Both the position numbers and the translations under genes were made by a program. The notes under the pieces were generated by a model. That model did no database searches, had not been told where the DNA came from, and saw only the letters and a list, made by a program, of their open reading frames with translations. A DNA stretch of 64,000 bases from Blautia parvula. GTDB taxonomy: Bacteria; Bacillota; Clostridia; Lachnospirales; Lachnospiraceae. Below, one piece after another: positions 1 to 64,000 of the stretch. Each line of letters starts with the position of its first letter. The stretch's first letter is position 1. Location: the NCBI RefSeq assembly GCF_020215665.1, contig NZ_CP084061.1:434001-498000 (forward strand). The letters are read 5' to 3'.

Positions 1-66
1 GCTGTGTTTCTCAGGGAATTGATACTGCGTGTGGTTTATGGAAGGAAACGGGAGGATTTGAGATGA
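1..66 (+). CDS. 3' end of an unidentified gene (partial)
   Basis: Frame 1 is open from the window edge to a TGA at 64-66 and gives a 21-residue basic tail ending GRKREDLR. The stop overlaps the next start codon in an ATGA arrangement, which is typical of translational coupling and is the main reason to believe the frame is coding. Too little is present to suggest a function. Confidence 0.5.
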   Translation, partial: AVFLRELILRVVYGRKREDLR

Positions 67-491
67 AAGTGAGAAAAAATTATCTGCTGCTGATCGCGGC
101 GATCGTATGGGCCGTGGCTGGGGGGAATATTCTGCGGATTGGACTGGAGGTTTACGGGAATTATCTCGGAGTGCTGAATGTGCTGCTGTCAGCCGCGGTT
201 TATATGGTGTTCCAGATTTTTGTGTTTGGGAAGATGGTGCGGAAGCATACCGTGAGGATTGTAGGATATGAGGAGGAAAATCAGTTCTTTCTGAAGTTTT
301 TTGATAAGAAGGCATTTTGTATCATGGCGTTTATGATGACCTTCGGTATCGGGCTTCGGGTGTCAGGATGGTGCCCGGAAGTGTTTATCGCTGTATTTTA
401 TACAGGGCTTGGGGCGTCGCTTCTCACGGCAGGCGGGTTGTTTCTGGTGAATTTTGCGGGGGTTATGAGAGGGAACACCCAGGAGGCGTAA
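63..491 (+). CDS. Small integral membrane protein, unknown function
   Basis: The 142-residue product has four hydrophobic segments, at about residues 7-28, 32-55, 84-104 and 107-133, joined by a charged loop at about 56-83. The start overlaps the stop of the preceding gene (ATGA), so the two are probably co-translated. A GGAGG ribosome binding site lies at 50-54. I do not recognise a family; a subunit or accessory protein of whatever the upstream gene encodes is the simplest guess. Confidence 0.65.
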   Translation: MKVRKNYLLLIAAIVWAVAGGNILRIGLEVYGNYLGVLNVLLSAAVYMVFQIFVFGKMVRKHTVRIVGYEEENQFFLKFFDKKAFCIMAFMMTFGIGLRVSGWCPEVFIAVFYTGLGASLLTAGGLFLVNFAGVMRGNTQEA

Positions 492-653
492 AACAGAGGG
501 AAATAAATTTGAGATTATGATTGAAAATTGAAAATACTGGTGCTATACTTGCTTTCAAGCGAATTGCCGCACATGCCGAACCAGAGTGTGCTAAAATGCC
601 CGGCCATATCAAGGGCAGAGACACCGGTTCGGATGGAAACAGGTGGCCTTATA

Positions 654-685
654 AAAAGTGTTCCGGTTTGTCCGGAGCACTTTTC
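654..685. terminator. 13-bp hairpin, possible bidirectional terminator
   Basis: AAAAGTGTTCCGG at 654-666 pairs with CCGGAGCACTTTT at 672-684 around a short TTTGT loop, with one G-U pair. The A-run and T-run at the two ends suit a terminator acting in either direction. It sits in the 282-bp gap before the MATE gene, in which I see no other gene. Confidence 0.5.
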
Positions 686-773
686 TATGCGCCGAAGACG
701 TGCCAGGGACGGAACATCCGTTCGTCTCCTGTCCGACAGCCGGAAATATTACATGATAGAAGAGAAGGAGACT

Positions 774-2129
774 ATGGCAGTTATGGAAAAAGATATGACA
801 AAGGGCAGTCCGTTCCGGCTGATCCTGGCTTTTACGATTCCCCTCATAATCGGCAATGTTTTTCAGCAGCTCTATAACATGGTGGACGCCATCATTGTGG
901 GACGGACGGTGGGAGTCAACGCGCTGGCAGCAGTGGGGATGTCCGGCAGTATTGTGTTTCTGATCCTGGGGTTTTTAAACGGACTGACGACGGGATTTAC
1001 GGTCCTCACCTCAAGGACTTTCGGGGCGGGAAATATGGACGGTATGAAGAAATCTGTCTATTCCTCTTCCGTGCTGGCAGTTGTGGTCACTGTGATTCTG
1101 ACTGTGATCAGCGTGGCGGGGCTGAAAGGACTGCTGCGCCTGATGAATACCCCGGATGAAATTTTTCAGGATGCTTACCAGTATCTGTTTGTGGTGTTTC
1201 TGGGGATTTGGACCCAGGTGCTCTATAACCTGCTGGCAAGCTTTTTAAGGGCCCTTGGAAACAGCAGGATACCTCTGTATTTTCTGATCCTGGCGGCAGT
1301 GCTGAACATTTTCCTGGATCTGTTTTTTATACTGGTCATGAAGATGGGAACCAGAGGAGCGGCTGTGGCTACGGTGATCTCCCAGGGCGTGTCCGGTGTT
1401 CTGTGTCTTGTGTATATAGTGAAAAAGGTGCCGCTTCTGCATATGAAGAAGGAGCACAGGATTCTGGAGAAAAATTCCGTCCGTTTTCAGATCAAGGTGG
1501 GGATTCCCATGGGTCTTCAGTTTTCCATTACCGCGCTGGGGATCATGATCCTGCAGAGTGCTCTCAATGGATTCGGAGCCAGGGCAGTGGCCGGCTTTAC
1601 GGCCTCCACAAAAGTCATGCAGCTGATCAATCAGGCCATGATTTCCATCGGTGTTACCATGGCAACGTATTCCTCACAGAATATCGGGGCGGGAAGGTTT
1701 GACAGGATCAGAAAAGGAGCCAGGGTCTCCACAGGGATGTCCGCTGTGTATGCCGTGCTGGTCACTGTGATCCTTCATTTTTTCGGCAAATACATGGTGC
1801 GCATGTTCATTGACAGCGGACAGACAGACGTGCTTGGGTACTGCGAGATGTATTTTTCCATCATTGCGCCGTTTATGCTGATTTTGGGGTCCATTTTTAT
1901 ATACAGAAATATTCTGCAGGGAATGGGATTTGGCTTTGTACCCATGATGGCAGGGGCGGCTGAGCTGGCAGCCAGGACAGCGGCAGCTTTTACCGCGCGC
2001 CATTTCGGCTCTTTTGAGGGAATCTGCTGGGCAGACCCTCTGGCCTGGGTTGCGGCTGCGTCGCCTCTTGTGATCACTTATCTGTGGAGAATGAAGAAAT
2101 TGGAGAGGGAAGCCTATGAAAGAGAGTAA
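774..2129 (+). CDS. MATE family multidrug/metabolite efflux transporter
   Basis: This 451-residue protein is a polytopic carrier of the MATE (NorM/DinF) family, expected to export cationic or organic compounds driven by a Na+ or H+ gradient across the cytoplasmic membrane. The N-terminal half carries the family-typical stretch around VFQQLYNMVDAIIVGR (about residues 31-46), and about 12 hydrophobic segments fill the rest in two similar halves. The open frame runs upstream to 528, but the ATG at 774 follows GAGAAGGAG at 762-770 and begins at the usual place for the family. Its 3' end overlaps the next transporter gene by 14 bp, so the two are probably one operon. Substrate cannot be told from sequence. 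Confidence 0.9.
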   Translation: MAVMEKDMTKGSPFRLILAFTIPLIIGNVFQQLYNMVDAIIVGRTVGVNALAAVGMSGSIVFLILGFLNGLTTGFTVLTSRTFGAGNMDGMKKSVYSSSVLAVVVTVILTVISVAGLKGLLRLMNTPDEIFQDAYQYLFVVFLGIWTQVLYNLLASFLRALGNSRIPLYFLILAAVLNIFLDLFFILVMKMGTRGAAVATVISQGVSGVLCLVYIVKKVPLLHMKKEHRILEKNSVRFQIKVGIPMGLQFSITALGIMILQSALNGFGARAVAGFTASTKVMQLINQAMISIGVTMATYSSQNIGAGRFDRIRKGARVSTGMSAVYAVLVTVILHFFGKYMVRMFIDSGQTDVLGYCEMYFSIIAPFMLILGSIFIYRNILQGMGFGFVPMMAGAAELAARTAAAFTARHFGSFEGICWADPLAWVAAASPLVITYLWRMKKLEREAYERE

Positions 2130-3015
2130 AAAGACAGCAGGTCATTTGATGGCTTTATTTACAGTGGCTGTGTGGGGAACGACATTTATTTCCACAAAAG
2201 TGCTGCTTCGGGAGTTTACACCCATAGAAATTCTGCTTTTCCGGTTCCTCATCGGTTTTGCGGCGCTTTGTCTGGTGAATCACAGAAGGCTGAGAACCAA
2301 AGAGAGAAGCCATGAGCTTTTGTTCGTGGCTGCGGGAATCAGCGGTGTCACCCTGTATTTCCTTATGGAGAATATTGCGCTGACCTATACTTATGCGTCA
2401 AATGTGGGGGTGATCGTGGCGACAGCACCGTTCTGCACCGCCATTCTGGGATTTATTTTCCTGAGGGATGAGAAACTGAAGATGGGATTTTTTGTGGGAT
2501 TTGTGATCAGCATAGCAGGTATTGTTCTGCTCAGCTTCAACGGGCAGAAGTCCTTTCATCTGAATCCGAGAGGGGATGTGCTTGCCCTTCTGGCGGCTGT
2601 GGTGTGGGCCTGCTATTCTGTGCTCATAAAGAAGATCAGCAGCTACGGGTATCAGACCATTCAGATCACCAGGCATGTGTTCTTCTACGGCATTCTTTTT
2701 ATGCTGCCTGCCCTGTTCTTTATGGATTTCCGCTGGCAGTTCTCCAGATTTAAAGATCCGGTGCTGCTGGCAAATATTTTATTTTTGGGGCTGTGTGCCT
2801 CTGCTCTCTGTTTTGTGACCTGGAATCTGGCGGTGAAGATTGTAGGCGCAGTGAAAACCAGTGTCTATCTGTATCTGGTTCCGGTGGTCACCATTGCAGC
2901 TTCAGTCCTTGTCCTCCACGAAAAAATATCGGTGGTGTCTGTTCTTGGGACCGTGATGGTGCTTATGGGGCTGGTCCTCTCAGACCGAGGAAAGACAGCA
3001 GAAAAAAATAATTAG
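2116..3015 (+). CDS. DMT superfamily transporter (EamA domains)
   Basis: The 299-residue product has ten hydrophobic segments arranged as two EamA repeats (about residues 10-140 and 152-290), the usual layout and length of 10-TM drug/metabolite exporters. The short loop with TTFISTKVLLREFTPIEIL near residues 18-36 is typical of the first repeat. The gene starts inside the end of the MATE gene behind GGAGAGGGA, so it is translationally coupled to it. Such proteins export amino acids or other metabolites; nothing here fixes the substrate. Confidence 0.9.
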   Translation: MKESKKTAGHLMALFTVAVWGTTFISTKVLLREFTPIEILLFRFLIGFAALCLVNHRRLRTKERSHELLFVAAGISGVTLYFLMENIALTYTYASNVGVIVATAPFCTAILGFIFLRDEKLKMGFFVGFVISIAGIVLLSFNGQKSFHLNPRGDVLALLAAVVWACYSVLIKKISSYGYQTIQITRHVFFYGILFMLPALFFMDFRWQFSRFKDPVLLANILFLGLCASALCFVTWNLAVKIVGAVKTSVYLYLVPVVTIAASVLVLHEKISVVSVLGTVMVLMGLVLSDRGKTAEKNN

Positions 3016-3079
3016 AAAATGTTGCCAAAACAACTTTTTTAATTGCGCGAAACGTGTATAATAATAGAAACAAAATAAG

Positions 3080-3113
3080 AACCGTTTTTCGGACAATTCC
3101 GAAAAGCGGTTTT
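3080..3113 (+). terminator. 14-bp hairpin in front of the molybdenum genes
   Basis: Bases 3080-3093 pair with 3098-3111 around a CAAT loop; only one pair is G-U. A short T-run closes the 3' side. It may terminate the transporter operon that ends at 3015. A good -10 hexamer (TATAAT, 3057-3062) lies upstream of it, so transcripts from that promoter would pass through the hairpin and could be attenuated. The -35 region of that promoter is weak. Confidence 0.55.
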
Positions 3114-3144
3114 ACAATATTGGGAAAAACGGGGATAAGCGGAA

Positions 3145-4179
3145 ATGAGAGAGATAGAAACAACAAAAGCGGCAGGACATATTCTCTGCCATGATATCAC
3201 GCAGATCATTAAAGGAGAAAAGAAAGGTCCTGTGTTCAGAAAAGGCCATGTAGTCAGGGAAGAAGACATTCCTGTCCTCTTATCTGTGGGCAAGGAGCAC
3301 CTGTTTGTCTGGGAAAAGACAGAGGGAATCCTCCATGAAAATGAGGGCGCCGAGATTCTGCGGGATATCTGCAAAAATGAATATATGTCCGAATCGGAGA
3401 TAAAAGAGGGAAAGATTGAGCTGAAGGCCCAGATAGACGGGCTGTTTAAAATAGACAGAAAAAAACTGCTGGCAGTTAATTCCCTGGGAGAGATGATGAT
3501 TGCCTCCCGCCACGGTGATTTTCCGGTAAAAAAGGGAGACAAGCTGGCAGGCATGCGCATCATTCCCCTTGTCATCGAGGAGGAGAAGATGAACCGGGCG
3601 AAAGAGGCCGCGAAGGGTGGTCCTGTTTTTCAGATCCTGCCCTATCGGGAGAAAAAGGTGGGCATTGTGACCACAGGCAGCGAGATTTCCAAGGGCCTGA
3701 TCCAGGATACCTTCGGTCCTGTGATCGAGGAGAAGCTGGGGGAATTCCCCACAACAGTGATGGGCCAGGTGTATCCGGGGGATGACAAGGAGAAGATCAC
3801 AGAGGAGATCCTTTCCTTTATAGAGCAGGGCGCGGATATGGTGGTCTGTACTGGCGGTATGAGTGTGGACCCGGATGACCGCACGCCGGGAGCTATTAAG
3901 GATACAGGGGCTGAGATCATTTCCTACGGGGCACCGGTGCTGCCGGGAGCCATGCTTTTGGTGGCCTATTATAAGAAAGACGGGAAGCGTATTCCCATTG
4001 TGGGACTTCCGGGATGCGTTATGTATGCAAAGAGAACCGTATTTGATCTGGTACTGCCCAGGCTCATGGCGGATGACCCGATAGAAAAAGAAGAACTGGC
4101 AGCTCTTGGCGAGGGCGGATTATGTCTGAACTGCGATGTCTGTACCTTCCCCAACTGCGGGTTCGGAAAAGGAAGATAA
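3145..4179 (+). CDS. Molybdopterin-binding (MoeA/MogA-like) protein
   Basis: The 344-residue protein carries a MoCF_biosynth (molybdopterin-binding) domain at about residues 170-320, with TTGSE at 176-180 and GGMSVDPDDRTPGA at 237-250, the signature that binds molybdopterin in MogA and MoeA. The first 150 residues resemble a MoeA-type N-terminal region but the protein is shorter than a true MoeA (about 400). The tail, residues 326-344, holds three cysteines (LNCDVCTFPNC), which MoeA lacks. It is followed after 3 bp by an XdhC-like gene and then by ModABC, so a role in molybdenum cofactor handling for a molybdenum hydroxylase is likely. The exact reaction is not known to me. Confidence 0.8.
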   Translation: MREIETTKAAGHILCHDITQIIKGEKKGPVFRKGHVVREEDIPVLLSVGKEHLFVWEKTEGILHENEGAEILRDICKNEYMSESEIKEGKIELKAQIDGLFKIDRKKLLAVNSLGEMMIASRHGDFPVKKGDKLAGMRIIPLVIEEEKMNRAKEAAKGGPVFQILPYREKKVGIVTTGSEISKGLIQDTFGPVIEEKLGEFPTTVMGQVYPGDDKEKITEEILSFIEQGADMVVCTGGMSVDPDDRTPGAIKDTGAEIISYGAPVLPGAMLLVAYYKKDGKRIPIVGLPGCVMYAKRTVFDLVLPRLMADDPIEKEELAALGEGGLCLNCDVCTFPNCGFGKGR

Positions 4180-4182
4180 TAT

Positions 4183-5124
4183 ATGGCTGACAGAGAAATG
4201 TATCTGCAGATCGCCGCGCTGTTTGCTCAGACAGATGAGATCACTATTGAGACCACGCTTATGGGGGAACAGGCCGGACAGAAGAAAATACTCACCGGGG
4301 AGGAGCGCATGCTTCCTCCGGGGGAACATGTATACAGGGAAACGCTCTACGGGAGAAGCCGGGCCGTTGTCTGCGGCGGAGGGCATGTCTCCCTGGCACT
4401 AGTGCGCTTTTTAAAATTGCTGGATTTCCATGTGACGGTGATCGACGGGAGAGAGGAGTTCGCCAATCGGGAGCGGTTTCCCGAAGCGGATGAGATCCTG
4501 TGTATGGATTTTGAAGAGGGTCTGGAGCAGCGTGATTTTGGAGAACATGCCTATTACATTATTGTGACCAGAGGGCACAAGGATGACTACCGTTGTCTTC
4601 GTTCTATTTTGAAGAAGAAGAGAGACTACGTGGGCATGATCGGCAGCAGGGGAAAGGTTGCCATGTCTTTTGAACGGCTGCGGCAGGATGGAGTGGAAGA
4701 AGAAGAGATTCGGAAGATCCGTGCGCCCATTGGCCTTGCCATCAGCGCCCAGACCCCTGCGGAGATTGGTGTGAGCATCTGCGCGGAGATCATTCAGGAG
4801 AAAAACAAATATCCCCGCAAGACCCTGGAGGAGGAAGTGCTCAGGGGTATCCGGGATGAAAATGCCGTGACCATGGTAACCGTGGTGGAAAAATCAGGGT
4901 CTTCCCCCCGGGGGGAGGGTACGCGGATGGTGGTATGCCGAGACGGAAGCATATACGGAACCATCGGCGGCGGGCCCATAGAATTTGCTGCGGTGAAAGA
5001 AGCCCGGAACTTTTCAGATGCGGGCGGTTTTTCCATCCGGGAATATGATCTTTCCAATTCCAAAGCAGCCACCCTTGGGATGGTCTGCGGCGGAAAGGTA
5101 AAAGTGTTATTTGAAAAGCTTTGA
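4183..5124 (+). CDS. XdhC/CoxI-family molybdoenzyme maturation protein, domains in reverse order
   Basis: XdhC proteins bind molybdenum cofactor and help sulfurate and insert it into xanthine dehydrogenase-type enzymes. This 313-residue protein has the Rossmann (XdhC_C) domain first: CGGGHVSLALVRFL from residue 64, VIDGR at 86-90 and GMIGSRGK at 151-158. The XdhC_CoxI domain comes last, with EKSGSSPRGEGTRMVV at 236-251 and GTIGGGPIE at 259-267. Classical XdhC has the opposite order. A segment of about 60 residues of no clear family precedes the Rossmann fold. The start ATG follows AAAAGGAAG; the upstream stop is 3 bp away, so the pair is an operon. Confidence 0.85.
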   Translation: MADREMYLQIAALFAQTDEITIETTLMGEQAGQKKILTGEERMLPPGEHVYRETLYGRSRAVVCGGGHVSLALVRFLKLLDFHVTVIDGREEFANRERFPEADEILCMDFEEGLEQRDFGEHAYYIIVTRGHKDDYRCLRSILKKKRDYVGMIGSRGKVAMSFERLRQDGVEEEEIRKIRAPIGLAISAQTPAEIGVSICAEIIQEKNKYPRKTLEEEVLRGIRDENAVTMVTVVEKSGSSPRGEGTRMVVCRDGSIYGTIGGGPIEFAAVKEARNFSDAGGFSIREYDLSNSKAATLGMVCGGKVKVLFEKL

Positions 5125-5255
5125 CAGCAGGCAGGCTGTTTTGCGACCGCCGGGCGGGATGTGCACAGGAGTTTTGACGGACAGCAAACTTGCGGCCAGT
5201 GTTGAAGGAGCCGGAAATAACACGATGATCGGACAAGAGTCAGGGAGGATTCACT

Positions 5256-6176
5256 ATGAAAAAAAGAACAGCAGGCCTTTTGGGTATTTTTTTGGCAGCA
5301 GCTATGATGACCGCAGCATGCGGCAGTGACAACAGCCAGGAAACTGCAGAAAAAACAGCGCCGAAGACAGAGAAAAAGGACAACATAGAAAGTAAGGACG
5401 ACGCAGAGGGCAAAGACGAGGCAAAGGCAGCAGACGATGAGACAACAGATAACGGGGAGAAAAAGGATGCAGAGGAGCCGGTCACCATATTGATGGCAGC
5501 GGCAGCCAGCCTGGAATATTCCATGAAGGATGAGCTGATTCCCATGTTCCAAAAGCAGCACCCAAACATTACAGTGGAGGGCACCTATGACAGTTCCGGA
5601 AAGCTTCAGACTCAGATAGAATCCGGCATGGATGCGGACTTATTCTTCTCCGCAGCGGAAAAACAGATGACTGCCCTGAAGGATGAGAACCTGATTGACA
5701 GGGATTCCGTTAAGCATCTGCTGGAGAACAAGATCGTTCTTGTGGTTCCTTCAGATAAGAAGGACGCATACACAAAATTTGAGGACGTGGTGAACGCGGA
5801 GACGGTGGCAGTGGGAGACCCGGAGAGTGTGCCTGCAGGACAGTACGCGCGGGAGGCACTCACAAGTCTCGGACTCTGGGACCAGGTATCTGCAAAAACC
5901 AGTCTGGGAACCAATGTGACAGAGGTACTCAACTGGGTATCTGAGGGAAGCGCGGATGCAGGCATTGTATACGCCACAGACGCAGCCACCAAGAAAGACA
6001 GCCTGGCAGTCGTTGCGGAAGCACCGGAGGGAAGCCTTGCACAGAAGGTTATTTATCCGGCAGGTATTGTGACAAGCTCCGCAAAAAAGGAGGCAGCACA
6101 GCTCTTCCTGGATTTCCTTGCCTCCGACGAGGCGTCAGCAGTATTTGAGGAATATGGTTTTACACCAGTGAAATAA
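5256..6176 (+). CDS. modA: Molybdate ABC transporter substrate-binding lipoprotein
   Basis: ModA captures molybdate outside the membrane and hands it to ModBC. The 306-residue precursor begins with a lipoprotein signal peptide, with the lipid-anchored cysteine at residue 22 (MTAAC). A charged, low-complexity linker rich in Glu, Lys and Asp (about 23-75) is followed by the binding domain, recognisable from MAAAASLEYSMKDELIP at about 80-96 and YDSSGKLQTQIESG. The 131-bp gap upstream has no clear promoter; GGGAGGA at 5242-5248 is the ribosome binding site. The order ModA-ModB-ModC and the molybdopterin genes upstream support the substrate assignment over sulfate or tungstate, although tungstate cannot be excluded. 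Confidence 0.92.
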   Translation: MKKRTAGLLGIFLAAAMMTAACGSDNSQETAEKTAPKTEKKDNIESKDDAEGKDEAKAADDETTDNGEKKDAEEPVTILMAAAASLEYSMKDELIPMFQKQHPNITVEGTYDSSGKLQTQIESGMDADLFFSAAEKQMTALKDENLIDRDSVKHLLENKIVLVVPSDKKDAYTKFEDVVNAETVAVGDPESVPAGQYAREALTSLGLWDQVSAKTSLGTNVTEVLNWVSEGSADAGIVYATDAATKKDSLAVVAEAPEGSLAQKVIYPAGIVTSSAKKEAAQLFLDFLASDEASAVFEEYGFTPVK

Positions 6177-6249
6177 TGATCACAGCATTCAGGCATGGCC
6201 GGTCTGCATAAGCCGGCTGTGCCATTATTCTACAGGGGGACAGGCAGAT

Positions 6250-6936
6250 ATGGATTACTCACCGATATGGATATCAGTTAAGACGGCATCACTTACCATT
6301 GTCATCGTTTTTTTCATCGGTTTGGCGGCAGCCAAGCTGGTGGCAGGGCTCAAAAACGAGAAGATCAAGATGGTGCTGGACGGTATTTTTACCCTGCCTC
6401 TGGTTCTCCCGCCGACTGTGGCCGGATTCTTCCTCCTATATTTATTTGGAATCCGGCGCCCGATCGGGGCTTTTTTTGTTGAGTATTTTGGCGTTAAGAT
6501 CGCATTTTCCTGGGGAGCGACCGTGCTGGCGGCAGTGGTGATCTCCTTTCCGCTCATGTACCGTTCCGCCAGGGGTGCACTGGAACAGGTGGATGAAAAC
6601 CTGATATTTGCAGCCAGGACCCTGGGATTTTCCGAGTGGCGGATCTTCTGGAAGGTTATGTTTCCGGCGGCGCTTCCGGGCATTGCCGGCGGCGGCATTC
6701 TGGCTTTTGCCAGAGGACTGGGCGAGTTTGGGGCTACAGCCATGATCGCGGGAAATATAGCAGGCAAGACAAGAACTCTGCCTCTGGCTGTCTATTCCGC
6801 AGTGGCAGCAGGGGATATGGATACCGCCTACAAATATGTCATGATCATTTTACTGGTCTCCTTCCTGGTGGTAGTCCTCATGAATTATTTTACAGCGAAA
6901 GAGAGAACATACGGAAAGCGGGGAAAGAAAGCATGA
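6250..6936 (+). CDS. modB: Molybdate ABC transporter permease
   Basis: The 228-residue protein has about five to six membrane segments. The cytoplasmic loop that docks on the ATPase (EAA motif) is at about residues 116-147, ending RIFWKVMFPAALPGIAGG, followed by GILAFARGLGEFGATAMIAG, a near-invariant ModB stretch. It forms the membrane channel for molybdate. Ribosome binding site CAGGGGGA lies at 6233-6240. Its stop overlaps the modC start (ATGA). Confidence 0.95.
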   Translation: MDYSPIWISVKTASLTIVIVFFIGLAAAKLVAGLKNEKIKMVLDGIFTLPLVLPPTVAGFFLLYLFGIRRPIGAFFVEYFGVKIAFSWGATVLAAVVISFPLMYRSARGALEQVDENLIFAARTLGFSEWRIFWKVMFPAALPGIAGGGILAFARGLGEFGATAMIAGNIAGKTRTLPLAVYSAVAAGDMDTAYKYVMIILLVSFLVVVLMNYFTAKERTYGKRGKKA

Positions 6937-7994
6937 GTCTGCAGGTGGATATCAAAAAAAGATGGAAGGGATTCTCCCTGCAGGTCCGCTTTGAGACAGG
7001 AGAAGGACTTCTGGGAATCCTGGGAGCCTCCGGCTGCGGCAAGAGCATGACATTAAAGAGCATTGCAGGCATTGTGACGCCTGACGAGGGGAGAATCCTA
7101 TTAAACGGCAGAACACTTTTTGACTCGGAGAAGAAGATCAACCTGAAGCCCAGGGACAGGAAGGTGGGATACCTTTTTCAGGATTACGCCCTTTTTCCAA
7201 ATATGACGGTCAGGCAGAACATAAGCTGCGCTGTCAGGGGGAAGGATAAAGAGAGAATGGCAGAGGAACAGATACAGAACTTCCAGTTGGAAGGGCTGGA
7301 GGACCAGTATCCCCATCAGCTCTCCGGCGGACAGAAGCAGAGGACAGCACTTGCCCGCATGATGGCAAATGAGCCGGAGGCACTGCTTCTGGATGAACCT
7401 TTCTCTGCCCTGGACTATTATCTGAAGGAACAGCTCCAGGTGCAGATGCTGGATTTTCTGAAGGACTGCAAAAAGGATATGATCCTTGTCACCCACAACA
7501 GGGATGAGGTATACCGTTTGTGCGGGGATCTGCTTATTATGGACGGCGGGGAGAAGATTCGTATGGGACCCACAAAGGAGATCTTCCGTTATCCGGGCTG
7601 TGTGGCTGCTGCGCGTCTGACGGGCTGTAAGAACTTTTCCAGAGCCAGAAAGCTGGATGATACTCACGTGGAGGCGCTTGACTGGGGAATTGTGCTGACC
7701 GCGGGGAAACAAGTACCGGATGCGGTTTCCTCAGTGGGAATCCGGGCGCATTATTTTATTGCCTGTCAGGATGACAGCCGGGAAAATACGTTTCCCGCTG
7801 AACTGGTGGAGACCGTGGAATCCCCCTTTGAGATGAATGTAGTCATCCGGAAAAAGGGAATGCCGGGACATGACAGGCGCGAACAGATCTGGTGGAAAAT
7901 GGCAAAGGAGAAATGGGCCGGCATGGAGGGGAAAGTCCCGGAATTTCTCAGGGTTTCCCCGGAGGATGTGCTGCTTCTCACAGACAGGCCGTGA
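6933..7994 (+). CDS. modC: Molybdate ABC transporter ATP-binding protein
   Basis: ModC powers molybdate import by ATP hydrolysis. The 353-residue protein shows a Walker A motif GASGCGKS at 31-38, the ABC signature LSGGQ at 130-134 and Walker B LLLDEP at 151-156. The part after about residue 230 is a degenerate regulatory region where ModC proteins usually have TOBE/MOP domains. The frame is open far upstream, but the ATG at 6933 overlaps the modB stop and gives a normal N-terminus, so it was chosen. A strong terminator follows at 8072. Confidence 0.93.
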   Translation: MSLQVDIKKRWKGFSLQVRFETGEGLLGILGASGCGKSMTLKSIAGIVTPDEGRILLNGRTLFDSEKKINLKPRDRKVGYLFQDYALFPNMTVRQNISCAVRGKDKERMAEEQIQNFQLEGLEDQYPHQLSGGQKQRTALARMMANEPEALLLDEPFSALDYYLKEQLQVQMLDFLKDCKKDMILVTHNRDEVYRLCGDLLIMDGGEKIRMGPTKEIFRYPGCVAAARLTGCKNFSRARKLDDTHVEALDWGIVLTAGKQVPDAVSSVGIRAHYFIACQDDSRENTFPAELVETVESPFEMNVVIRKKGMPGHDRREQIWWKMAKEKWAGMEGKVPEFLRVSPEDVLLLTDRP

Positions 7995-8071
7995 GGCCGG
8001 GCAGCAGAAGATAATTGACAACAGAACGATTACGGCGTAAACTAATAAAAACATTTATGCCCAATCAAAAC

Positions 8072-8112
8072 AAACCTGCGCGGCAGAATGTCCGGGCAGG
8101 TTTTTATTTTTT
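8072..8112 (+). terminator. Rho-independent terminator of the mod operon
   Basis: AAACCTGC (8072-8079) pairs with GCAGGTTT (8096-8103), with extra pairing inside, and a T-rich run follows to 8112. Confidence 0.85.
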
Positions 8113-8166
8113 CGGCACACGAAAACAGGCGGAAACACACCGCCTTGCAGGACAGGAGAGGATTAT

Positions 8167-8661
8167 ATGGAACAGGATTTGAGAAGACAGGTTTTAAATA
8201 TTTTGGAGAAAAACAGCAGGCTTTCCCCTGCGGAGATTGCAGTCATGACAGGAACCGATGAGCAGACAGTGGCGGATATGATCTCTGCGCTGGAAAAAGA
8301 GGGCATTATCTGCGGATACCACACCCTCATCAACTGGGATAAGGAAAATGATGATTCCGTGACAGCCCTGATCGAGCTGAAGGTCACACCCCAGGGCGGC
8401 GACGGGTACAACAAGATAGCAGAACAGATTTACCAGTATCCCCAGGTGGAGACCCTGTACCTTATGTCAGGGGCTTACGACTTTTTAGTGCTTTTAAGAG
8501 GAAAGAGCATCAAGGACATCTCCCTTTTCGTTTCAGAAAATCTGGCGTCTATAGAGGAGGTGCAGAGTACGGCTACATATTTCACCCTTACAAAATATAA
8601 GGAGCAGGGAGTTAACCTTGCAAGGAAAAAGCAGGACGGAAGAATGGTGATCACTTTATGA
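8167..8661 (+). CDS. Lrp/AsnC-family transcriptional regulator
   Basis: The 164-residue protein has an N-terminal winged helix (about residues 8-55, ending EKEGIICGYHTLINWDK) and a C-terminal RAM/ACT-like effector domain (about 65-145). This is the Lrp/AsnC layout, in which an amino acid usually alters oligomer state and DNA binding. The coding end overlaps the following aminotransferase start (ATGA), so the regulator and the enzyme are made together; it probably controls this operon according to an amino acid the enzyme handles. Ribosome binding site GGAGAGGA at 8155-8162. Confidence 0.9.
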   Translation: MEQDLRRQVLNILEKNSRLSPAEIAVMTGTDEQTVADMISALEKEGIICGYHTLINWDKENDDSVTALIELKVTPQGGDGYNKIAEQIYQYPQVETLYLMSGAYDFLVLLRGKSIKDISLFVSENLASIEEVQSTATYFTLTKYKEQGVNLARKKQDGRMVITL

Positions 8662-9827
8662 GAGAATTTGTCACAGAGAAAGTAAAACAGATCAAGCCAT
8701 CCGGAATCCGGAAGTTTTTCGACATTGTGAGCGAAATGCCGGATGCCATCTCCCTGGGAGTGGGGGAGCCGGATTTTGACACTCCCTGGCATATCCGTGA
8801 GGAGGGAATCCGTTCCCTGAAGGCAGGGAAGACCTTTTACACCTCCAATGCGGGACTTATGCCTTTGAGACAGGAAATCAGCAGATACATAGAGGACAGA
8901 ATGCAGCTCACCTATGACCCGGCATCTGAGATCATGGTAACCGTGGGCGGAAGCGAGGCTATTGACATTGCATTTCGGACTGTTTTGGAACCGGGGGATG
9001 AGGTGATCATCCCTGAACCGGCGTTTGTGTCCTATGTGCCCTGTGTGCAGCTTGCAGGGGGCGTGCCGGTGACCATCCCTTTGAAGGCTGAGAATGCGTT
9101 TCGTCTGAAGCCCCGGGAGCTGGAGGCAGCCATTACGCCTAAGACGAAGGTGCTGCTTTTGTCCTATCCGAACAACCCCACAGGCGCCATTATGGAAAAA
9201 GAGGACTTGGAGGCTCTTCTGGGCATTATTGAGAAGCATGACCTGCTGGTGATCTCCGATGAGATTTACAGTGAGCTGACTTACAATTCCAGGCATGTGA
9301 GCATTGCCTCCCTTCCGGGAATGCGGAAGAGATGTGTGGTCATCAACGGATTTTCCAAATCCTATGCCATGACAGGCTGGAGACTTGGCTATGCCCTGGC
9401 ACCGAAGGAGATCATGGAGCAGATGGTGAAGCTTCATCAGTTTGCCATCATGTCCTCTCCCACCACAAGTCAGTACGCTGCGGTGAGCGCCCTGAAAAAC
9501 GGCAATTCCGACGTGATGGAAATGCGGCTGGCCTATGACCAGAGAAGACGTTTTCTGCTTCACGAGATGGAGCGGCTTCAGATTCCCTGCTTTGAACCGA
9601 GAGGCGCTTTCTACATATTCCCGGATATCTCGGAATTCGGCATGAGTTCGGAAGAATTCGCCACAGAGCTTCTCAGGGAGGAAAAGGTGGCTGTTGTTCC
9701 GGGCAGCGCGTTCGGGGACTGCGGTGAGGGATTTATCAGGATATCCTATGCCTATTCTATAGAAGAACTGAAAGCAGCCCTTGCCAGGATTGAGGCTTTT
9801 CTGAAAAAAATACGTCAAAATAAGTAG
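8658..9827 (+). CDS. Class I/II PLP-dependent aminotransferase
   Basis: The 389-residue enzyme is a fold-type I aminotransferase, close to the aspartate/aromatic group (PatA/AspC-like). The PLP-binding lysine is K234 in FSKSYAMTGWRLGY. Other signature parts are LGVGEPDFDTP (about 32-42), SYPNNPTGA (about 171-179) and SDEIYSEL (about 201-208). It would move an amino group between an amino acid and a 2-oxo acid in the cytoplasm. Coupling to an Lrp regulator and closeness to aspartokinase suggest amino acid metabolism, but the preferred substrate is not visible. Confidence 0.92.
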   Translation: MREFVTEKVKQIKPSGIRKFFDIVSEMPDAISLGVGEPDFDTPWHIREEGIRSLKAGKTFYTSNAGLMPLRQEISRYIEDRMQLTYDPASEIMVTVGGSEAIDIAFRTVLEPGDEVIIPEPAFVSYVPCVQLAGGVPVTIPLKAENAFRLKPRELEAAITPKTKVLLLSYPNNPTGAIMEKEDLEALLGIIEKHDLLVISDEIYSELTYNSRHVSIASLPGMRKRCVVINGFSKSYAMTGWRLGYALAPKEIMEQMVKLHQFAIMSSPTTSQYAAVSALKNGNSDVMEMRLAYDQRRRFLLHEMERLQIPCFEPRGAFYIFPDISEFGMSSEEFATELLREEKVAVVPGSAFGDCGEGFIRISYAYSIEELKAALARIEAFLKKIRQNK

Positions 9828-9834
9828 AAAATAC

Positions 9835-9863
9835 TGGACAATTGGCGAATCAGATTATATTAT
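9835..9863 (+). promoter_or_regulatory. Possible promoter of the aspartokinase gene
   Basis: TGGACA (9835-9840) and TATTAT (9858-9863) are separated by 17 bp in an AT-rich gap before the aspartokinase gene. Both hexamers deviate from consensus, so this is only a candidate. Confidence 0.35.
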
Positions 9864-9913
9864 AAGTTTTATACTTTAATTTATAAAAGAGTTACAGGGA
9901 GGATTTGAAAGAA

Positions 9914-11236
9914 ATGAGAAAAGTGGTAAAATTCGGCGGCAGTTCCCTTGCCAGCGCAGAACAGTTCCGGAAAGTCGGCGAGATCATCCGTGCGGATGAG
10001 AGCAGAAGATATGTTGTGCCCTCCGCACCGGGAAAGCGTTTTTCCGCTGACACGAAGGTCACGGATTTATTATATCAGTGCTACCAGGCAGCAGAGAAAG
10101 GGGGAGCGGAGTTTCAGGCTCTTCTTTCGGAGATCAAGAGCCGTTATCAGGAGATCATAGACGGCCTGGAGCTGTCCATTTCCCTGGAAGAGGATTTTGG
10201 CCTTATTGAAGAGAATTTCAAAAAACAGATCGGCGAGGAGTACGCAGCTTCCCGCGGCGAGTTCTTAAACGGAAAGGTCATGGCAGATTACCTGGGCTTT
10301 GAGTTTGTGGATGCTGCCCGCATCATCCGTTTTGACGGCGAGGGACAGTTTGACGCGGAGATGACCAACCGTCTCACCAGAGAGTGCCTGAAAAACATGG
10401 AGTATGTGGTAGTGCCGGGCTTTTACGGCGCTATGGAGGACGGCACGGTCAAGACTTTCTCAAGGGGCGGTTCTGACATTACCGGTTCCATTGTCTCCGG
10501 GGCGCTGGATGTGGACCTGTATGAGAACTGGACAGACGTATCAGGATTTCTCGTGACAGACCCCAGGATCATCAAGGAACCCAAAGTCATTGACACCATC
10601 ACCTACCGTGAGCTGCGCGAGCTGTCCTACATGGGCGCCACCGTGCTTCACGAGGAGGCAATCTTCCCTGTGCGAAAAGCCGGAATCCCCATCAATATCA
10701 GGAACACCAACGCGCCGGATGACGCGGGAACCATGATCGTGGAGGACACCTGCAAAAAGCCGGCTTACACCATCACCGGTATAGCGGGCAAAAAAGGTTT
10801 CTGTTCCCTCTTTATTGAAAAATCCCTGATGAACTCCGAGATCGGATTCGGCAGAAAAGTGCTGCAGGTTTTGGAAGAGCAGGGAATCTCGTTTGAACAT
10901 GTGCCTTCAGGTATTGACACCATGACTGTGTTTATCCATCAGGATGAGTTCGCGGAGAAAGAGCAGCAGGTGATCGCCGGCATTCACCGTATGGTAAATC
11001 CGGATTACATGGAGCTGGAGTCTGATCTGGCACTGATCGCGGTGGTTGGCCGCGGCATGCGTTCCAACAGAGGAACCGCAGCCAGAATCTTCGCTGCACT
11101 GGCACACGCCAATATCAATGTAAAAATGATCGACCAGGGCTCCAGTGAGCTGAATGTGATCATCGGCGTGAAGAATGAGGACTTTGAAGGGGCAGTGAAG
11201 GCGATCTACGACATTTTTGTGACAACACAGCTTTGA
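9914..11236 (+). CDS. Aspartate kinase
   Basis: Aspartokinase phosphorylates aspartate, the first step to lysine, threonine, methionine and diaminopimelate. The 440-residue protein starts with VVKFGGSSLAS, the nucleotide-binding signature, includes SRGGSDITG for aspartate binding at about residue 193, and ends in tandem ACT domains (about 300-440) that normally bind the feedback inhibitor. A TTG at 9905 would extend it by three codons, but it is only 2 bp from the CAGGGAGGA ribosome binding site (9895-9903), whereas the ATG at 9914 is well spaced. The isoform (lysine or threonine sensitive) cannot be told. Confidence 0.93.
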   Translation: MRKVVKFGGSSLASAEQFRKVGEIIRADESRRYVVPSAPGKRFSADTKVTDLLYQCYQAAEKGGAEFQALLSEIKSRYQEIIDGLELSISLEEDFGLIEENFKKQIGEEYAASRGEFLNGKVMADYLGFEFVDAARIIRFDGEGQFDAEMTNRLTRECLKNMEYVVVPGFYGAMEDGTVKTFSRGGSDITGSIVSGALDVDLYENWTDVSGFLVTDPRIIKEPKVIDTITYRELRELSYMGATVLHEEAIFPVRKAGIPINIRNTNAPDDAGTMIVEDTCKKPAYTITGIAGKKGFCSLFIEKSLMNSEIGFGRKVLQVLEEQGISFEHVPSGIDTMTVFIHQDEFAEKEQQVIAGIHRMVNPDYMELESDLALIAVVGRGMRSNRGTAARIFAALAHANINVKMIDQGSSELNVIIGVKNEDFEGAVKAIYDIFVTTQL

Positions 11237-11303
11237 GAATAGCCGTGCTTGGCGAAACTGCCGGGAAAAGGCTGAAATTGAGAAAAGAGGACATAAGAAC
11301 AAC

Positions 11304-12245
11304 ATGAAACTGGTTATCATTGAGCCGCTTGGCGTGGAGAAAGAAAAGCTTCTGGCAATTGCCGGGGAATATGTATCTGACCGGGTGGAAATTATATACT
11401 ATGACACAAAAGTTACGGATACAGCGACCCTGATCGAGAGGGGAAAGGATGCGGACATCATCGTGGTGTCCAACCTTCCCATGAACGGGGAGGTCATCCG
11501 CGGATGTGATAAGCTGAAACTTCTCTCCGTGGCATTTACAGGCGTGGACCATATTGACCTGTCCGCGTGCCGGGAAAAGGGTGTGACTGTATGCAACTGT
11601 GCCGGATATTCCACGGCAGCGGTTGCGGACCTGGTGTTCGGTATGGTGATCGCGCTGTACAGAAATCTGATTCCCTGCAACGATGTTGTGAGACAGGGAG
11701 GGACCAAGGACGGCCTTGTGGGCATGGAGCTGGAAGGCAAGAAATTCGGAGTGGTGGGCACCGGTGCCATCGGCATGCGCACGGCAAAGATCGCCCGGGC
11801 TTTCGGCTGTCAGGTCTTTGCTTTCAGCAGAACAGAGAAAGAACTGCCGGGAGTGGTCTATCTGCCTCTTGAAAAGCTTTTGGCATCCTGTGATATTATT
11901 TCACTCCATGTGCCATTGACAGAAGAGACCAGGGGACTGATCGGGAAAGAGGAGCTGGCGCTCATGAAAAAGAGCGCGATACTCATCAATACAGCCAGAG
12001 GTCCGGTGGTGGACAGCACTGCCCTTGCCAATGCCCTTCAGACAGGGCAGATCGCAGGTGCCGCTGTGGATGTTTTTGAGACAGAGCCTCCGGTGGCGTC
12101 TGACCATCCTCTTTTGCAGGTGAAAAACCTCATCGCCACCCCGCATGTGGCATTTGCCACAAAAGAGGCTATGGTGAAGCGCGCACACACGGTTTTTGGC
12201 AATGTAAAAGCCTGGGAGGCGGGAACCCCCCAGAATGTCATATAG
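11304..12245 (+). CDS. D-isomer 2-hydroxyacid dehydrogenase
   Basis: This 313-residue NAD-dependent oxidoreductase has the 2-hydroxyacid dehydrogenase fold. The nucleotide-binding glycine motif VGTGAIG lies at 151-157 and the catalytic Arg/Glu/His triad is visible as R232 (NTARGPVVD), E261 (FETEPP) and H281 (TPHVAF). Members include phosphoglycerate, glycerate, lactate and hydroxypyruvate dehydrogenases; this one is shorter than SerA and lacks an ACT tail, so a glycerate/lactate-type enzyme or erythronate-type enzyme is more likely than serine synthesis. It follows aspartokinase after 67 bp. Confidence 0.88.
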   Translation: MKLVIIEPLGVEKEKLLAIAGEYVSDRVEIIYYDTKVTDTATLIERGKDADIIVVSNLPMNGEVIRGCDKLKLLSVAFTGVDHIDLSACREKGVTVCNCAGYSTAAVADLVFGMVIALYRNLIPCNDVVRQGGTKDGLVGMELEGKKFGVVGTGAIGMRTAKIARAFGCQVFAFSRTEKELPGVVYLPLEKLLASCDIISLHVPLTEETRGLIGKEELALMKKSAILINTARGPVVDSTALANALQTGQIAGAAVDVFETEPPVASDHPLLQVKNLIATPHVAFATKEAMVKRAHTVFGNVKAWEAGTPQNVI

Positions 12246-12269
12246 AAGCTGACAGCAGGAGGAAGCAAA

Positions 12270-12740
12270 ATGAACAAATATATGAACATGAATAACAGGA
12301 ACAAGAAGAACGGGATGCTGAAGTGGGTTGGACTTGTGGAGCTGATCATGGGTGCTATGAACCTGTCAAACGGTCTGCTGTCCATGTATGTCCTGTTTTC
12401 CAAGGGCCAGGAAGTACTGGATGAGATAGAGAAGACCAATCATATTACAGTGACCATGCAGGAGATGACCATTTCCGTTTTGGTCACTGTGGTGCTGGGA
12501 GCCGCCATGCTGGCTGCAGGCCTCATTGCCATGATGTTCAACGGCATCAAGGGAAAAGAGAAGCTGCCGTTTATCATGGGCATTATCCTTCTTGCGTGTA
12601 TTCTGATATCGAATATCATCAATATTGTGATGCTGAGAAGCTCTTTCAGTCTTTCCTTTATCTTATGGGTAGTGATCCACGGGCTGTATCTGTACGGCGC
12701 TTACCGCAATAAGCAGAATATAGAGGCTGAGAATTTGTAG
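12270..12740 (+). CDS. Small integral membrane protein, unknown function
   Basis: The 156-residue product has four hydrophobic stretches (about 19-44, 65-90, 97-119 and 124-146) and short polar ends rich in Asn and Lys. Ribosome binding site CAGGAGGA at 12256-12263. It sits 24 bp after the dehydrogenase gene and 16 bp before a thioesterase gene in the same direction. I do not recognise a family. Confidence 0.75.
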   Translation: MNKYMNMNNRNKKNGMLKWVGLVELIMGAMNLSNGLLSMYVLFSKGQEVLDEIEKTNHITVTMQEMTISVLVTVVLGAAMLAAGLIAMMFNGIKGKEKLPFIMGIILLACILISNIINIVMLRSSFSLSFILWVVIHGLYLYGAYRNKQNIEAENL

Positions 12741-12756
12741 AAGAGAGTGGGCAAAT

Positions 12757-13167
12757 ATGGAAGTTTACAGACATAAGACCCAGTATTATGAGACAGACCA
12801 GATGGGAATCGTACATCACTCCAATTATATCCGCTGGTTTGAGGAGGCGAGGACAGATTTCCTTGAGAAGCTGGGGATGGGATATGACAGGATGGAGGCA
12901 GAGGGAATCATAAGCCCGGTGCTCTCCGTGTCCTGTGAGTACAGGACTATGACGCATTTCGGAGAGACTGTGGCGATTGCCGTGGCGCTGACAAAATATA
13001 ACGGTATCCGGCTGGAGCTGGCATATACGGTCAGCAGTGCGGACACCGGGGAGGTTCGGGCAGTGGGAAGCTCAAAGCACTGTTTTCTTGACAGGGACGG
13101 TAATATCCTTTCTCTGAAGAAAAGGAGTCCGGGGTATCATAAAATGCTGGAAGAGTGTGTGAAATAG
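12757..13167 (+). CDS. Acyl-CoA thioesterase, YbgC/FadM-like (4HBT hotdog fold)
   Basis: The 136-residue protein is one hotdog domain. The YbgC-type active site is at the start, YYETDQMGIVHHSNYIRWFE (residues 10-29), with D14 as the catalytic acid. Members hydrolyse acyl-CoA or acyl-ACP thioesters in the cytoplasm. Chain-length preference is not visible. Confidence 0.9.
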   Translation: MEVYRHKTQYYETDQMGIVHHSNYIRWFEEARTDFLEKLGMGYDRMEAEGIISPVLSVSCEYRTMTHFGETVAIAVALTKYNGIRLELAYTVSSADTGEVRAVGSSKHCFLDRDGNILSLKKRSPGYHKMLEECVK

Positions 13168-13192
13168 AATGTCGGGGTTTCTTTGACCGGAC

Positions 13193-13371
13193 GTCACCCG
13201 GCCCCTGGCTTCTCTCACGCAAACACCCGCAACGCTCGGCCGAGCTAACCGTTAACTGCAACTAAGACGTTCGGGAAAGCCCTCACGCCTAAGTTTCCGT
13301 AAACGGTGGATCTCGTCCTCCCTAAGTGCGCGGGCAAATGTTTACGTGAGAGAAGCCAGGGGCCGGGTGCC
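13193..13371 (+). repeat. Structured dispersed repeat, copy 1
   Basis: A 179-bp element closed by a 33-bp terminal stem: 13193-13225 pairs with 13339-13371 (31 of 33 positions). Inside lie CCCGC/GCGGG pairing next to the terminal stem, a GCT-N6-AGC hairpin, an arm ACCGTT/AACGGT capped by a hairpin CGT-TC-GGG-AAAG-CCC-TC-ACG, and a third arm near 13311-13327. Copies 2 (13528-13706, opposite strand) and 3 (27661-27840) share the core almost letter for letter but have different stem sequences that still pair. No protein frame is conserved. I read it as a structured RNA gene or folded-DNA repeat of unknown family. Confidence 0.85.
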
Positions 13372-13527
13372 TGTTGGTTGGAAAGCGGGAGGTATCAGGT
13401 TTGCAGACGAAATGTTTTCTCCGGTGCGGAAGTGTATTACACCGGTAATTGGTGTCTATATATTTATTTATGTTAGAAATACTCCGCCTGTGAAATTTAT
13501 TTTGAGAACTTTCGTTTCCAGTACACA
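13372..13527. other. Spacer between inverted repeat copies
   Basis: These 156 bp separate the two inverted copies. They contain an imperfect hairpin (CCGGTG pairing with CACCGG near 13431-13445) and an AT-rich stretch. The last bases match the 3' flank of copy 3 in reverse (TGACTGTGTACTGGA), so that flank belongs to the element. No gene is apparent. Confidence 0.5.
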
Positions 13528-13706
13528 GTCATGGGGGCATGGGAATCTCTCAGGCAGGCATTTGCCCGCGCTTTTAGCGATGGCGAGATCCACCGTTTAC
13601 GGAAACTTAGGCGTGAGGGCTTTCCCGAACGTCTTAGTTGCAGTTAACGGTTAGCTTGACAGAGCGTTGCGGGTGTCTGCCTGAGAGATTCCCATGCCCC
13701 CATGAC
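13528..13706 (-). repeat. Structured dispersed repeat, copy 2 (inverted)
   Basis: Read on the minus strand, this 179-bp copy has the same core as copy 1, with about 73 consecutive identical bases in the middle, but the distal half of the terminal stem is different (TGGGGGCATGGGAAT instead of CCCGGCCCCTGGCTT). Its other arm has changed to match, so 32 of 33 positions still pair. The 5' flank AGCGGACGTCA and 3' flank TGACTGTGTACTGGA are shared with copy 3. Confidence 0.85.
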
Positions 13707-13752
13707 GTCCGCTTAAGCCAAAAAAGCCACAAAATAAAATTTCCGTTTCCTC

Positions 13753-13781
13753 TTGACAAGGGGGCGGAATTTTTTTATACT
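13753..13781 (+). promoter_or_regulatory. Strong promoter of the GntR/ABC operon
   Basis: TTGACA at 13753-13758 and TATACT at 13776-13781 are separated by exactly 17 bp, near sigma-A consensus, 71 bp before the GntR start codon. Confidence 0.88.
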
Positions 13782-13784
13782 GTA

Positions 13785-13809
13785 AGTGTACTAAGACACA
13801 TAGTACACT
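13785..13809. promoter_or_regulatory. Palindromic operator, probably for the adjacent GntR regulator
   Basis: AGTGTACTA (13785-13793) and TAGTACACT (13801-13809) form a perfect 9-bp inverted repeat with a 7-bp centre, just after the -10 box. This position and architecture fit self-repression by the YtrA-type regulator encoded next. Confidence 0.75.
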
Positions 13810-13851
13810 AGATACACATAAATCGGACCAATAAAGAAAAGAGGAAACTCT

Positions 13852-14226
13852 ATGATTGTGATTGATTACCAGAACCGAAAACCGATTTACGAACAAATTG
13901 TAGAGCGCTTTCAGATGCTGATCGTAAGAGGCGTGCTGGAACCGGACTCTCAGATGCCTTCTGTCCGTTCTCTGGCAACGGAGCTGTCCATCAACCCCAA
14001 TACCATTCAGAAAGCATATACGATCCTGGAGCAGCAGGGATATATCTACCCCGTTAAGGGAAGGGGAAATTTTGTGTCCGGCAGCAGGAATCTTGTGGAA
14101 CAGAAGAAGGATAACTTTTTCCAGAAGCTGAGGATCGTCATTCGGGAAGGGATTGAGCTGGGCGTTACAAAAGAGGAGTGTGTGAGCCGGACTGCGGCGC
14201 TGTACGAGGAGGTTAGCCATGATTAA
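13852..14226 (+). CDS. GntR-family (YtrA subfamily) transcriptional regulator
   Basis: The 124-residue protein has an N-terminal winged helix (residues 1-75) with the GntR pattern PIYEQIVERFQ, MPSVRSLATELSINPNTIQKAY and GYIYPVKGRGNFV. The short C-terminal part of about 50 residues is the YtrA type, which lacks a large ligand domain and usually governs ABC transporters. The gene is the first of an operon with an ABC ATPase and permease, and a 9-bp palindrome sits over the transcription start. It probably represses the operon until an antibiotic or cell-envelope signal appears. Confidence 0.92.
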   Translation: MIVIDYQNRKPIYEQIVERFQMLIVRGVLEPDSQMPSVRSLATELSINPNTIQKAYTILEQQGYIYPVKGRGNFVSGSRNLVEQKKDNFFQKLRIVIREGIELGVTKEECVSRTAALYEEVSHD

Positions 14227-15121
14227 AGCAGAACATCTGTCTAAAGCCTTTGGGGAGATCAAGGCAGTGGACAACATCGACATTGAGATTCCGGATAACA
14301 GCATATTTGGTCTGGCAGGAACAAACGGTGCAGGTAAGAGTACCTTTCTGCGTCTTTTGTCCGGTGTTCTGAAACCGGATCAGGGGAGTGTTAAAATAGA
14401 CGGAAAGCCTGTCTTTGAACAGGAGGAGATAAAGCAGGAGATTTTCTTTCTGCCGGACAGTGCGTATTTTATTCCGAATGCCACAGGAAGATCCATGGCT
14501 GACTGGTATGCTGTTTACTATCCGAAATTTGACAGGAAACGGTTTGACGAGCTGGCAAAAAGGCTGGATCTGGACACCGGAAGAAAGATACATACCCTTT
14601 CCAAGGGAATGAAGCGCCAGGTATCCATGCTTCTGGGCGTCTGCGCGGGCACAAAGTATCTTTTCTGTGATGAAACCTTTGACGGTCTGGACCCGGTGAT
14701 GCGGCAGGCAGCCAAGAGTATACTGGCCTATGAAGTGACAGAGCGGGAGTTTACCCCTGTGATCGCCTCCCACAACTTAAGGGAACTGGAGGATATCTGT
14801 GACCATGTGGGACTTCTACACAAAGGCGGCGTCCTTTTGTCAAGAGAGGTGGAGGATATGAAGCTTCACATTCATAAAATCCAGTGTGTCATCCAGAATC
14901 CTGTGCTGGAGGAAGAACTTTTAAGGGAACTGGAAGTGGTGCAGCATGAGAAGCGGCTGTCCCTCATGACCATGGTTGTCCGCGGGGAGAAGGACAAGAT
15001 CATGGAAATCGTGGAGAGCAAGTTCCCGGTATTTGCGGAGATGATTCCGCTGACCCTGGAAGAAATCTTTATCAGTGAAACGGAGGTAGCGGGATATGAC
15101 ATCAAAGATCTCTTTTACTAA
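14219..15121 (+). CDS. ABC transporter ATP-binding protein
   Basis: The 300-residue ATPase has Walker A GTNGAGKST near residues 39-47 and switch histidine region VIASHNLRELE. The signature is LSKGM (about 126-130) rather than LSGGQ, as is common in exporter-type ATPases tied to YtrA regulators. Its start overlaps the regulator gene by 8 bp and its end overlaps the permease gene by 26 bp, so all three are one translationally linked unit. The transported molecule is unknown; antimicrobial peptide or lipid-targeting drug resistance is the usual theme for this type. Confidence 0.92.
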   Translation: MIKAEHLSKAFGEIKAVDNIDIEIPDNSIFGLAGTNGAGKSTFLRLLSGVLKPDQGSVKIDGKPVFEQEEIKQEIFFLPDSAYFIPNATGRSMADWYAVYYPKFDRKRFDELAKRLDLDTGRKIHTLSKGMKRQVSMLLGVCAGTKYLFCDETFDGLDPVMRQAAKSILAYEVTEREFTPVIASHNLRELEDICDHVGLLHKGGVLLSREVEDMKLHIHKIQCVIQNPVLEEELLRELEVVQHEKRLSLMTMVVRGEKDKIMEIVESKFPVFAEMIPLTLEEIFISETEVAGYDIKDLFY

Positions 15122-17237
15122 GATGGTGATGCAGAATGTGAAGGAAAGAGGCGCATGGCTTCTTGTCACATTTCTTGTACTGCTGATGACACTTCCGGTC
15201 CAGATTATGATGCGTCTGGACAATGTGGCTGCCCTGGGGCTGAAACCGAAAGAGATGGAAAAACAAGCGGCGGATGTATTTCTGAACACCACAGGGTTTG
15301 ACAATGTGTTTCTGCTGTTTTTTGTGGTGATTGCTGCGTTCTGTCTGGGAATGACAGGATATCATTATCTGTACTCCAGGGAGAAGACGGATTTTTACCA
15401 CAGTCTTCCTCTGAAAAGGGAACGGATATTCTTTGTGCCTTATGTGAGCGGGATTCTGATCTTTGCCGTACCGTATCTTATCAACCTGCTTCTGGCACTG
15501 CTGGCCGGAGCGGTTAAGGGAACCTTTCCCGCACACGCCGTTTCACTGGCACTGGGGGCGTTTCTGACCCATATGGTATTCTTTCTGGTATTTTATCATG
15601 TGGCCATACTGGCTGTGACGCTTACCGGAAACCTGTTTACCGGGGCTATGGCATATGCTGCTTTTTTAAGCTATGGATTTATCATAAAAGAAGTTTTTAT
15701 AAGCATGTCCGAACGGTTTTTCCAGACTGTGGTGCCCACCATGCTGTATGGCGGAAGCTTCAGTTTTATGAGGATTTCCTTCCATGGAGGCGGGTGGACC
15801 TTCTCACCGCTTTATGCCTATTATATGGCTGCTTTAGAGGCGGTAAAGGCAGTGAGAGTGACAGAGAGAAAAACCCCGTGGGTATGGTGCGGGATCGGCG
15901 CGGTCCTTGCACTTGTGATTCTGCTGCTCTGTATCCTGGTGTACCGCCTGCGGCCGTCAGAGAGCCATAACAAGGCCATCGCTTTTAAGAAACTGGAGCC
16001 GGTCATTAAGATTGCGGTGGTATTTCCGTTTTCCATTCTGTTTGCCATTGGCGTCAGCTCCGGAATCGGGACACATGTATTTATCTGGTTTGTTATGATC
16101 CTCGTGTTTTCGGCGTGGGTACTGTCCACTGCCATGGATTTTCTGTACCGCATGGATATCAAAGAAAGCCTGCGCCCCCGCCTTTCCACGGGCGTGGTGC
16201 TGGGAATGCTGGCAGTTATAACTGTCATCTACCGCTTTGACGTCCTGGGGATGGACACGTATCTTCCGAAAGAGAACAAGATAGAGTATATGTCTGTCTA
16301 CATTGAGAAAATAAACGGTCTGTACAGCTATCCCTACAATTCCGTGTATTACCAGGGAAGCAGCCGGATGAAATCCTATCTTGACAACACGAAATTCGAG
16401 GATTTTGAAAGTATTTACGATCTGGCGAAAATGGGTGTGGAAGTCCAGGAAAAAGACGGCGGTTTTCCGAAGGTGCAGGACGGAGAGAGCGTACTCTACT
16501 ACTGTGTGAAATATCACTTAAAATCAGGAAGAGACGTCTACCGGTATTATGAGATCAAGCAGGATGAGCAGGCGGTCTCCCTGATGGGTAAAATTTATGA
16601 CAGCTGGGAATACAAAGAGCAGACTCTTCCTGTGGAATTTATAGATGAGGACAAGATCACAGAGATATCTCTCAAGGACATATACTCTTCCAACCGTCAG
16701 GTCACAACCTCTGCAGAAATGATGAAGAATATATTTAAGACCTACAAAAGTGAATGGGAGAGCTTAAGCTTTGAGGACAGCACGAAACAGCAGGTGGTGG
16801 GCTTTTTGTACGTGGAAAGTCTGACAGGGGAAACAAACGAAAAATATGAATATGGAACCGTGGTCTATGATGACACCCAGACCCAGACACTTCCTCTGTA
16901 TGAAGGATTTGTAAACACAAGAAAGCTTTTAGAGGAGGCAGGGTGCACGGTCTATACCGCCAAAGATCTGGACAAGATAGAAAAAATCGTACTGGTTTCA
17001 GCGGATAACTACGGAAAAGAGGAGGAATACACCTTCTCAGACCGGAAGGATATAAAAGAAATTCTGGAAAATTCTCTTTTTGACCAGTACAGCAATCCGG
17101 CCCTTGACAACTATCCGGATTATACAAAGGGTGTGCGCATTTACTGGAAGGATGGCCAGGGCGAGACAAAAGAGGGGATTTTCCTCAGCAATAACCCGCC
17201 TTCCTGTGTGAAAAAAGTTTTAAAAACCGAAGATTGA
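15096..17237 (+). CDS. ABC transporter permease with large C-terminal extracytoplasmic part
   Basis: The 713-residue protein has about eight hydrophobic segments in its first 400 residues, including one cluster at 24-44 and 68-90 and another at 265-290, 308-345 and 365-385. A soluble region from about 390 to 713 follows, rich in charged residues and aromatic strands. This resembles permeases whose tail carries a DUF6449-like domain next to YtrA-type regulators, but I assign that domain only tentatively. It starts within the ATPase gene behind GGAGG. A hairpin ends the operon at 17267. Confidence 0.85.
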   Translation: MTSKISFTKMVMQNVKERGAWLLVTFLVLLMTLPVQIMMRLDNVAALGLKPKEMEKQAADVFLNTTGFDNVFLLFFVVIAAFCLGMTGYHYLYSREKTDFYHSLPLKRERIFFVPYVSGILIFAVPYLINLLLALLAGAVKGTFPAHAVSLALGAFLTHMVFFLVFYHVAILAVTLTGNLFTGAMAYAAFLSYGFIIKEVFISMSERFFQTVVPTMLYGGSFSFMRISFHGGGWTFSPLYAYYMAALEAVKAVRVTERKTPWVWCGIGAVLALVILLLCILVYRLRPSESHNKAIAFKKLEPVIKIAVVFPFSILFAIGVSSGIGTHVFIWFVMILVFSAWVLSTAMDFLYRMDIKESLRPRLSTGVVLGMLAVITVIYRFDVLGMDTYLPKENKIEYMSVYIEKINGLYSYPYNSVYYQGSSRMKSYLDNTKFEDFESIYDLAKMGVEVQEKDGGFPKVQDGESVLYYCVKYHLKSGRDVYRYYEIKQDEQAVSLMGKIYDSWEYKEQTLPVEFIDEDKITEISLKDIYSSNRQVTTSAEMMKNIFKTYKSEWESLSFEDSTKQQVVGFLYVESLTGETNEKYEYGTVVYDDTQTQTLPLYEGFVNTRKLLEEAGCTVYTAKDLDKIEKIVLVSADNYGKEEEYTFSDRKDIKEILENSLFDQYSNPALDNYPDYTKGVRIYWKDGQGETKEGIFLSNNPPSCVKKVLKTED

Positions 17238-17266
17238 CGAACCGTCTGAGATATATAAAAACAGGG

Positions 17267-17296
17267 GCTGCCGCATGCATGTGCGGCAGCTCTTTG
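17267..17296 (+). terminator. Terminator of the GntR/ABC operon
   Basis: GCTGCCGCA (17267-17275) pairs perfectly with TGCGGCAGC (17282-17290). The T-run after it is short (TCTTTG), so it may be a moderate terminator. Confidence 0.7.
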
Positions 17297-17302
17297 TCGT
17301 GG

Positions 17303-17332
17303 TTGACAAGGCAGGAACAAAGAGGGTAAAAT
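17303..17332 (+). promoter_or_regulatory. Promoter of the ArsR-like regulator gene
   Basis: TTGACA (17303-17308) and TAAAAT (17327-17332) are 18 bp apart, 58 bp ahead of the start codon. Confidence 0.75.
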
Positions 17333-17389
17333 AGAAATATCAATGATTCCGGCCCCAGTGATATCCGGCGGAAGGAAGAGGAAAACAAC

Positions 17390-18301
17390 ATGAAGAGACA
17401 ATTATCCTTTGAGAATGAAAAGGAACTGATGCTGGTGGGAAAGGCGCTCGCCTCAGAGATTCGGATTCGTATCCTGAAGCTTCTGGATGAAAATCCCCTG
17501 TGCGTCAATGAGATCGCGGAGATTCTGCAGATTCCGCCCTCCTCAGCAGCTTTAAATGTCCGTGTACTGGAGGAAGCAGGACTTATCAGAACCGAGTTAA
17601 AACCCGGGGTCCGGGGCTCCATGAAGCTCTGCATCCGGCAGAACGAGGAACTGGTGGTTCATCTGCAGCAGGCAAAAGGAAAAAAGCATGAGGAACTCAT
17701 TTCCATGCCTGTGGGCAATTATGTGGATTATAAAATAACGCCCACCTGCGGCATGGTCAATGATGAGGAGTATATTGACGGGGAAGACGAGCCACGGTGC
17801 TTTTATGATCCAAGGCGGACCACTGCCAAGCTGGTTTGGTTCTCCTCCGGTTATCTGGAATACCGGTTCCCCAATGCGGGGATTCAGGGAAGCCTGGTAA
17901 AGCGTTTGGAGATATCCGCGGAGCTGTGTTCAGAAACCGCAGATTATGATCTGGACTGTCCCTCAGACATCACTCTGTGGGTCAACGGCGTGGACGCGGG
18001 AACCTGGGCCTGTCCCAGTGACTTCGGAGGCAGAAGAGGCAAGCTGAATCCGGACTGGTGGGAAGATAAGAATTCCCAGTACGGCAATCTGAAAAAATGG
18101 GTGATGGATACAGAGGGAACGTATCTGGACGGCGTGAAGGTGAGCGACGTTCCGGTATCCGGATATGATCTTGTGGAAGGCCCTTACATCTCGGTGCGTA
18201 TCGGCATCAAGGAGGATGCGGAGCATATCGGCGGTGTCAATATCTTCGGCAGCAGTTTTGGGGATTACCCCCAGGATATCCTTATGCGGATTGAATATTG
18301 A
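17390..18301 (+). CDS. ArsR-type helix-turn-helix regulator with a large C-terminal domain
   Basis: Residues 1-85 form an ArsR-like winged helix, with ASEIRIRILKLLDENPLCVN and PPSSAALNVRVLEEAGLIR as the recognisable helices. ArsR proteins are usually about 100 residues; here a further 210 residues follow that look all-beta, with many aromatic and glycine positions such as ITLWVNGVDAGTW. I infer a beta-sandwich, possibly carbohydrate-sensing, because galK and galT follow directly. No metal-binding cysteine pair typical of ArsR/SmtB is seen. It may control the gal genes from its own promoter. Confidence 0.8.
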   Translation: MKRQLSFENEKELMLVGKALASEIRIRILKLLDENPLCVNEIAEILQIPPSSAALNVRVLEEAGLIRTELKPGVRGSMKLCIRQNEELVVHLQQAKGKKHEELISMPVGNYVDYKITPTCGMVNDEEYIDGEDEPRCFYDPRRTTAKLVWFSSGYLEYRFPNAGIQGSLVKRLEISAELCSETADYDLDCPSDITLWVNGVDAGTWACPSDFGGRRGKLNPDWWEDKNSQYGNLKKWVMDTEGTYLDGVKVSDVPVSGYDLVEGPYISVRIGIKEDAEHIGGVNIFGSSFGDYPQDILMRIEY

Positions 18302-18325
18302 AAAAAATATTTCCTGTGTTATAAT
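18298..18325 (+). promoter_or_regulatory. Promoter of galK-galT
   Basis: TTGAAA (18298-18303) and TATAAT (18320-18325) are 16 bp apart. The -35 box overlaps the stop codon of the regulator gene. Confidence 0.78.
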
Positions 18326-18338
18326 AGGAACAGGAAAA

Positions 18339-18395
18339 TTGTTTTAAAACAAAATTAATATAACTAATGTGCCTGCAGAATGCATCAGTTATATT
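18339..18395. promoter_or_regulatory. Two inverted repeats in the gal leader, likely operators
   Basis: TTGTTTTAAAACAA (18339-18352) is a perfect 14-bp palindrome just after the -10 box. A second inverted repeat pairs AATATAACT (18357-18365) with AGTTATATT (18387-18395), extended by ATG/CAT inside. Both lie between promoter and galK, the expected place for a repressor. The most likely binder is the ArsR-like protein encoded upstream. Confidence 0.6.
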
Positions 18396-18416
18396 GGAAC
18401 ATAGGAGGTAGGGAGG

Positions 18417-19586
18417 ATGAAGCGAAAACTGCAAAACCGGTTTTGCGAGCTGTTTGGCGCAGACGGCGACATCCGTTTCTATTTTTCACCCGGCCGTGTG
18501 AACCTCATCGGGGAGCACACAGACTACAATGGAGGACATGTATTTCCCTGTGCCCTCACAAACGGTACATATGGAGCGGCGAGAATCCGGAATGACCGGA
18601 AACTGCGCCTTTACTCCGAGAATTTCAGCAACGCGGGGGTTTTTGAGACCAGCCTGGATGACCTGGCCTATCATGACAGGGCAGGGTGGACCAACTATCT
18701 GAAAGGTGTTATCTGGACCTTCTGCTCCAAGGGATACCCTGTGGAGAGAGGGCTTGACCTGGTGATCGGCGGCAATATTCCCAATGGTTCAGGGCTTTCC
18801 TCCTCCGCATCCATAGAGCTTCTTATGGCTATGGTTTTAAAAGATCTGTTTGGCTTTTCGGATATGAGCAAAACAGATATGGCCCTTTTCGGACAGTATG
18901 CGGAGAATAAATTCTGCGGTATGAACTGCGGGATCATGGACCAGTTTACTGTGGCCATGGGGAAGAAAGGCCATGCAATTTTCCTGGACACCAGCGATCT
19001 GGATTATAAATATGTGCCCATCAAACTGGGAAATGCTTCCCTTCTCATCTCTGTCAGCAACAAGAAAAGAAGGCTGACAGATTCCAAATACAATGAAAGA
19101 AGAAGGGAATGCGAGGCAGCGCTTCGGGAGCTTCAGTCAATCGTAAATATTCGTTCACTGGGCGAATTGACGGAGGAGGCTTTCGAGGAGGTCAAGGAGA
19201 TCATCAAAGACCCGGTGCATGTCAGGCGTGCACGCCATGCGGTCTATGAGAACCAGCGGACCATACAGGCGGAAAAGGCTCTCAGGGAGCATGACCTGAA
19301 GCTGTTCGGCAGGCTTATGAATGAGTCACACATCTCACTGAGAGATGACTACGAAGTTACGGGAAGGGAGCTGGATACCCTGGCAGAGGCAGCCTGGAAC
19401 CAGCCCGGCGTCCTGGGATCCCGCATGACAGGTGCAGGCTTTGGCGGCTGTACGGTCAGTATTGTGGAGGACGGCTTTGTGGATGCGTTTATACGGAATG
19501 TGGGCTCTTTTTATAAGAAGAAAATTGGTTACGGTGCGGATTTCTACAGAGTGGAGATTGGTGACGGGGCCAGAAGAATCGGATAA
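18417..19586 (+). CDS. galK: Galactokinase
   Basis: GalK phosphorylates alpha-D-galactose to galactose 1-phosphate with ATP, the entry step of the Leloir pathway. The 389-residue protein carries the galactokinase signature GRVNLIGEHTDYNGGHV (about residues 25-41), the GHMP ATP-binding motif IPNGSGLSSSAS (about 121-132) and the late GHMP motif GAGFGGCTVSIVE. Ribosome binding site AGGAGGTAGGGAGG precedes it. galT follows after 17 bp; galE is not in the window. Confidence 0.96.
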   Translation: MKRKLQNRFCELFGADGDIRFYFSPGRVNLIGEHTDYNGGHVFPCALTNGTYGAARIRNDRKLRLYSENFSNAGVFETSLDDLAYHDRAGWTNYLKGVIWTFCSKGYPVERGLDLVIGGNIPNGSGLSSSASIELLMAMVLKDLFGFSDMSKTDMALFGQYAENKFCGMNCGIMDQFTVAMGKKGHAIFLDTSDLDYKYVPIKLGNASLLISVSNKKRRLTDSKYNERRRECEAALRELQSIVNIRSLGELTEEAFEEVKEIIKDPVHVRRARHAVYENQRTIQAEKALREHDLKLFGRLMNESHISLRDDYEVTGRELDTLAEAAWNQPGVLGSRMTGAGFGGCTVSIVEDGFVDAFIRNVGSFYKKKIGYGADFYRVEIGDGARRIG

Positions 19587-19603
19587 CAGGAAGGGGAAAT
19601 ACT

Positions 19604-21094
19604 ATGTTAAACAACAGTATTAAAAAACTTGTGCAGTACGGATTGGAGACAGGCCTGGTGCCTGCATGTGAGAGAAATTATACCATCAACCTGCTTCTGG
19701 ATTTATTCCGTCAGGACGATTACGAGGAACCGGCAGAGGAGTATGAGAATGTGGACCTGGAGGAAACTCTGGGTGAACTCCTTGATGAAGCTGTAAAGCG
19801 CGGCCTTATTGAAGACAGTATCGGCTACCGCGACCTGTTTGACACCAAGATCATGAACTGCCTTATGCCGCGTCCGGCACAGGTGCAGGAAAAATTCTGG
19901 AAGGAATACGAGAAATCCCCGGAGACAGCCACGGATTTCTTCTATAAGCTGAGCCAGGACAGCGATTACATCCGCCGCTATCGGATCAAAAAGGACAGAA
20001 AATGGACGGTGGACAGCCCGTACGGCACCATTGATATCACCATTAACCTGTCAAAACCGGAAAAAGATCCGAAAGCCATCGCAGCAGCTAAAAATGCAAA
20101 GCAGAGCAGCTATCCGAAATGTCTTCTCTGTATGGAGAATGAGGGATACGCAGGCCGTCTGAACCATCCGGCCAGAGAAAATCACAGGATCATCCCCATC
20201 ACCATCAATGACAGCGGCTGGGGCTTCCAGTATTCCCCGTATGTGTACTACAATGAGCACTGCATTGTGTTCAACGGACAGCATGTGCCCATGAAGATCG
20301 AGAGAAACGCCTTTGTGAAGCTCTTTGACTTTGTAAAACTGTTCCCTCACTATTTCCTGGGCTCCAATGCGGATCTGCCTATCGTAGGCGGCTCTATACT
20401 GAGCCATGACCATTTCCAGGGAGGGCATTATACCTTTGCCATGGCGAAAGCACCCATGGAGGAGAGTGTGACCATACCGGGTTATGAGGATGTGGAGGCC
20501 GGCATTGTGCACTGGCCATTGTCCGTGCTCCGTATCCGTCACAGGGATGAGAAGCGCCTCATTGACCTGGCGTCACACGTGCTTGAAAACTGGAGAGGCT
20601 ACACCGATGCGGATGCTTTTGTATTTGCGGAGACAGACGGAGAACCGCACAATACCATCACTCCCATCGCAAGAAAGGTCGGGGACACCTTTGAACTGGA
20701 TCTGACACTGAGAAACAACATTACCACAGAGGAGCACCCCCTTGGTGTCTATCATCCGCACGCAGAGTATCATCACATTAAGAAGGAGAACATCGGCTTG
20801 ATCGAGGTAATGGGGCTGGCTGTACTTCCGGCAAGACTGAAAGACGAGCTGGAGCTGCTGGCATCCTATATTCTGGAAGGCAGAGACCCTGCGGAAAATG
20901 AGATGCTTCAGAAGCATGCGGACTGGGTAAAAGATTTCCTGCCCAAATACAAGGATATCAATCAGGACAACGTGATGGACATTCTCCAGGAAGAGGTAGG
21001 ACAGGTCTTCGTCAAGGTGCTGGAGGACGCAGGCGTGTACAAATGTACCCCTGAGGGAAGAGCTGCATTCCGAAAATTCCTTGCCACATTATAA
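19604..21094 (+). CDS. galT: UDP-glucose--hexose-1-phosphate uridylyltransferase, class II
   Basis: GalT exchanges UMP between UDP-glucose and galactose 1-phosphate. At 496 residues this is the long Gram-positive class II type rather than the 350-residue histidine triad-like class I. Recognisable parts are KCLLCMENEGYAGRLNHPAR (about 178-197), GGSILSHDHFQGGHY (about 264-278) and YHPHAEYHHIKKENIGLIE (about 382-400). It is the last gene of the gal operon; a perfect terminator follows. Confidence 0.95.
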   Translation: MLNNSIKKLVQYGLETGLVPACERNYTINLLLDLFRQDDYEEPAEEYENVDLEETLGELLDEAVKRGLIEDSIGYRDLFDTKIMNCLMPRPAQVQEKFWKEYEKSPETATDFFYKLSQDSDYIRRYRIKKDRKWTVDSPYGTIDITINLSKPEKDPKAIAAAKNAKQSSYPKCLLCMENEGYAGRLNHPARENHRIIPITINDSGWGFQYSPYVYYNEHCIVFNGQHVPMKIERNAFVKLFDFVKLFPHYFLGSNADLPIVGGSILSHDHFQGGHYTFAMAKAPMEESVTIPGYEDVEAGIVHWPLSVLRIRHRDEKRLIDLASHVLENWRGYTDADAFVFAETDGEPHNTITPIARKVGDTFELDLTLRNNITTEEHPLGVYHPHAEYHHIKKENIGLIEVMGLAVLPARLKDELELLASYILEGRDPAENEMLQKHADWVKDFLPKYKDINQDNVMDILQEEVGQVFVKVLEDAGVYKCTPEGRAAFRKFLATL

Positions 21095-21116
21095 AATATC
21101 GGTTATAATAAGATAC

Positions 21117-21147
21117 AAAAAAGACAGGTCGGGTGCCTGTCTTTTTT
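21117..21147 (+). terminator. Terminator of galK-galT
   Basis: AAAAAAGACAGG (21117-21128) pairs with CCTGTCTTTTTT (21136-21147) around a 7-base loop; the T-run forms the 3' arm. It can also act on the other strand. Confidence 0.9.
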
Positions 21148-21224
21148 GTTAAAGATATGCTATACTAATTTTATATTGCCGGAAATTCCGGCTAAACAGA
21201 CAGAAGAGAGTGTGAATACAAGGT

Positions 21225-21695
21225 ATGAAAGAGAAAAAGGTAGCAGATTCCCAGACAGAGCAGACGTATCTCATGCGTCCCAAGTATCTGAATGGCTACG
21301 GAAAGCTTTTCGGCGGACAGCTCATGGGCTGGATCGACGAGATCGCCAGCATAGTAGCCATGCGGCACAGCGAATCCGAGATCACGACTGCTGCCATAGA
21401 TAACCTGAATTTTAAAGAAAGTGCCTCTGTGGACGATGTGATCGTTCTGCGGGGAAAGATCACCCATGTGGGGCGCACTTCCATGGAAGTGCGTGTGGAT
21501 ACCTATGTGGAGAGCCGCCGGGGAATCCGAAAGATCATCAACCGTGCCTACGTGGTCATGGTGGCAGTGGATGACTGCCAGCATCCCATACCGGTACCGG
21601 GCCTGCTGGTGGAGACCGAGGCGGAAAAAGCCGAGTGGGAAGGCGGCGAAAAACGCTATGCCCTCCGCAAACAGCGGCGAATAGAAGGGTATTGA
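21225..21695 (+). CDS. Acyl-CoA thioesterase, YciA/BFIT-like hotdog protein
   Basis: The 156-residue protein has one hotdog domain with the acyl-CoA hydrolase pattern: NGYGKLFGGQLMGWIDEIAS (about residues 23-42) followed by VDDVIVLRGKITHVGRTSMEV (about 73-93). It differs from the YbgC-type enzyme at 12757. Enzymes of this group release free CoA from acyl-CoA. It lies 31 bp upstream of polA in the same direction. Confidence 0.88.
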   Translation: MKEKKVADSQTEQTYLMRPKYLNGYGKLFGGQLMGWIDEIASIVAMRHSESEITTAAIDNLNFKESASVDDVIVLRGKITHVGRTSMEVRVDTYVESRRGIRKIINRAYVVMVAVDDCQHPIPVPGLLVETEAEKAEWEGGEKRYALRKQRRIEGY

Positions 21696-21726
21696 GTTGA
21701 GATATTGATAAATAAAGGAGATAAAG

Positions 21727-24372
21727 ATGAGCGAAAAAATCCTGCTGATAGACGGACACAGTATACTGAACAGAGCTTATTACGGCCTGCCGGAGCTTAC
21801 CAACTCAGAGGGGCTTCACACCAATGCCATATATGGCTTTTTAAACATCCTGTTCAAGACCATAGAGGAGGAGAAGCCGGATTACCTGACCGTAGCCTTT
21901 GATCTGCACGCGCCCACCTTCAGGCACCAGATGTATGATGCCTACAAAGGCACCAGAAAACCCATGCCACAGGAGCTGAGGGAGCAGGTGCCTGTGATGA
22001 AGGATGTGCTGGCAGCCATGGGTGTCTGTATGATCTCCATGGAGGGGTATGAGGCGGATGACTTACTGGGTACTCTGGCTAAGAAAAGTGAGTCAAAAGG
22101 CATGGAGGTCACAGTCCTCTCCGGGGACAGGGACCTTCTGCAGCTTGCCAGCAGTCATATCTGCATCAGAATCCCAAAGACCAGATTCGGCAAGACCACA
22201 GTGGAGGATTATTTCGCTGATGACGTGAAAGAAAAATACCAGTTAAGCCCTGAGCAGATCATTGAACTGAAAGCGCTCATGGGGGATGCCTCTGACAACA
22301 TCCCGGGACTTCCTGGAGTCGGGGAGAAGACTGCCACCAAGATCCTGCTGGAATACGGAAGTGTGGAAAATGCCCACGCCCATGCGGAGGACATCAAGCC
22401 CAACAAGGCGAAGAACGCTTTTCTGGAGCATTATGACCTGGCTGTTTTGAGCAAAAAGCTGGCAACTATCAATACGGACAGTCCGGTGGATTACGACTGG
22501 GACAGTGCCAGGATCAAGGATTTTTACACCCAGGAAGCCTATGAGTTCTTCAAGGAGCTGGAATTTAAAAACTTCCTTTCCCGTTTTGAGGATACCAGTG
22601 CCCCGGCAGAGGCCCAGAAGAGCTTTTCAACAGTGACAGAGCTTGATAAGGCTGAGGAGATCTTTGCAAAGGCCAGGACAACGCCGGAGCTGGGACTCCA
22701 TATCCTGAAGGAGAACGGTGTATTTTTGGGGATGGGCCTTGCCTGCAGGGATGGGGATCGCGTTGTGTCCTACTGCTTCCTGCCCCAGGGTTTTCTCACA
22801 GAGGCCTATCTGCTGGAGCAGGCACAGATGCTCTGTCAGGAGGCAGCCATGGTATCTTCTCTGGATGTGAAATCCATGCTGCGCCAGATGAACCTGGAGA
22901 ACCACACGAAGATGTTTGACGCGGGGATCGCGGCCTATCTGCTGAATCCGCTGAAATCTTCCTACACTTACGATGACATTGCAAAAGAGTACCTGGGAGA
23001 GATGCTTCCCGCGAAGGAAGACCTTCTGGGAAAACTGAATTATACAAAGGGAATGAAAGAACAGGAGGAACAGGCAGCCTTGTCTGTCTGCTACATGGCT
23101 TACGTTGCCCTGAAAAGCAGGGAGCCTCTGAAAAAGGCTTTGGAGGAGACAAAAATGCTGCACCTGTTCACGGACATAGAGATGCCTCTTCTCTTTACCC
23201 TCTCTGACATGGAGAAGGAGGGAATCCGTGTGAATGCCCAGGCTTTAAAAGAATATGGGGACCAGCTTTACGTGAGGATTCAGGAGCTGGAGAAGGAGAT
23301 CTACCGGGAGGCAGGGGAGGAGTTCAATATCAATTCCCCCAAACAGCTTGGCGTCATCTTATTTGAGAAGCTGCAGCTGCCTGGCGGCAAGAAGACCAAG
23401 ACAGGATATTCCACTGCGGCGGACGTGCTGGAAAAGCTGGCCCCTGACCATAAGCTGGTAGCAGATATTCTGGAATACAGACAGCTTGCAAAGCTGAAAT
23501 CCACCTATGCGGATGGGCTGGCTGTCTATATCGGTGCGGATGAGAGAATCCACTCCACCTTTAACCAGACCATCACGGCTACAGGGCGTATCAGCAGCAC
23601 AGAGCCGAATCTGCAGAACATTCCCATCCGCATGGAGCTTGGCAGGCTCATCCGGAAGGTGTTCATCCCAAAAGACGGATTTGTGTTTACCGACGCGGAT
23701 TACTCCCAGATTGAGCTGCGTGTGCTGGCGCATATGTCAGGGGATGAGAAGCTGATACAGGCATATCAGGAGGCCCAGGACATCCACCGCATGACAGCTT
23801 CCCAGGTATTCCATGTGCCTTTCGATGAGGTAACGGATCTGCAGAGGAGAAACGCCAAGGCAGTCAACTTCGGAATTGTCTATGGAATCAGCTCTTTCGG
23901 CTTATCCCAGGATTTGAGCATTACCAGAAAAGAGGCTGCCCAATATATCGAGAATTATTTTGAGACATACCCGAAAATCAAGGGATTTTTGGACGGGCTG
24001 GTGACCGAGGCAAAAGAGAAGGGATATGTGACCACCATGTTCGGCAGACGGCGTCCTGTTCCTGAGCTGAAATCCAGCAATTTCATGCAGCGCTCCTTCG
24101 GTGAGCGTGTGGCCATGAACTCGCCCATTCAGGGAACCGCGGCCGATATTATTAAAATCGCCATGATACGGGTATGGAAAGCTCTGAAGGAACAGCATTT
24201 AAAATCACGTCTGCTTCTGCAGGTGCACGATGAGCTTCTGGTGGAGACTGCAGAGGATGAGAAGGAACAGGTATCCGCGATTCTGGAAAAAGAGATGAAA
24301 AATGCCGCCAGCCTGGCGGTATCCCTGGAAATCGACATGCACACAGGCAGCAACTGGTATGAGGCGAAATAA
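21727..24372 (+). CDS. polA: DNA polymerase I, proofreading domain apparently inactive
   Basis: PolA fills gaps and removes RNA primers during replication and repair. The 881-residue protein has the 5' nuclease (residues 1-290, with DGHSILNRAYYGLP and GYEADDLLGTLA), a 3'-5' exonuclease-like region (about 300-470) and the polymerase (about 480-881). Polymerase motifs A (DADYSQIELRVLAH), B (RRNAKAVNFGIVYG) and C (LLQVHDELLVE) are intact. The Asp-x-Glu metal motif expected at the start of the exonuclease region is replaced (ELGLHIL), as in Taq or Bst polymerase, so it should lack proofreading. Confidence 0.96.
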   Translation: MSEKILLIDGHSILNRAYYGLPELTNSEGLHTNAIYGFLNILFKTIEEEKPDYLTVAFDLHAPTFRHQMYDAYKGTRKPMPQELREQVPVMKDVLAAMGVCMISMEGYEADDLLGTLAKKSESKGMEVTVLSGDRDLLQLASSHICIRIPKTRFGKTTVEDYFADDVKEKYQLSPEQIIELKALMGDASDNIPGLPGVGEKTATKILLEYGSVENAHAHAEDIKPNKAKNAFLEHYDLAVLSKKLATINTDSPVDYDWDSARIKDFYTQEAYEFFKELEFKNFLSRFEDTSAPAEAQKSFSTVTELDKAEEIFAKARTTPELGLHILKENGVFLGMGLACRDGDRVVSYCFLPQGFLTEAYLLEQAQMLCQEAAMVSSLDVKSMLRQMNLENHTKMFDAGIAAYLLNPLKSSYTYDDIAKEYLGEMLPAKEDLLGKLNYTKGMKEQEEQAALSVCYMAYVALKSREPLKKALEETKMLHLFTDIEMPLLFTLSDMEKEGIRVNAQALKEYGDQLYVRIQELEKEIYREAGEEFNINSPKQLGVILFEKLQLPGGKKTKTGYSTAADVLEKLAPDHKLVADILEYRQLAKLKSTYADGLAVYIGADERIHSTFNQTITATGRISSTEPNLQNIPIRMELGRLIRKVFIPKDGFVFTDADYSQIELRVLAHMSGDEKLIQAYQEAQDIHRMTASQVFHVPFDEVTDLQRRNAKAVNFGIVYGISSFGLSQDLSITRKEAAQYIENYFETYPKIKGFLDGLVTEAKEKGYVTTMFGRRRPVPELKSSNFMQRSFGERVAMNSPIQGTAADIIKIAMIRVWKALKEQHLKSRLLLQVHDELLVETAEDEKEQVSAILEKEMKNAASLAVSLEIDMHTGSNWYEAK

Positions 24373-24515
24373 ATACTGCTGTTCACACGCCGCTGTCCCG
24401 TCAGGTGTTTTCAGGCCGAAGGCATGAAAATCCCCGGGCAGCCGGCGCGAGGAAGGTGACGATCCGGATATGGGGACAGTCATAGGGGAGTACAATGGAT
24501 AAAGGAGGAACTGTT

Positions 24516-25118
24516 ATGAGAGTCATAGGTGTGACCGGAGGGGTAGGCTCCGGAAAGAGTTTTGTACTGAATTATATTGAGGAGCATTTTGATGCGCGGG
24601 TGGTAAAGGCAGATGACGTGGGACACCTGCTGATGATGCCCGGACAGGCCTGCTATGAGCCGGTGGTCCGGCTTTTTGGGGACTGGATCGTCAATGAGGA
24701 CGGTTCTCTTAACAGGGAAACCATCGCCCAGATCGTGTTTGATAAGAAAGATATGCTGGAAAAACTCAATAAGATCATTCATCCGGCAGTGAAGAAATAT
24801 ATCATCCGGGAGATTGAGCGGTCCAAAAAAGAGGAGACGGAATTCTTCTTTATTGAGGCAGCTTTGTTATTGGAAGATAATTATGATGAAATTTATGATG
24901 AAATGTGGTATATTTATTGCGAAAAAGAAGTGCGCATGGAAAGGCTTCGCCGGGACAGGGGATATTCTGAGGAAAAAGCCCGAAGAGTAATGGAAAACCA
25001 GTTGTCCGAGGATGAGTTTGAAGCCAGATGTGACTTTTTACTATATAACGACGAAGATGTGGCACATACCTATCTTCAGATTGAGCGAAGGATGAGAACA
25101 TATTATGAATCTATGTAG
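24516..25118 (+). CDS. coaE: Dephospho-CoA kinase
   Basis: CoaE makes the last step of coenzyme A synthesis, phosphorylating the 3'-hydroxyl of dephospho-CoA. The 200-residue product opens with VIGVTGGVGSGKS (P-loop) and contains KADDVGHLLM and HPAVKKYI, conserved in the family. The frame reaches back to 24495, but AAAGGAGG at 24501-24508 serves the ATG at 24516, which gives the canonical N-terminus. The 143-bp gap after polA holds no gene I can see. Its end overlaps the next gene by 14 bp. Confidence 0.93.
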   Translation: MRVIGVTGGVGSGKSFVLNYIEEHFDARVVKADDVGHLLMMPGQACYEPVVRLFGDWIVNEDGSLNRETIAQIVFDKKDMLEKLNKIIHPAVKKYIIREIERSKKEETEFFFIEAALLLEDNYDEIYDEMWYIYCEKEVRMERLRRDRGYSEEKARRVMENQLSEDEFEARCDFLLYNDEDVAHTYLQIERRMRTYYESM

Positions 25119-25902
25119 TATTGCCAGCGGAAGCAGCGGCAACTGTATTTACGTGGGCAGTGACCACGCCGGCGTCCTGGTGGATGTGGGGATCAGCGGC
25201 AAGAAGATTGAGGAAGGGCTCAACACCATTGACCGCACCACAAAGGACTGTGACGGTATCCTGATCACCCATGAGCACTCGGACCATATAAAAGGTCTGG
25301 GCGTCATCTCCAGAAAATATAAGATTCCCATCTACTGTACCAGGGGAACCATGGAGGAGATGCAGCGCATGACCACTCTGGGCAAGATGCCGGAGGGACT
25401 GTACCGAATCATACGGGCAGATGAACCATTTTCTATCGGGGATCTGGATATCCATCCCTTTAACATTTCCCATGACGCGGCAGAGCCTGTCGGGTACAGG
25501 GTGAATCATGAGGACAAGTCCGTGGGAATCGCAACGGACCTGGGCAAGTATAATGATTACATAGTGGAACAGCTCCAGGGACTGGATGCTCTTTTGCTGG
25601 AGGCAAACCACGACGTGAATATGCTGCAGGTGGGAAGTTATCCCTATTACTTAAAACAGAGGATCCTGGGCGAGAGAGGACATCTGTCCAACGAGTCAGC
25701 AGGCAGGCTTCTGTGCCGTCTGCTCCATGACAAAATGAAACAGATCATGCTGGGACATTTGAGCCGGGAGAACAATTACGAAGCACTGGCTTATGAGACC
25801 GTCTGCTCAGAGGTGACCATGGGGGAAAATCCCTGGTGTTCCTCAGACTTCAAAATCTCCGTAGCGCACAGGGACTGCGCGTCGGAACTGATTACCGTAT
25901 AA
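25105..25902 (+). CDS. MBL-fold metallohydrolase, WalJ/YycJ-like
   Basis: The 265-residue protein is a metallo-beta-lactamase-fold hydrolase with the dinuclear zinc motif THEHSDHIKGL at about residues 54-64 and later ligands in HDAAEPVG and GHLSREN. It begins SIASGSSGNCIYVG, typical of YycJ/WalJ proteins, which affect coordination of cell division with DNA replication and have exonuclease activity in some bacteria. Overlap with coaE indicates co-expression. Confidence 0.88.
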   Translation: MNLCSIASGSSGNCIYVGSDHAGVLVDVGISGKKIEEGLNTIDRTTKDCDGILITHEHSDHIKGLGVISRKYKIPIYCTRGTMEEMQRMTTLGKMPEGLYRIIRADEPFSIGDLDIHPFNISHDAAEPVGYRVNHEDKSVGIATDLGKYNDYIVEQLQGLDALLLEANHDVNMLQVGSYPYYLKQRILGERGHLSNESAGRLLCRLLHDKMKQIMLGHLSRENNYEALAYETVCSEVTMGENPWCSSDFKISVAHRDCASELITV

Positions 25903-25929
25903 AAAAAATACATCTGTGAGGAGAAAATA

Positions 25930-26202
25930 ATGAAAAAGACAATTATCAGCGTAGTAGGACAGGATACCGTAGGAATCATCGCCAGAGTCTGCACCTATCT
26001 GGCAGAGAACAATATTAACATCCTGGATATTTCCCAGACCATCATTGACGGTTATTTCAACATGATGATGATCACAGATACCAGCAGATCCGAGAAGAAG
26101 CTGGATCAGATTTCTGCAGAATTATCTGTACTGGGTGAGGAGATCGGTGTTATGATCCACGCACAGCACGAGGATATCTTTACAAAAATGCACCGTATCT
26201 AA
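25930..26202 (+). CDS. ACT domain protein (UPF0237)
   Basis: The 90-residue protein is a single ACT domain: TIISVVGQDTVGIIARVCTY at residues 4-23 contains the ligand-binding loop, and NINILDISQTI follows. In many Firmicutes it is encoded just before a PFL-like DUF711 protein, as here (33 bp away). It is presumed to sense an amino acid; its target is not established. Confidence 0.92.
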   Translation: MKKTIISVVGQDTVGIIARVCTYLAENNINILDISQTIIDGYFNMMMITDTSRSEKKLDQISAELSVLGEEIGVMIHAQHEDIFTKMHRI

Positions 26203-26235
26203 GCTGGAAAACCCGGGAAAGGACAAGAGAAAAAT

Positions 26236-27600
26236 ATGATTAACATTTTTGAAGTAAATGAGACCAACAAAATGATAGAGCAGGAAAATCTGGATGTGCG
26301 TACCATTACCATGGGAATCAGCCTTCTGGACTGCATAGATTCTGACCTGCAGCAGGTGAACAGAAAAATCTACGACAAGATCACCACCCTGGCAAGAAAC
26401 CTGGTGAAGACCGGTGACGAGATTTCCGGAGAGTACGGAATCCCTGTTGTGAACAAGCGAATCTCTGTAACCCCCATTGCGCTGGTGGGCGGTGCGGCCT
26501 GCAAAGCGCCGGAGGATTTTGTGACTCTGGCAGAGACTCTGGATCGGGCAGCAAAAGAAGTGGGAGTGAACTTCATCGGCGGCTACTCTGCGCTTGTGTC
26601 AAAAGGTATGACAAAGGCGGACGAGATGCTGATCCGCTCCATCCCGGAAGCCCTGGCAGCCACAGAGAGAGTCTGCAGTTCCATCAACCTTGGCTCCTCC
26701 AAGACAGGCATCAACATGGATGCTGTGAAGCTTATGGGAGAAATCGTTCTTGCTACTGCCCAGGCGACCAGGGAGCAGGATTCCCTGGGATGTGCCAAAC
26801 TGGTGGTATTCTGCAACGCCCCGGATGACAATCCGTTCATGGCAGGCGCTTTCCACGGTGTGACAGAGGCGGATGCCATTATCAATGTGGGTGTTTCCGG
26901 ACCCGGTGTTGTGAAGACAGCCCTGGAAAAAGTGCGGGGAAAAGATTTTGAGGTGCTCTGCGAGACCATCAAGAAAACGGCCTTTAAAGTAACACGCGTG
27001 GGACAGCTGGTAGCCCAGGAGGCATCCAAGCGCCTGGGGATTCCCTTCGGCATCGTGGATCTGTCACTGGCACCCACTCCGGCCATCGGGGACAGTGTGG
27101 CAGATATTCTCCATGAGATTGGTGTGGAATATGCAGGTGCCCCAGGTACCACAGCAGCCCTTGCGCTTTTAAATGACCAGGTGAAAAAAGGCGGCGTTAT
27201 GGCATCCTCCTATGTGGGCGGTTTAAGCGGTGCCTTCATTCCGGTCAGCGAGGACCAGGGAATGATCGATGCGGTCAATGCCAATGCCCTTACCATAGAG
27301 AAGCTGGAAGCCATGACCTGTGTCTGCTCTGTGGGGCTGGATATGATCGCCATTCCGGGAGACACCAAAGCCAGCACCATTGCCGGCATCATTGCGGATG
27401 AATGTGCCATCGGTATGGTGAACCAGAAGACAACGGCTGTCCGTTTGATTCCGGTTATCGGAAAAGGTGTGGGAGAGACTGTGGAATTCGGAGGACTTCT
27501 GGGTTATGCACCGATCATGCCGGTCAATCCGTATTCCTGTGAAGCGTTTGTAAACAGAGGCGGAAGGATTCCGGCTCCTATCCACAGCTTTAAAAATTAG
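26236..27600 (+). CDS. PFL-like family protein (DUF711/UPF0210)
   Basis: The 454-residue protein matches the DUF711 family, which has a fold related to pyruvate formate-lyase and ribonucleotide reductase but no known reaction. It is about the normal family length. Recognisable parts include [14 protein letters not shown] near residue 27, [14 protein letters not shown] near 152 and [13 protein letters not shown] near 363. Always-paired with the small ACT protein upstream in many genomes, which suggests amino acid-related regulation. No glycyl radical motif was seen at the C-terminus. Confidence 0.9.
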
Positions 27601-27610
27601 AGAAATAGTC

Positions 27611-27650
27611 AGGCCGTGTTCCGGTTGTGGAATGCGGTCTTTTTTTGTTT
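27611..27650 (+). terminator. Terminator after the DUF711 gene
   Basis: GGCCGTGTTCC and GGAATGCGGTC pair, with G-U pairs, around GGTTGT, and a run of seven Ts follows (27640-27646). Confidence 0.75.
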
Positions 27651-27660
27651 CTAAGCGGAC

Positions 27661-27840
27661 GTCACCCGGTCCCTGGCATCTCTCACGCAAACACCCGCAA
27701 CGCTCAGCCGAGCTAACCGTTAACTACAACTAAGAGCACTCGGGAGAGCCCTCGTGTCTAAGTTTCCGTAAACGGTGGATCTCGTCTTCGCTAAAGACGC
27801 GGGTAAATGTTTGCGTGAGAGATGCCAGGGACCGGGTGAC
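27661..27840 (+). repeat. Structured dispersed repeat, copy 3
   Basis: This 180-bp copy has a perfect 33-bp terminal stem (27661-27693 with 27808-27840). Compared with copy 1 its stem differs at two positions and both are compensated on the other arm. Its inner hairpin is CAC-TC-GGG-AGAG-CCC-TC-GTG where copies 1 and 2 have CGT/ACG, again compensated, while the 2x2 TC/TC internal loop is kept. The third arm CGTCTT/AAGACG is fully paired here. It lies between a terminator and the feo promoter, in the same direction as both neighbours. Confidence 0.88.
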
Positions 27841-27906
27841 TGTGTACTGGAGGAACTTGTAGAAAAAAGAACTTGTGCAAATAGGAAAAATAAGTAAAAA
27901 AATATA

Positions 27907-27936
27907 TTGACAAAATGTGTTAGTGTGTGCTAACTT
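27907..27936 (+). promoter_or_regulatory. Promoter of the feo operon
   Basis: TTGACA (27907-27912) and TAACTT (27931-27936) are 18 bp apart. The -10 region lies inside the first GTTAG-N6-CTAAC palindrome, which fits iron-dependent repression. Confidence 0.65.
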
Positions 27937-27959
27937 ATAGTTAGTTAGAAAAAGCTAAC
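27919..27959. promoter_or_regulatory. Two identical-architecture operators of the feo operon
   Basis: GTTAG-TGTGTG-CTAAC (27919-27934) and GTTAG-AAAAAG-CTAAC (27944-27959) have the same 5-bp arms and 6-bp centre and start 25 bp apart. The arms resemble half sites of DtxR/IdeR-family metalloregulators (TTAG...CTAA). A third copy is found before feoB. I infer an Fe(II)-dependent repressor; its gene is not in the window. Confidence 0.78.
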
Positions 27960-27993
27960 TGTAAGGATGATGGAAAATTAAGGAGTGATGAAA

Positions 27994-28203
27994 ATGCCTT
28001 TGACTATGGCTTCAGCAGGAGAAACAAAGCAGATCAAAAAAGTGGGCGGCAAAGAAGAAGTGAGACGCCATCTGGAGAATCTCGGCTTTGTGACAGGAAC
28101 AGACGTAACGGTGGTTTCCCGGTTAGGCGGAAACGTGATCGTCAGTGTAAAGGATTCCAGAGTTGCCATCAGCAGTGAGATGGCCAACAGGATCCTGGTT
28201 TGA
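27994..28203 (+). CDS. feoA: FeoA family ferrous iron transport protein (first)
   Basis: FeoA is a small SH3-like cytoplasmic protein that assists FeoB in Fe(II) uptake. This 69-residue product contains the FeoA pattern VRRHLENLGFVTGTDVTVVSR and ends with AISSEMANRILV. GTG and ATG codons at 27985 and 27988 are too close to the AAGGAG site at 27980-27985; the ATG at 27994 is correctly spaced and begins MPLTMASAGE, so it was chosen. Confidence 0.9.
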   Translation: MPLTMASAGETKQIKKVGGKEEVRRHLENLGFVTGTDVTVVSRLGGNVIVSVKDSRVAISSEMANRILV

Positions 28204-28269
28204 TAGAAATAGATGTAAGCCGTACCTTATAACGGGCGTGGTGATGTAGAAAGAGGAGGATATGCAGAC

Positions 28270-28491
28270 ATGGAAACACTGCGGAATGTAAAATGCGGAC
28301 AGAGCGTCAGGGTGGTTAAACTGCACGGGGAAGGCGCTGTAAAACGCCGGATCATGGATATGGGGATCACCAAGGGCACAGATGTCTATGTGAGAAAAGT
28401 AGCGCCCTTCGGCGATCCGGTAGAAGTGACGGTGAGAGGCTATGAACTTTCCCTGCGGAAAGCAGACGCAGAGATGATCGAGATTCAGTAG
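28270..28491 (+). CDS. feoA: FeoA family ferrous iron transport protein (second)
   Basis: A second FeoA-like protein of 73 residues with CGQSVRVVKLHGEGAVKRR, MDMGITKGTDVYVRKVAPFG and a final GYELSLRKADAEMIEI. It differs clearly from the first copy, so it is not a recent duplicate. Two FeoA proteins before FeoB are common in Clostridia and may form a hetero-complex. Ribosome binding site AGAGGAGGA. Confidence 0.92.
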   Translation: METLRNVKCGQSVRVVKLHGEGAVKRRIMDMGITKGTDVYVRKVAPFGDPVEVTVRGYELSLRKADAEMIEIQ

Positions 28492-28537
28492 ATAAGCTGC
28501 CCGCCAAAACGGCCGCAGCATTTTTTTAGGATTTATG

Positions 28538-28553
28538 GTTAGAGGCTTCTAAC
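28538..28553. promoter_or_regulatory. Third GTTAG-N6-CTAAC palindrome, before feoB
   Basis: GTTAG-AGGCTT-CTAAC at 28538-28553 repeats the two operators upstream of feoA and is extended by one more pair (GG/CC). It lies 33 bp before the feoB start, inside the operon, so it may give feoB a separate iron-controlled step. Confidence 0.7.
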
Positions 28554-28585
28554 CGTATTTTTTGGAAATAGAGGAGGAAGAGAGA

Positions 28586-30778
28586 ATGTCAGTAAAAATT
28601 GCGCTTGCCGGCAACCCAAACTGTGGCAAGACCACACTGTTCAATGCGTTGACAGGGTCCAATCAGTTTGTGGGAAACTGGCCCGGTGTTACAGTAGAGA
28701 AGAAGGAAGGAAAACTGAAGGGAAACAAGGATGTAGTCATCATGGACCTTCCGGGAATTTATTCCCTGTCCCCTTACACACTGGAGGAAGTGGTAGCCAG
28801 AAATTATCTGATCACAGAACGCCCTGACGCCATACTGAATATTGTGGATGGCACGAACCTGGAGAGAAACCTGTATTTGTCCACCCAGCTTATGGAGCTT
28901 GGCATCCCTGTCATTATGGCAGTGAACATGATGGATGTGGTGGCGAAAAACGGAGACATCATTCAGATCGGTGAACTGTCCGGACAGCTCGGCTGTGAAG
29001 TGGTAGAAATCTCTGCTCTGAAGGGAACCGGTATCCGGGAAGCCGCAGACAAGGCTGTGCGCATTGCCGAAAAGAAAAGCGCAGGCGCCCCGGTCCACAG
29101 ATTCCAGAAGCGTGTGGAAGAAGCCCTGGATGAGATCGAGTCTTTGCTGGACGGCAATATCCCGGAAGAACAGAGACGTTTTTACGCGGTAAAGCTGTTT
29201 GAGAGAGATCATAAGATCGGCGAGACCATATCCGGCCTGCCGGACGTGGAAACCATCGTCGCTTCCGTGGAAAAAGATTTGGACGATGATTCCGAGAGCA
29301 TTATCACCAATGAGAGATACACGTACATAGGAGCTGTTGTAAAAAAAGCGTATATCAAAAAGAGCAGGGGAAAAATGACCACCTCAGATAAGATTGACGG
29401 AATTGTCACAAACCGTTTCCTCGGCCTTCCCATCTTCTTTCTCGTCATGGCACTGGTGTATTATGTGTCCGTCTCCACTGTGGGCGGATGGGCCACAGAC
29501 TGGGTGAACGACGGGGTATTCGCTGACGGGTGGAATTTCCTGGGATTCTCCTCCCTGCATGTTCCTGCCATACCCGAACTGCTGAATAACGGACTGGAAG
29601 CTGTTCACTGCGCGGCATGGCTTCAGAGCCTGATCGTGGACGGCATTGTTGCCGGTGTAGGCGCCGTACTGGGATTCGTGCCGCAGATGCTGGTGCTGTT
29701 TCTCTTCCTGGCATTCCTGGAGGGATGCGGATATATGGCACGTGTGGCTTTTATCATGGACCGTATTTTCCGTAAATTCGGTCTTTCCGGGAAATCCTTC
29801 ATTCCCATGCTGATTGGCACAGGATGCGGGGTTCCGGGAATCATGGCATCAAGGACCATTGAAAATGACAGAGACCGGAAGATGACCATTATGACCACCA
29901 CATTCATTCCGTGCAGCGCGAAACTGCCTATTATCGCGCTTATCGCAGGTGCTATCTTCGGCGGGGCCTGGTGGGTGGCGCCCAGTGCGTATATTGCAGG
30001 TGTTCTGGCTGTCATCTGCTCCGGCATCATTCTGAAAAAGACCAGAAAATTCTCCGGAGATCCGGCGCCTTTCGTTATGGAGCTTCCTACATACCATATG
30101 CCCACTGTGGGAAATGTCCTGCGCAGCATGTGGGAGAGAGGCTGGTCCTTCATTAAAAAAGCAGGCACGGTGATTCTTCTCTCTACTATCTTTATCTGGT
30201 TCACACAGGGATTTGGTTTCGAGAATGGTTCTTTCGGTATGGTGGAGGATATGGAGAACTCCCTGCTGGCAGGTATCGGAAGAGGCATCTCCTGGCTGTT
30301 CATCCCCCTTGGATGGGGAGACTGGAAAGCCGCAGTGGCAGCAGTTTCCGGACTGGTGGCAAAAGAGAATGTGGTCGGCACTTTTGGTATCCTCTATGGC
30401 TTTGCCGAGGTGGCAGAAGACGGTGCTGAGATATGGGGGACACTGGCAGGCAGCTTCACAGCAGCTGCAGCTTACTCTTTCCTGGTATTTAACCTTCTGT
30501 GCGCGCCCTGCTTTGCGGCGATGGGAGCGATCAAACGGGAGATGAACAATGGAGGCTGGTTCTGGTTTGCCATTGGATACCAGACACTGCTGGCTTACTG
30601 CTCCTCCCTGGTTGTTTACCAGATCGGACATCTGCTGGAGGGCGGAGCCTTCGGTATAGGTACTGCGGCGGCGATCCTGGTTGTGGTATTCTTCCTGTAT
30701 ATGCTGTTCAGACCGTATAAGGAAAAAGGAGATACATGGAACATAAAAATGAAAACAGGGAAGGCAGTGAAGGCATAA
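28586..30778 (+). CDS. feoB: Ferrous iron transporter FeoB
   Basis: FeoB imports Fe(II) through the cytoplasmic membrane, gated by an N-terminal GTPase. In this 730-residue protein the G-domain has G1 GNPNCGKTT at 9-17, G3 DLPG at about 54-57 and G4 NMMD at about 115-118. A helical linker follows to about 270, then the membrane domain with the paired Gate regions, visible as GYMARVAFIMDRIFRKFGLSG and GTGCGVPGIMASRT. The TTG at 28562 would add eight residues before the GAGGAGG ribosome binding site, so the ATG at 28586 is the true start. Confidence 0.96.
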   Translation: MSVKIALAGNPNCGKTTLFNALTGSNQFVGNWPGVTVEKKEGKLKGNKDVVIMDLPGIYSLSPYTLEEVVARNYLITERPDAILNIVDGTNLERNLYLSTQLMELGIPVIMAVNMMDVVAKNGDIIQIGELSGQLGCEVVEISALKGTGIREAADKAVRIAEKKSAGAPVHRFQKRVEEALDEIESLLDGNIPEEQRRFYAVKLFERDHKIGETISGLPDVETIVASVEKDLDDDSESIITNERYTYIGAVVKKAYIKKSRGKMTTSDKIDGIVTNRFLGLPIFFLVMALVYYVSVSTVGGWATDWVNDGVFADGWNFLGFSSLHVPAIPELLNNGLEAVHCAAWLQSLIVDGIVAGVGAVLGFVPQMLVLFLFLAFLEGCGYMARVAFIMDRIFRKFGLSGKSFIPMLIGTGCGVPGIMASRTIENDRDRKMTIMTTTFIPCSAKLPIIALIAGAIFGGAWWVAPSAYIAGVLAVICSGIILKKTRKFSGDPAPFVMELPTYHMPTVGNVLRSMWERGWSFIKKAGTVILLSTIFIWFTQGFGFENGSFGMVEDMENSLLAGIGRGISWLFIPLGWGDWKAAVAAVSGLVAKENVVGTFGILYGFAEVAEDGAEIWGTLAGSFTAAAAYSFLVFNLLCAPCFAAMGAIKREMNNGGWFWFAIGYQTLLAYCSSLVVYQIGHLLEGGAFGIGTAAAILVVVFFLYMLFRPYKEKGDTWNIKMKTGKAVKA

Positions 30779-30807
30779 GTGCCTCCTGTCCCGCCCGGAA
30801 AGGTAAG

Positions 30808-30972
30808 ATGAATATGAATGCTGGAACAATCCTGGTTCTGCTGGTCCTGCTCTGTATAGTGGGGCTGGTCGTGAGAAAAATCGTGAAAGACAAAAAGGCC
30901 GGCAAAACATGCGGAAGCTGCAGTGGAAACTGCAGCTGCTGCCATGGGGCAGCAGAGCAGAAAATAAAATAG
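30808..30972 (+). CDS. Small FeoB-associated Cys-rich membrane protein
   Basis: The 54-residue product has one membrane helix (about residues 5-26, TILVLLVLLCIVGLVVRKI) and a cytoplasmic tail with CGSCSGNCSCC (about 36-46). This matches the short FeoB-associated cysteine-rich family that occupies the FeoC position in Firmicutes, possibly binding iron or an Fe-S cluster. The frame opens at 30736 inside feoB, but the ATG at 30808 follows GGAAAGG and gives the compact form. Confidence 0.82.
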   Translation: MNMNAGTILVLLVLLCIVGLVVRKIVKDKKAGKTCGSCSGNCSCCHGAAEQKIK

Positions 30973-30994
30973 AAGTGCGGATGCAGATTGCAGA

Positions 30995-32245
30995 TCAAAG
31001 GATAACGGGAGACTTTTGTATATCATTTACAAAGGCTGTCCCGTTTTTCTGTGCGCGCACGGTGCTGTACAGATTGGAGGCAAACAGATCCTGTTCAAAT
31101 CTTTTTGCAGACTGCGGGGCAAGAAGTTTTCCGTAATCCGCGGCCTTGGTGACAAGGGGCATATCCGCATTTGCCTTAATCTCTTTTAAGAGTCCTCCGG
31201 CGTTCTTACGGAACCCCAGAATCCGTGCGTAGGAGGCTTTCGGGGGACAGCCCTTTTCTGCCTTTATGCCCAGAAGCACATGGAGAAGCGCGCGGTTTAT
31301 GCGGGTGTAAGTCAGCTCACGCGTCTTAAGAAGTGCGGAAAACTGAGAATAACTGTGAAATTCGTTTAGGTGCGCGTGTATGCGCCTTGCAAGCTCCGGG
31401 GACATATCGGAATATGCGGCCAGCTCTTTCGGGGAAAGCCGCATAAGCTGATAGCAGAGCAGCAGGGAAAAATCATCCTCCCACACAGGAGCCTCCGCGG
31501 ACAGGCGCCTGGCTGTAAGAAGGGCGGAGGACTCCGGCATGGCCCCTGCAAGGAGTTTGGACCAGTGGACGGATTCTGTCCTTTTTTCCGTATCGTTATC
31601 CCGTATAAGCTTCCGCACTGCAGTGGCGCTGGAATAGGAATCGGTGAGAGCGTCGTCGTGATACCCGGCCCCGGCACGTTTCAGGGCAGTCGGCTGTATG
31701 CTGCTGCCGGCCCTTTTGAGAGCCTTGATATACTCCAGGCCCAGAATATTGTTGGGGAAATCCAAAAGCTCCGGCAGAAGTCCCGGATGGTTCAGGGCAC
31801 CCACTGCTTCCCTGCGCGCTGCGGGAAAAGAGTACCCCTTTTTTAAGAGGGAGCGAAGCTGCTCCCGGTAGGCATCACTTTCCTGTAAAAGCACTTCGGC
31901 GCAGGAAAGGAGCGCCTGCGTATCCCCGGTTTCACTGCCAAAAGAGAGCGCATTTACACATCCAAGCTGCTCCAGAATCGAGACAGCACCCCAGGCAAAA
32001 GATTCCGCGCTGGCACATGCATTTGCGGCGGGAAGCTCCAGCACCAGATCAGCGCCCCCAAGAAGCGCCGCCTCTGTGCGCAGATACTTGTCAAACAGGG
32101 CGGGAGCGCCCCTTTGGACAAAGTCTCCGCTCATGACCACAACAAGATAGTCCGCATCTGTAAGTTCTCTGGCTTTTTCCAAGTGATAGGCATGGCCTTT
32201 ATGAAAAGGATTGTATTCAGCTACTATGCCGGTGATTCTGCTCAT
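30995..32245 (-). CDS. tmcAL: tRNA(Met) cytidine acetate ligase TmcAL
   Basis: TmcAL makes N4-acetylcytidine at the wobble base of elongator tRNA-Met using acetate and ATP. The 416-residue protein starts with GIVAEYNPFHKGHAYHLEKA, the HxGH nucleotidyltransferase signature, followed by VVVMSGDFVQRGAPALFDK and LGGADLVLELP, all typical of the YlbM/TmcAL family and near its usual length. It converges on the feo operon with only 22 bp between the stops. The acetate-using enzyme is next to ackA but transcribed away from it. Confidence 0.92.
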   Translation of the reverse strand: MSRITGIVAEYNPFHKGHAYHLEKARELTDADYLVVVMSGDFVQRGAPALFDKYLRTEAALLGGADLVLELPAANACASAESFAWGAVSILEQLGCVNALSFGSETGDTQALLSCAEVLLQESDAYREQLRSLLKKGYSFPAARREAVGALNHPGLLPELLDFPNNILGLEYIKALKRAGSSIQPTALKRAGAGYHDDALTDSYSSATAVRKLIRDNDTEKRTESVHWSKLLAGAMPESSALLTARRLSAEAPVWEDDFSLLLCYQLMRLSPKELAAYSDMSPELARRIHAHLNEFHSYSQFSALLKTRELTYTRINRALLHVLLGIKAEKGCPPKASYARILGFRKNAGGLLKEIKANADMPLVTKAADYGKLLAPQSAKRFEQDLFASNLYSTVRAQKNGTAFVNDIQKSPVIL

Positions 32246-32509
32246 ATGATTTTTCGTTTCCCTTCTGGTGATTGCTGCATTGGTCCGTTCAGGTCTGCGT
32301 CTTTTTGACCGTGCGATGCCTATAATATAACAAAATCATCCGCTGCAGACAACTGTTTACATGCATATTATGAAAAAATGTTTTGAAAAGAATACAAAAT
32401 TTCTCCGTAAATTTCCCAGGTACCCTTGTACCATTTTTTGAAAAGATGTATAATGATACCAAACGTGGTCATTTTGGCCGCGAAGATGTATGATAACGGA
32501 GGAAAAAAC
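32246..32509. other. Divergent intergenic region tmcAL/ackA
   Basis: This AT-rich gap contains the ackA promoter near its right side. GGTAC (32419-32423) and GTACC (32428-32432) form an inverted repeat around CCTT that overlaps the -35 box and could bind a regulator. No gene is visible. Confidence 0.6.
32426..32454 (+). promoter_or_regulatory. Promoter of ackA
   Basis: TTGTAC (32426-32431) and TATAAT (32449-32454) are 17 bp apart, 56 bp ahead of the ackA start codon. Confidence 0.82.
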
Positions 32510-33712
32510 ATGAACGTATTAGTAGTAAACTGCGGAAGTTCATCCCTGAAATTCCAGTTAATCAATTCTGACACAGAAGAAGTGGCCGCAAAAGGCTTAT
32601 GCGAACGTATCGGTATCGACGGAAGACTGGTTTACCAGCCCACAGGCGGTGAGAAAGAGACAACAGAAGCAGCAATGCCAACACATACAGAGGCCATCAA
32701 AATGGTTTTGGACGCTTTGGTCAATCCGAAAACAGGCGTATTAAAGAGTCTGGATGAAGTGGAAGCCATCGGACACCGTGTCCTGCACGGCGGCGCCAAA
32801 ATCTCTGACTCCTGTATTATCAATGACGAGGTGATCTCTGTTATTGAAGAGTGCTGTGACCTTGGACCTCTGCACAACCCTGCAAACTTAATGGGTATCC
32901 GTGCATGTATGGAGCTGATGCCGGGCAAACCAAACGTAGCTGTATTCGACACCGCTTTCCATCAGACTATGCCGGAAAAAGCATACATGTATGCGATTCC
33001 GTACAAATATTATGACAAATACAAAGTCCGCAAATACGGTTTCCACGGAACCTCTCATCGTTTCGTATCCAAAGAGACCATTAAATTCCTGGGACTTGAC
33101 CCGGACAACTCCAAAGTGATCGTAGCTCATTTAGGAAACGGTTCCTCCATCAGCGCTGTTGTGAACGGCAAATGTGTGGATACCAGCATGGGCCTGACTC
33201 CTCTGGAAGGTCTTGTTATGGGTACACGTTCCGGAGACCTGGACCCGGCTGTTTTAGAGTTCATCTGCGGAAAAGAAAACATTGATGTAAAAGAGATGGT
33301 ACGCATCCTGAACAAAGAATCCGGTCTGTTAGGTCTGTCAAAAGGCCTGTCCAGCGACTTCCGTGACTTAAACGAAGCCAGAGAGCAGGGCAACCCGGAT
33401 GCCAAGAGAGCTGTTGACTGCCTGTGCTACCGCATTGTAAAATACATCGGTTCCTACGTTGCAGCCATGAACGGCGTGGACGCCATCGCTTTCACCGGCG
33501 GTATCGGCGAGAACGCTATTCCGGTTCGTGAGACAGTTGTGAAGAGCCTTTCCTACCTGGGAATCACTCTGGACGAGGAAGCAAACCAGAAACGCGGTGA
33601 GAACATGATTATCTCCACAGCAGATTCCAAAGTGAAAGTTGCCGTAGTTCCCACCAACGAAGAGCTTGCAATCTGTCAGGAAACAGCAGAATTAGTTAAG
33701 AATCAGAAATAA
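32510..33712 (+). CDS. ackA: Acetate kinase
   Basis: AckA converts acetyl phosphate and ADP to acetate and ATP, a main energy step of fermentation. The 400-residue protein begins VLVVNCGSSSLKFQL (signature 1), with HRVLHGGAKISDS, VFDTAFHQTMPEKAYMY, HLGNGSSISAV and TGGIGENAIPVRE in the expected order. The start ATG follows GGAGGAAAAAAC; an upstream ATG at 32426 lies in the promoter and is rejected. The usual partner pta is not next to it. The very even codon choice (many AAC, GGC, CTG) suggests high expression. Confidence 0.97.
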   Translation: MNVLVVNCGSSSLKFQLINSDTEEVAAKGLCERIGIDGRLVYQPTGGEKETTEAAMPTHTEAIKMVLDALVNPKTGVLKSLDEVEAIGHRVLHGGAKISDSCIINDEVISVIEECCDLGPLHNPANLMGIRACMELMPGKPNVAVFDTAFHQTMPEKAYMYAIPYKYYDKYKVRKYGFHGTSHRFVSKETIKFLGLDPDNSKVIVAHLGNGSSISAVVNGKCVDTSMGLTPLEGLVMGTRSGDLDPAVLEFICGKENIDVKEMVRILNKESGLLGLSKGLSSDFRDLNEAREQGNPDAKRAVDCLCYRIVKYIGSYVAAMNGVDAIAFTGGIGENAIPVRETVVKSLSYLGITLDEEANQKRGENMIISTADSKVKVAVVPTNEELAICQETAELVKNQK

Positions 33713-33715
33713 TAG

Positions 33716-33744
33716 TTGACAAATAGAAAATCCCTATGTATAAT
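33716..33744 (+). promoter_or_regulatory. Promoter of yceD-rpmF
   Basis: TTGACA (33716-33721) and TATAAT (33739-33744) are both perfect and 17 bp apart, 27 bp before the start codon and directly after ackA. Confidence 0.92.
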
Positions 33745-33770
33745 TTACTAGGTGTGATTAGGAGACTATT

Positions 33771-34298
33771 ATGCTAATTGATTTATCAGAAATTTTATCC
33801 CTGGAAGGAAAGACACAGGTCATAGAAGCACCTGTTTCCATGGATTCCTTTCAATCGAAACTGGGCAGCTTTCCTGTGAAGGACAAAGAGCCAGTGATTC
33901 TTACAATTACGAATACCGGCAAAAAGGTTCTGCACCTGGAAGCAAGAGGCAGTGTGACTCTGTCCATTCCCTGTGACCGCTGTTTAAAAGAGGTCCCGGT
34001 GGACTTTCCCTTTGCACTGGAAAGAGATATGGATATGAAGGTTTCGGAGGAAGACAGGATAAAAGACTTAGATGAAATTAATTATGTCACAGGTTGTAGC
34101 CTGGATGTTGAGCAGTTAGTGCATAATGAGATTTTAATCCGTTGGCCTTTACGGGTCCTGTGTCAAGAGGACTGCAAGGGAATCTGCAGCCATTGCGGCA
34201 AAGATTTAAATGACGGCCCCTGTTCCTGTGAGCAGGAAAGCCTCGATCCGAGAATGGCAGCAATCCGTGATATATTTAGCAAATTTAAGGAGGTGTAA
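33771..34298 (+). CDS. DUF177 (YceD) family protein
   Basis: The 175-residue protein belongs to DUF177/YceD, almost always encoded just before ribosomal protein L32 as here (2 bp gap). Members are linked to 23S rRNA accumulation and ribosome assembly. It shows the family-typical pair of cysteine motifs, CDRC near residue 65-68 and CKGICSHCGKDLNDGPC in the last third, which may bind zinc. Confidence 0.92.
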   Translation: MLIDLSEILSLEGKTQVIEAPVSMDSFQSKLGSFPVKDKEPVILTITNTGKKVLHLEARGSVTLSIPCDRCLKEVPVDFPFALERDMDMKVSEEDRIKDLDEINYVTGCSLDVEQLVHNEILIRWPLRVLCQEDCKGICSHCGKDLNDGPCSCEQESLDPRMAAIRDIFSKFKEV

Positions 34299-34300
34299 CT

Positions 34301-34486
34301 ATGTCCATCTGTCCAAAAAATAAAACTTCAAAAGCAAGAAGAGATAAAAGAAGAGCAAACTGGAAAATGAGCGCTCCGAACTTAGTAAAATGCAGCAAAT
34401 GTGGAGCTTTAATGATGCCACACAGAGTGTGCAAAGCTTGCGGAAGTTACAACAAAAAAGAAATCATCAAAATGGGTGAAGAATAA
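34301..34486 (+). CDS. rpmF: Ribosomal protein bL32
   Basis: The 61-residue product matches L32: basic N-terminus PKNKTSKARRDKRRANWKM and a zinc ribbon with CSKC (31-34) and CKAC (44-47). The four cysteines place it among zinc-dependent L32 forms. Ribosome binding site AGGAGGTG; terminator follows at 34499. Confidence 0.97.
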   Translation: MSICPKNKTSKARRDKRRANWKMSAPNLVKCSKCGALMMPHRVCKACGSYNKKEIIKMGEE

Positions 34487-34498
34487 TTCATGCATGAG

Positions 34499-34532
34499 AA
34501 AGGCCTTCTGGACAACCAGGAGGCCTTTTTTG
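34499..34532 (+). terminator. Terminator after rpmF
   Basis: AAGGCCTTCTGG (34500-34511) pairs with CCAGGAGGCCTT (34516-34527) around ACAA, followed by a T-run to 34531. Confidence 0.92.
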
Positions 34533-34652
34533 TAATATTTTTGTAATAAATTTATAAAAAACCTTGCGATTTATGTAAAAACAAGTTAATATAGAACTGG
34601 TATGACGTAGATTAGATGAAAACATTACATTTCTATTAAAGGAGGAAGATGG

Positions 34653-35453
34653 ATGAATAAATGGTTAAAGAAAGGGATTCTGCTTCTTGCAGTCGGATGC
34701 CTTACTTTTGCCGTGACAGGCTGCAGCGGGGAAAAGGTGATGGACAAGGTGCTGGAGAAGACAGACCCCAAGCCGGACAATACAGAGAAGAGCAGTGAAG
34801 AGGAAGACGAGAACAAAACCCAGGAGCCGGAGGTTGAGGTTGCCAAACCGGAGCTGACCACAAACTTAAGCGGTTCCGTTACCTATAAGACAGGAGACAA
34901 GGCCGAGGCCCTGAAAGTGGAGGCCAAGACATCGGACAAGGGCGTTATCACATACCAGTGGTATCAGAGCCAGACCAACACCAACGGAGGCGGCACCCCT
35001 GTGGAGGGCGAGACAAAGAACACCTTTACACCGCCCACCGGTGAAGCCAAGACCATGTATTACTATGTGGTAGCGACCAGCACCATCGGTTCCTCCACAA
35101 ACGGGATCACCAGCGACACGGCAGAGGTCATAGTCTCAGACGACGCAGAGAGCAAGAACGCCGAGAAGAAGAAATCCGAGGAAAAAAAGAAAGAGAAGAA
35201 GGAGAAAAAGACCTCCGGAACCTGGAAAGAATCGGATAAAGGCTGGTGGTATGATTACGGGGACGGCACATTTCCCAAGAGCCAGTGGCTGGAAATCGAC
35301 GGCAAATGGTATGCCTTTGATGACCATGGGTATATGAGGAAAGGCTGGTACCAGGAAGGCAGCACCTGGTATTATCTGAAGGATGACGGTTCCATGGCAG
35401 TGGATACGGATGTGGAAGGCTATCATCTGGGCAGCGACGGAAAGATGCAGTAA
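34653..35453 (+). CDS. Surface lipoprotein with Ig-like domain and cell-wall-binding repeats
   Basis: The 266-residue precursor starts with a lipoprotein signal peptide; the lipobox is VTGC with cysteine at 24. A charged linker (25-65) is followed by an Ig-like segment (about 68-168, GVITYQWYQSQ), a Lys/Glu-rich linker (170-188) and two to three aromatic glycine repeats of the choline-binding type (GWWYDYGDGTF, KWYAFDDHGYMRKGWYQ, TWYYLKDDGSMA). It is probably anchored to the outer membrane face and touches the cell wall. It has its own 5' region; no partner is evident. Ribosome binding site AAAGGAGGAAG. Confidence 0.85.
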   Translation: MNKWLKKGILLLAVGCLTFAVTGCSGEKVMDKVLEKTDPKPDNTEKSSEEEDENKTQEPEVEVAKPELTTNLSGSVTYKTGDKAEALKVEAKTSDKGVITYQWYQSQTNTNGGGTPVEGETKNTFTPPTGEAKTMYYYVVATSTIGSSTNGITSDTAEVIVSDDAESKNAEKKKSEEKKKEKKEKKTSGTWKESDKGWWYDYGDGTFPKSQWLEIDGKWYAFDDHGYMRKGWYQEGSTWYYLKDDGSMAVDTDVEGYHLGSDGKMQ

Positions 35454-35479
35454 AAGACAGGTATATAAAAATGGCAGGC

Positions 35480-35513
35480 GGCTGCTGTAAAAGATGTTTC
35501 TTTTACAGCAGCC
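35480..35513. terminator. Perfect 15-bp hairpin between lipoprotein gene and plsX
   Basis: GGCTGCTGTAAAAGA (35480-35494) pairs perfectly with TCTTTTACAGCAGCC (35499-35513) around a 4-base loop. There is no T-run behind it on the plus strand, so it is either a non-classical terminator or a leader structure. A promoter-like pair, TTGCGG (35517-35522) and TAAAAT (35540-35545) with 17-bp spacing, follows directly. Confidence 0.6.
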
Positions 35514-35571
35514 CTCTTGCGGTTTTAAAGGATGTCTGGTAAAATTATCTGCAGAATACAGGAGGCAGAAT

Positions 35572-36597
35572 ATGGAGAATATGACAATTGTGGCAGTGGA
35601 TGCCATGGGAGGCGACAATGCACCGGCAGAGATTGTCAAAGGTGCAGTGGACGCTGTGAAAGAAAAAGCAAACCTGAAGGTGCTTCTGGTAGGTCTGGAA
35701 GAGGCCGTAAAAAAAGAACTGGAGGCCTGCGGCAATCCGGGGGAGAGGATTGAGATCGTCCCCGCATCCCAGGTGATCGAGACAGGAGAACCGCCGGTTG
35801 CCGCGATCCGGGGCAAAAAGGATTCCTCTATCGTAATGGGGATGAAGCTGGTGAAGAAAGGGGAAGCAGACGCTTTCGTATCCGCAGGAAGCTCCGGAGC
35901 CATCCTGGTGGGAGGGACAACCATTGTGGGCAGGATCAAAGGTGTGGAGCGAGCGCCTCTGGCCCCGCTGATTCCCACAAGAGACGGTGTGTCTCTCTTA
36001 ATAGACTGCGGTGCAAACGTGGATGCCCGCTCTTCCCATCTGATACAGTTTGCCCGTATGGGTTCCATCTATATGGAGCATGTCATGGGCGTCAAAAAGC
36101 CCCGTGTGGGAATTGTGAACATAGGCGTTGAGGAAGAAAAGGGAAATGCCCTGGTGAAAGAAACATATCCGCTGCTGAAAGCGTGTGAAGACATTAACTT
36201 TGTAGGCAGCATTGAAGCCAGAGAAATCCCGAACGGTGCGGCGGATGTGATCGTGACAGAAGCCTTTGTGGGAAATGTCATTCTGAAGCTTTATGAGGGC
36301 GTGGGGGCCACTCTGATCTCCAAGGTGAAACAGGGCATGATGACAAGCCTGCGCAGCAAAATAGGCGCGCTTTTGGTAAAGCCGGCCCTCAAATCCACAT
36401 TAAAAAGCTTTGACGCCAGCGAGTACGGCGGAGCACCGCTTTTGGGACTCAAGGGACTTGTGGTAAAATGCCACGGAAGTTCCAAGTCTGCGGAGGTAAA
36501 AAACTCCATCATCCAGTGTATTTCGTTCAAAGAGCAGAATATCAGCGAACGGATCCGGGAGAATATCATTTCGTCAGATAAAAAGGAAGAAGCGTAA
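35572..36597 (+). CDS. plsX: Phosphate acyltransferase PlsX
   Basis: PlsX turns acyl-ACP into acyl-phosphate for phospholipid synthesis. The 341-residue protein contains VAVDAMGGDNAPAEIVKG (residues 7-24), SAGSSGAILVGG and GNVILKLYEG. The frame begins at 35494, but the AGGAGG at 35560-35565 fits the ATG at 35572. acpP follows after 12 bp, giving the common plsX-acpP pair. No FapR-type box was found upstream. Confidence 0.95.
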   Translation: MENMTIVAVDAMGGDNAPAEIVKGAVDAVKEKANLKVLLVGLEEAVKKELEACGNPGERIEIVPASQVIETGEPPVAAIRGKKDSSIVMGMKLVKKGEADAFVSAGSSGAILVGGTTIVGRIKGVERAPLAPLIPTRDGVSLLIDCGANVDARSSHLIQFARMGSIYMEHVMGVKKPRVGIVNIGVEEEKGNALVKETYPLLKACEDINFVGSIEAREIPNGAADVIVTEAFVGNVILKLYEGVGATLISKVKQGMMTSLRSKIGALLVKPALKSTLKSFDASEYGGAPLLGLKGLVVKCHGSSKSAEVKNSIIQCISFKEQNISERIRENIISSDKKEEA

Positions 36598-36609
36598 GGA
36601 GGAAAAGAG

Positions 36610-36840
36610 ATGGAACTGGAAAAATTACAGAAGATTATAGCAGAGGTTTTAAATGTGGATACACAGGAGGTTTCCATGGACACCACATTTGTTGAAGACC
36701 TGGGAGCCGACTCTCTGGACATTTTTCAAATCATCATGGGTATCGAGGAGGAATTTGATATCGAGATCCCCACAGAACAGGTGGAGAAGATCGTATCCGT
36801 AGGCGATGCGGTGGAAGAGATTAAAAACCTGATTGGTTAA
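36610..36840 (+). CDS. acpP: Acyl carrier protein
   Basis: The 76-residue acidic protein carries growing fatty acids on a phosphopantetheine arm attached to the serine in GADSLD (about residue 37). Flanking sequence TFVEDLGADSLDIFQIIMGI is typical. It is co-transcribed with plsX; ribosome binding site AAGGAGGAAAAG. Confidence 0.96.
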   Translation: MELEKLQKIIAEVLNVDTQEVSMDTTFVEDLGADSLDIFQIIMGIEEEFDIEIPTEQVEKIVSVGDAVEEIKNLIG

Positions 36841-36849
36841 TGACATATC

Positions 36850-36915
36850 GGATGCCCCAAATCCGGCTGCCGGATTCAATCTGAATCTTCCGGGGGTTTG
36901 GCGGCATCCTCTTTT
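36850..36915 (+). other. 60-nt hairpin between acpP and rnc, terminator or RNase III site
   Basis: GGATGCC (36850-36856) pairs with GGCATCC (36903-36909); inside, CCAAA pairs with TTTGG and CCGG with CCGG, and the tip is a second hairpin GATTCA-ATC-TGAATC (36873-36887). TCTTTT follows, so it may terminate part of the acpP transcripts. Because the next gene encodes RNase III, which in several bacteria cleaves a long hairpin in its own leader, autoregulation is an attractive alternative. Confidence 0.7.
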
Positions 36916-36961
36916 GCTTATCAAAACAGAAAATGCGGGACATGTCCCGGAAAGGAAAAAT

Positions 36962-37672
36962 ATGAAAAACTTGAAAAAACTCATGGAACTGGAGGCAAAG
37001 ACAGGATATAAATTCCAGAATTTCGATCTGCTCATTAATGCCATGACCCACAGCTCCTACGCCAATGAGCATCGAATTTCCTATGTGGGAAACAACGAGC
37101 GCCTGGAATTTTTAGGAGACGCCGTGCTGGAATTGACCTCCAGTGAATTTTTGTTTGAAAAATATTCCCAGATGCCTGAGGGAGAACTGACAAAGAAGCG
37201 TGCCAGCATGGTCTGCGAGCCAACTCTGGCGCTCTGTGCAAGAGAGCTGTCACTGGGTGAGTATCTGCTTTTAGGTAAAGGCGAGGAGGCCACAGGAGGC
37301 CGCAGGAGAGATTCCATTGTGTCAGATGCCATGGAAGCGCTGATCGGCGCCATTTACCTGGATGGCGGTTTTGCTAATGCAAAAGAGTTCGTTCAGAGGT
37401 TTATCCTGAATGATATTGAGAATAAACAGCTCTTTTATGATAGCAAGACTACACTTCAGGAGATCGTACAGGGCAGGTATGAGGAGGATGTGCGGTATGT
37501 GCTCCTTAGGGAAGAAGGACCTGACCACAACAAATCCTTCTATATGCAGGCACTTCTGGGAGAAAAGGTGCTGGGTGAGGGCTGCGGCCACACCAAGAAG
37601 GCAGCCGAACAGCAGGCAGCCTACTGCGCCATCAAAAAACTGAAAAATGACAAAGGTGATTTATGTATCTAA
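36962..37672 (+). CDS. rnc: Ribonuclease III
   Basis: RNase III cuts double-stranded RNA in rRNA precursors and mRNAs. The 236-residue protein has the catalytic signature NERLEFLGDAVLEL (about residues 43-56), later EALIGAIYLDGG with the second acidic cluster, and a C-terminal dsRNA-binding domain (about 165-232) with GHTKKAAEQQAAYCAIKKL. An earlier in-frame start at 36833 lies within acpP and is rejected; ATG 36962 follows GGAAAGGA. It overlaps smc by 10 bp. Confidence 0.95.
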   Translation: MKNLKKLMELEAKTGYKFQNFDLLINAMTHSSYANEHRISYVGNNERLEFLGDAVLELTSSEFLFEKYSQMPEGELTKKRASMVCEPTLALCARELSLGEYLLLGKGEEATGGRRRDSIVSDAMEALIGAIYLDGGFANAKEFVQRFILNDIENKQLFYDSKTTLQEIVQGRYEEDVRYVLLREEGPDHNKSFYMQALLGEKVLGEGCGHTKKAAEQQAAYCAIKKLKNDKGDLCI

Positions 37673-40600
37673 AGAGTATTGAAGTGCAGGGGTTTAAATC
37701 CTTTGCCAATAAGATAACATTTGAATTTCATAACGGCATTACCGGCATTGTGGGGCCAAACGGCAGCGGCAAGAGCAATGTAGGCGATGCGGTCCGCTGG
37801 GTACTTGGTGAGCAGAGCGCCAAACAGCTCCGAGGGGGCAATATGCAGGATGTTATCTTCTCCGGCACGGAGACGAGAAAACCCCTGGGATTTGCCTACG
37901 TTGCCATTACCCTTGACAACAGCGACCACCAGCTCCCCATTGACTATGAGGAGGTCACCATAGCCAGGAGGCTGTACCGTTCCGGTGAGAGTGAGTATCT
38001 CATGAACGGCACCTCCTGCCGGTTAAAGGATGTCAATGAGCTGTTCTACGATACCGGTATCGGCAAAGAGGGCTATTCCATTATCGGACAGGGCCAGATC
38101 GACAAGATCTTAAGCGGTAAGCCGGAGGAGAGAAGAGAGCTCTTCGACGAGGCGGCCGGAATCGTGAAATTCAAGCGGAGAAAGGCTTCCGCCCTTAAAA
38201 AGCTGGAGGAGGAGCAGCAGAACCTGACCCGTGTCAGTGATATCCTCTCAGAGCTGACAAGACAGCTTGCGCCTTTGGAGCGCCAGTCCGAGACAGCCAG
38301 GGTGTATTTAAAGAAAAGGGAGGAATTAAAGGGCCTGGACACCCAGATGTTCCTCTCCGAGATGGAGCGGATCAAAGAGCAGCTTCGCGAGGTGGAGGGC
38401 AAGTATACCATTGCCCAAAATGACCTGGAGGAGACCACCAAAAGCTTTGAGACCACCAAGACCGAGTACGAGCAGCTTGAAAAGGAGCTGGAGGAACTGG
38501 AGGAGAAGATTCAGCAGTTCCGGGAAGAATCCACCGGGAAGGCCCTTCTCAAGCAGCAGCTGGAAGGTCAGATCAATGTTTTAAACGAGCAGATCCACGC
38601 GGCAAGACAGAGTGATGAGCAGTACCGGGAGCGGGTAAAGCACCTGGAAGGCGAGATCGCCAGACGCCGGGAAGATACGGAGAAATACACCCGGGAAAAA
38701 AGTGAGCTGGATGCCGGGCTTGCAAAAGCAGAGGCAGCCCAGGAAGCGGCAAAAAAAGAATTCCGGGATCTGGCTATTGAGATCCACAAACTGGAAGGGA
38801 AGATTGAGGAGGATAAGAATGAGATCATAGAAATCCTCAATATGCGGGCCTCTACCAAGGGAAAGATGCAGCGTTATGATGCCATGATGGAGCAGATATC
38901 CCTGAGAAAGACAGAGCTAAACCAGAAACTCCTGCGCCTGAAAAGCGAGGCAAGCCAGCAAAGAGAGGCAAAAGAGCGCTACGAGAAGGAACAGCAGGAG
39001 ATAGAGGAGAACATAGAAAAGCTCACCAGACAGAGTAATGACAGCGAGGATGAGATCAAGCGCTGCCAGGCACAGATCTCCAAAGCCAGCCGGGAGCTGG
39101 ACATCGGACAGACCGCCTATCACAGGGAGGCATCCCGCCTGGAATCCCTGCAGAATATCACAGAGCGCTATGACGGCTACGGCAACAGTATCCGCCGGGT
39201 CATGGAGCAGAAAAAAAATGTTCCGGGCATCCGGGGTGTTGTGGCGGATCTGATCAAAGTCCAGAAAAATTATGAGACTGCCATTGAGACCGCTCTCGGC
39301 GGCAGCATCCAGAACATAGTCACAGACAATGAGGGCACAGCCAAGGAACTGATCACCTTTTTAAAGCGCAACAAGTACGGCCGGGCAACCTTCCTTCCCC
39401 TCACCAGTATGAAAAACAAAAAGCCGTTTGCCAATGCAGCGGCATTAAAAGAGCCGGGTGTTATCGGAGTGGCCAGTGAGCTGGTGACTGTGGACAAGGA
39501 GTACGAGGGGCTGACGAACTATCTGCTGGGCAGGACCCTGGTGGTGGACCACATTGACCACGGTATTGCCATTGCCAGGAAATACCAGTATACCATCCGT
39601 ATGGTAACCATTGAGGGTGAGTCTTTAAACCCCGGCGGTTCCCTGACCGGCGGTGCCTTTAAGAATAACAGCAATCTGCTGGGGCGCCGAAGAGAGATCG
39701 ATGAGCTGCAGAACAGTGTGGAGCTGCTCAAAAAAGATCTGGAAAAGAAGCAGGCCGAGCTGGACGGATTCCGGGAAAAGAGAAACCATTTCCGTGATGA
39801 GGTGGCACGCCTTTCGGAACTTCTGCAGGAGCAGTATCTGCGCGACAACACCGTGCGCATGAATCTGCAGTCTATGTCAGCCAAAAAGCAGGAGATCGCA
39901 GACGGATATGAAAGCCTGAAAAAAGAGAATGCAGAGCTTGAAAAACAGGTGGCCGAGATATCCGAGAACAGCGATTCTATCCGTCTGGAGCTGGAGACCA
40001 GCGCGGCTCAGGAAAAAGCCCTGGAGGATGCCATCACCAGGAACCAGGAGACTCTGGATGAGAAGAAGAAGCTGGAATCAGAACGTTCCAGAAGTCTGGA
40101 ACAGGCCCATCTGGAGACTGCCAACCTGACATCAAAACGGGGATTCCTGGAGGAGAACCTGTCAAGGCTGAAAGAGGAGAATGACAATTTACAGTCCCAG
40201 ATGGAAGCTCTGCAGGGCAGCCTTAAAAACGGTAAGGCCGATATGGAGAAAAAAGTCAGGGACATTGAAGAAATTCGGCAGACTATCAGACAGGCAGAGA
40301 AGGAAGCGGTGGAGGACGAGGCAAAAATGCAGGAGTACCTTCAGCGCAAAGAGGAGATGAACCGCACCCACAAGTCCTTCTTTGACAAGCGGGATGAGCT
40401 GTCCGCCAGAATGAACCTTCTGGACAAGGAGTGCTACCGTCTCACCAGCCAGAAAGAAAAGCTGGAGGAAAACCAAGAGAATCAGGTCAACTATATGTGG
40501 GAAGAATATGAGATGACCTATGGCCAGGCACTTGGCCAGGCTCCTGCCAAGCTTTTGGAGCGCACAGAGATCAAGAAAGCACTGGGAGTCGTGAGGGATG

Positions 40601-41223
40601 AGATCAAAAAGCTGGGCAATGTGAACGTAAATGCCATTGAGGAGTATAAGGAGCTGTCAGAGCGCCATACCTTCTTAAGCACACAGCATGCGGATCTGGT
40701 ACAGGCGGAGCAGACCCTTCTCCAGATCATAGATGAGCTGGATACAGGTATGCGGAATCAGTTTGAGGAGAAATTTTCACAGATCCGCATGGAGTTTGAC
40801 AAAGCGTTCAAGGAGCTGTTCGGCGGAGGAAAGGGTACGCTGGAACTGGATGAGGACGCGGATATTCTGGAGGCAGGCATCCGCATCATATCCCAGCCCC
40901 CGGGCAAAAAGCTGCAGAATATGATGCAGCTCTCCGGTGGGGAGAAGGCGCTGACAGCCATTGCCCTGCTGTTCGCCATCCAGAACCTGAAGCCGTCCCC
41001 CTTCTGTCTGCTGGATGAGATTGAGGCAGCGCTGGACGATTCCAATGTTACCCGCTACGCAAAATATCTTCATAAGTTGACAAAAAATACGCAATTTATT
41101 ATTATAACACATAGAAGAGGAACCATGACGGCTGCTGACCGCCTGTACGGTATCACGATGCAGGAAAAGGGCGTGTCCACACTTGTTTCCGTCAACCTCA
41201 TAGAAAACGATTTGGACAAATAG
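37663..41223 (+). CDS. smc: Chromosome partition protein SMC
   Basis: SMC forms the ring-shaped condensin that organises the bacterial chromosome. The 1186-residue protein has Walker [10 protein letters not shown] at 31-39, coiled coils at about 170-500 and 680-1015, a hinge between them with [18 protein letters not shown], and a C-terminal ATPase lobe with [17 protein letters not shown] and [13 protein letters not shown]. Length and layout are normal. It is followed 8 bp later by ftsY, the ancestral order in Firmicutes. Confidence 0.97.
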
Positions 41224-41231
41224 GAGGGCAT

Positions 41232-42170
41232 ATGGCAGAGGAGAAAGAAAAGAAAGGCTTTTTTCAGCGCCTGGTTGCGGGACTTTCCAAGACCAGGGCG
41301 AATATTGTATCCGGCATAGATTCCATTTTCAGCGGATACTCCAGTATTGACGATGATTTTTATGAAGAAATAGAAGAAATCCTTGTTATGGGAGATCTGG
41401 GGATCAATGCCACCACCCATATTGTGGAGGACTTAAAGGCCCAGGTGGCTGAGAAGAAGATAAAAGACCCGCAGGAGTGCAAGCAGCTTCTCATGGACAG
41501 CATCAAATCCCAGATGGCTGTGGGGGAGACCGCATATGAGTTCGAGCACCGCAAGTCTGTGGTCCTTGTCATCGGTGTCAACGGTGTGGGCAAGACCACA
41601 TCTGTGGGCAAGCTGGCAGGCAAGTTAAAGGACCAGGGGAAAAAAGTCATTTTGGCGGCAGCAGACACCTTCCGCGCAGCGGCAGGGGAACAGCTTACCC
41701 AGTGGGCAAAAAGGGCCGGTGTGGAGCTGATCGGCGGACAGTCAGGGGCAGACCCCGCAAGTGTGGTCTATGACGCCATCGCGGCGGCAAAAGCCAGGGA
41801 CGCGGATGTCCTTCTCTGCGACACGGCAGGACGCCTTCACAATAAGAAGAACCTCATGGAGGAGCTGAGAAAGATCTACCGCATTATTGAGCGGGAATAT
41901 CCGGAGGCATACCTGGAGACACTGGTAGTCCTGGACGGCACCACAGGCCAGAACGCGCTTCTGCAGGCCAGACAATTCAATGAGGTTGCCAATGTGACAG
42001 GCATTATTTTAACGAAACTGGACGGAACAGCAAAAGGCGGAATTGCGGTGGCAATCGAATCTGAGCTTGACATTCCGGTGAAATATATAGGGGTAGGAGA
42101 GAGCATTGACGATTTGCAGAAATTTAATTCCGATGAATTCGTAAACGCGCTTTTCGACATCAAGGAGTAA
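41232..42170 (+). CDS. ftsY: Signal recognition particle receptor FtsY
   Basis: FtsY receives SRP-ribosome complexes at the membrane. The 312-residue protein has the NG domains with G1 GVNGVGKTTSVGKLAGKL (about residues 115-132), DTAGR (about 197-201) and TKLDGTAKGG (about 257-266). The acidic A domain seen in E. coli is almost absent, as in many Gram-positives. Its partner ffh is 9 kb further on. Confidence 0.96.
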   Translation: MAEEKEKKGFFQRLVAGLSKTRANIVSGIDSIFSGYSSIDDDFYEEIEEILVMGDLGINATTHIVEDLKAQVAEKKIKDPQECKQLLMDSIKSQMAVGETAYEFEHRKSVVLVIGVNGVGKTTSVGKLAGKLKDQGKKVILAAADTFRAAAGEQLTQWAKRAGVELIGGQSGADPASVVYDAIAAAKARDADVLLCDTAGRLHNKKNLMEELRKIYRIIEREYPEAYLETLVVLDGTTGQNALLQARQFNEVANVTGIILTKLDGTAKGGIAVAIESELDIPVKYIGVGESIDDLQKFNSDEFVNALFDIKE

Positions 42171-42182
42171 AGGAGAAAAATT

Positions 42183-43394
42183 ATGCTGACCCTGGAAAAA
42201 TTTGAAGAAGCGTCGGAAACAGTAAAAAAAGTGACGCAGGACACCAAGCTGGTCTACAGCGACTATTTCAGCGCACAGACCGGCAACAAAGTTTACCTGA
42301 AACCGGAAAATATGCAGGTGACAGGAGCTTACAAGCTCCGCGGCGCCTACTATAAGATCAGTACCCTGTCTGAGGAGGAGCGCGGCAAAGGCCTGATCAC
42401 CGCCTCTGCAGGCAACCATGCACAGGGCGTTGCCTACGCGGCAAAAGCCTTCGGCGCAAAAGCTGTGATTGTCATGCCGACCACGACACCTCTCATCAAA
42501 GTGGAGCGCACCAAAAGCTATGGCGCGGAGGTGGTCCTGTACGGAAATGTTTACGATGAAGCCTGCGAGTATGCCTACAAACTGGCGGAGGAGCACGGAT
42601 ACACTTTTATCCACCCCTTCGATGATCCTGCAGTAGCCACCGGACAGGGAACCATTGCCATGGAGATCATCAAGGAACTGCCCCTGGTGGATTACATTCT
42701 GGTGCCCATCGGCGGCGGCGGTCTGGCGACAGGCGTTTCCACCCTTGTAAAACTGCTGAATCCCAACATCAAAGTCATCGGTGTGGAGCCGGCGGGTGCA
42801 AACTGTATGCAGGCATCCCTAAAAGAAGGGGAGGTGGTGACCTTAGACGGGGTCAACACCATCGCAGACGGTACTGCAGTAAAACGCCCGGGCGACCATA
42901 TCTTCCCATATATCCAGAAAAATGTGGATGAGATCATCACGGTTGAGGATTCCGAACTGATCGTGGCATTTTTGGATATGGTGGAGAACCACAAAATGAT
43001 CGTGGAGAATTCCGGACTTCTCACGGTGGCTGCCCTGAAACATTTAAAATTCACCGGAAAAAAGGTGGTATCCATCTTAAGCGGCGGCAATATGGATGTC
43101 ATCACCATGGCCTCTGTGGTACAGCTTGGTCTGATCGCCCGTGACAGAATCTTTACAGTTTCTGTTCTTCTGCCTGATAAGCCCGGTGAGCTGGTGCGTG
43201 TGGCAACTGTTATCGCCCAGCAGCAGGGCAATGTAGTCAAACTGGACCATAACCAGTTTATCAGCGCCAACCGTTCCGCGGCTGTGGAGCTGAAGATCAC
43301 CATTGAGGCATTCGGTACGGACCACAAGAACCAGATCATCAAAGCGCTGGAGGATGAGGGATACCGCCCGAAACAGATTACAGCGAATCTCTGA
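42183..43394 (+). CDS. ilvA: Threonine ammonia-lyase with ACT domain
   Basis: The enzyme deaminates threonine to 2-oxobutyrate using PLP. In the 403-residue protein the PLP lysine is in TGAYKLRGAYYK (about residues 42-53), and the glycine loop binding the phosphate is GGGGLATGVS (about 178-187). A single ACT domain fills about 325-403 (PDKPGELVRVATVIAQQQGN). This length and domain plan fits the catabolic/short biosynthetic type rather than the 510-residue E. coli IlvA. It sits between ftsY and a lipoprotein gene in the same direction. Confidence 0.9.
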   Translation: MLTLEKFEEASETVKKVTQDTKLVYSDYFSAQTGNKVYLKPENMQVTGAYKLRGAYYKISTLSEEERGKGLITASAGNHAQGVAYAAKAFGAKAVIVMPTTTPLIKVERTKSYGAEVVLYGNVYDEACEYAYKLAEEHGYTFIHPFDDPAVATGQGTIAMEIIKELPLVDYILVPIGGGGLATGVSTLVKLLNPNIKVIGVEPAGANCMQASLKEGEVVTLDGVNTIADGTAVKRPGDHIFPYIQKNVDEIITVEDSELIVAFLDMVENHKMIVENSGLLTVAALKHLKFTGKKVVSILSGGNMDVITMASVVQLGLIARDRIFTVSVLLPDKPGELVRVATVIAQQQGNVVKLDHNQFISANRSAAVELKITIEAFGTDHKNQIIKALEDEGYRPKQITANL

Positions 43395-43399
43395 TCACC

Positions 43400-44038
43400 A
43401 TGAGGCGGTACATAAACAAAATTGCGGCTGCCGGTCTGATTTTAGCATCCCTTCTGCTTCTGGGAGGATGCCGCAGGACAGAGGATGTGAGCGGTTATGT
43501 TCAGGCATGTCTGGACTACCGGTATCAGAAGAGTGCGGAGAAATATTGTGAACTGACAGGCATCTCCGCTTCCCAGGCAGAAAAAGAGTCAGAAGCGCTT
43601 CTGGAAAAAAGCATTTCCGGGGTAAAAGAACTGCATTTTTCCTCTGATGAGAAGTACAGCAGTTTTACGGATATATGCAGGAAAATACTGAAAAAGGCCG
43701 ATTACCAGGTGGGAGAGGCACAGAAAAAGCATGGGGAGCAAAGCGGCTATCTGGTAACGGTCACCTACCGCCCCCTGCCTGTGGAGGAAACCATCAGCGC
43801 GGAATATGATTCCTATCTGGAGACAGAGAGCATTCCCTCAGACGGGGAAACGCTCTATCTGGGGGATGTGCTCACAGAGGTGCTGGACAGCTCCCTGGAG
43901 ATCGTGGAGTACAGAGAAGAAAAGTCCCTGGAGATATCTGTGGAGGAACAGGACGGCAGGCTGGCAATTGAAGAGGAAGAGCTTGGAAGGCTGGATGACG
44001 CGTTGTTTGGAATCGCGGAAGTGAGAGATACAGAGTGA
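43400..44038 (+). CDS. Lipoprotein of unknown function
   Basis: The 212-residue precursor begins with a lipoprotein signal (lipobox LGGC, cysteine at about 25) and continues as a highly acidic mature protein with no transmembrane segment. It contains an internal repeat-like pattern of Glu/Ser-rich helices. It starts 5 bp after the threonine deaminase stop without an obvious ribosome binding site, so translation may depend on the upstream gene. I recognise no family. Confidence 0.75.
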   Translation: MRRYINKIAAAGLILASLLLLGGCRRTEDVSGYVQACLDYRYQKSAEKYCELTGISASQAEKESEALLEKSISGVKELHFSSDEKYSSFTDICRKILKKADYQVGEAQKKHGEQSGYLVTVTYRPLPVEETISAEYDSYLETESIPSDGETLYLGDVLTEVLDSSLEIVEYREEKSLEISVEEQDGRLAIEEEELGRLDDALFGIAEVRDTE

Positions 44039-44063
44039 CATGAAAAGAGCGACAGCATAAAAA

Positions 44064-44120
44064 GAGACGGCTGCTGCCGGAAGTAATCCGGACAGCAGCC
44101 GTCTCGTCGTTCTTTTTGTG
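44064..44120. terminator. Strong terminator between convergent genes
   Basis: GAGACGGCTGCTG (44064-44076) pairs with CAGCAGCCGTCTC (44093-44105), with further CCGG/CCGG pairing inside; TTCTTTTTG follows. It ends the plus-strand unit and, less strongly, could also serve the minus-strand DUF362 gene. Confidence 0.85.
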
Positions 44121-44158
44121 GCTCTTGTCTGCAATTATGCAGACAGGGAAATTCCTTT

Positions 44159-45274
44159 TTATTTCACAGTGATCAATTCGTATTCTTTCTGTCCAAGTCC
44201 GATCCTCACTGCATGCTCAATAGAGGATTCCCAGTTAGTCTCCGGGAAAATGGTGTGGAAATGGTCGTGGTGATGTTCTTCTTCCGTCATCTCTCCCAGA
44301 AGACTGTTCTTGATCTCCGGCTGTGCATTGACCGCGTCAGCGCAGGCCATATCCAGGGCTACCGGGTCAAAGGAAGCGAACATACCGATGTTTGGCACAA
44401 TGGCCGCGTCATTTTCCGCATGGCAGTCGCAGTACGGGGACACATCGATCACAAGGCTGATGTGGAAATTGGGGCGTCCGTCCACAACGGCTTTTGTGTA
44501 CTCTGCAATCTTGCAGTTTAAGATATCATTGGACTCATCGGAAGCCGGCTGTACGGCATCTTTTGGACAGACACCGATACATCTGCCGCAGCCCACACAT
44601 TTGTCGTGGTCAATATAGGCCTTTTTGTTCTCGAACTGCGGGGCATCATGAGCACAGACCTTTGCACACTGTCTGCATCCGATACACAGATCCTGATCTA
44701 CATGAGGCTTTCCGGCACTGTGCATCTCCATCTTGCCTGCACGGGAACCACAGCCCATACCGATGTTTTTCAGGGTACCGCCGAATCCGGTAGCCTCATG
44801 GCCTTTGAAATGAGTCAGGGAAATAAATACATCTGCGTCCATGACTGCACGTCCAATTTTTGCCTCTTTTACATACTGGCCGCCCTCTACGGGTACCAGC
44901 TCCTCATCTGTTCCCTTCAGGCCGTCTGCAATCAAAACCTGGCAGCCTGTTGTGAGAGGATGGAAACCGTTTAAGTTTGCGCTGTCCAGATGATCCAGCG
45001 CATTTTTCCTGCCTCCTACATATAATGTGTTGCAGTCGGTGAGGAATGGTTTTCCTCCCAGCTCTTTTACCACGTCTGCAACAGCCTTTGCATAATTCGG
45101 GCGAAGAAAGGCCAGATTTCCGGGCTCTCCGAAATGCATTTTGATGGCAGCGTATTTGTCCTCAAAATCAATTTCGCCGATGCCGGCCGTTTTAATCAAA
45201 CGCTGAAGCTTTGTCAGCAGGTTGTCTCCATTTTTTACACGAAGGTCTGAGTAGTACACTTTAGATGCTGTCAT
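44159..45274 (-). CDS. DUF362 domain protein with two [4Fe-4S] ferredoxin motifs
   Basis: The 371-residue protein starts with a DUF362 domain (about 1-180; FGEPGNLAFLRPNYAKAVAD) and carries two ferredoxin clusters at about 190-250, CIGCRQCAKVCAHDAP and CVGCGRCIGVCPKDAV, followed by a second part of DUF362. Such proteins are common in anaerobes and are presumed to be electron carriers; the reaction is unknown. The histidine run EEEHHHDH near residue 337 is unusual and might bind metal. Ribosome binding site GGAGGATTAACGA is well placed. Transcribed on the minus strand against its left neighbours. Confidence 0.88.
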   Translation of the reverse strand: MTASKVYYSDLRVKNGDNLLTKLQRLIKTAGIGEIDFEDKYAAIKMHFGEPGNLAFLRPNYAKAVADVVKELGGKPFLTDCNTLYVGGRKNALDHLDSANLNGFHPLTTGCQVLIADGLKGTDEELVPVEGGQYVKEAKIGRAVMDADVFISLTHFKGHEATGFGGTLKNIGMGCGSRAGKMEMHSAGKPHVDQDLCIGCRQCAKVCAHDAPQFENKKAYIDHDKCVGCGRCIGVCPKDAVQPASDESNDILNCKIAEYTKAVVDGRPNFHISLVIDVSPYCDCHAENDAAIVPNIGMFASFDPVALDMACADAVNAQPEIKNSLLGEMTEEEHHHDHFHTIFPETNWESSIEHAVRIGLGQKEYELITVK

Positions 45275-45596
45275 TCGTTAATCCTCCAATCTATGTATTC
45301 TGGAGATAATTTTAGCATTTAACTATATAAGATACAAGACAAAATGGAAAAAAAAGCAATATTTGGATAGTATCCGGCATATATATCAATTTCTGACATT
45401 TTCAGTCCATGGAAAGTGTGATAGAATAAGTAACAGCGCAAAAAATATACCCACACGTTTGGCAAACAGTGAATTGCAGTTGTGGCAGAGTCTGTGATAG
45501 ACTAAAAAGAGAAAACAGAAAAATCAGGATACCGGTTTACAGGGAAAAACCTGCGCCGTATCGTAAAATACACAGAAGACAGGAGCAAAAGATGAG
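45275..45596. other. Divergent intergenic region before larC, with promoter and hairpins
   Basis: A promoter candidate for larC is TTGCAG (45474-45479) and TAGACT (45498-45503), 18 bp apart. The leader then has a hairpin GATAC...GTATC (45528-45562) with inner GG/CC and CAGG/CCTG pairs. AGTCT-GTGAT-AGACT (45489-45503) covers the -10. The first 150 bp are AT-rich and hold nothing else I can identify. Confidence 0.5.
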
Positions 45597-46949
45597 ATGA
45601 GCAGAAAATTATATCTGGAATGTTATTCGGGAATCAGCGGTGATATGACAGTGGCCGCGCTTACGGACCTGGGAGTGGAAGAGGCGTTTCTGAGGCAGGA
45701 GCTTGCCAAGCTGCATCTGGACGGATACGAGATCAAAATATCCAGGACAAAGAAAAACCAGATCACAGCGGCAGACTTTGATGTGATACTGAAAGAGGAT
45801 GGAGAAATGCACGGCCATAGTCATGACCATTCCCATCCCGGGGAAGGACACGAACACAGTCACAGCCATTCCCACAACAGTTACAAAGAGATCAGTGAAC
45901 TGATCAGCCAGTCAGAGCTGAATTCCCGTGTCAAAGAAATGAGTCTGAAAATCTTTCACGTCATTGCAGAAGCGGAGGCGAAGGTCCATGGAATGCCTGT
46001 GGACCAGGTGCATTTCCATGAGGTGGGGGCTGTGGATTCCATAGTGGATATAACAGCCGCAGCCATATGTCTGGACAAGCTGGGATTTGACAGCATCCTG
46101 ACTTCTGAACTCTGGGAAGGAAAGGGAACCACCTGGTGTCAGCACGGCAGGATCCCCGTACCGGCTCCCGCTGTGCTGGAGATGATGGCTGACCACAGGA
46201 TACCCGTAAAATTTACGCCGGTGGAAGGGGAGATGATCACACCCACAGGCGCGGGAATTGCAGCCGCTCTCACTGCGGAAAGAAAACTCCCTGAGCGTTT
46301 TGTGGTTGAAAAGGTCGGTGTGGGAGCAGGGAAAAAGGATTTTCCCCATGCCAATATTCTGCGTGCCATGATCCTGAACACGGATACAGATGCTGTATCC
46401 GAAAAAAAGGAAAAAGCGGCCGGCAGTACAGAGAACAGGAAAAATGGGGCAGATAATGCTGTGAAGACAAATCAGGGAATTGCCGCAGGTTCGCTGAATA
46501 CTGTTACCGTGCTGGAGACAAATGTGGATGACTGTTCCGGTGAACAATTGGGGTATGCCATGGAATGCCTGTTACGGGAAGGGGCACTTGACACCTCCTG
46601 CATACCCGTATACATGAAGAAAAACCGTCCTGCCTACATGCTCCAGGTCATCTGCAGGCCGAAGGATGAGGAGAAAATGGAAACTGTCATTTTCCGTGAG
46701 ACCACCAGTATCGGTCTCAGAAAATACAGGGAGGAGCGGAGCATCCTTCCAAGAGAGATCATCACAGTCACACTTCCGGACGGACAGGAAGTGAGGGTTA
46801 AGAAATGCAGCCATCACGGACAGGAATTTTTTTATCCCGAATATGAAGATATGAAAGCCGCCTGCAGAACAGCAGACCGCAGTTTCCCGGAAATCTGTAA
46901 AGAGGCTGTGGACGCGGCGGATAAGAGAATGAACGGAGACGGAAAATGA
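45597..46949 (+). CDS. larC: Nickel-pincer cofactor cyclometallase LarC, single uninterrupted frame
   Basis: LarC inserts nickel into the pincer nucleotide cofactor of lactate racemase-type enzymes. The 450-residue protein starts LYLECYSGISGDMTVAAL and has a histidine-rich metal-binding stretch at about residues 72-95. The family signature VHFHEVGAVDSIVDI lies at about 138-152. In lactobacilli larC is split in two frames joined by ribosomal frameshift; here the C-terminal part (TVLETNVDDCSGEQLGYAME onwards) is in the same frame, with a Lys/Asn-rich linker at about 262-300. LarE follows with a 4-bp overlap. Confidence 0.93.
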   Translation: MSRKLYLECYSGISGDMTVAALTDLGVEEAFLRQELAKLHLDGYEIKISRTKKNQITAADFDVILKEDGEMHGHSHDHSHPGEGHEHSHSHSHNSYKEISELISQSELNSRVKEMSLKIFHVIAEAEAKVHGMPVDQVHFHEVGAVDSIVDITAAAICLDKLGFDSILTSELWEGKGTTWCQHGRIPVPAPAVLEMMADHRIPVKFTPVEGEMITPTGAGIAAALTAERKLPERFVVEKVGVGAGKKDFPHANILRAMILNTDTDAVSEKKEKAAGSTENRKNGADNAVKTNQGIAAGSLNTVTVLETNVDDCSGEQLGYAMECLLREGALDTSCIPVYMKKNRPAYMLQVICRPKDEEKMETVIFRETTSIGLRKYREERSILPREIITVTLPDGQEVRVKKCSHHGQEFFYPEYEDMKAACRTADRSFPEICKEAVDAADKRMNGDGK

Positions 46950-47764
46950 ATCAGAATTTTACAGAGAAAGAAGAAGCATTATATTCTATTATGAAGAAAT
47001 ACACAGACCGGGATGTGTGCATCGCTTTTTCCGGCGGTGCGGACAGCAGCCTGCTGCTGAAACTGGCTGTGGATTGTGCCGCAGAGGGCACTAAAATATA
47101 TGCAGTGACTTTTGACACGGTGCTTCACCCGTCCTGCGATTTAGATATCGCAAAAAAGGTGGCAAAAGAGATGGGGGCCATCCATCAGGTGATCTTTATC
47201 AATGAGCTGGATAATTCTGCCATTCAACACAATCCGGTGGACAGATGCTACCAATGCAAGAAAATGCTGTTCCAAAACCTCATAACATTTGCCGGGAAGG
47301 TCCATGCGGCGTCAGTCCTGGAGGGAACCAATGAGGATGACCTCCATGTATACCGGCCGGGCCTTAGGGCAGTACGTGAGCTGGGGGTAAAAAGTCCTCT
47401 TGCCGAAGCGGGTCTTACAAAAAAAGAGGTGAGAAGCCTTGCAGAGAAGCTGGGAATCTCCGTGGCAAACCGCCCCGCAGCCCCCTGCCTTGCCACCCGC
47501 CTTCCCTATGGGGCTGATCTGCAGCCGGATACCTTAAGGAAGATCGAGGACGGTGAGACATATCTGAAGCAGGCAGGGTTTCCGGTGGTGAGACTGCGCC
47601 TGCACGGCAATATTGCAAGGATTGAGATTCCTGTATCTGATTTTTCTGCATTTATAGAAAAGAGGCAGGAGATAACAGACAGATTGAAACAGACAGGATT
47701 TTCTTATATTACATTGGATATGGAAGGATTCCGAAGCGGAAGTATGGATGAGACGCTTTCTTGA
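46946..47764 (+). CDS. larE: ATP-dependent sulfur transferase LarE
   Basis: LarE thiolates the nicotinic-acid-derived cofactor precursor. The 272-residue protein has the PP-loop FSGGADSS at 28-35. Cysteines at 101 and 104 (RCYQC) and at 181 (APCLATR) match the three-cysteine pattern of LarE proteins that hold a [4Fe-4S] cluster and use it for sulfur transfer. L. plantarum LarE instead sacrifices a single cysteine. The match is from memory of the family, so the Fe-S assignment is an inference. It is coupled to larC; larB and larA are not in the window. Confidence 0.9.
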   Translation: MNQNFTEKEEALYSIMKKYTDRDVCIAFSGGADSSLLLKLAVDCAAEGTKIYAVTFDTVLHPSCDLDIAKKVAKEMGAIHQVIFINELDNSAIQHNPVDRCYQCKKMLFQNLITFAGKVHAASVLEGTNEDDLHVYRPGLRAVRELGVKSPLAEAGLTKKEVRSLAEKLGISVANRPAAPCLATRLPYGADLQPDTLRKIEDGETYLKQAGFPVVRLRLHGNIARIEIPVSDFSAFIEKRQEITDRLKQTGFSYITLDMEGFRSGSMDETLS

Positions 47765-47890
47765 CTGGCTTGATCTGTGAAAAGCAGCAGCCCGAGACAA
47801 GAGTCGAAAAATAATATACGTTTCTGCTTGCAGGCCGTGAAGAAATAGTATATGATATAGGCAATGGAAAAGAAAATATAAATATCAAAA

Positions 47891-47926
47891 AACGAGGGCA
47901 CTGTGATATCTCACAGTACCCTCGTT
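47891..47926 (-). terminator. Terminator of the TetR gene (minus strand)
   Basis: AACGAGGG-C-ACTGTGA pairs with TCACAGT-A-CCCTCGTT around TATC. On the minus strand the stem is followed by TTTTTTGATA. It may also stop larCE transcripts from the other side. Confidence 0.85.
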
Positions 47927-47963
47927 GTGCGTCCGGCAGCAGGGAACGTCATCCTGCTTTGTT

Positions 47964-48614
47964 TCAGGGAAGCATAAGAATCCCGGAATAGTCAAGCCCA
48001 GCAAAGACCCGGTTGGCCTTTTCCTGGTTCTTCTGAATGATCGCGGGGCTTAATCCTGCGATCCGGACTGCTATGGTGGGCAGCAGATCCAACAGCCGCC
48101 GGAAATCACTGCTGTTGATATCCACATCTTTGTTCTGCAGGATCAGTTCACGTCTGGCACCGTACTCTGCGGCTGCGCACCAGTAATAAGATTCCGGTGT
48201 GATATCCACATGAAAATAGTTCAGTATTTCCACCTGTTTTTTTCTGACAGCCCCGTGGAAGGCAGGGGGAACCAGATCACTCTCATTGACCTCCAGGTGA
48301 AAAGAGAGGATATGGGAATCGCGAAAAATCTGTGTCATCATAATGTTGGACTGCAGCATATGAGCCTGCAGCTCATTGTCGAGAAGTCCCTCTGCCTGTG
48401 CGGCAATAAAATCCTGGATTTGACAGAGATAATCCATATATATTTTATCCAGCAGTTCCTGTTTTTTAAAATGATAATTGACCAGTCCCACCGGTACATT
48501 TGCTTTCTGGGCAATCATCTGGTATGTGGTCTTCTTATATCCATTCTCGTACATCAGCCGGCGAGCGGTCTGGTAAATCAATTCCTTTGTCAATATTCCG
48601 TTGGCATACTGCAT
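47964..48614 (-). CDS. TetR-family transcriptional regulator
   Basis: The 216-residue protein has a TetR helix-turn-helix near the N-terminus (about residues 12-58, TTYQMIAQKANVPVGLVNYH) and an all-helical ligand part after it. It is encoded back to back with a sugar symporter gene, 166 bp away, which it probably represses. Start ATG follows AAGGGGGGA on the minus strand. Confidence 0.88.
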   Translation of the reverse strand: MQYANGILTKELIYQTARRLMYENGYKKTTYQMIAQKANVPVGLVNYHFKKQELLDKIYMDYLCQIQDFIAAQAEGLLDNELQAHMLQSNIMMTQIFRDSHILSFHLEVNESDLVPPAFHGAVRKKQVEILNYFHVDITPESYYWCAAAEYGARRELILQNKDVDINSSDFRRLLDLLPTIAVRIAGLSPAIIQKNQEKANRVFAGLDYSGILMLP

Positions 48615-48780
48615 GAAATCCCCCCTTATTTTTCTACATCCATTTTTTACATAATATCACAGATTACGTGGACATGACAACGGAAACCTGCTACAATGAA
48701 TATTATATAAAATGAAAAATATTCAAAATTGAAAGGAGGGAAAATAAGTAACTGCCAATCACACGGAGAAGGAGGATGAA

Positions 48781-50169
48781 ATGGAAAAGAGAAAAGAAAA
48801 ACTGGGGGGATATCTGAAGGTATCCTATGGTCTTGCGGATTTGGGGTTTATCTTTATGGTCACCATGTCGAATACATATCTGCTCATGTTTTATACAGAT
48901 GTGGCGGGAATCACGGCAGCGGCAGCCGGAACACTGATGATGGTGGGAAGGATCATTGACAGCTGCAGCCCGCCGGTCATCGGTGCGGTGATAGAAAAGA
49001 GTCATATGAAATGGGGCAAATACAGGTCCTGGCTGATCATCGGCGCGCCACTTATTTTCGTCACCAATGCACTTATGTTTTTGAATAATCGTATTTCCAT
49101 GCCGGCAAAGGCGGTTCTGGCCTGTATCGTCTATGCAGTGTTCTGTATCTCCACAAACATTGCCTACACGGGATATACATCCATGAATTCATCCCTTACC
49201 AATGACCAGAAAGAGCGTGTACAGCTCTCCACGTTCCGCGGACAGGGAAATGCCCTGGGAAAATGTCTGGCCGGATTTCTGCTGATTCCCCTGATCACCA
49301 TATTAGGCGGAGGAAAAGAGATGAATGCCGGAGGTTTTTTCCTGGCTTCCATAGTGGCGGGGATTGTGTGTGTGCTCCTATATGGCAATCTGCTCTGGGC
49401 TTCCAAAGGAAAAGATATTCAGAGTATGCCGGGAGATTCAGGAAAAAAAGACAGTCTGAAAGCGGGGGAAATGCTGGGGCTTGTCTTAAAGAACAGGAAT
49501 CTGATGCTGCTGTTTCTGACAGATGTGACCCGCATCTTAAGTATGCTGGTCATGTACGCCATGTTCCCTTATTTTTTCAAATATGTGGTGCATGATATCA
49601 ACGGCGCGGCTCCGTTTTTCGGGGTGGTCAATATTCTGGCTTTTGTGGGGGCAAGCAGCGTGCCCTTTGTCACAAGATTTTTATCGAAACGAAACGCTTA
49701 TATCACCGGAAATCTTGTACTGGCAGCGGGAATGATTCTGGCCATTCTGTTCAGCAGCAGCGTCACCGCGATCATTGCCTTGATTTCCGTGGGATACATC
49801 GGATATTCCTGGGGAAATGTGGTGAATACCTCCATGTACGCGGACACTGTGGATTACGGGGAATGGAAGACCGGGAAGAATGCCAGGGGCCTTTACTTTT
49901 CCATGTTCCAGCTCTCCATCAAGATTGCTGCGGTATTCAGCACCGCCATAGCCGGTTTCGGACTTTCCATGGTGGGATATGTGGCAAATACAGAACCCAC
50001 CGAACAGGTCATACGCGGAATCCGTGTCATCTCCATGGGACTTCCGGCAGGTCTTTTGATCCTGGGGGCAGTGCTGCTTGTGTTTTATGATCTGAGTCAG
50101 AAGAAAATGGAAAAGATCCATGAGGAGCTGTCACAGCGCAAGGCGGAAAATAAACAACAGATGGAATAG
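48781..50169 (+). CDS. GPH-family (MelB-type) sugar symporter of the MFS
   Basis: The 462-residue protein has twelve hydrophobic segments and matches the glycoside-pentoside-hexuronide cation symporters. The early LMFYTDVAGITAAAAGTLMM and DSCSPPVIGAVIEKSHMKWGKYRSW (the family's D-x-x-x-D/G-R-x-x-W stretch, here about residues 60-85) are characteristic. It imports a sugar or glycoside with Na+ or H+. No hydrolase is encoded next to it, so the substrate is open. A divergent TetR gene probably regulates it. Ribosome binding site GGAGGATGA. Confidence 0.9.
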   Translation: MEKRKEKLGGYLKVSYGLADLGFIFMVTMSNTYLLMFYTDVAGITAAAAGTLMMVGRIIDSCSPPVIGAVIEKSHMKWGKYRSWLIIGAPLIFVTNALMFLNNRISMPAKAVLACIVYAVFCISTNIAYTGYTSMNSSLTNDQKERVQLSTFRGQGNALGKCLAGFLLIPLITILGGGKEMNAGGFFLASIVAGIVCVLLYGNLLWASKGKDIQSMPGDSGKKDSLKAGEMLGLVLKNRNLMLLFLTDVTRILSMLVMYAMFPYFFKYVVHDINGAAPFFGVVNILAFVGASSVPFVTRFLSKRNAYITGNLVLAAGMILAILFSSSVTAIIALISVGYIGYSWGNVVNTSMYADTVDYGEWKTGKNARGLYFSMFQLSIKIAAVFSTAIAGFGLSMVGYVANTEPTEQVIRGIRVISMGLPAGLLILGAVLLVFYDLSQKKMEKIHEELSQRKAENKQQME

Positions 50170-50220
50170 AGAAAAAACAGACAGGTACAGCGTAAAACTG
50201 CTGCCATAATCGGACAATGA

Positions 50221-50784
50221 TCAAAGCCTGATATCTGAAAAGTTAATCCACAGATCATCATATATATTTGCTTTTATTTTATCGTGGAATGTGTGAGTAC
50301 CTACTTGGAAGTGGGTTTCTTCAAGGTTATACACGAGGATTGTCTGCGTGATCGGATCCACGATCCAATATTCCCTAACTCCTGCGTCGGCGTACAGGTT
50401 TAGCTTCCGGATGTAGTCATGACTGGAATTACCAGGCGAAACAATTTCAATAATCCAATCCGGCGCCCCGGTACAACCCCGGTCTGTAAGCTTGTCACGG
50501 TTATATATGACGCTTATATCAGGTTCAACGATGGTTTTCTTATCCTCATATAATTTAACAGCGAATGGGGCAGGGTAGACCTCACAGAAACCGGCTTTTG
50601 ATTTGATATAATTATTTATGGCAGTGTGTAGTTTATCTAAAATTCTTTGGTGTACCCGGCAGGGTGCGGCCTGGTAATAGATTTGACCGTCAACCAGTTC
50701 AGCCCGGACAAGATAAAAGCGGGAGAACAAAAGTTTGTAAAGAAAAAACACTTGACACCTTAAGAAAGATGTTGTATGATACAC
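50221..50784 (-). pseudogene. Uma2-family endonuclease-like gene, N-terminus damaged
   Basis: The 187-codon frame matches Uma2 (DUF820) proteins with a PD-(D/E)xK nuclease core: EPDISVIYNR, PDWIIEIVSPGNSSHDYIRKLNLY and REYWIVDP. The usual opening (Tyr-Thr-x-Glu-Asp-Tyr ...) is replaced by an unrelated hydrophobic stretch (MYHTTSFLRCQVFFLYKLLF) that runs through the ylxM promoter, and no ribosome binding site precedes the ATG. A 5'-truncated remnant is the best reading; use of an internal non-ATG start is the alternative. Confidence 0.6.
50752..50780 (+). promoter_or_regulatory. Promoter of the ylxM-ffh operon
   Basis: TTGACA (50752-50757) and TATGAT (50775-50780) are 17 bp apart, 18 bp ahead of the GTG start of ylxM. 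Confidence 0.88.
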
Positions 50785-50797
50785 AAGGTGATGATGA

Positions 50798-51142
50798 GTG
50801 GAAAAAATTGTAGAACAGACTTTACTGTACGATTTCTACGGTGAACTCTTAACAGAGCATCAGCGCAGAATATACGAGGATGTAGTGCTGAATGACTATT
50901 CTTTGAGCGAAGTAGCCGAAGAGCTGGGAATCAGCCGGCAGGGTGTTCATGACAACGTGAAGCGCTGCGGCAGGATCCTGCAGGATTATGAGGACAAACT
51001 GCATCTGGTGGAGAAGTTTGTGAACATCAAGGAAAAGATCCACCGCATCCGGGAATTGACCGGACATTGTGAGGCCATGAGTAAACAGGAGCTGGTCACA
51101 GAAGTGGAACACATTTCCCAGGAAATATTAGAGGAGTTATAG
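50798..51142 (+). CDS. ylxM: YlxM-family helix-turn-helix protein
   Basis: The 114-residue protein has a sigma-70 region 4-like helix-turn-helix: LTEHQRRIYEDVVLNDYSLS then EVAEELGISRQGVHDNVKR (about residues 18-56). YlxM is nearly always next to ffh and associates with the SRP system. The start is GTG, served by AAGGTGA at 50784-50790. Gap to ffh is 3 bp. Confidence 0.92.
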   Translation: MEKIVEQTLLYDFYGELLTEHQRRIYEDVVLNDYSLSEVAEELGISRQGVHDNVKRCGRILQDYEDKLHLVEKFVNIKEKIHRIRELTGHCEAMSKQELVTEVEHISQEILEEL

Positions 51143-51145
51143 CAG

Positions 51146-52492
51146 ATGGCATTTGAGAGCTTAACCGATAAACTTCAGAATGTATTTAAAAACTTGAGAA
51201 AAAAAGGCCGTCTGACCGAAGCCGATGTAAAAGCAGCGCTGAAAGAAGTGAAAATGGCACTTCTGGAGGCTGATGTAAGCTTCAAGGTGGTAAAACAGTT
51301 CATGAAATCCGTCCAGGAGCGGGCAGTAGGTGCTGACGTCATGTCAGGATTGAATCCGGGCCAGATGGTGATCAAGATTGTAAATGAAGAGCTGGTCAAT
51401 CTGATGGGCAGCGAAACTGCAGAGCTTTTGTTAAAGCCGGGAAGTGAGATAACTGTTATCATGATGGTTGGTCTCCAGGGTGCAGGTAAAACAACCACAA
51501 CCGCGAAGCTGGCCGGCAAGCTGAAGTCAAAAGGACGTAAACCTCTCCTCGCAGCATGTGACGTATACCGTCCGGCAGCTATCACGCAGTTACAGGTGAA
51601 CGGAGAAAAGCAGGGCGTGGAAGTATTTTCCATGGGCGATAAGCAGAACCCTGTGAATATTGCCAAGGCAGCATACGAGCATGCAAAAAAAGAAAAATTC
51701 AATGTTTTGATTCTGGATACCGCAGGCCGTCTTCACATTGATGAAGATATGATGAAAGAGCTTGCAGACATCAAGGAAGCCCTTGAAGTGGACCAGACTG
51801 TTCTGGTAGTTGATGCCATGACCGGTCAGGACGCAGTAAATGTGGCAGAGACCTTTGGAGAGAAAGTCGGCATTGACGGCGTAGTTCTTACAAAATTGGA
51901 CGGCGATGCCAGAGGCGGTGCGGCATTATCCATCAGGGCGATCACCGGTAAACCCATTTTATTCGTGGGTATGGGAGAGAAACTTTCAGATCTGGAACAG
52001 TTCTATCCGGACCGTATGGCATCCCGTATTCTGGGAATGGGCGATGTGATGAGTCTGATCGAGAAGGCGCAGGCCAATCTGGATGAAGAAAAAGCCAAGG
52101 AGATGGAGCAGAAGTTCCGGAAGAATTCCTTTGGTTTTGACGATTATCTGGAGAGCATGAACCAGATGAAAAACATGGGCGGCTTATCCAGTGTACTGAA
52201 CATGATACCGGGTATGGGCAGTCAGATAAAAGATATCGACAGCATGGTAGATGAGAAAGATATGGCAAGAAAAGAAGCCATGATCTTATCCATGACACCC
52301 AGAGAGCGCTCTCATCCGGAGATCCTGAACCCATCCAGAAAAGCGAGAATCGCCAAAGGGGCAGGAGTGGATATGGCGGAAGTCAACCGTCTGGTCAAAC
52401 AGTTTGAACAGGCCAAGAAAATGATGAAACAGATGCCCGGACTTATGGGCGGCAAAGGTGGTAAAAGAGGAAAATTCAAACTTCCCTTTTAA
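51146..52492 (+). CDS. ffh: Signal recognition particle protein Ffh
   Basis: Ffh binds signal sequences and SRP RNA. The 448-residue protein has G1 GLQGAGKTTTTAKLAGKL at about residues 107-124, DTAGRLHID (about 190-198), TKLDGDARGG (about 249-258) and the methionine-rich M domain after about 295, ending in GGKGGKRGKFKLPF. Normal length. rpsP begins 33 bp after it. Confidence 0.97.
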   Translation: MAFESLTDKLQNVFKNLRKKGRLTEADVKAALKEVKMALLEADVSFKVVKQFMKSVQERAVGADVMSGLNPGQMVIKIVNEELVNLMGSETAELLLKPGSEITVIMMVGLQGAGKTTTTAKLAGKLKSKGRKPLLAACDVYRPAAITQLQVNGEKQGVEVFSMGDKQNPVNIAKAAYEHAKKEKFNVLILDTAGRLHIDEDMMKELADIKEALEVDQTVLVVDAMTGQDAVNVAETFGEKVGIDGVVLTKLDGDARGGAALSIRAITGKPILFVGMGEKLSDLEQFYPDRMASRILGMGDVMSLIEKAQANLDEEKAKEMEQKFRKNSFGFDDYLESMNQMKNMGGLSSVLNMIPGMGSQIKDIDSMVDEKDMARKEAMILSMTPRERSHPEILNPSRKARIAKGAGVDMAEVNRLVKQFEQAKKMMKQMPGLMGGKGGKRGKFKLPF

Positions 52493-52525
52493 CATATAGA
52501 AGAAAAAAACCAGGAGGTGAATGAG

Positions 52526-52771
52526 ATGGCAGTAAAAATCAGATTAAGAAGAATGGGACAGAAAAAGGCTCCTTTCTATAGAATCATCGTTGCAGATTCC
52601 AAATCCCCGAGAGATGGTAAATTCATCGAAGAGATTGGAACATATGATCCGAACCAGGACCCAAGCGTTTACAAAGTAGACGAGGAAGCAGCAAAGAAAT
52701 GGCTTGCTAACGGTGCACAGCCGACAGAAGTTGTTGCTAAAATCTTAAAAGCGGCTGGTATCGAAAAATAG
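52526..52771 (+). CDS. rpsP: Ribosomal protein bS16
   Basis: The 81-residue product begins [19 protein letters not shown], the bS16 signature. A GTG at 52517 lies inside the AGGAGGTGA ribosome binding site and is rejected for ATG 52526. khpA follows after 21 bp. Confidence 0.97.
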
Positions 52772-52792
52772 GATTCCGGGAGGTAGCTTGTA

Positions 52793-53023
52793 ATGAAAGA
52801 ATTAGTAGAAGTAATTGCAAAGTCTCTTGTAGATTATCCGGATGAAGTTGCGGTAACGGAAACAGAAGAGGACAATGCCGTTCTGGTAGAGCTGAAAGTG
52901 GCTCCGGCAGATATGGGCAAAGTCATCGGCCGTCAGGGAAGAATTGCCAAGGCAATCCGTACCGTAGTGAAAGCTGCATCTTCCAAAAGCGACAAAAAAG
53001 TAGTCGTAGATATTTTACAATAA
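52793..53023 (+). CDS. khpA: KH-domain RNA-binding protein KhpA
   Basis: The 76-residue protein is one KH domain with the GxxG loop in GKVIGRQGRIAKAIRTVV (about residues 43-60). KhpA is always found between rpsP and rimM in Firmicutes and influences cell size and sRNA function in some. Ribosome binding site GGGAGGTAG. Confidence 0.93.
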   Translation: MKELVEVIAKSLVDYPDEVAVTETEEDNAVLVELKVAPADMGKVIGRQGRIAKAIRTVVKAASSKSDKKVVVDILQ

Positions 53024-53098
53024 CTGGACCGGCTGCCTTTCGGGGCGGCTTTCGGTACAGGCGAGGAATACGGCGGATGATATCCGTTCTGTGTAAGC

Positions 53099-53142
53099 GG
53101 GAGCTGTCGCGGTAAATTTTACTGCATCAGCCCCCTTTTTTC
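53099..53142 (+). terminator. Intrinsic terminator or attenuator between khpA and rimM
   Basis: GGG and GCTG (53099-53106) pair with CAGC and CCC (53128-53134), with an inner GCGGTA/TACTGC stem, and a run of six Ts follows. A readthrough-dependent step seems built into the operon, because I see no convincing promoter between it and rimM. Confidence 0.75.
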
Positions 53143-53196
53143 ATTACAAAGAGGACCGCAATAACGTGATGTTTTATAATAGGAAGGAATTTGATC

Positions 53197-53706
53197 ATGG
53201 AAGATTTATTACAGGCAGGTGTGATCACCACCACCCACGGAATCCGCGGGGAGGTCAAGGTATATCCCACCACTGATGATGTGCATAGATTTGAAGACCT
53301 GGACAGCGTATTGCTGGATACAGGCAGGGAGTATATAGAACTGGAAATTGAGAATGTCAAATATTTTAAACAGTACGCGATCCTGAAATTCAAAGGAATC
53401 AACAACATCAATGACATAGAGAAATACAAAGGCAGAAGTCTTTATGTGACCAGAGACCAGGCCATTCCCCTGGATGAGGACGAGTATTACATTGCAGATC
53501 TTATCGGACTTGATGTTTACCTGGAAAACGGAGAGAAATTCGGTGTCCTGAAGGATGTGATGGAGACCGGAGCCAATGACGTTTATATTGTAGAGACAGG
53601 GGAAGGGAAAGAAGTGCTGCTCCCTGCCATACACGAGTGTATTCTGGATGTGGATATTGAAGAAAACAGGATGGAGATACATCTGATGGACGGACTTCTG
53701 GATTAA
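53197..53706 (+). CDS. rimM: Ribosome maturation factor RimM
   Basis: RimM helps assemble the head of the 30S subunit. The 169-residue protein has an N-terminal RimM barrel (AGVITTTHGIRGEVKVYP at about 7-24) and a C-terminal PRC barrel (ADLIGLDVYLENGEKFGV, DVYIVETGEGKEVLLP). The TTG at 53191 is only 2-3 bp from the AGGAAGGA site, so ATG 53197 was chosen. trmD follows after 76 bp. Confidence 0.94.
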   Translation: MEDLLQAGVITTTHGIRGEVKVYPTTDDVHRFEDLDSVLLDTGREYIELEIENVKYFKQYAILKFKGINNINDIEKYKGRSLYVTRDQAIPLDEDEYYIADLIGLDVYLENGEKFGVLKDVMETGANDVYIVETGEGKEVLLPAIHECILDVDIEENRMEIHLMDGLLD

Positions 53707-53782
53707 ACAGGTGACTGCTTTGGCGGCTGATTAGATACAGATATTATTTGTGCTGCTTTTGGGCAGCGGAATGGAGATTACA

Positions 53783-55228
53783 ATGAATTTTCATGTGTTG
53801 ACCCTATTTCCGGATATGGTGCGGCAGGGGCTGGATACCAGCATCATCGGCCGGGCCATGAAGGAGAAACATATATCTCTGGAGACAGTCAATATCCGGG
53901 ATTTTTCCGATAATAAACATAACAGGGTGGATGACTACCCATATGGCGGAGGCGCCGGTATGGTCATGCAGGCAGAGCCGGTTTACCGGGCCTATTGTTC
54001 CGTTGCCGGGAAATCCCTGGCGGCAGAAAAGGGCAGAAAACCCCGCTGTATTTATCTGACACCACAGGGAAAGGTATTTAACCAGACAATGGTGGAGGAT
54101 TTTGCCCAGGAGGAGGAGCTTATCTTTCTCTGCGGGCATTATGAAGGCATAGATGAGCGTGTCCTGGAGGAAATCGTGACGGATTATGTTTCCATTGGAG
54201 ATTATGTGCTCACCGGCGGGGAACTGGCTTCTATGGTTATGATCGATGCCATTTCACGTTTTGTACCGGGCGTTTTGAGCAACGAGGAATCTGCCCAGTT
54301 TGAATCCATGCAGGACAACTTGCTGGAATATCCTCATTTTACGCGGCCTGAGACCTGGCATGATAAAAAGGTGCCAAAGGTTCTGCTGACCGGTGACCAT
54401 AATAAAATTGAAGCCTGGAGATGGGAGCAGTCCCTCAGGCGCACAAAAGAGAGGAGACCGGATCTTATGGAGAAAAACAAGACCCTGACCGTGGCGTATT
54501 TCAGCCCCACAGAAGGCACAAAACATGCAGCGGAGATGCTGGCCGGCATGCTGTCACAAAATCCACAGTATCTGGATTTGACAAGAAGAAAATTGAGAAA
54601 ACAGAAACACAGCTTTACAGAGAAGGACCTGCTGCTTGCCGCAGCGCCTGTCTATGGCGGACAGCTACCCAGATTGCATGAGGCGCTGTTTACAAACCTG
54701 CAGGGGTCCCATACGCCGTGTATTTTAATGGCAGCATACGGCAACCGCCATTATGACCATACACTGGCGCAGATGAAGAAAATACTGGAGGACAGGGGAT
54801 TTTACTGCATTGGGGCAGTGGCGCCTGTAATTCCTCATATTTATTCCGATAAACTGGGAACCGGACGCCCGGATGAGGAAGATATGCAGATTTTCCGCAA
54901 GTTTGCGGTGACAGTAAAGAAACGGCTGGAGGAGGAGTTCCATGGCCCCGTCGAGCTTCCCGGAGAAGCTGAACCGGAACCAAAGCAGATGAAACCGGTG
55001 GCAAAATTCTGGGATGGGGATAAGTGCAATGGCTGCCAGGCCTGTGTGCAGAAATGTCCGGCTGCCGCCATTGATAAGGAGACCTATGAGGTGGATGAAA
55101 GTCTGTGCATCAACTGTATGAGATGTGCGAGAGTCTGTCCTGCCAAAGCCAGAAGCTATGACTGTAGGGAGGTTCAGAAATATCTGGAATCCAATTATAT
55201 GGAGAGACGTGAAATAGAGTGGTTTTAA
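53783..55228 (+). CDS. trmD: Fusion: tRNA (m1G37) methyltransferase TrmD + EFR1-type flavodoxin/ferredoxin
   Basis: One uninterrupted 481-residue frame. Residues 1-228 are TrmD, the SPOUT enzyme that methylates G37 of tRNAs (NFHVLTLFPDMVRQGL, YPYGGGAGMVMQAEP, LCGHYEGIDERVLEE, IGDYVLTGGE), but it stops at ERRPDLMEK where a short last helix is expected. From residue 229 an EFR1-like protein begins: a flavodoxin fold (VAYFSPTEGTKHAAEMLA) and two [4Fe-4S] motifs (C415/418/421/425 and C442/445/448/452). An ATG at 54467 with AGGAG ten bases upstream could give the second half separately. Start ATG 53783 follows TGGAG. Confidence 0.88.
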   Translation: MNFHVLTLFPDMVRQGLDTSIIGRAMKEKHISLETVNIRDFSDNKHNRVDDYPYGGGAGMVMQAEPVYRAYCSVAGKSLAAEKGRKPRCIYLTPQGKVFNQTMVEDFAQEEELIFLCGHYEGIDERVLEEIVTDYVSIGDYVLTGGELASMVMIDAISRFVPGVLSNEESAQFESMQDNLLEYPHFTRPETWHDKKVPKVLLTGDHNKIEAWRWEQSLRRTKERRPDLMEKNKTLTVAYFSPTEGTKHAAEMLAGMLSQNPQYLDLTRRKLRKQKHSFTEKDLLLAAAPVYGGQLPRLHEALFTNLQGSHTPCILMAAYGNRHYDHTLAQMKKILEDRGFYCIGAVAPVIPHIYSDKLGTGRPDEEDMQIFRKFAVTVKKRLEEEFHGPVELPGEAEPEPKQMKPVAKFWDGDKCNGCQACVQKCPAAAIDKETYEVDESLCINCMRCARVCPAKARSYDCREVQKYLESNYMERREIEWF

Positions 55229-55234
55229 TTCAGT

Positions 55235-55284
55235 GAAAGCACTGGAGGCATAGTATTAAACTCTGCTTCCGGTGCTTTTTTTGT
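55235..55284 (+). terminator. Terminator after the trmD fusion gene
   Basis: AAAGCAC-T-GGAGGCA pairs with TGC-TTCC-GGTGCTTT and is followed by seven Ts. It closes the ylxM-ffh-rpsP-khpA-rimM-trmD operon at a point where rplS would be expected. Confidence 0.85.
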
Positions 55285-55311
55285 GAAGCTTGTCTGTTGT
55301 TTTCACTTGCG

Positions 55312-55455
55312 TCACATATTAGCGTCAGAATAGTCATCCGGAAGGCTGCTGCCAGGTTCCGGGTCCCCGTGAAGCCGGTTGATTTGAACCAGGCACATTA
55401 ACAGAATTCCGAACATGGAGCCGACCAGGAATGATACAGCGATAAATACGATCAT
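55312..55455 (-). CDS. Small DUF3789-like membrane protein
   Basis: A 47-residue minus-strand frame starts MIVFIAVSFLVGSMFGILLM, one membrane helix with the GSMFG pattern of DUF3789 proteins, and ends with a polar Pro/Asp-rich tail (DPEPGSSLPDDYSDANM). Members are tiny single-helix proteins, many on mobile elements, of unknown role. The ribosome binding site is weak (GAAGGG about 13 bp upstream). The codon pattern and helix support it, but shortness limits certainty. Confidence 0.5.
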   Translation of the reverse strand: MIVFIAVSFLVGSMFGILLMCLVQINRLHGDPEPGSSLPDDYSDANM

Positions 55456-55623
55456 AGGATAAACCCAGCCCTTCTTTTATAATATTTGTGAACAGGTATT
55501 CTAATATATATTATATTGCAAATATGGGATGTTTATTCAGTAATAAGAATATTAGATGGATAATCTGACAGATTTATATTTACAATAAATTATCTGGAAC
55601 CAGTGAAGGGGAAAGTTTTGAAG

Positions 55624-55950
55624 TTATTTTACTGCCTTTAAATATGAGGTGATGATGTCGATCAAAAAGGTGCGTTTATCCGAGGGGCAGGTTTCAATCA
55701 GTATTTTGATAGAGTTTAAATCATTCAGAGCCTTCTGTTCTCCAAAGAGCAGGTAGTCAATATTAATATGCAGTGCGGATTTCAGCTTACACAGAGTGTC
55801 CACGGACATCCCCTTTTGTCCCAGTTCCAAATCATAACAGAAGCGTGGTGTGATATCCGCCTTTTCAGCCAGTTCCTCCCGGGTATATCCCAGTAATTCC
55901 CGTTGCTGCTGTATCCTTTTTCCTACATAAACTTTGTCAATTTCCTTCAT
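55624..55950 (-). CDS. XRE-family helix-turn-helix regulator
   Basis: The 108-residue protein has an N-terminal Cro/CI-type helix-turn-helix (about residues 8-65: IQQQRELLGYTREELAEKAD, FCYDLELGQKGMSVDTLCKL) and a short C-terminal helical part. Start follows GGAGGAC on the minus strand. It is probably a local repressor of neighbouring genes or of a mobile region. Confidence 0.88.
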   Translation of the reverse strand: MKEIDKVYVGKRIQQQRELLGYTREELAEKADITPRFCYDLELGQKGMSVDTLCKLKSALHINIDYLLFGEQKALNDLNSIKILIETCPSDKRTFLIDIITSYLKAVK

Positions 55951-56119
55951 TTTTTGTCCTCCGTATATTTTATTTATGGAAAAATATCCCTTTGACTACG
56001 ATACCAGAAATAAAACGGTAAAAAATGAACTGTAAGGAGATAAAAAATGTGCTCAAGGTTCGTTTTCATTACTGCTATAAGAAGATAAAATCTAAGTTAC
56101 AATAAAATGTAATTTTTTT

Positions 56120-56173
56120 ACAGGCACTTTTTAACTGGTTATTATAGATAGTATTCTGAAAGTGCTGTTTTTT
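56120..56173 (+). terminator. Hairpin terminator in the intergenic region
   Basis: ACAG-G-CACTTT (56120-56130) pairs with AAAGTGCTGT (56159-56168) and a T-run follows. It would end a short transcript that includes the mini-ORF at 56047. Confidence 0.6.
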
Positions 56174-56365
56174 ATGCAAATGGGACGTCGAAAAAAATTG
56201 CTTTATGAAGTGCTGTGTCGTTCGTGAGGCTGCCGCAGATGCGTGTGCTGCGTTCTGCCCCCGGCAGAATGGGATTTTCATTACGTGAGAAAGAAAAATG
56301 GCGTAGCGGTTCAGTTATGTTAATATGACGAATGGAAGGGGAATGATTCATGGATTATTTTTTAA

Positions 56366-56403
56366 AAAGCCGGATAACATAAGGAAATATGCCGGCTTTT
56401 GTG
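56366..56403. terminator. Hairpin terminator upstream of the polysaccharide promoter
   Basis: AAAAGCCGG-ATA pairs with TAT-GCCGGCTTTT-type sequence (56368-56402), with an A-run on one side and a T-run on the other, so it could act on both strands. Confidence 0.65.
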
Positions 56404-56488
56404 TTTATTTAAAGAGAAAACGGAACCTGTTGGAAATATTTTAGATTAATCCGAAAACAGATGTATAACAAAAGATGCATCCTGTTGC

Positions 56489-56517
56489 TTGACATAATAT
56501 GTCAAACGCGTTAGAAT
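56489..56517 (+). promoter_or_regulatory. Promoter and overlapping palindrome of the polysaccharide operon
   Basis: TTGACA (56489-56494) and TAGAAT (56512-56517) are 17 bp apart. TTGACAT-AAT-ATGTCAA (56489-56505) is a perfect inverted repeat that covers the -35 box, which is suitable for a repressor or a stationary-phase regulator. Confidence 0.78.
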
Positions 56518-56551
56518 GTACAGGAACAAAGGAATAAATAAGTGATTATTG

Positions 56552-56608
56552 GCTGGCGCTCCGTGTCGATACAGCCCTAGAATTACAGGGTGGAGTGGTC
56601 AGCTTTTC
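56552..56608 (+). other. Structured leader/attenuator of the polysaccharide operon
   Basis: GCTG (56552-56555) pairs with CAGC (56600-56603), CTCC with GGAG inside it, and CCCT with AGGG (56575-56590) at the tip; TTTTCC follows. The transcript from 56489 has about 190 bases of leader. Processive antitermination (for example LoaP, common on polysaccharide operons of this group) would be a natural use of such a structure, but no LoaP gene is in the window. Confidence 0.5.
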
Positions 56609-56714
56609 CTATACGGCTGGGATGAATGTACAAAGTTTTCGTATGATCGTATAAAATAATTCTGCCGATTGCTGCGAAACGCGGCAAAATCATTGAGGGA
56701 TTTGGGAGTTAGTT

Positions 56715-58133
56715 ATGTATCAGAAAAATGGAAGTAGTTGGTTAAAGCATTTGGATTTCATCATACTGGATTTGATCTGTATGGAAGTTTCATTTCTGCT
56801 GAGTTATGTCTTTAGAAACGGGAAAATGTTCCGACTGTCCGATGATAATTATCGTGATGTGGAGATTATCCTGCTTTTTATCTTTTTTGTCGTTGTGTTT
56901 TTCAATGAAAGTTACAGCGGTATTTTGAGGAGAGGCTATTTTAAAGAGTTTGTGGCTGTATTTAAACATGTGACTTATATTATAGCTACTATGCTGGTGT
57001 ATTTGTTTTTTGTGAAGCAGTCCTCTACATATTCCCGCGTTATTTTTATCAGCATGTGGGGCATTTATATTGTGTTGTCCTATGTTACAAGACTGGCGTG
57101 GAAACAGAATATTAAGAGAAGAGTGGATAAGCAGGAAGGGAAGCGTTCTCTGCTGCTGGTGACGTCTGCGGATGTGGCATCTGAAGTGGTGAAGACTATC
57201 CTGAGGAATAATTTTGAGAATTTATACCTGGATGGGATTGCTATTATAGATGTGCATATGACCGGCAAGAAGATTCTGGGTGTGCCTGTTGTGGCGGATA
57301 AGGACAGTATGGTTTCTTATATCCAGAAGAACTGGGTGGATGAAGTGTTTTTCAATCCTTCAGAGGAGACGGTTATACCGAATGAGATGATAAAGAGCTG
57401 CGCCAGCATGGGCGTGACGATACATATGAAGCTGGCTAAGCTGGAAGTGCTGGGCAATAACCAGATCGTGGAGAAAATGGCAGGATATACTGTGCTTTCC
57501 AGCAGTATTAAGATGGCTTCACCCAGAGATATGTTTTTGAAAAGGGCTATGGATATTGTCGGGGGATTTGTCGGTGTTCTGATGACAGGGATACTGACTG
57601 TATTTATTGCGCCCATTATTAAGATAAAATCACCGGGACCCGTGTTCTTTTCCCAGATTCGGGTTGGAAAGAATGGGAAGAAGTTTAAGATTTATAAATT
57701 CCGTTCTATGTATATGGATGCCGAGGAGCGGAAAAAAGAGCTGATGGAGAAGAATAAGATTCAGGATGGCCTGATGTTTAAGATGGATAATGATCCCAGA
57801 ATCATTAAAGGAATCGGGAATTTTATCAGGAAGACTTCTCTGGATGAGTTTCCGCAGTTCTGGAATGTGCTGAAAGGTGATATGAGCCTGGTTGGGACAA
57901 GACCGCCTACTGTGGATGAATGGGAGAAGTATGAGGTGCATCATAGGAAGAGACTGGCAATCAAGCCGGGGATTACCGGGATGTGGCAGGTTAGTGGGAG
58001 AAGTGGGATCACGGATTTTGAGAAGGTTGTGGAGTTGGATACGGAATATATTACTAATTGGAACTTGGGGTTGGATTTGAAATTGTTGTGGAGGACTGTT
58101 GTGGTTGTTTTTAGAGGGGAGGGGTCGATGTAA
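56715..58133 (+). CDS. Exopolysaccharide polyprenyl-phosphate sugar-phosphotransferase
   Basis: The 472-residue protein starts surface polysaccharide synthesis by moving a sugar phosphate onto undecaprenyl phosphate. The first about 135 residues hold four to five membrane segments. A CoA-binding-like middle part follows, then one membrane helix near 285-305 and the catalytic bacterial sugar-transferase domain (GKNGKKFKIYKFRSMYMDAE, KTSLDEFPQFWNVLKGDMSLVG, GITGMWQVSGRSG). This is the WbaP/WcaJ layout. Sugar choice (glucose, galactose or others) cannot be told. Confidence 0.93.
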   Translation: MYQKNGSSWLKHLDFIILDLICMEVSFLLSYVFRNGKMFRLSDDNYRDVEIILLFIFFVVVFFNESYSGILRRGYFKEFVAVFKHVTYIIATMLVYLFFVKQSSTYSRVIFISMWGIYIVLSYVTRLAWKQNIKRRVDKQEGKRSLLLVTSADVASEVVKTILRNNFENLYLDGIAIIDVHMTGKKILGVPVVADKDSMVSYIQKNWVDEVFFNPSEETVIPNEMIKSCASMGVTIHMKLAKLEVLGNNQIVEKMAGYTVLSSSIKMASPRDMFLKRAMDIVGGFVGVLMTGILTVFIAPIIKIKSPGPVFFSQIRVGKNGKKFKIYKFRSMYMDAEERKKELMEKNKIQDGLMFKMDNDPRIIKGIGNFIRKTSLDEFPQFWNVLKGDMSLVGTRPPTVDEWEKYEVHHRKRLAIKPGITGMWQVSGRSGITDFEKVVELDTEYITNWNLGLDLKLLWRTVVVVFRGEGSM

Positions 58134-59110
58134 TATTGATTCATATTAGATAAGTAATAATTATAATAAATTATAAAATTCAATAATATCAGTTTCATCA
58201 CTTAAAAATTTGTACATAGAGAGAGTGGAGAAGGTAGGCATTAGGATGGAAGCCAGAGAATGAATATGATGAATAAGTGAAGCAACAGCGAGTAGCTATT
58301 GTATAAGGCAAAAGGTGGATAGTAAGAATATCATCTTTAGGCTGGAGTTTTTCAGAGAATTGAAGGTGTTTTATGACAATGTTTATGCCACAAAAGTAGT
58401 GAGGGAAAATGACAGGGATTATCATGAACACAGGGACAGAGAATAATGTTCTCATCCTACAAAATCAGTGAAAAAGAACATACAACAGTCCGGAGCAACA
58501 CTCTAGAGCATAGCCATGGCACGCTGTATCAACAAACAGCCTCTTGTGTGTATCCAACAACGGTATAGTAAGTGGAAAATCGGTATTTGGGATGGGCATA
58601 GAGTGAGGAGTGCTATCGTTGAATGTGGGGATGAAGAAGAGTGAAGATGTGTGTAAAACTGGAAAAAGGCTGATAAATAAATGGTTTCGGAGGATTGTGG
58701 ATGTTTGAATTTAGCGATTGTAATGTGAATAGGTCTTTAGAAGACAGAGTCATTATAAGTATTTGGCATAATAAGACTGTGTCATAATAAGCCTGTGTCA
58801 TAATAGGAACAACGGATGTAGAGGGCTTAAGGTTCTCATCTGTAGTTCATAATTTCTTACCCGAGAAAGTGAGCGAAAACCTTGTAAAATCAAGGGATTT
58901 AGGTGATGAAGGAGGGTGGGTGTGACGCGGTGGATGGGGTGAAAACCAGCCGCTGTTTGTCGTGTCTGGAGATGAAAAAAGTTTCAAAACAGCCTGCAAA
59001 TAAAAAGTCAATAGGAAAATGAAAAATTTTTAAGATTTATTATTGACTGAATTTCAGGTACACCAAATAGACCACCGTTACCCGCTGGTTTGAAAGGATG
59101 TGGTTATTCA
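58134..59110. other. Degenerate AT-rich region with no intact gene
   Basis: No convincing gene was found on either strand in 977 bp between the sugar transferase and the IS110 gene. A 16-bp tandem repeat (2.5 copies, unit CATAATAAG-A/C-CTGTGT) lies at 58767-58806. A/T-rich text, scattered stops and short coding-like fragments suggest decayed DNA left by insertions, and the right end of the IS element is near its end. Confidence 0.6.
58767..58806 (+). repeat. 16-bp tandem repeat, 2.5 copies
   Basis: CATAATAAGACTGTGT is followed by CATAATAAGCCTGTGT and then CATAATAG. It is short and lies in non-coding DNA. Confidence 0.75.
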
Positions 59111-60322
59111 TTATTCTGGAAGAGACATAAGATATTCTTTTACTCTTCCAGAATAGATTCGCAGAAACTTATTAGCGCCTGCGGTCATGTAAACATAGTA
59201 AGGCTTTCCCTGGGCATGCTTTTTATCAATAAACGCATATACAGGGTCATCCTGCGGTTTTGTCTTAATGAGACAGTCCATGACCTGGAATAAGGTTTTT
59301 CTAAGGGATGATGAGCCACGTTTGGAAGTTGGAACGCTTTTTTGCTCATAGGTTCCGGATTCGTTGACACCTGGATCTACACCGGCAAATGCAGTGATAG
59401 CACCTTTGTGAGTGAAACGTGTGACATCTCCAATCTCAGCCGTAAGCTGAGGTCCGAGAGACGGGCCGACACCCTTCATTCCCATAACAACGGGATATTC
59501 AGGCAGCTTGGCGGCTGTTTCATTCATCAGGGTACGGAGTTCTTCCACGGTCTTGGAAGCAGTGTTTAATTGTTCTACGGCCTGTTTCACGATTAGCTTG
59601 GTTAGGTCATCTTTTGGAAGCACAGGAACGAGTTCCCTGGCAGCTCCATAGATTTCTTCAGCCTTGTCTTTGCTGAAGTTGTACTTCCTGCGTTTGCACC
59701 ATTTCTGATAATGGTCGACAAATGCGTTTAATGACATTTTACGAACACAGTCCACATGCCAGTATGTAGTGGAAAAATCAACCCACTTCTGGCTGCCGTC
59801 CTCACGGGCAGGGCTATCAAAGTAAGTATTCACACCAGGGTAAGTCTGATCGAGGATGCCGATGAGGTTATTCTTCATAGCTGTTTTGTGTTTCATGTAG
59901 AAGCCAAACTGACGGTTCATGGTCTTTAACTGGTTGCGTATTTCATCCATAAGACTATACTGTTTCAATTCAATCCAATTGTCAAGTGTATAACGGGCTA
60001 TTTTTACAGCATCAGCTTTATCCGATTTTACTTTACGGAGAGAGTTATCTCCGAAATCTTTAATGAGCTTTGGATTTATGGCAGATACGAAAAAACCTGC
60101 CTGTGAAAGCTCACGAGCCAGCGGCTCGTAATAACGACCGGTGTGCTCCATAACTATGCGGGATTCACCTTCGGTAGATTTGATTTGTTCAATCAAAGAC
60201 AGAATATCACCTGTGGTGTGTTTGATTACAAAAGGTGAAGAAACAATTTCACAAAAAGGGCGGAGGATAGCAACCATGCTCTTACCCTTGGATACATCAC
60301 TACCTACTGCGTTCATGTTCAT
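59111..60322 (-). mobile_element. IS110-family transposase (DEDD recombinase)
   Basis: The 403-residue protein is an IS110-type recombinase. The N-terminal DEDD/RuvC-like domain shows GSDVSKGKS with D9, VMEHTGRYYEPL and KSDKADAVKIARY; the C-terminal Tnp_20 domain has GVGPSLGPQLTAEIGD and KRGSSSLRKTLF with its nucleophile serine. The frame is intact and has a good AGGAGTG ribosome binding site, so the element may be active. IS110 elements lack long inverted repeats, so ends were not fixed. The 5' noncoding side (60323-60540) is where the guide (bridge) RNA is encoded in this family. Confidence 0.92.
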
Positions 60323-60545
60323 AAATTTGTCACTCCTTAATAATACTGCAATGGATAAGTACCAGTTTTACACATTGCCTATTCAATCTACTGTGGTGTG
60401 ACACGAACGTACCAAAGGCAGTTCAACCTGCATAAAACGAACGCTGCAAATGAGGAGCTGGTTATCAGTCTGTTTTACGGACGCGAAGTCCAAGAAAGGA
60501 AGCCGATATACGATTGCTCCATCATTATAACAGCTTAAGCAACAA
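60323..60545 (-). ncRNA. Probable bridge-RNA region of the IS110 element
   Basis: In IS110 elements the noncoding end upstream of the recombinase encodes a bridge RNA that pairs with target and donor DNA. Here, on the minus strand, TATAAT lies at 60534-60539, a small GGAC-loop-GTCC hairpin at 60479-60491 and further hairpins such as GCAG/CTGC near 60418-60431. The borders and the loops are not proven. Confidence 0.55.
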
Positions 60546-60655
60546 GATGGATAATTCCCTACTGGCTGTAAGGGATATTAACCATAAATATATTGTAGTA
60601 GAAATAGAGATTTACAATGAAAAATGCGGATAATAGATTATAGGGAGATAAAAAG
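60546..60655. other. Gap between IS110 end and rfbB
   Basis: Contains a small TCCCT/AGGGA hairpin (60556-60575) and AT-rich DNA. GGGAGA at 60642-60647 is the rfbB ribosome binding site. The element's left edge probably falls in or near this stretch; no clear promoter for rfbB is seen. Confidence 0.4.
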
Positions 60656-61690
60656 ATGCGTAAAACAATCTTAGTTACCGGTGGAACCGGATTTATTGGA
60701 AATTGCTTCTGCAAATTATTGTTGGCGGAGAGACCGGAATATAAAGTGATTAATGTGGATGTGTGTACATATGCCGCAAACCCAGCCACAATTGAAGAAG
60801 AATTAAAGAATGAGAACTATAAGTTTTATAAGACGGATATCATAGATCGGGAATCTGTCGAGAAGATTTTTGAAACAGAAAAACCGGATGTTGTAGTCAA
60901 TTTTGCTGCAGAATCTCACGTAGACCGTTCCATCACAAATCCACAAATCTTTCTGGAAACTAATATCTTGGGTACTGCTGTACTCATGGATGCATGTCGT
61001 AAATATGGTATTGAAAGATACCATCAGGTTTCCACAGACGAGGTTTATGGAGATCTTCCGCTGGATAGACCGGATCTGTTCTTCCATGAGGATACTCCTC
61101 TGCATACCAGCAGCCCTTATTCAACTTCTAAGGCATCTGCGGATCTCTTGGTTCTCGCATACCACAGAACCTACGGCTTGCCTGTGACCATCAGCCGCTG
61201 CAGCAATAACTACGGTCCATACCAGTTCCCGGAGAAGCTGATTCCACTGATGATCCACAATGCTACTCATGACAAGCTTCTGCCTGTCTACGGTGAAGGA
61301 GTGAATGTTCGTGACTGGCTGTATGTAAAGGATCACTGTTATGGAATTCTTGCTGTTATCGAAAAGGGTAGAGTTGGTGAGGTCTACAATCTTGGTGGAC
61401 ACAACGAGAAAACAAACATTGAGATTGTTAAGATTATTCTCGACAAGCTCAGAAAGCCTGAGAGCCTGATCACACACGTTGGTGATCGTCATGGTCATGA
61501 TCAACGCTATGCAATTGATCCTGCGAAGGCTATGGCAGAGTTGGGATGGGAACCTACCACTATGTTCAAAGATGGTATCGTCTTGACCATTGATTGGTAT
61601 CTGTCTGAAGAGGGAAAGAAGTGGACTGAAGAATGTACTTCCGGTGAATATTTGAACTGGATTGAAAAAAACTACAAGGAGAGAATTTAA
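60656..61690 (+). CDS. rfbB: dTDP-glucose 4,6-dehydratase
   Basis: RfbB/RmlB turns dTDP-glucose into dTDP-4-keto-6-deoxyglucose, a step to dTDP-rhamnose and other deoxysugars. The 344-residue SDR enzyme begins ILVTGGTGFIGNCFCKLL, has HVDRSI, TDEVYGDL and the catalytic YSTSK (Y..K). The strand and the neighbours indicate polysaccharide synthesis; rfbA, rfbC and rfbD are not in this window. Codon choice is richer in A/T at third positions than in the housekeeping genes to the left. Confidence 0.94.
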   Translation: MRKTILVTGGTGFIGNCFCKLLLAERPEYKVINVDVCTYAANPATIEEELKNENYKFYKTDIIDRESVEKIFETEKPDVVVNFAAESHVDRSITNPQIFLETNILGTAVLMDACRKYGIERYHQVSTDEVYGDLPLDRPDLFFHEDTPLHTSSPYSTSKASADLLVLAYHRTYGLPVTISRCSNNYGPYQFPEKLIPLMIHNATHDKLLPVYGEGVNVRDWLYVKDHCYGILAVIEKGRVGEVYNLGGHNEKTNIEIVKIILDKLRKPESLITHVGDRHGHDQRYAIDPAKAMAELGWEPTTMFKDGIVLTIDWYLSEEGKKWTEECTSGEYLNWIEKNYKERI

Positions 61691-61691
61691 A

Positions 61692-62516
61692 ATGAGAATT
61701 CTTATAACAGGCGCTAATGGATATCTAGGTCAAGGTGTTGTAAATGCGATTTTAGATAATGGACATGAAGTAGTTGCAACAGATTTTGCAGTAGATCATG
61801 TGGATGATAGAGCTACAAGGATTGTTGGCAATATATTTGAAATTGAAAATCCATATGAGTATTTTGGAAAACCAGATGTATTGCTGCATTTGGCATGGAG
61901 AGATGGTTTTGTTCATTATTCAAATGCGCATATTGACGATTTGCCTAATCATTTTACCTTTATTAAGAAGATGGCAGAAGAGGGAGTTAAGCAGATTGCA
62001 GTAATGGGAAGTATGCATGAGATTGGTTTCTTCGAAGGAAGTATCAATGAGAACACTCCATGCCATCCTACAACTCCTTACGGAATTGGAAAGAATGCCC
62101 TTCGTGATTTGACACAGATGGTTTGTAAACAGAAGAACATTGTTTTTCAATGGATGAGAGGTTATTACATTGTTGGAAACTCTAAGTACGGAAGTTCTAT
62201 TTTTTCTAAAATCACAGTTGCTGCCGAAGAAGGAAAAACTGAGTTTCCGTTTACGTTAGGCCAGAATCAGTATGATTTTATTGATTATCCGGATTTCTGT
62301 GCCCAAGTTGCAGCAGTAGCCGGTCAGCAGAAGGAGCAGGGGATTATTAATATCTGTTCTGGAAGACCTGAGAAACTTGCGGATCGAGTTGAACGTTTTA
62401 TTAAAGAGAATGGCTATAAAATCAAGCTTCAGTATGGAGCATTTCCTGATAGACCTTACGATTCCAAGGCAATTTGGGGGGATAGTAACAAGATTGAAAA
62501 GATTATGCGTAAGTGA
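61692..62516 (+). CDS. NAD-dependent epimerase/dehydratase (SDR)
   Basis: The 274-residue protein has an extended SDR fold: ILITGANGYLGQGVVNAIL (residues 3-21) for NAD binding and YGIGKNAL (Y..K) for catalysis. Compared with RfbB it lacks the longer substrate part. It probably makes or modifies a sugar nucleotide; specific product unknown. Frame begins at 61662 inside rfbB, but ATG 61692, 2 bp after the rfbB stop, gives the correct N-terminus. Confidence 0.88.
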   Translation: MRILITGANGYLGQGVVNAILDNGHEVVATDFAVDHVDDRATRIVGNIFEIENPYEYFGKPDVLLHLAWRDGFVHYSNAHIDDLPNHFTFIKKMAEEGVKQIAVMGSMHEIGFFEGSINENTPCHPTTPYGIGKNALRDLTQMVCKQKNIVFQWMRGYYIVGNSKYGSSIFSKITVAAEEGKTEFPFTLGQNQYDFIDYPDFCAQVAAVAGQQKEQGIINICSGRPEKLADRVERFIKENGYKIKLQYGAFPDRPYDSKAIWGDSNKIEKIMRK

Positions 62517-62527
62517 GGAAAAAAGTA

Positions 62528-63520
62528 ATGAAGAAATTGCTCTTAATAATGCCTAGGTTTTTTAACTATCCAGAATTAATAAAAGATGAATTGAATAACT
62601 TGGGCTATGAAGTGGATTTCTTTGACGACCGTCCAAGTACAAATGCCTGGATTAAGGCGGCTATAAGAATAAATAAGAATATAATCTCTAAATATATCGA
62701 ACGTTACTTTGATGAAGTAATGAACATAGTTCAATCAAAGAGATATGATATTGTGTTTCTTATTTCTGGACAATCACTTTCTTTCGGTGAAAATATGATT
62801 GCAGAGATTAAAGCATGTCAACCACAGGCGAAATTTGTGTTATATCAATGGGATTCACAAACGAATTTTCCATATATAAAGAATGTACAGAGATTCTTTG
62901 ACAAATGTTATTCCTTTGATAGAAGAGACATAGAAGAAACGCCCTCATTGAAGTTCCTTCCATTATTCTATTCCAGGACTTATGAAGAAATTGGTAAAAG
63001 AAATAATAAAAAATACAAATACGATTTCTGTTTTGTAGGAACTGCTCATCCTAAGAAATACAAGTTAATCAACATGATGAGTGCACAGTTAAAAGAGGTT
63101 TACCCAAATCAGTTTATTTATTATTTCTTCCCGTCTCCAATTGTGTACTTTTATAGAAAACTAATGAATAAGGAGCTAAGAAGCGCTAAGTATAGTGAAT
63201 TTCATTATGTCCCATTAAAGGGAAAAGAGATGAATGATATCTATGAAGGGTCAAAATGCGTATTAGATTCTGCACAAGCTGGTCAGCTTGGTTTAACTAT
63301 TAGAGTTCTTGAAGCATTAGGAGCCAAGAAAAAGATAATTACAACAAATGAAGATATCGTAAATTATGATTTTTATCGTCCGGAGAATATATACGTGTAT
63401 GACGGTAATATCGATTTGAATAATGTTTTCTTTAAGTCAGAGTGCGTTGAAGTAGAAGAATGTATTTATAAGAAGTACTCTTTAAGATGTTGGCTTACTG
63501 AAATAATAGATGGGGAATAG
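62528..63520 (+). CDS. CgeB-like glycosyltransferase
   Basis: The 330-residue protein resembles CgeB/DUF3880-type glycosyltransferases, with a GT-B-like C-terminal half: FVGTAHPKKYKLINMM, SAQAGQLGLTIRVLEALGAK and KIITTNEDIVNYDFY. No membrane segments. It would add a sugar to the growing lipid-linked repeat unit in the cytoplasm; sugar and linkage unknown. A GTG at 62513 is possible, but the ATG at 62528 follows GAGG at 62515-62518 at the normal distance. Confidence 0.8.
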   Translation: MKKLLLIMPRFFNYPELIKDELNNLGYEVDFFDDRPSTNAWIKAAIRINKNIISKYIERYFDEVMNIVQSKRYDIVFLISGQSLSFGENMIAEIKACQPQAKFVLYQWDSQTNFPYIKNVQRFFDKCYSFDRRDIEETPSLKFLPLFYSRTYEEIGKRNNKKYKYDFCFVGTAHPKKYKLINMMSAQLKEVYPNQFIYYFFPSPIVYFYRKLMNKELRSAKYSEFHYVPLKGKEMNDIYEGSKCVLDSAQAGQLGLTIRVLEALGAKKKIITTNEDIVNYDFYRPENIYVYDGNIDLNNVFFKSECVEVEECIYKKYSLRCWLTEIIDGE

Positions 63521-63522
63521 AG

Positions 63523-64000
63523 ATGAAAGTAGTCCAGATAAATCATTTTTCATACAAAGCAGCCGGTAATATTATGATAGGGTTACATGCGAGTATGATG
63601 GCGGAGAACATTGAATCATATGTTGTATGGGGAAGAGGCCGAGCTGCTACTACAAATAACGAATATTATATGGAAGACAAGGCAGGAGTGTATCTGCATG
63701 CATTGTATACTCGTTTTTCGGATAGAACAGGCTTTGCGTCAGTTCATTCCACGAAGCGTCTGATAACTTGGTTAGAACAGATTAAACCAGATATTATTCA
63801 TTTGCATTGTGTTCATGGCTATTACATAAATCTTCCGATTTTGTTTGATTACATCCGCAGAAAACACATAAAAGTATTTTGGACCCAGCATGATTGCTGG
63901 AGCTTTACTGGGCATTGTGCATATTTCGAATTGGTTGGATGTGAGAAATGGAAAGATGGTTGCCATCATTGTGAGCAGATTGTTACCTATCCTACAGCGT
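63523..64000 (+). CDS. GT4-type glycosyltransferase, N-terminal part (cut by window end)
   Basis: The open frame from ATG 63523 runs to the window edge without a stop (159 codons). The start MKVVQINHFSYKAAGNIM and the block THDCWSFTGHC-like sequence (TQHDCWSFTGHCAYFE) followed by CEKWKDGCHHC (about residues 132-150) are typical of the GT4 enzymes found in capsule and exopolysaccharide loci. The stop of the preceding gene is 2 bp upstream, so it continues the operon. Confidence 0.85.
   Translation, partial: MKVVQINHFSYKAAGNIMIGLHASMMAENIESYVVWGRGRAATTNNEYYMEDKAGVYLHALYTRFSDRTGFASVHSTKRLITWLEQIKPDIIHLHCVHGYYINLPILFDYIRRKHIKVFWTQHDCWSFTGHCAYFELVGCEKWKDGCHHCEQIVTYPTA

Follow-up and report, generated by a model that had tools for sequence, protein, structure and literature searches.

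Several classes of bacterial DNA combine a hairpin with short conserved signals. The ends of IS200/IS605 elements carry short tags outside the foot of a hairpin, and these are recognised on one strand. Integron attC sites are palindromes with a conserved shape, a free sequence and asymmetric unpaired bases, and it is their ends, which bear R boxes, that are conserved. MITEs are small, non-coding and dispersed, and are bounded by terminal inverted repeats. Where a structured RNA is considered instead, covariation is the standard proof of structure, and G.U pairs are tolerated on the functional strand of such an RNA. REP elements are reported to form inverted pairs that often join different subtypes across variable spacers (PMC3733652; PMC3116915), and for REPs of the CGTC class, too, no transposase is known (PMC3733652).

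The repeats considered here belong to a large dispersed family of DNA hairpins in gut Lachnospiraceae that is apparently undescribed so far; no description of such a family was found in searches of the open-access literature covering titles and abstract openings of the best ten results each. We propose, with a probability of about 0.6, that this is a REP-like, apparently mobile family of dispersed DNA palindromes that works like oversized REP elements.

Results

Copies in the window

The window analysed is a stretch of 64,000 nucleotides at positions 434001-498000 of a 6.25-Mb single-contig Blautia genome (G000), and it holds three copies of a repeat of about 180 bp each (Table 1). Among the records searched, the nearest match to its aspartokinase is from a Blautia MAG (88% identity). 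The first-pass annotation had placed these three copies, and had counted the pairs in their 33-bp outer stems together with ten matched stem differences in one comparison and two in another; on re-reading the sequence and recounting the pairing we find the same positions and the same numbers. Copies 2 and 3 have 10 differences in the 5' arm, 10/10 of which are matched in the 3' arm, plus one change in the 3' arm only, and copies 1 and 3 have two differences, both matched, plus two changes in the 3' arm only. In four single-strand folds the repeat scores much lower than its dinucleotide shuffles (z -10.2 to -14.8), and in none of the four does any of 200 shuffles reach the same value (0/200). 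A search of the window with a refined covariance model (R2, E up to 1) gave no fourth copy.

Table 1. Features of the three copies; coordinates are those of the window
Feature	Coordinates	Strand	Basis and remarks
Copy 1 5' tag GGAC, at hairpin foot	13189..13192	+	Read in sequence; same tag directly before the stem in 99/148 copies with a delimited stem
Copy 1, alpha type	13193..13371	+	Outer stem arms 13193-13225 and 13339-13371, 31/33 pairs
Copy 1 conserved core hairpin	13239..13317	+	Model R2, 99.7 bits
Spacer between 3' ends of convergent copies 1 and 2	13372..13527	no strand	Read in sequence
Copy 2, beta type, convergent with copy 1	13528..13706	-	32/33 stem pairs
Copy 2 conserved core hairpin	13582..13660	-	Model R2, 96.4 bits
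Copy 2 5' tag GGAC (+ strand: GTCC)	13707..13710	-	Read in sequence
Copy 3 5' tag GGAC	27657..27660	+	Read in sequence
Copy 3, single element	27661..27840	+	33/33 stem pairs
Copy 3 conserved core hairpin	27707..27786	+	Model R2, 91.3 bits
Copy 3 3' tail TGTGTACTGGAG	27841..27852	+	Starts TG, as found directly after the stem in 118/148 copies

Copies 1 and 2 are flanked by a thioesterase gene (12757-13167) and a gene for a GntR-type regulator (13852-14226), and copy 3 by a DUF711 gene (26236-27600) and feoB (28562-30778), all identified by Pfam. The spacer between copies 1 and 2 is by eye unrelated to that of a second pair in the same genome (G000:C1:5.829 Mb), except for the element tails of about 12 nt. 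The GGAC before and the TG after the stem, the convergent arrangement of copies 1 and 2, and the extra copies elsewhere in the genome had been missed in the earlier annotation.

The family and its layout

By blastn the genome contains six full copies, two of which form the other convergent pair, at 5.829 Mb; another three matches are partial and confined to the middle of the element. A covariance model of the core of about 80 nt (R1) matched 15 places in this genome, 18 in G007 and 5 in G008, which are other species of the genus, and gave no match in the 17 other genomes among the 20 of the genus that were searched. Extending the covariance-model search to Lachnospiraceae genomes, as had been suggested from the window copies, identified members in 33/397 genomes and 31/334 genera, each genome contributing no more than 11 scored candidates; 364/397 genomes were without a match. 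Among 391 genomes drawn from the class only G000 and G078 matched, both of them Lachnospiraceae, and R1 found none in 80 contig pieces around the aspartokinase genes of relatives. The second model, R2, was built from 101 members and gave 36, 41, 16, 40, 50, 10, 23, 32, 15, 14, 7 and 8 raw matches in 12 rich genomes (E up to 1e-5), the figure for the window's own genome being 36; these raw counts may include opposite-strand matches of one copy. The distribution of the family is patchy and multi-copy, and 166 members were taken into the analysis below. Carriage on phages or plasmids, searched by blastn with copy 3, gave no match.

At gathering level Rfam gave no match in the window or in 18 further loci, which agrees with the first-pass annotation, where no known family was named for this layout. 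An E-value search of 7 loci returned four hits to miRNA precursor models, all below gathering. We therefore rejected a known RNA family as the identity of the element, as sub-threshold miRNA precursor models fit any long hairpin.

The element is laid out as GGAC, a variable stem, a conserved core, the complementary stem arm and TG. The stem could be delimited in 148/166 members (frequencies of the two feet are given in Table 1), and the length from foot to foot is 162-379 bp with a median of 183 (n=148). The stem is free sequence of about 20 to 120 bp and surrounds a conserved imperfect hairpin core, which by eye measures about 130 nt; also by eye, the motifs AACGCT on the left and GCTAAAARCG on the right stand inside the stem; the core hairpin has RCUAAC on its left side and GGAU on its right side. 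Beyond the tags the flanks are complementary again in 23/148 copies, compared with 1.4% of reshuffled flank pairs.

Individual copies depart from this layout in several ways. The longest stem, that of L203, spans about 120 bp, is mismatched at few positions and holds an apparent older tag, which suggests that arms were added outward. In L203 and likewise in L199 the stem is exceptionally long and has GACG steps resembling inner tags, as would result if the palindromes grew outward in layers. Upstream of some 5' arms (L103, L123, L128 and L174) a decayed tandem copy is visible by eye. The 5' arms of the Blautia copies (G000, G007 and G008) are purine-rich: the purine share is 0.70 over 41 arms and 0.59 over the 90 arms from other genera. 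The tail TGGTTTTC, in which four T stand three bases past the stem, is common among Blautia copies. In two genomes (L107 and L124) a hairpin of about 40 nt (ACAATAGAAAGT...ACTTCCTATTGT) is inserted in the core and looks like another small mobile repeat, and at L122 a palindrome-like insert of 162 bp (1955-2116; AGAGTGTATATGAAAATT...AATTTTCATATACACTCT) splits the 3' partner element and perhaps represents a second palindromic family.

Gene context and convergent pairs

From mechanically called ORFs, 131 loci with a gene on either side could be placed (8 more remained unplaced). As raw counts, co-directional genes flank 63 of them, convergent genes 40 and divergent genes 28. Single elements between co-directional genes are oriented 27 with and 29 against the gene direction. 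Of 19 pairs of copies less than 1.2 kb apart, some of them orthologous, 18 are convergent with their 3' ends facing, one is tandem and none is divergent. Convergent partners have the least similar cores in six Blautia pairs (identity 0.50-0.56); nine others reach 0.57-0.78, and the most similar three, including the window pair and its like, 0.89-0.96. By eye, the spacers read between convergent copies look unrelated from pair to pair and share no common gene, and at L208 and L217 convergent copies stand 2.2 and 3 kb apart, respectively, around ordinary-looking genes. One such spacer, at L150, holds a tandem array of a 64-bp unit in 8 copies (714-1225) and a second 64-bp array at 1233-1407. The right flank of L188 contains a repeat of about 100-130 bp with at least 62 further matches at 86-100% identity in G120 and G411, probably another dispersed family.

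These data bear on whether the element is a transcription terminator or an RNA-processing hairpin, retained because it influences the genes beside it. Very stable intergenic hairpins, the 40/131 loci between convergent genes and the T-containing Blautia tails described above would suit such a role, but we consider it highly improbable, given that the tails in the window lack a T run, that a terminator scan gives no hit where copies 1 and 2 face each other, that 28/131 loci lie between divergent genes with no preference of orientation, and that R1 has no match in 17/20 genomes of the genus and 364/397 of the family.

Covariation and pair types

The covariation read from three copies is strong when more copies are aligned. 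Among 100 distinct cores, 24/25 pairs vary with changes on both sides; the change is two-sided in 628 cells and one-sided in 22. This count excludes five wrong-strand rows that were included in an earlier covariation count. When the partner column is slid by one to three the score falls from 0.69 to at most 0.13, so the pairing is real.

The types of pair were then compared with those of tRNAs. The cores of 166 copies contain 3819 Watson-Crick pairs, 57 G.U, 59 A.C and 157 other mismatches, 20/57 of the G.U coming from one weak pair and 17/59 of the A.C from another. The outer stems, counted in 131/166 copies with the 35 below the stem score used omitted, contain 3518 Watson-Crick pairs, 23 G.U, 34 A.C, 24 transversion mismatches and 10 gaps, so that core and outer stems together hold 80 G.U and 93 A.C. 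These pair counts omit matches on the wrong strand (five from A4 and two from A6) as well as L107 and L124, which carry the inserted hairpin. As a control, 33 distinct tRNA genes in 30/58 matched loci of the same genome, with stems drawn by ARAGORN, contain by a similar count 664 Watson-Crick pairs, 44 G.U and 0 A.C (Fisher p 5e-13 for G.U versus A.C); the stem rules of ARAGORN may undercount A.C in tRNAs, and the G.U share, which is 6.2% in tRNAs, 0.6% in the outer stems and 1.5% in the core, is unaffected by this. The covariance model itself should, if anything, favour G.U over A.C. An A.C pair read on one strand appears as G.U on its complement, and the counts therefore favour neither strand. 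That G.U is the usual bridge in RNA evolution is stated as a common belief in PMC8794818.

The first-pass annotation had read the repeat as a structured RNA, and of that reading the fold is real and the covariation is strong, but the step to RNA is unsupported. A multi-copy structured non-coding RNA, whose transcript would fold and whose core would be read by a protein or ligand, accords with covariation in 24/25 core pairs and with the conserved unpaired motifs RCUAAC and GGAU in an asymmetric core. However, there is no excess of G.U over A.C on either strand, unlike in tRNAs, orientation is unrelated to genes (27 with and 29 against, and 28/131 loci between divergent genes), and Rfam gives only the sub-threshold miRNA precursor models. 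On balance we regard such an RNA as unlikely.

Changes in one arm and in both arms

Four orthologue pairs from G120 and G411, two genomes of the same genus, differ at 5 one-arm and 0 two-arm positions. A further 15 pairs were compared, either close paralogues or orthologues from G000, G007 and G008; in these, 15 positions differ in a single arm, whereas both arms are affected by 74 substitutions and by 13 internal indel columns, another 9 of the 22 indel columns in all lying at alignment ends and being left out. The contrast between the two sets gives p 1.5e-4, which is a guide only: the pairs are few and were hand-picked because they could be aligned, certain copies were used twice, and part of the stems show only partial similarity. 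Outside this comparison are L173/L181, where the 3' arm of L173 is broken off, and L171/L282, with one one-arm difference. L232 and L236 differ by an 8-nt insertion that is present in both arms. Changes are thus found in one arm when young and mostly in both when older, and blocks move together.

The finding of one-arm changes in young orthologues and mostly two-arm changes in older ones and paralogues points to copying of DNA from arm to arm. Perfect hairpins and paired changes can arise by template switching within a hairpin, a published mechanism that has also been put forward for RNA genes (PMC8794818). The matched changes, which had looked like proof of an RNA, are better explained at the DNA level, since one arm seems to be copied onto the other; they stand whole in both arms, the 8-nt insertion included. 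If each arm can serve as template for its partner, the accompanying argument that mobile elements have to preserve their terminal sequence does not hold. The core retains unpaired bases despite arm copying, so it is either under selection or freshly spread. Conservation of these unpaired bases across genera indicates selection on something, which could be an RNA.

Presence, absence and exchange of tips

The window pair and copy 3 are absent from G007 and G008, where one match of 76-82% identity runs across each joined site; as an alternative, loss in both species may account for this. The intergenic DNA right at these sites does not align and is too diverged for a boundary or a target duplication to be read. 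Flank matches for the 15 copies of the window's genome were obtained at two loci only (L098 with L108 and L109, and L107 with L114), a lower bound, as the comparison covered 18 G007 and 5 G008 copies and R2 later found more. Empty sites in G120 and G411 gave no exact readable boundary, and L281 is an internal deletion of the element.

In G120 and G411, unrelated stems stand by eye on very similar cores, in agreement with the earlier statement that this is not a transposon with fixed terminal repeats. This observation had suggested to us that stems are made anew at each insertion. However, L171 and its G411 orthologue L282 have a common stem and different core tips, and the same holds for L172/L187 and L179/L180 in the listed sequences. 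With tips exchanged at fixed loci the cores become homogenised, and old stems under newer cores are then as likely as new stems, so that we did not retain the idea. At L120 and L121 the interior is inverted between flanks with a short stretch of homology, 34 bp according to blastn and longer by eye.

Search for a partner enzyme

The Y1 family PF01797 was searched in 26 genomes, with RAYT and other Y1 proteins counted together, and is present in 9/14 carriers of the element (in G000 as a partial match with a stop) and in 8/12 non-carriers, leaving 5/14 carriers without a match. An element lies within 1.5 kb of only one of 10 Y1 loci, and on one side. At that locus (L162, in G045) an IS200-like Y1 transposase at 1501-1863 (+) and an element at 3144-3223 (-) are 1.3 kb apart. 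A Y1 or RAYT partner was rejected because PF01797 does not track the element and 9/10 Y1 loci have no element within 1.5 kb.

Neighbouring ORFs were taken from 29 loci of 29 genomes (L131-L159), 54 of the 77 being scanned jointly, with results among the 25 most frequent of 83 families. The 50 ORFs beside L132-L159 that were scanned singly include no transposase and no integrase; they are metabolic and other common genes with one phage tail tube protein (L143), and 9 are without any family. An IS607-type serine transposase from the joint scan stands on the 3' side of two copies in one genus (L131, 666-1322; L133, 2025-2681), whose common flank is 98% identical over 1.1 kb, and L131 also has an OrfB gene. 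Across 323 loci this transposase gave no further strong match beyond L131 and L133, overlapping re-fetches of L133 aside, and a weak match of 50 aa in L235. A neighbouring transposase was accordingly rejected as partner, the IS607-type enzyme lying beside only two copies of one genus and none being found among the 50 ORFs. Loss of the hairpin nuclease SbcCD as a permissive condition has no clear link with the element, as SbcD is above the cut-off in 10/15 carriers and in 12/14 non-carriers, one of the latter with a stop.

These results also weigh on the idea that the element is a site for a recombinase whose substrate is a folded single strand of DNA, comparable to IntI and attC, in which case the hairpins would mark points of exchange or inversion for the DNA that they enclose or adjoin. 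Such a site would fit the conserved shape with free sequence, the spacers of paired elements, which differ by eye, the inverted interior between homologous short flanks at L120/L121, and the tips exchanged at fixed loci. We nonetheless think it quite unlikely, as the 50 neighbouring ORFs are without an integrase and the spacers without a common gene (by eye), and as the middle of the hairpin is conserved here, whereas attC keeps its ends.

Discussion

The intergenic dispersal of the copies, their foot tag, the inverted pairs and the variable spacers are marks of REP elements (PMC3733652; PMC3116915); the copies are in addition present in some species of the genus and absent from others, and their covariation comes with equal G.U and A.C. 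In this REP-like, apparently mobile family a folded single DNA strand or a cruciform would be recognised through the core and the feet, which would leave the stem sequence free. A mutation would start in one arm and reach its partner through a template switch during DNA synthesis within the hairpin, and through such arm copying the stem could drift yet stay complementary. Core tips would be swapped between loci, and dispersal would presumably occur by transposition. We count against a mobile DNA that no accompanying transposase emerged from the PF01797 search or from the 50 neighbouring ORFs, and that the diverged DNA beside the insertions let no target duplication or clean boundary be read. 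A more specific model, in which a shape-recognised mobile DNA keeps its core and its GGAC and TG feet, rewrites its stem by arm copying and spreads in Lachnospiraceae without Y1 by means of a new enzyme, is possible but tentative.

The hairpin family is a natural case of massive covariation without the wobble intermediates of RNA. Counting G.U against A.C is a simple check for other candidate RNAs that tests both strands at once. The family also brings a REP-like element to Lachnospiraceae, and in it arm copying in hairpins can be watched over evolutionary time.

The closest likeness is to REP, BIME and REPIN sequences, which are likewise intergenic palindromes with a short conserved unpaired tag at one foot (theirs GTAG or CGTC) and frequent inverted pairs; the present family is a multi-copy extragenic palindrome that forms inverted dimers (18/19 close pairs convergent). 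A REP unit, however, is 20-40 bp with stems of 8-9 bp in the CGTC class, whereas the elements described here are 162-379 bp with stems of about 20-120 bp and a folded core. Their tag is GGAC, although the GACG across the foot resembles an inverted CGTC on the opposite side, and REPs have a RAYT (Y1) partner whereas we see no link to Y1. Tag, size and the Y1 link were each tested and differ from those of REPs, and for this reason we do not file the family as REP. The main text of PMC3733652 contains neither the word Firmicutes nor Clostrid.

With IS200/IS605 the family shares short tags outside the hairpin foot, but it differs from these elements and their non-autonomous derivatives in that 5/14 carriers are without Y1, 1/10 Y1 loci is near an element and the stem sequence is not conserved. 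Like a MITE it is small, non-coding and dispersed, with terminal inverted repeats, but these repeats vary between copies and, in G120 and G411, are unrelated stems on very similar cores. With integron attC it has in common a palindrome of conserved shape and free sequence with asymmetric unpaired bases, and it differs from attC in conserving the centre rather than the ends and in having no integrase among the 50 neighbouring ORFs. Hairpins shaped by template switching (quasipalindromes) are alike in their homogenised arms and paired multibase changes, as described in PMC8794818. Quasipalindrome template switching is a mutation process possible in any hairpin, whereas here it would shape a whole repeat family.
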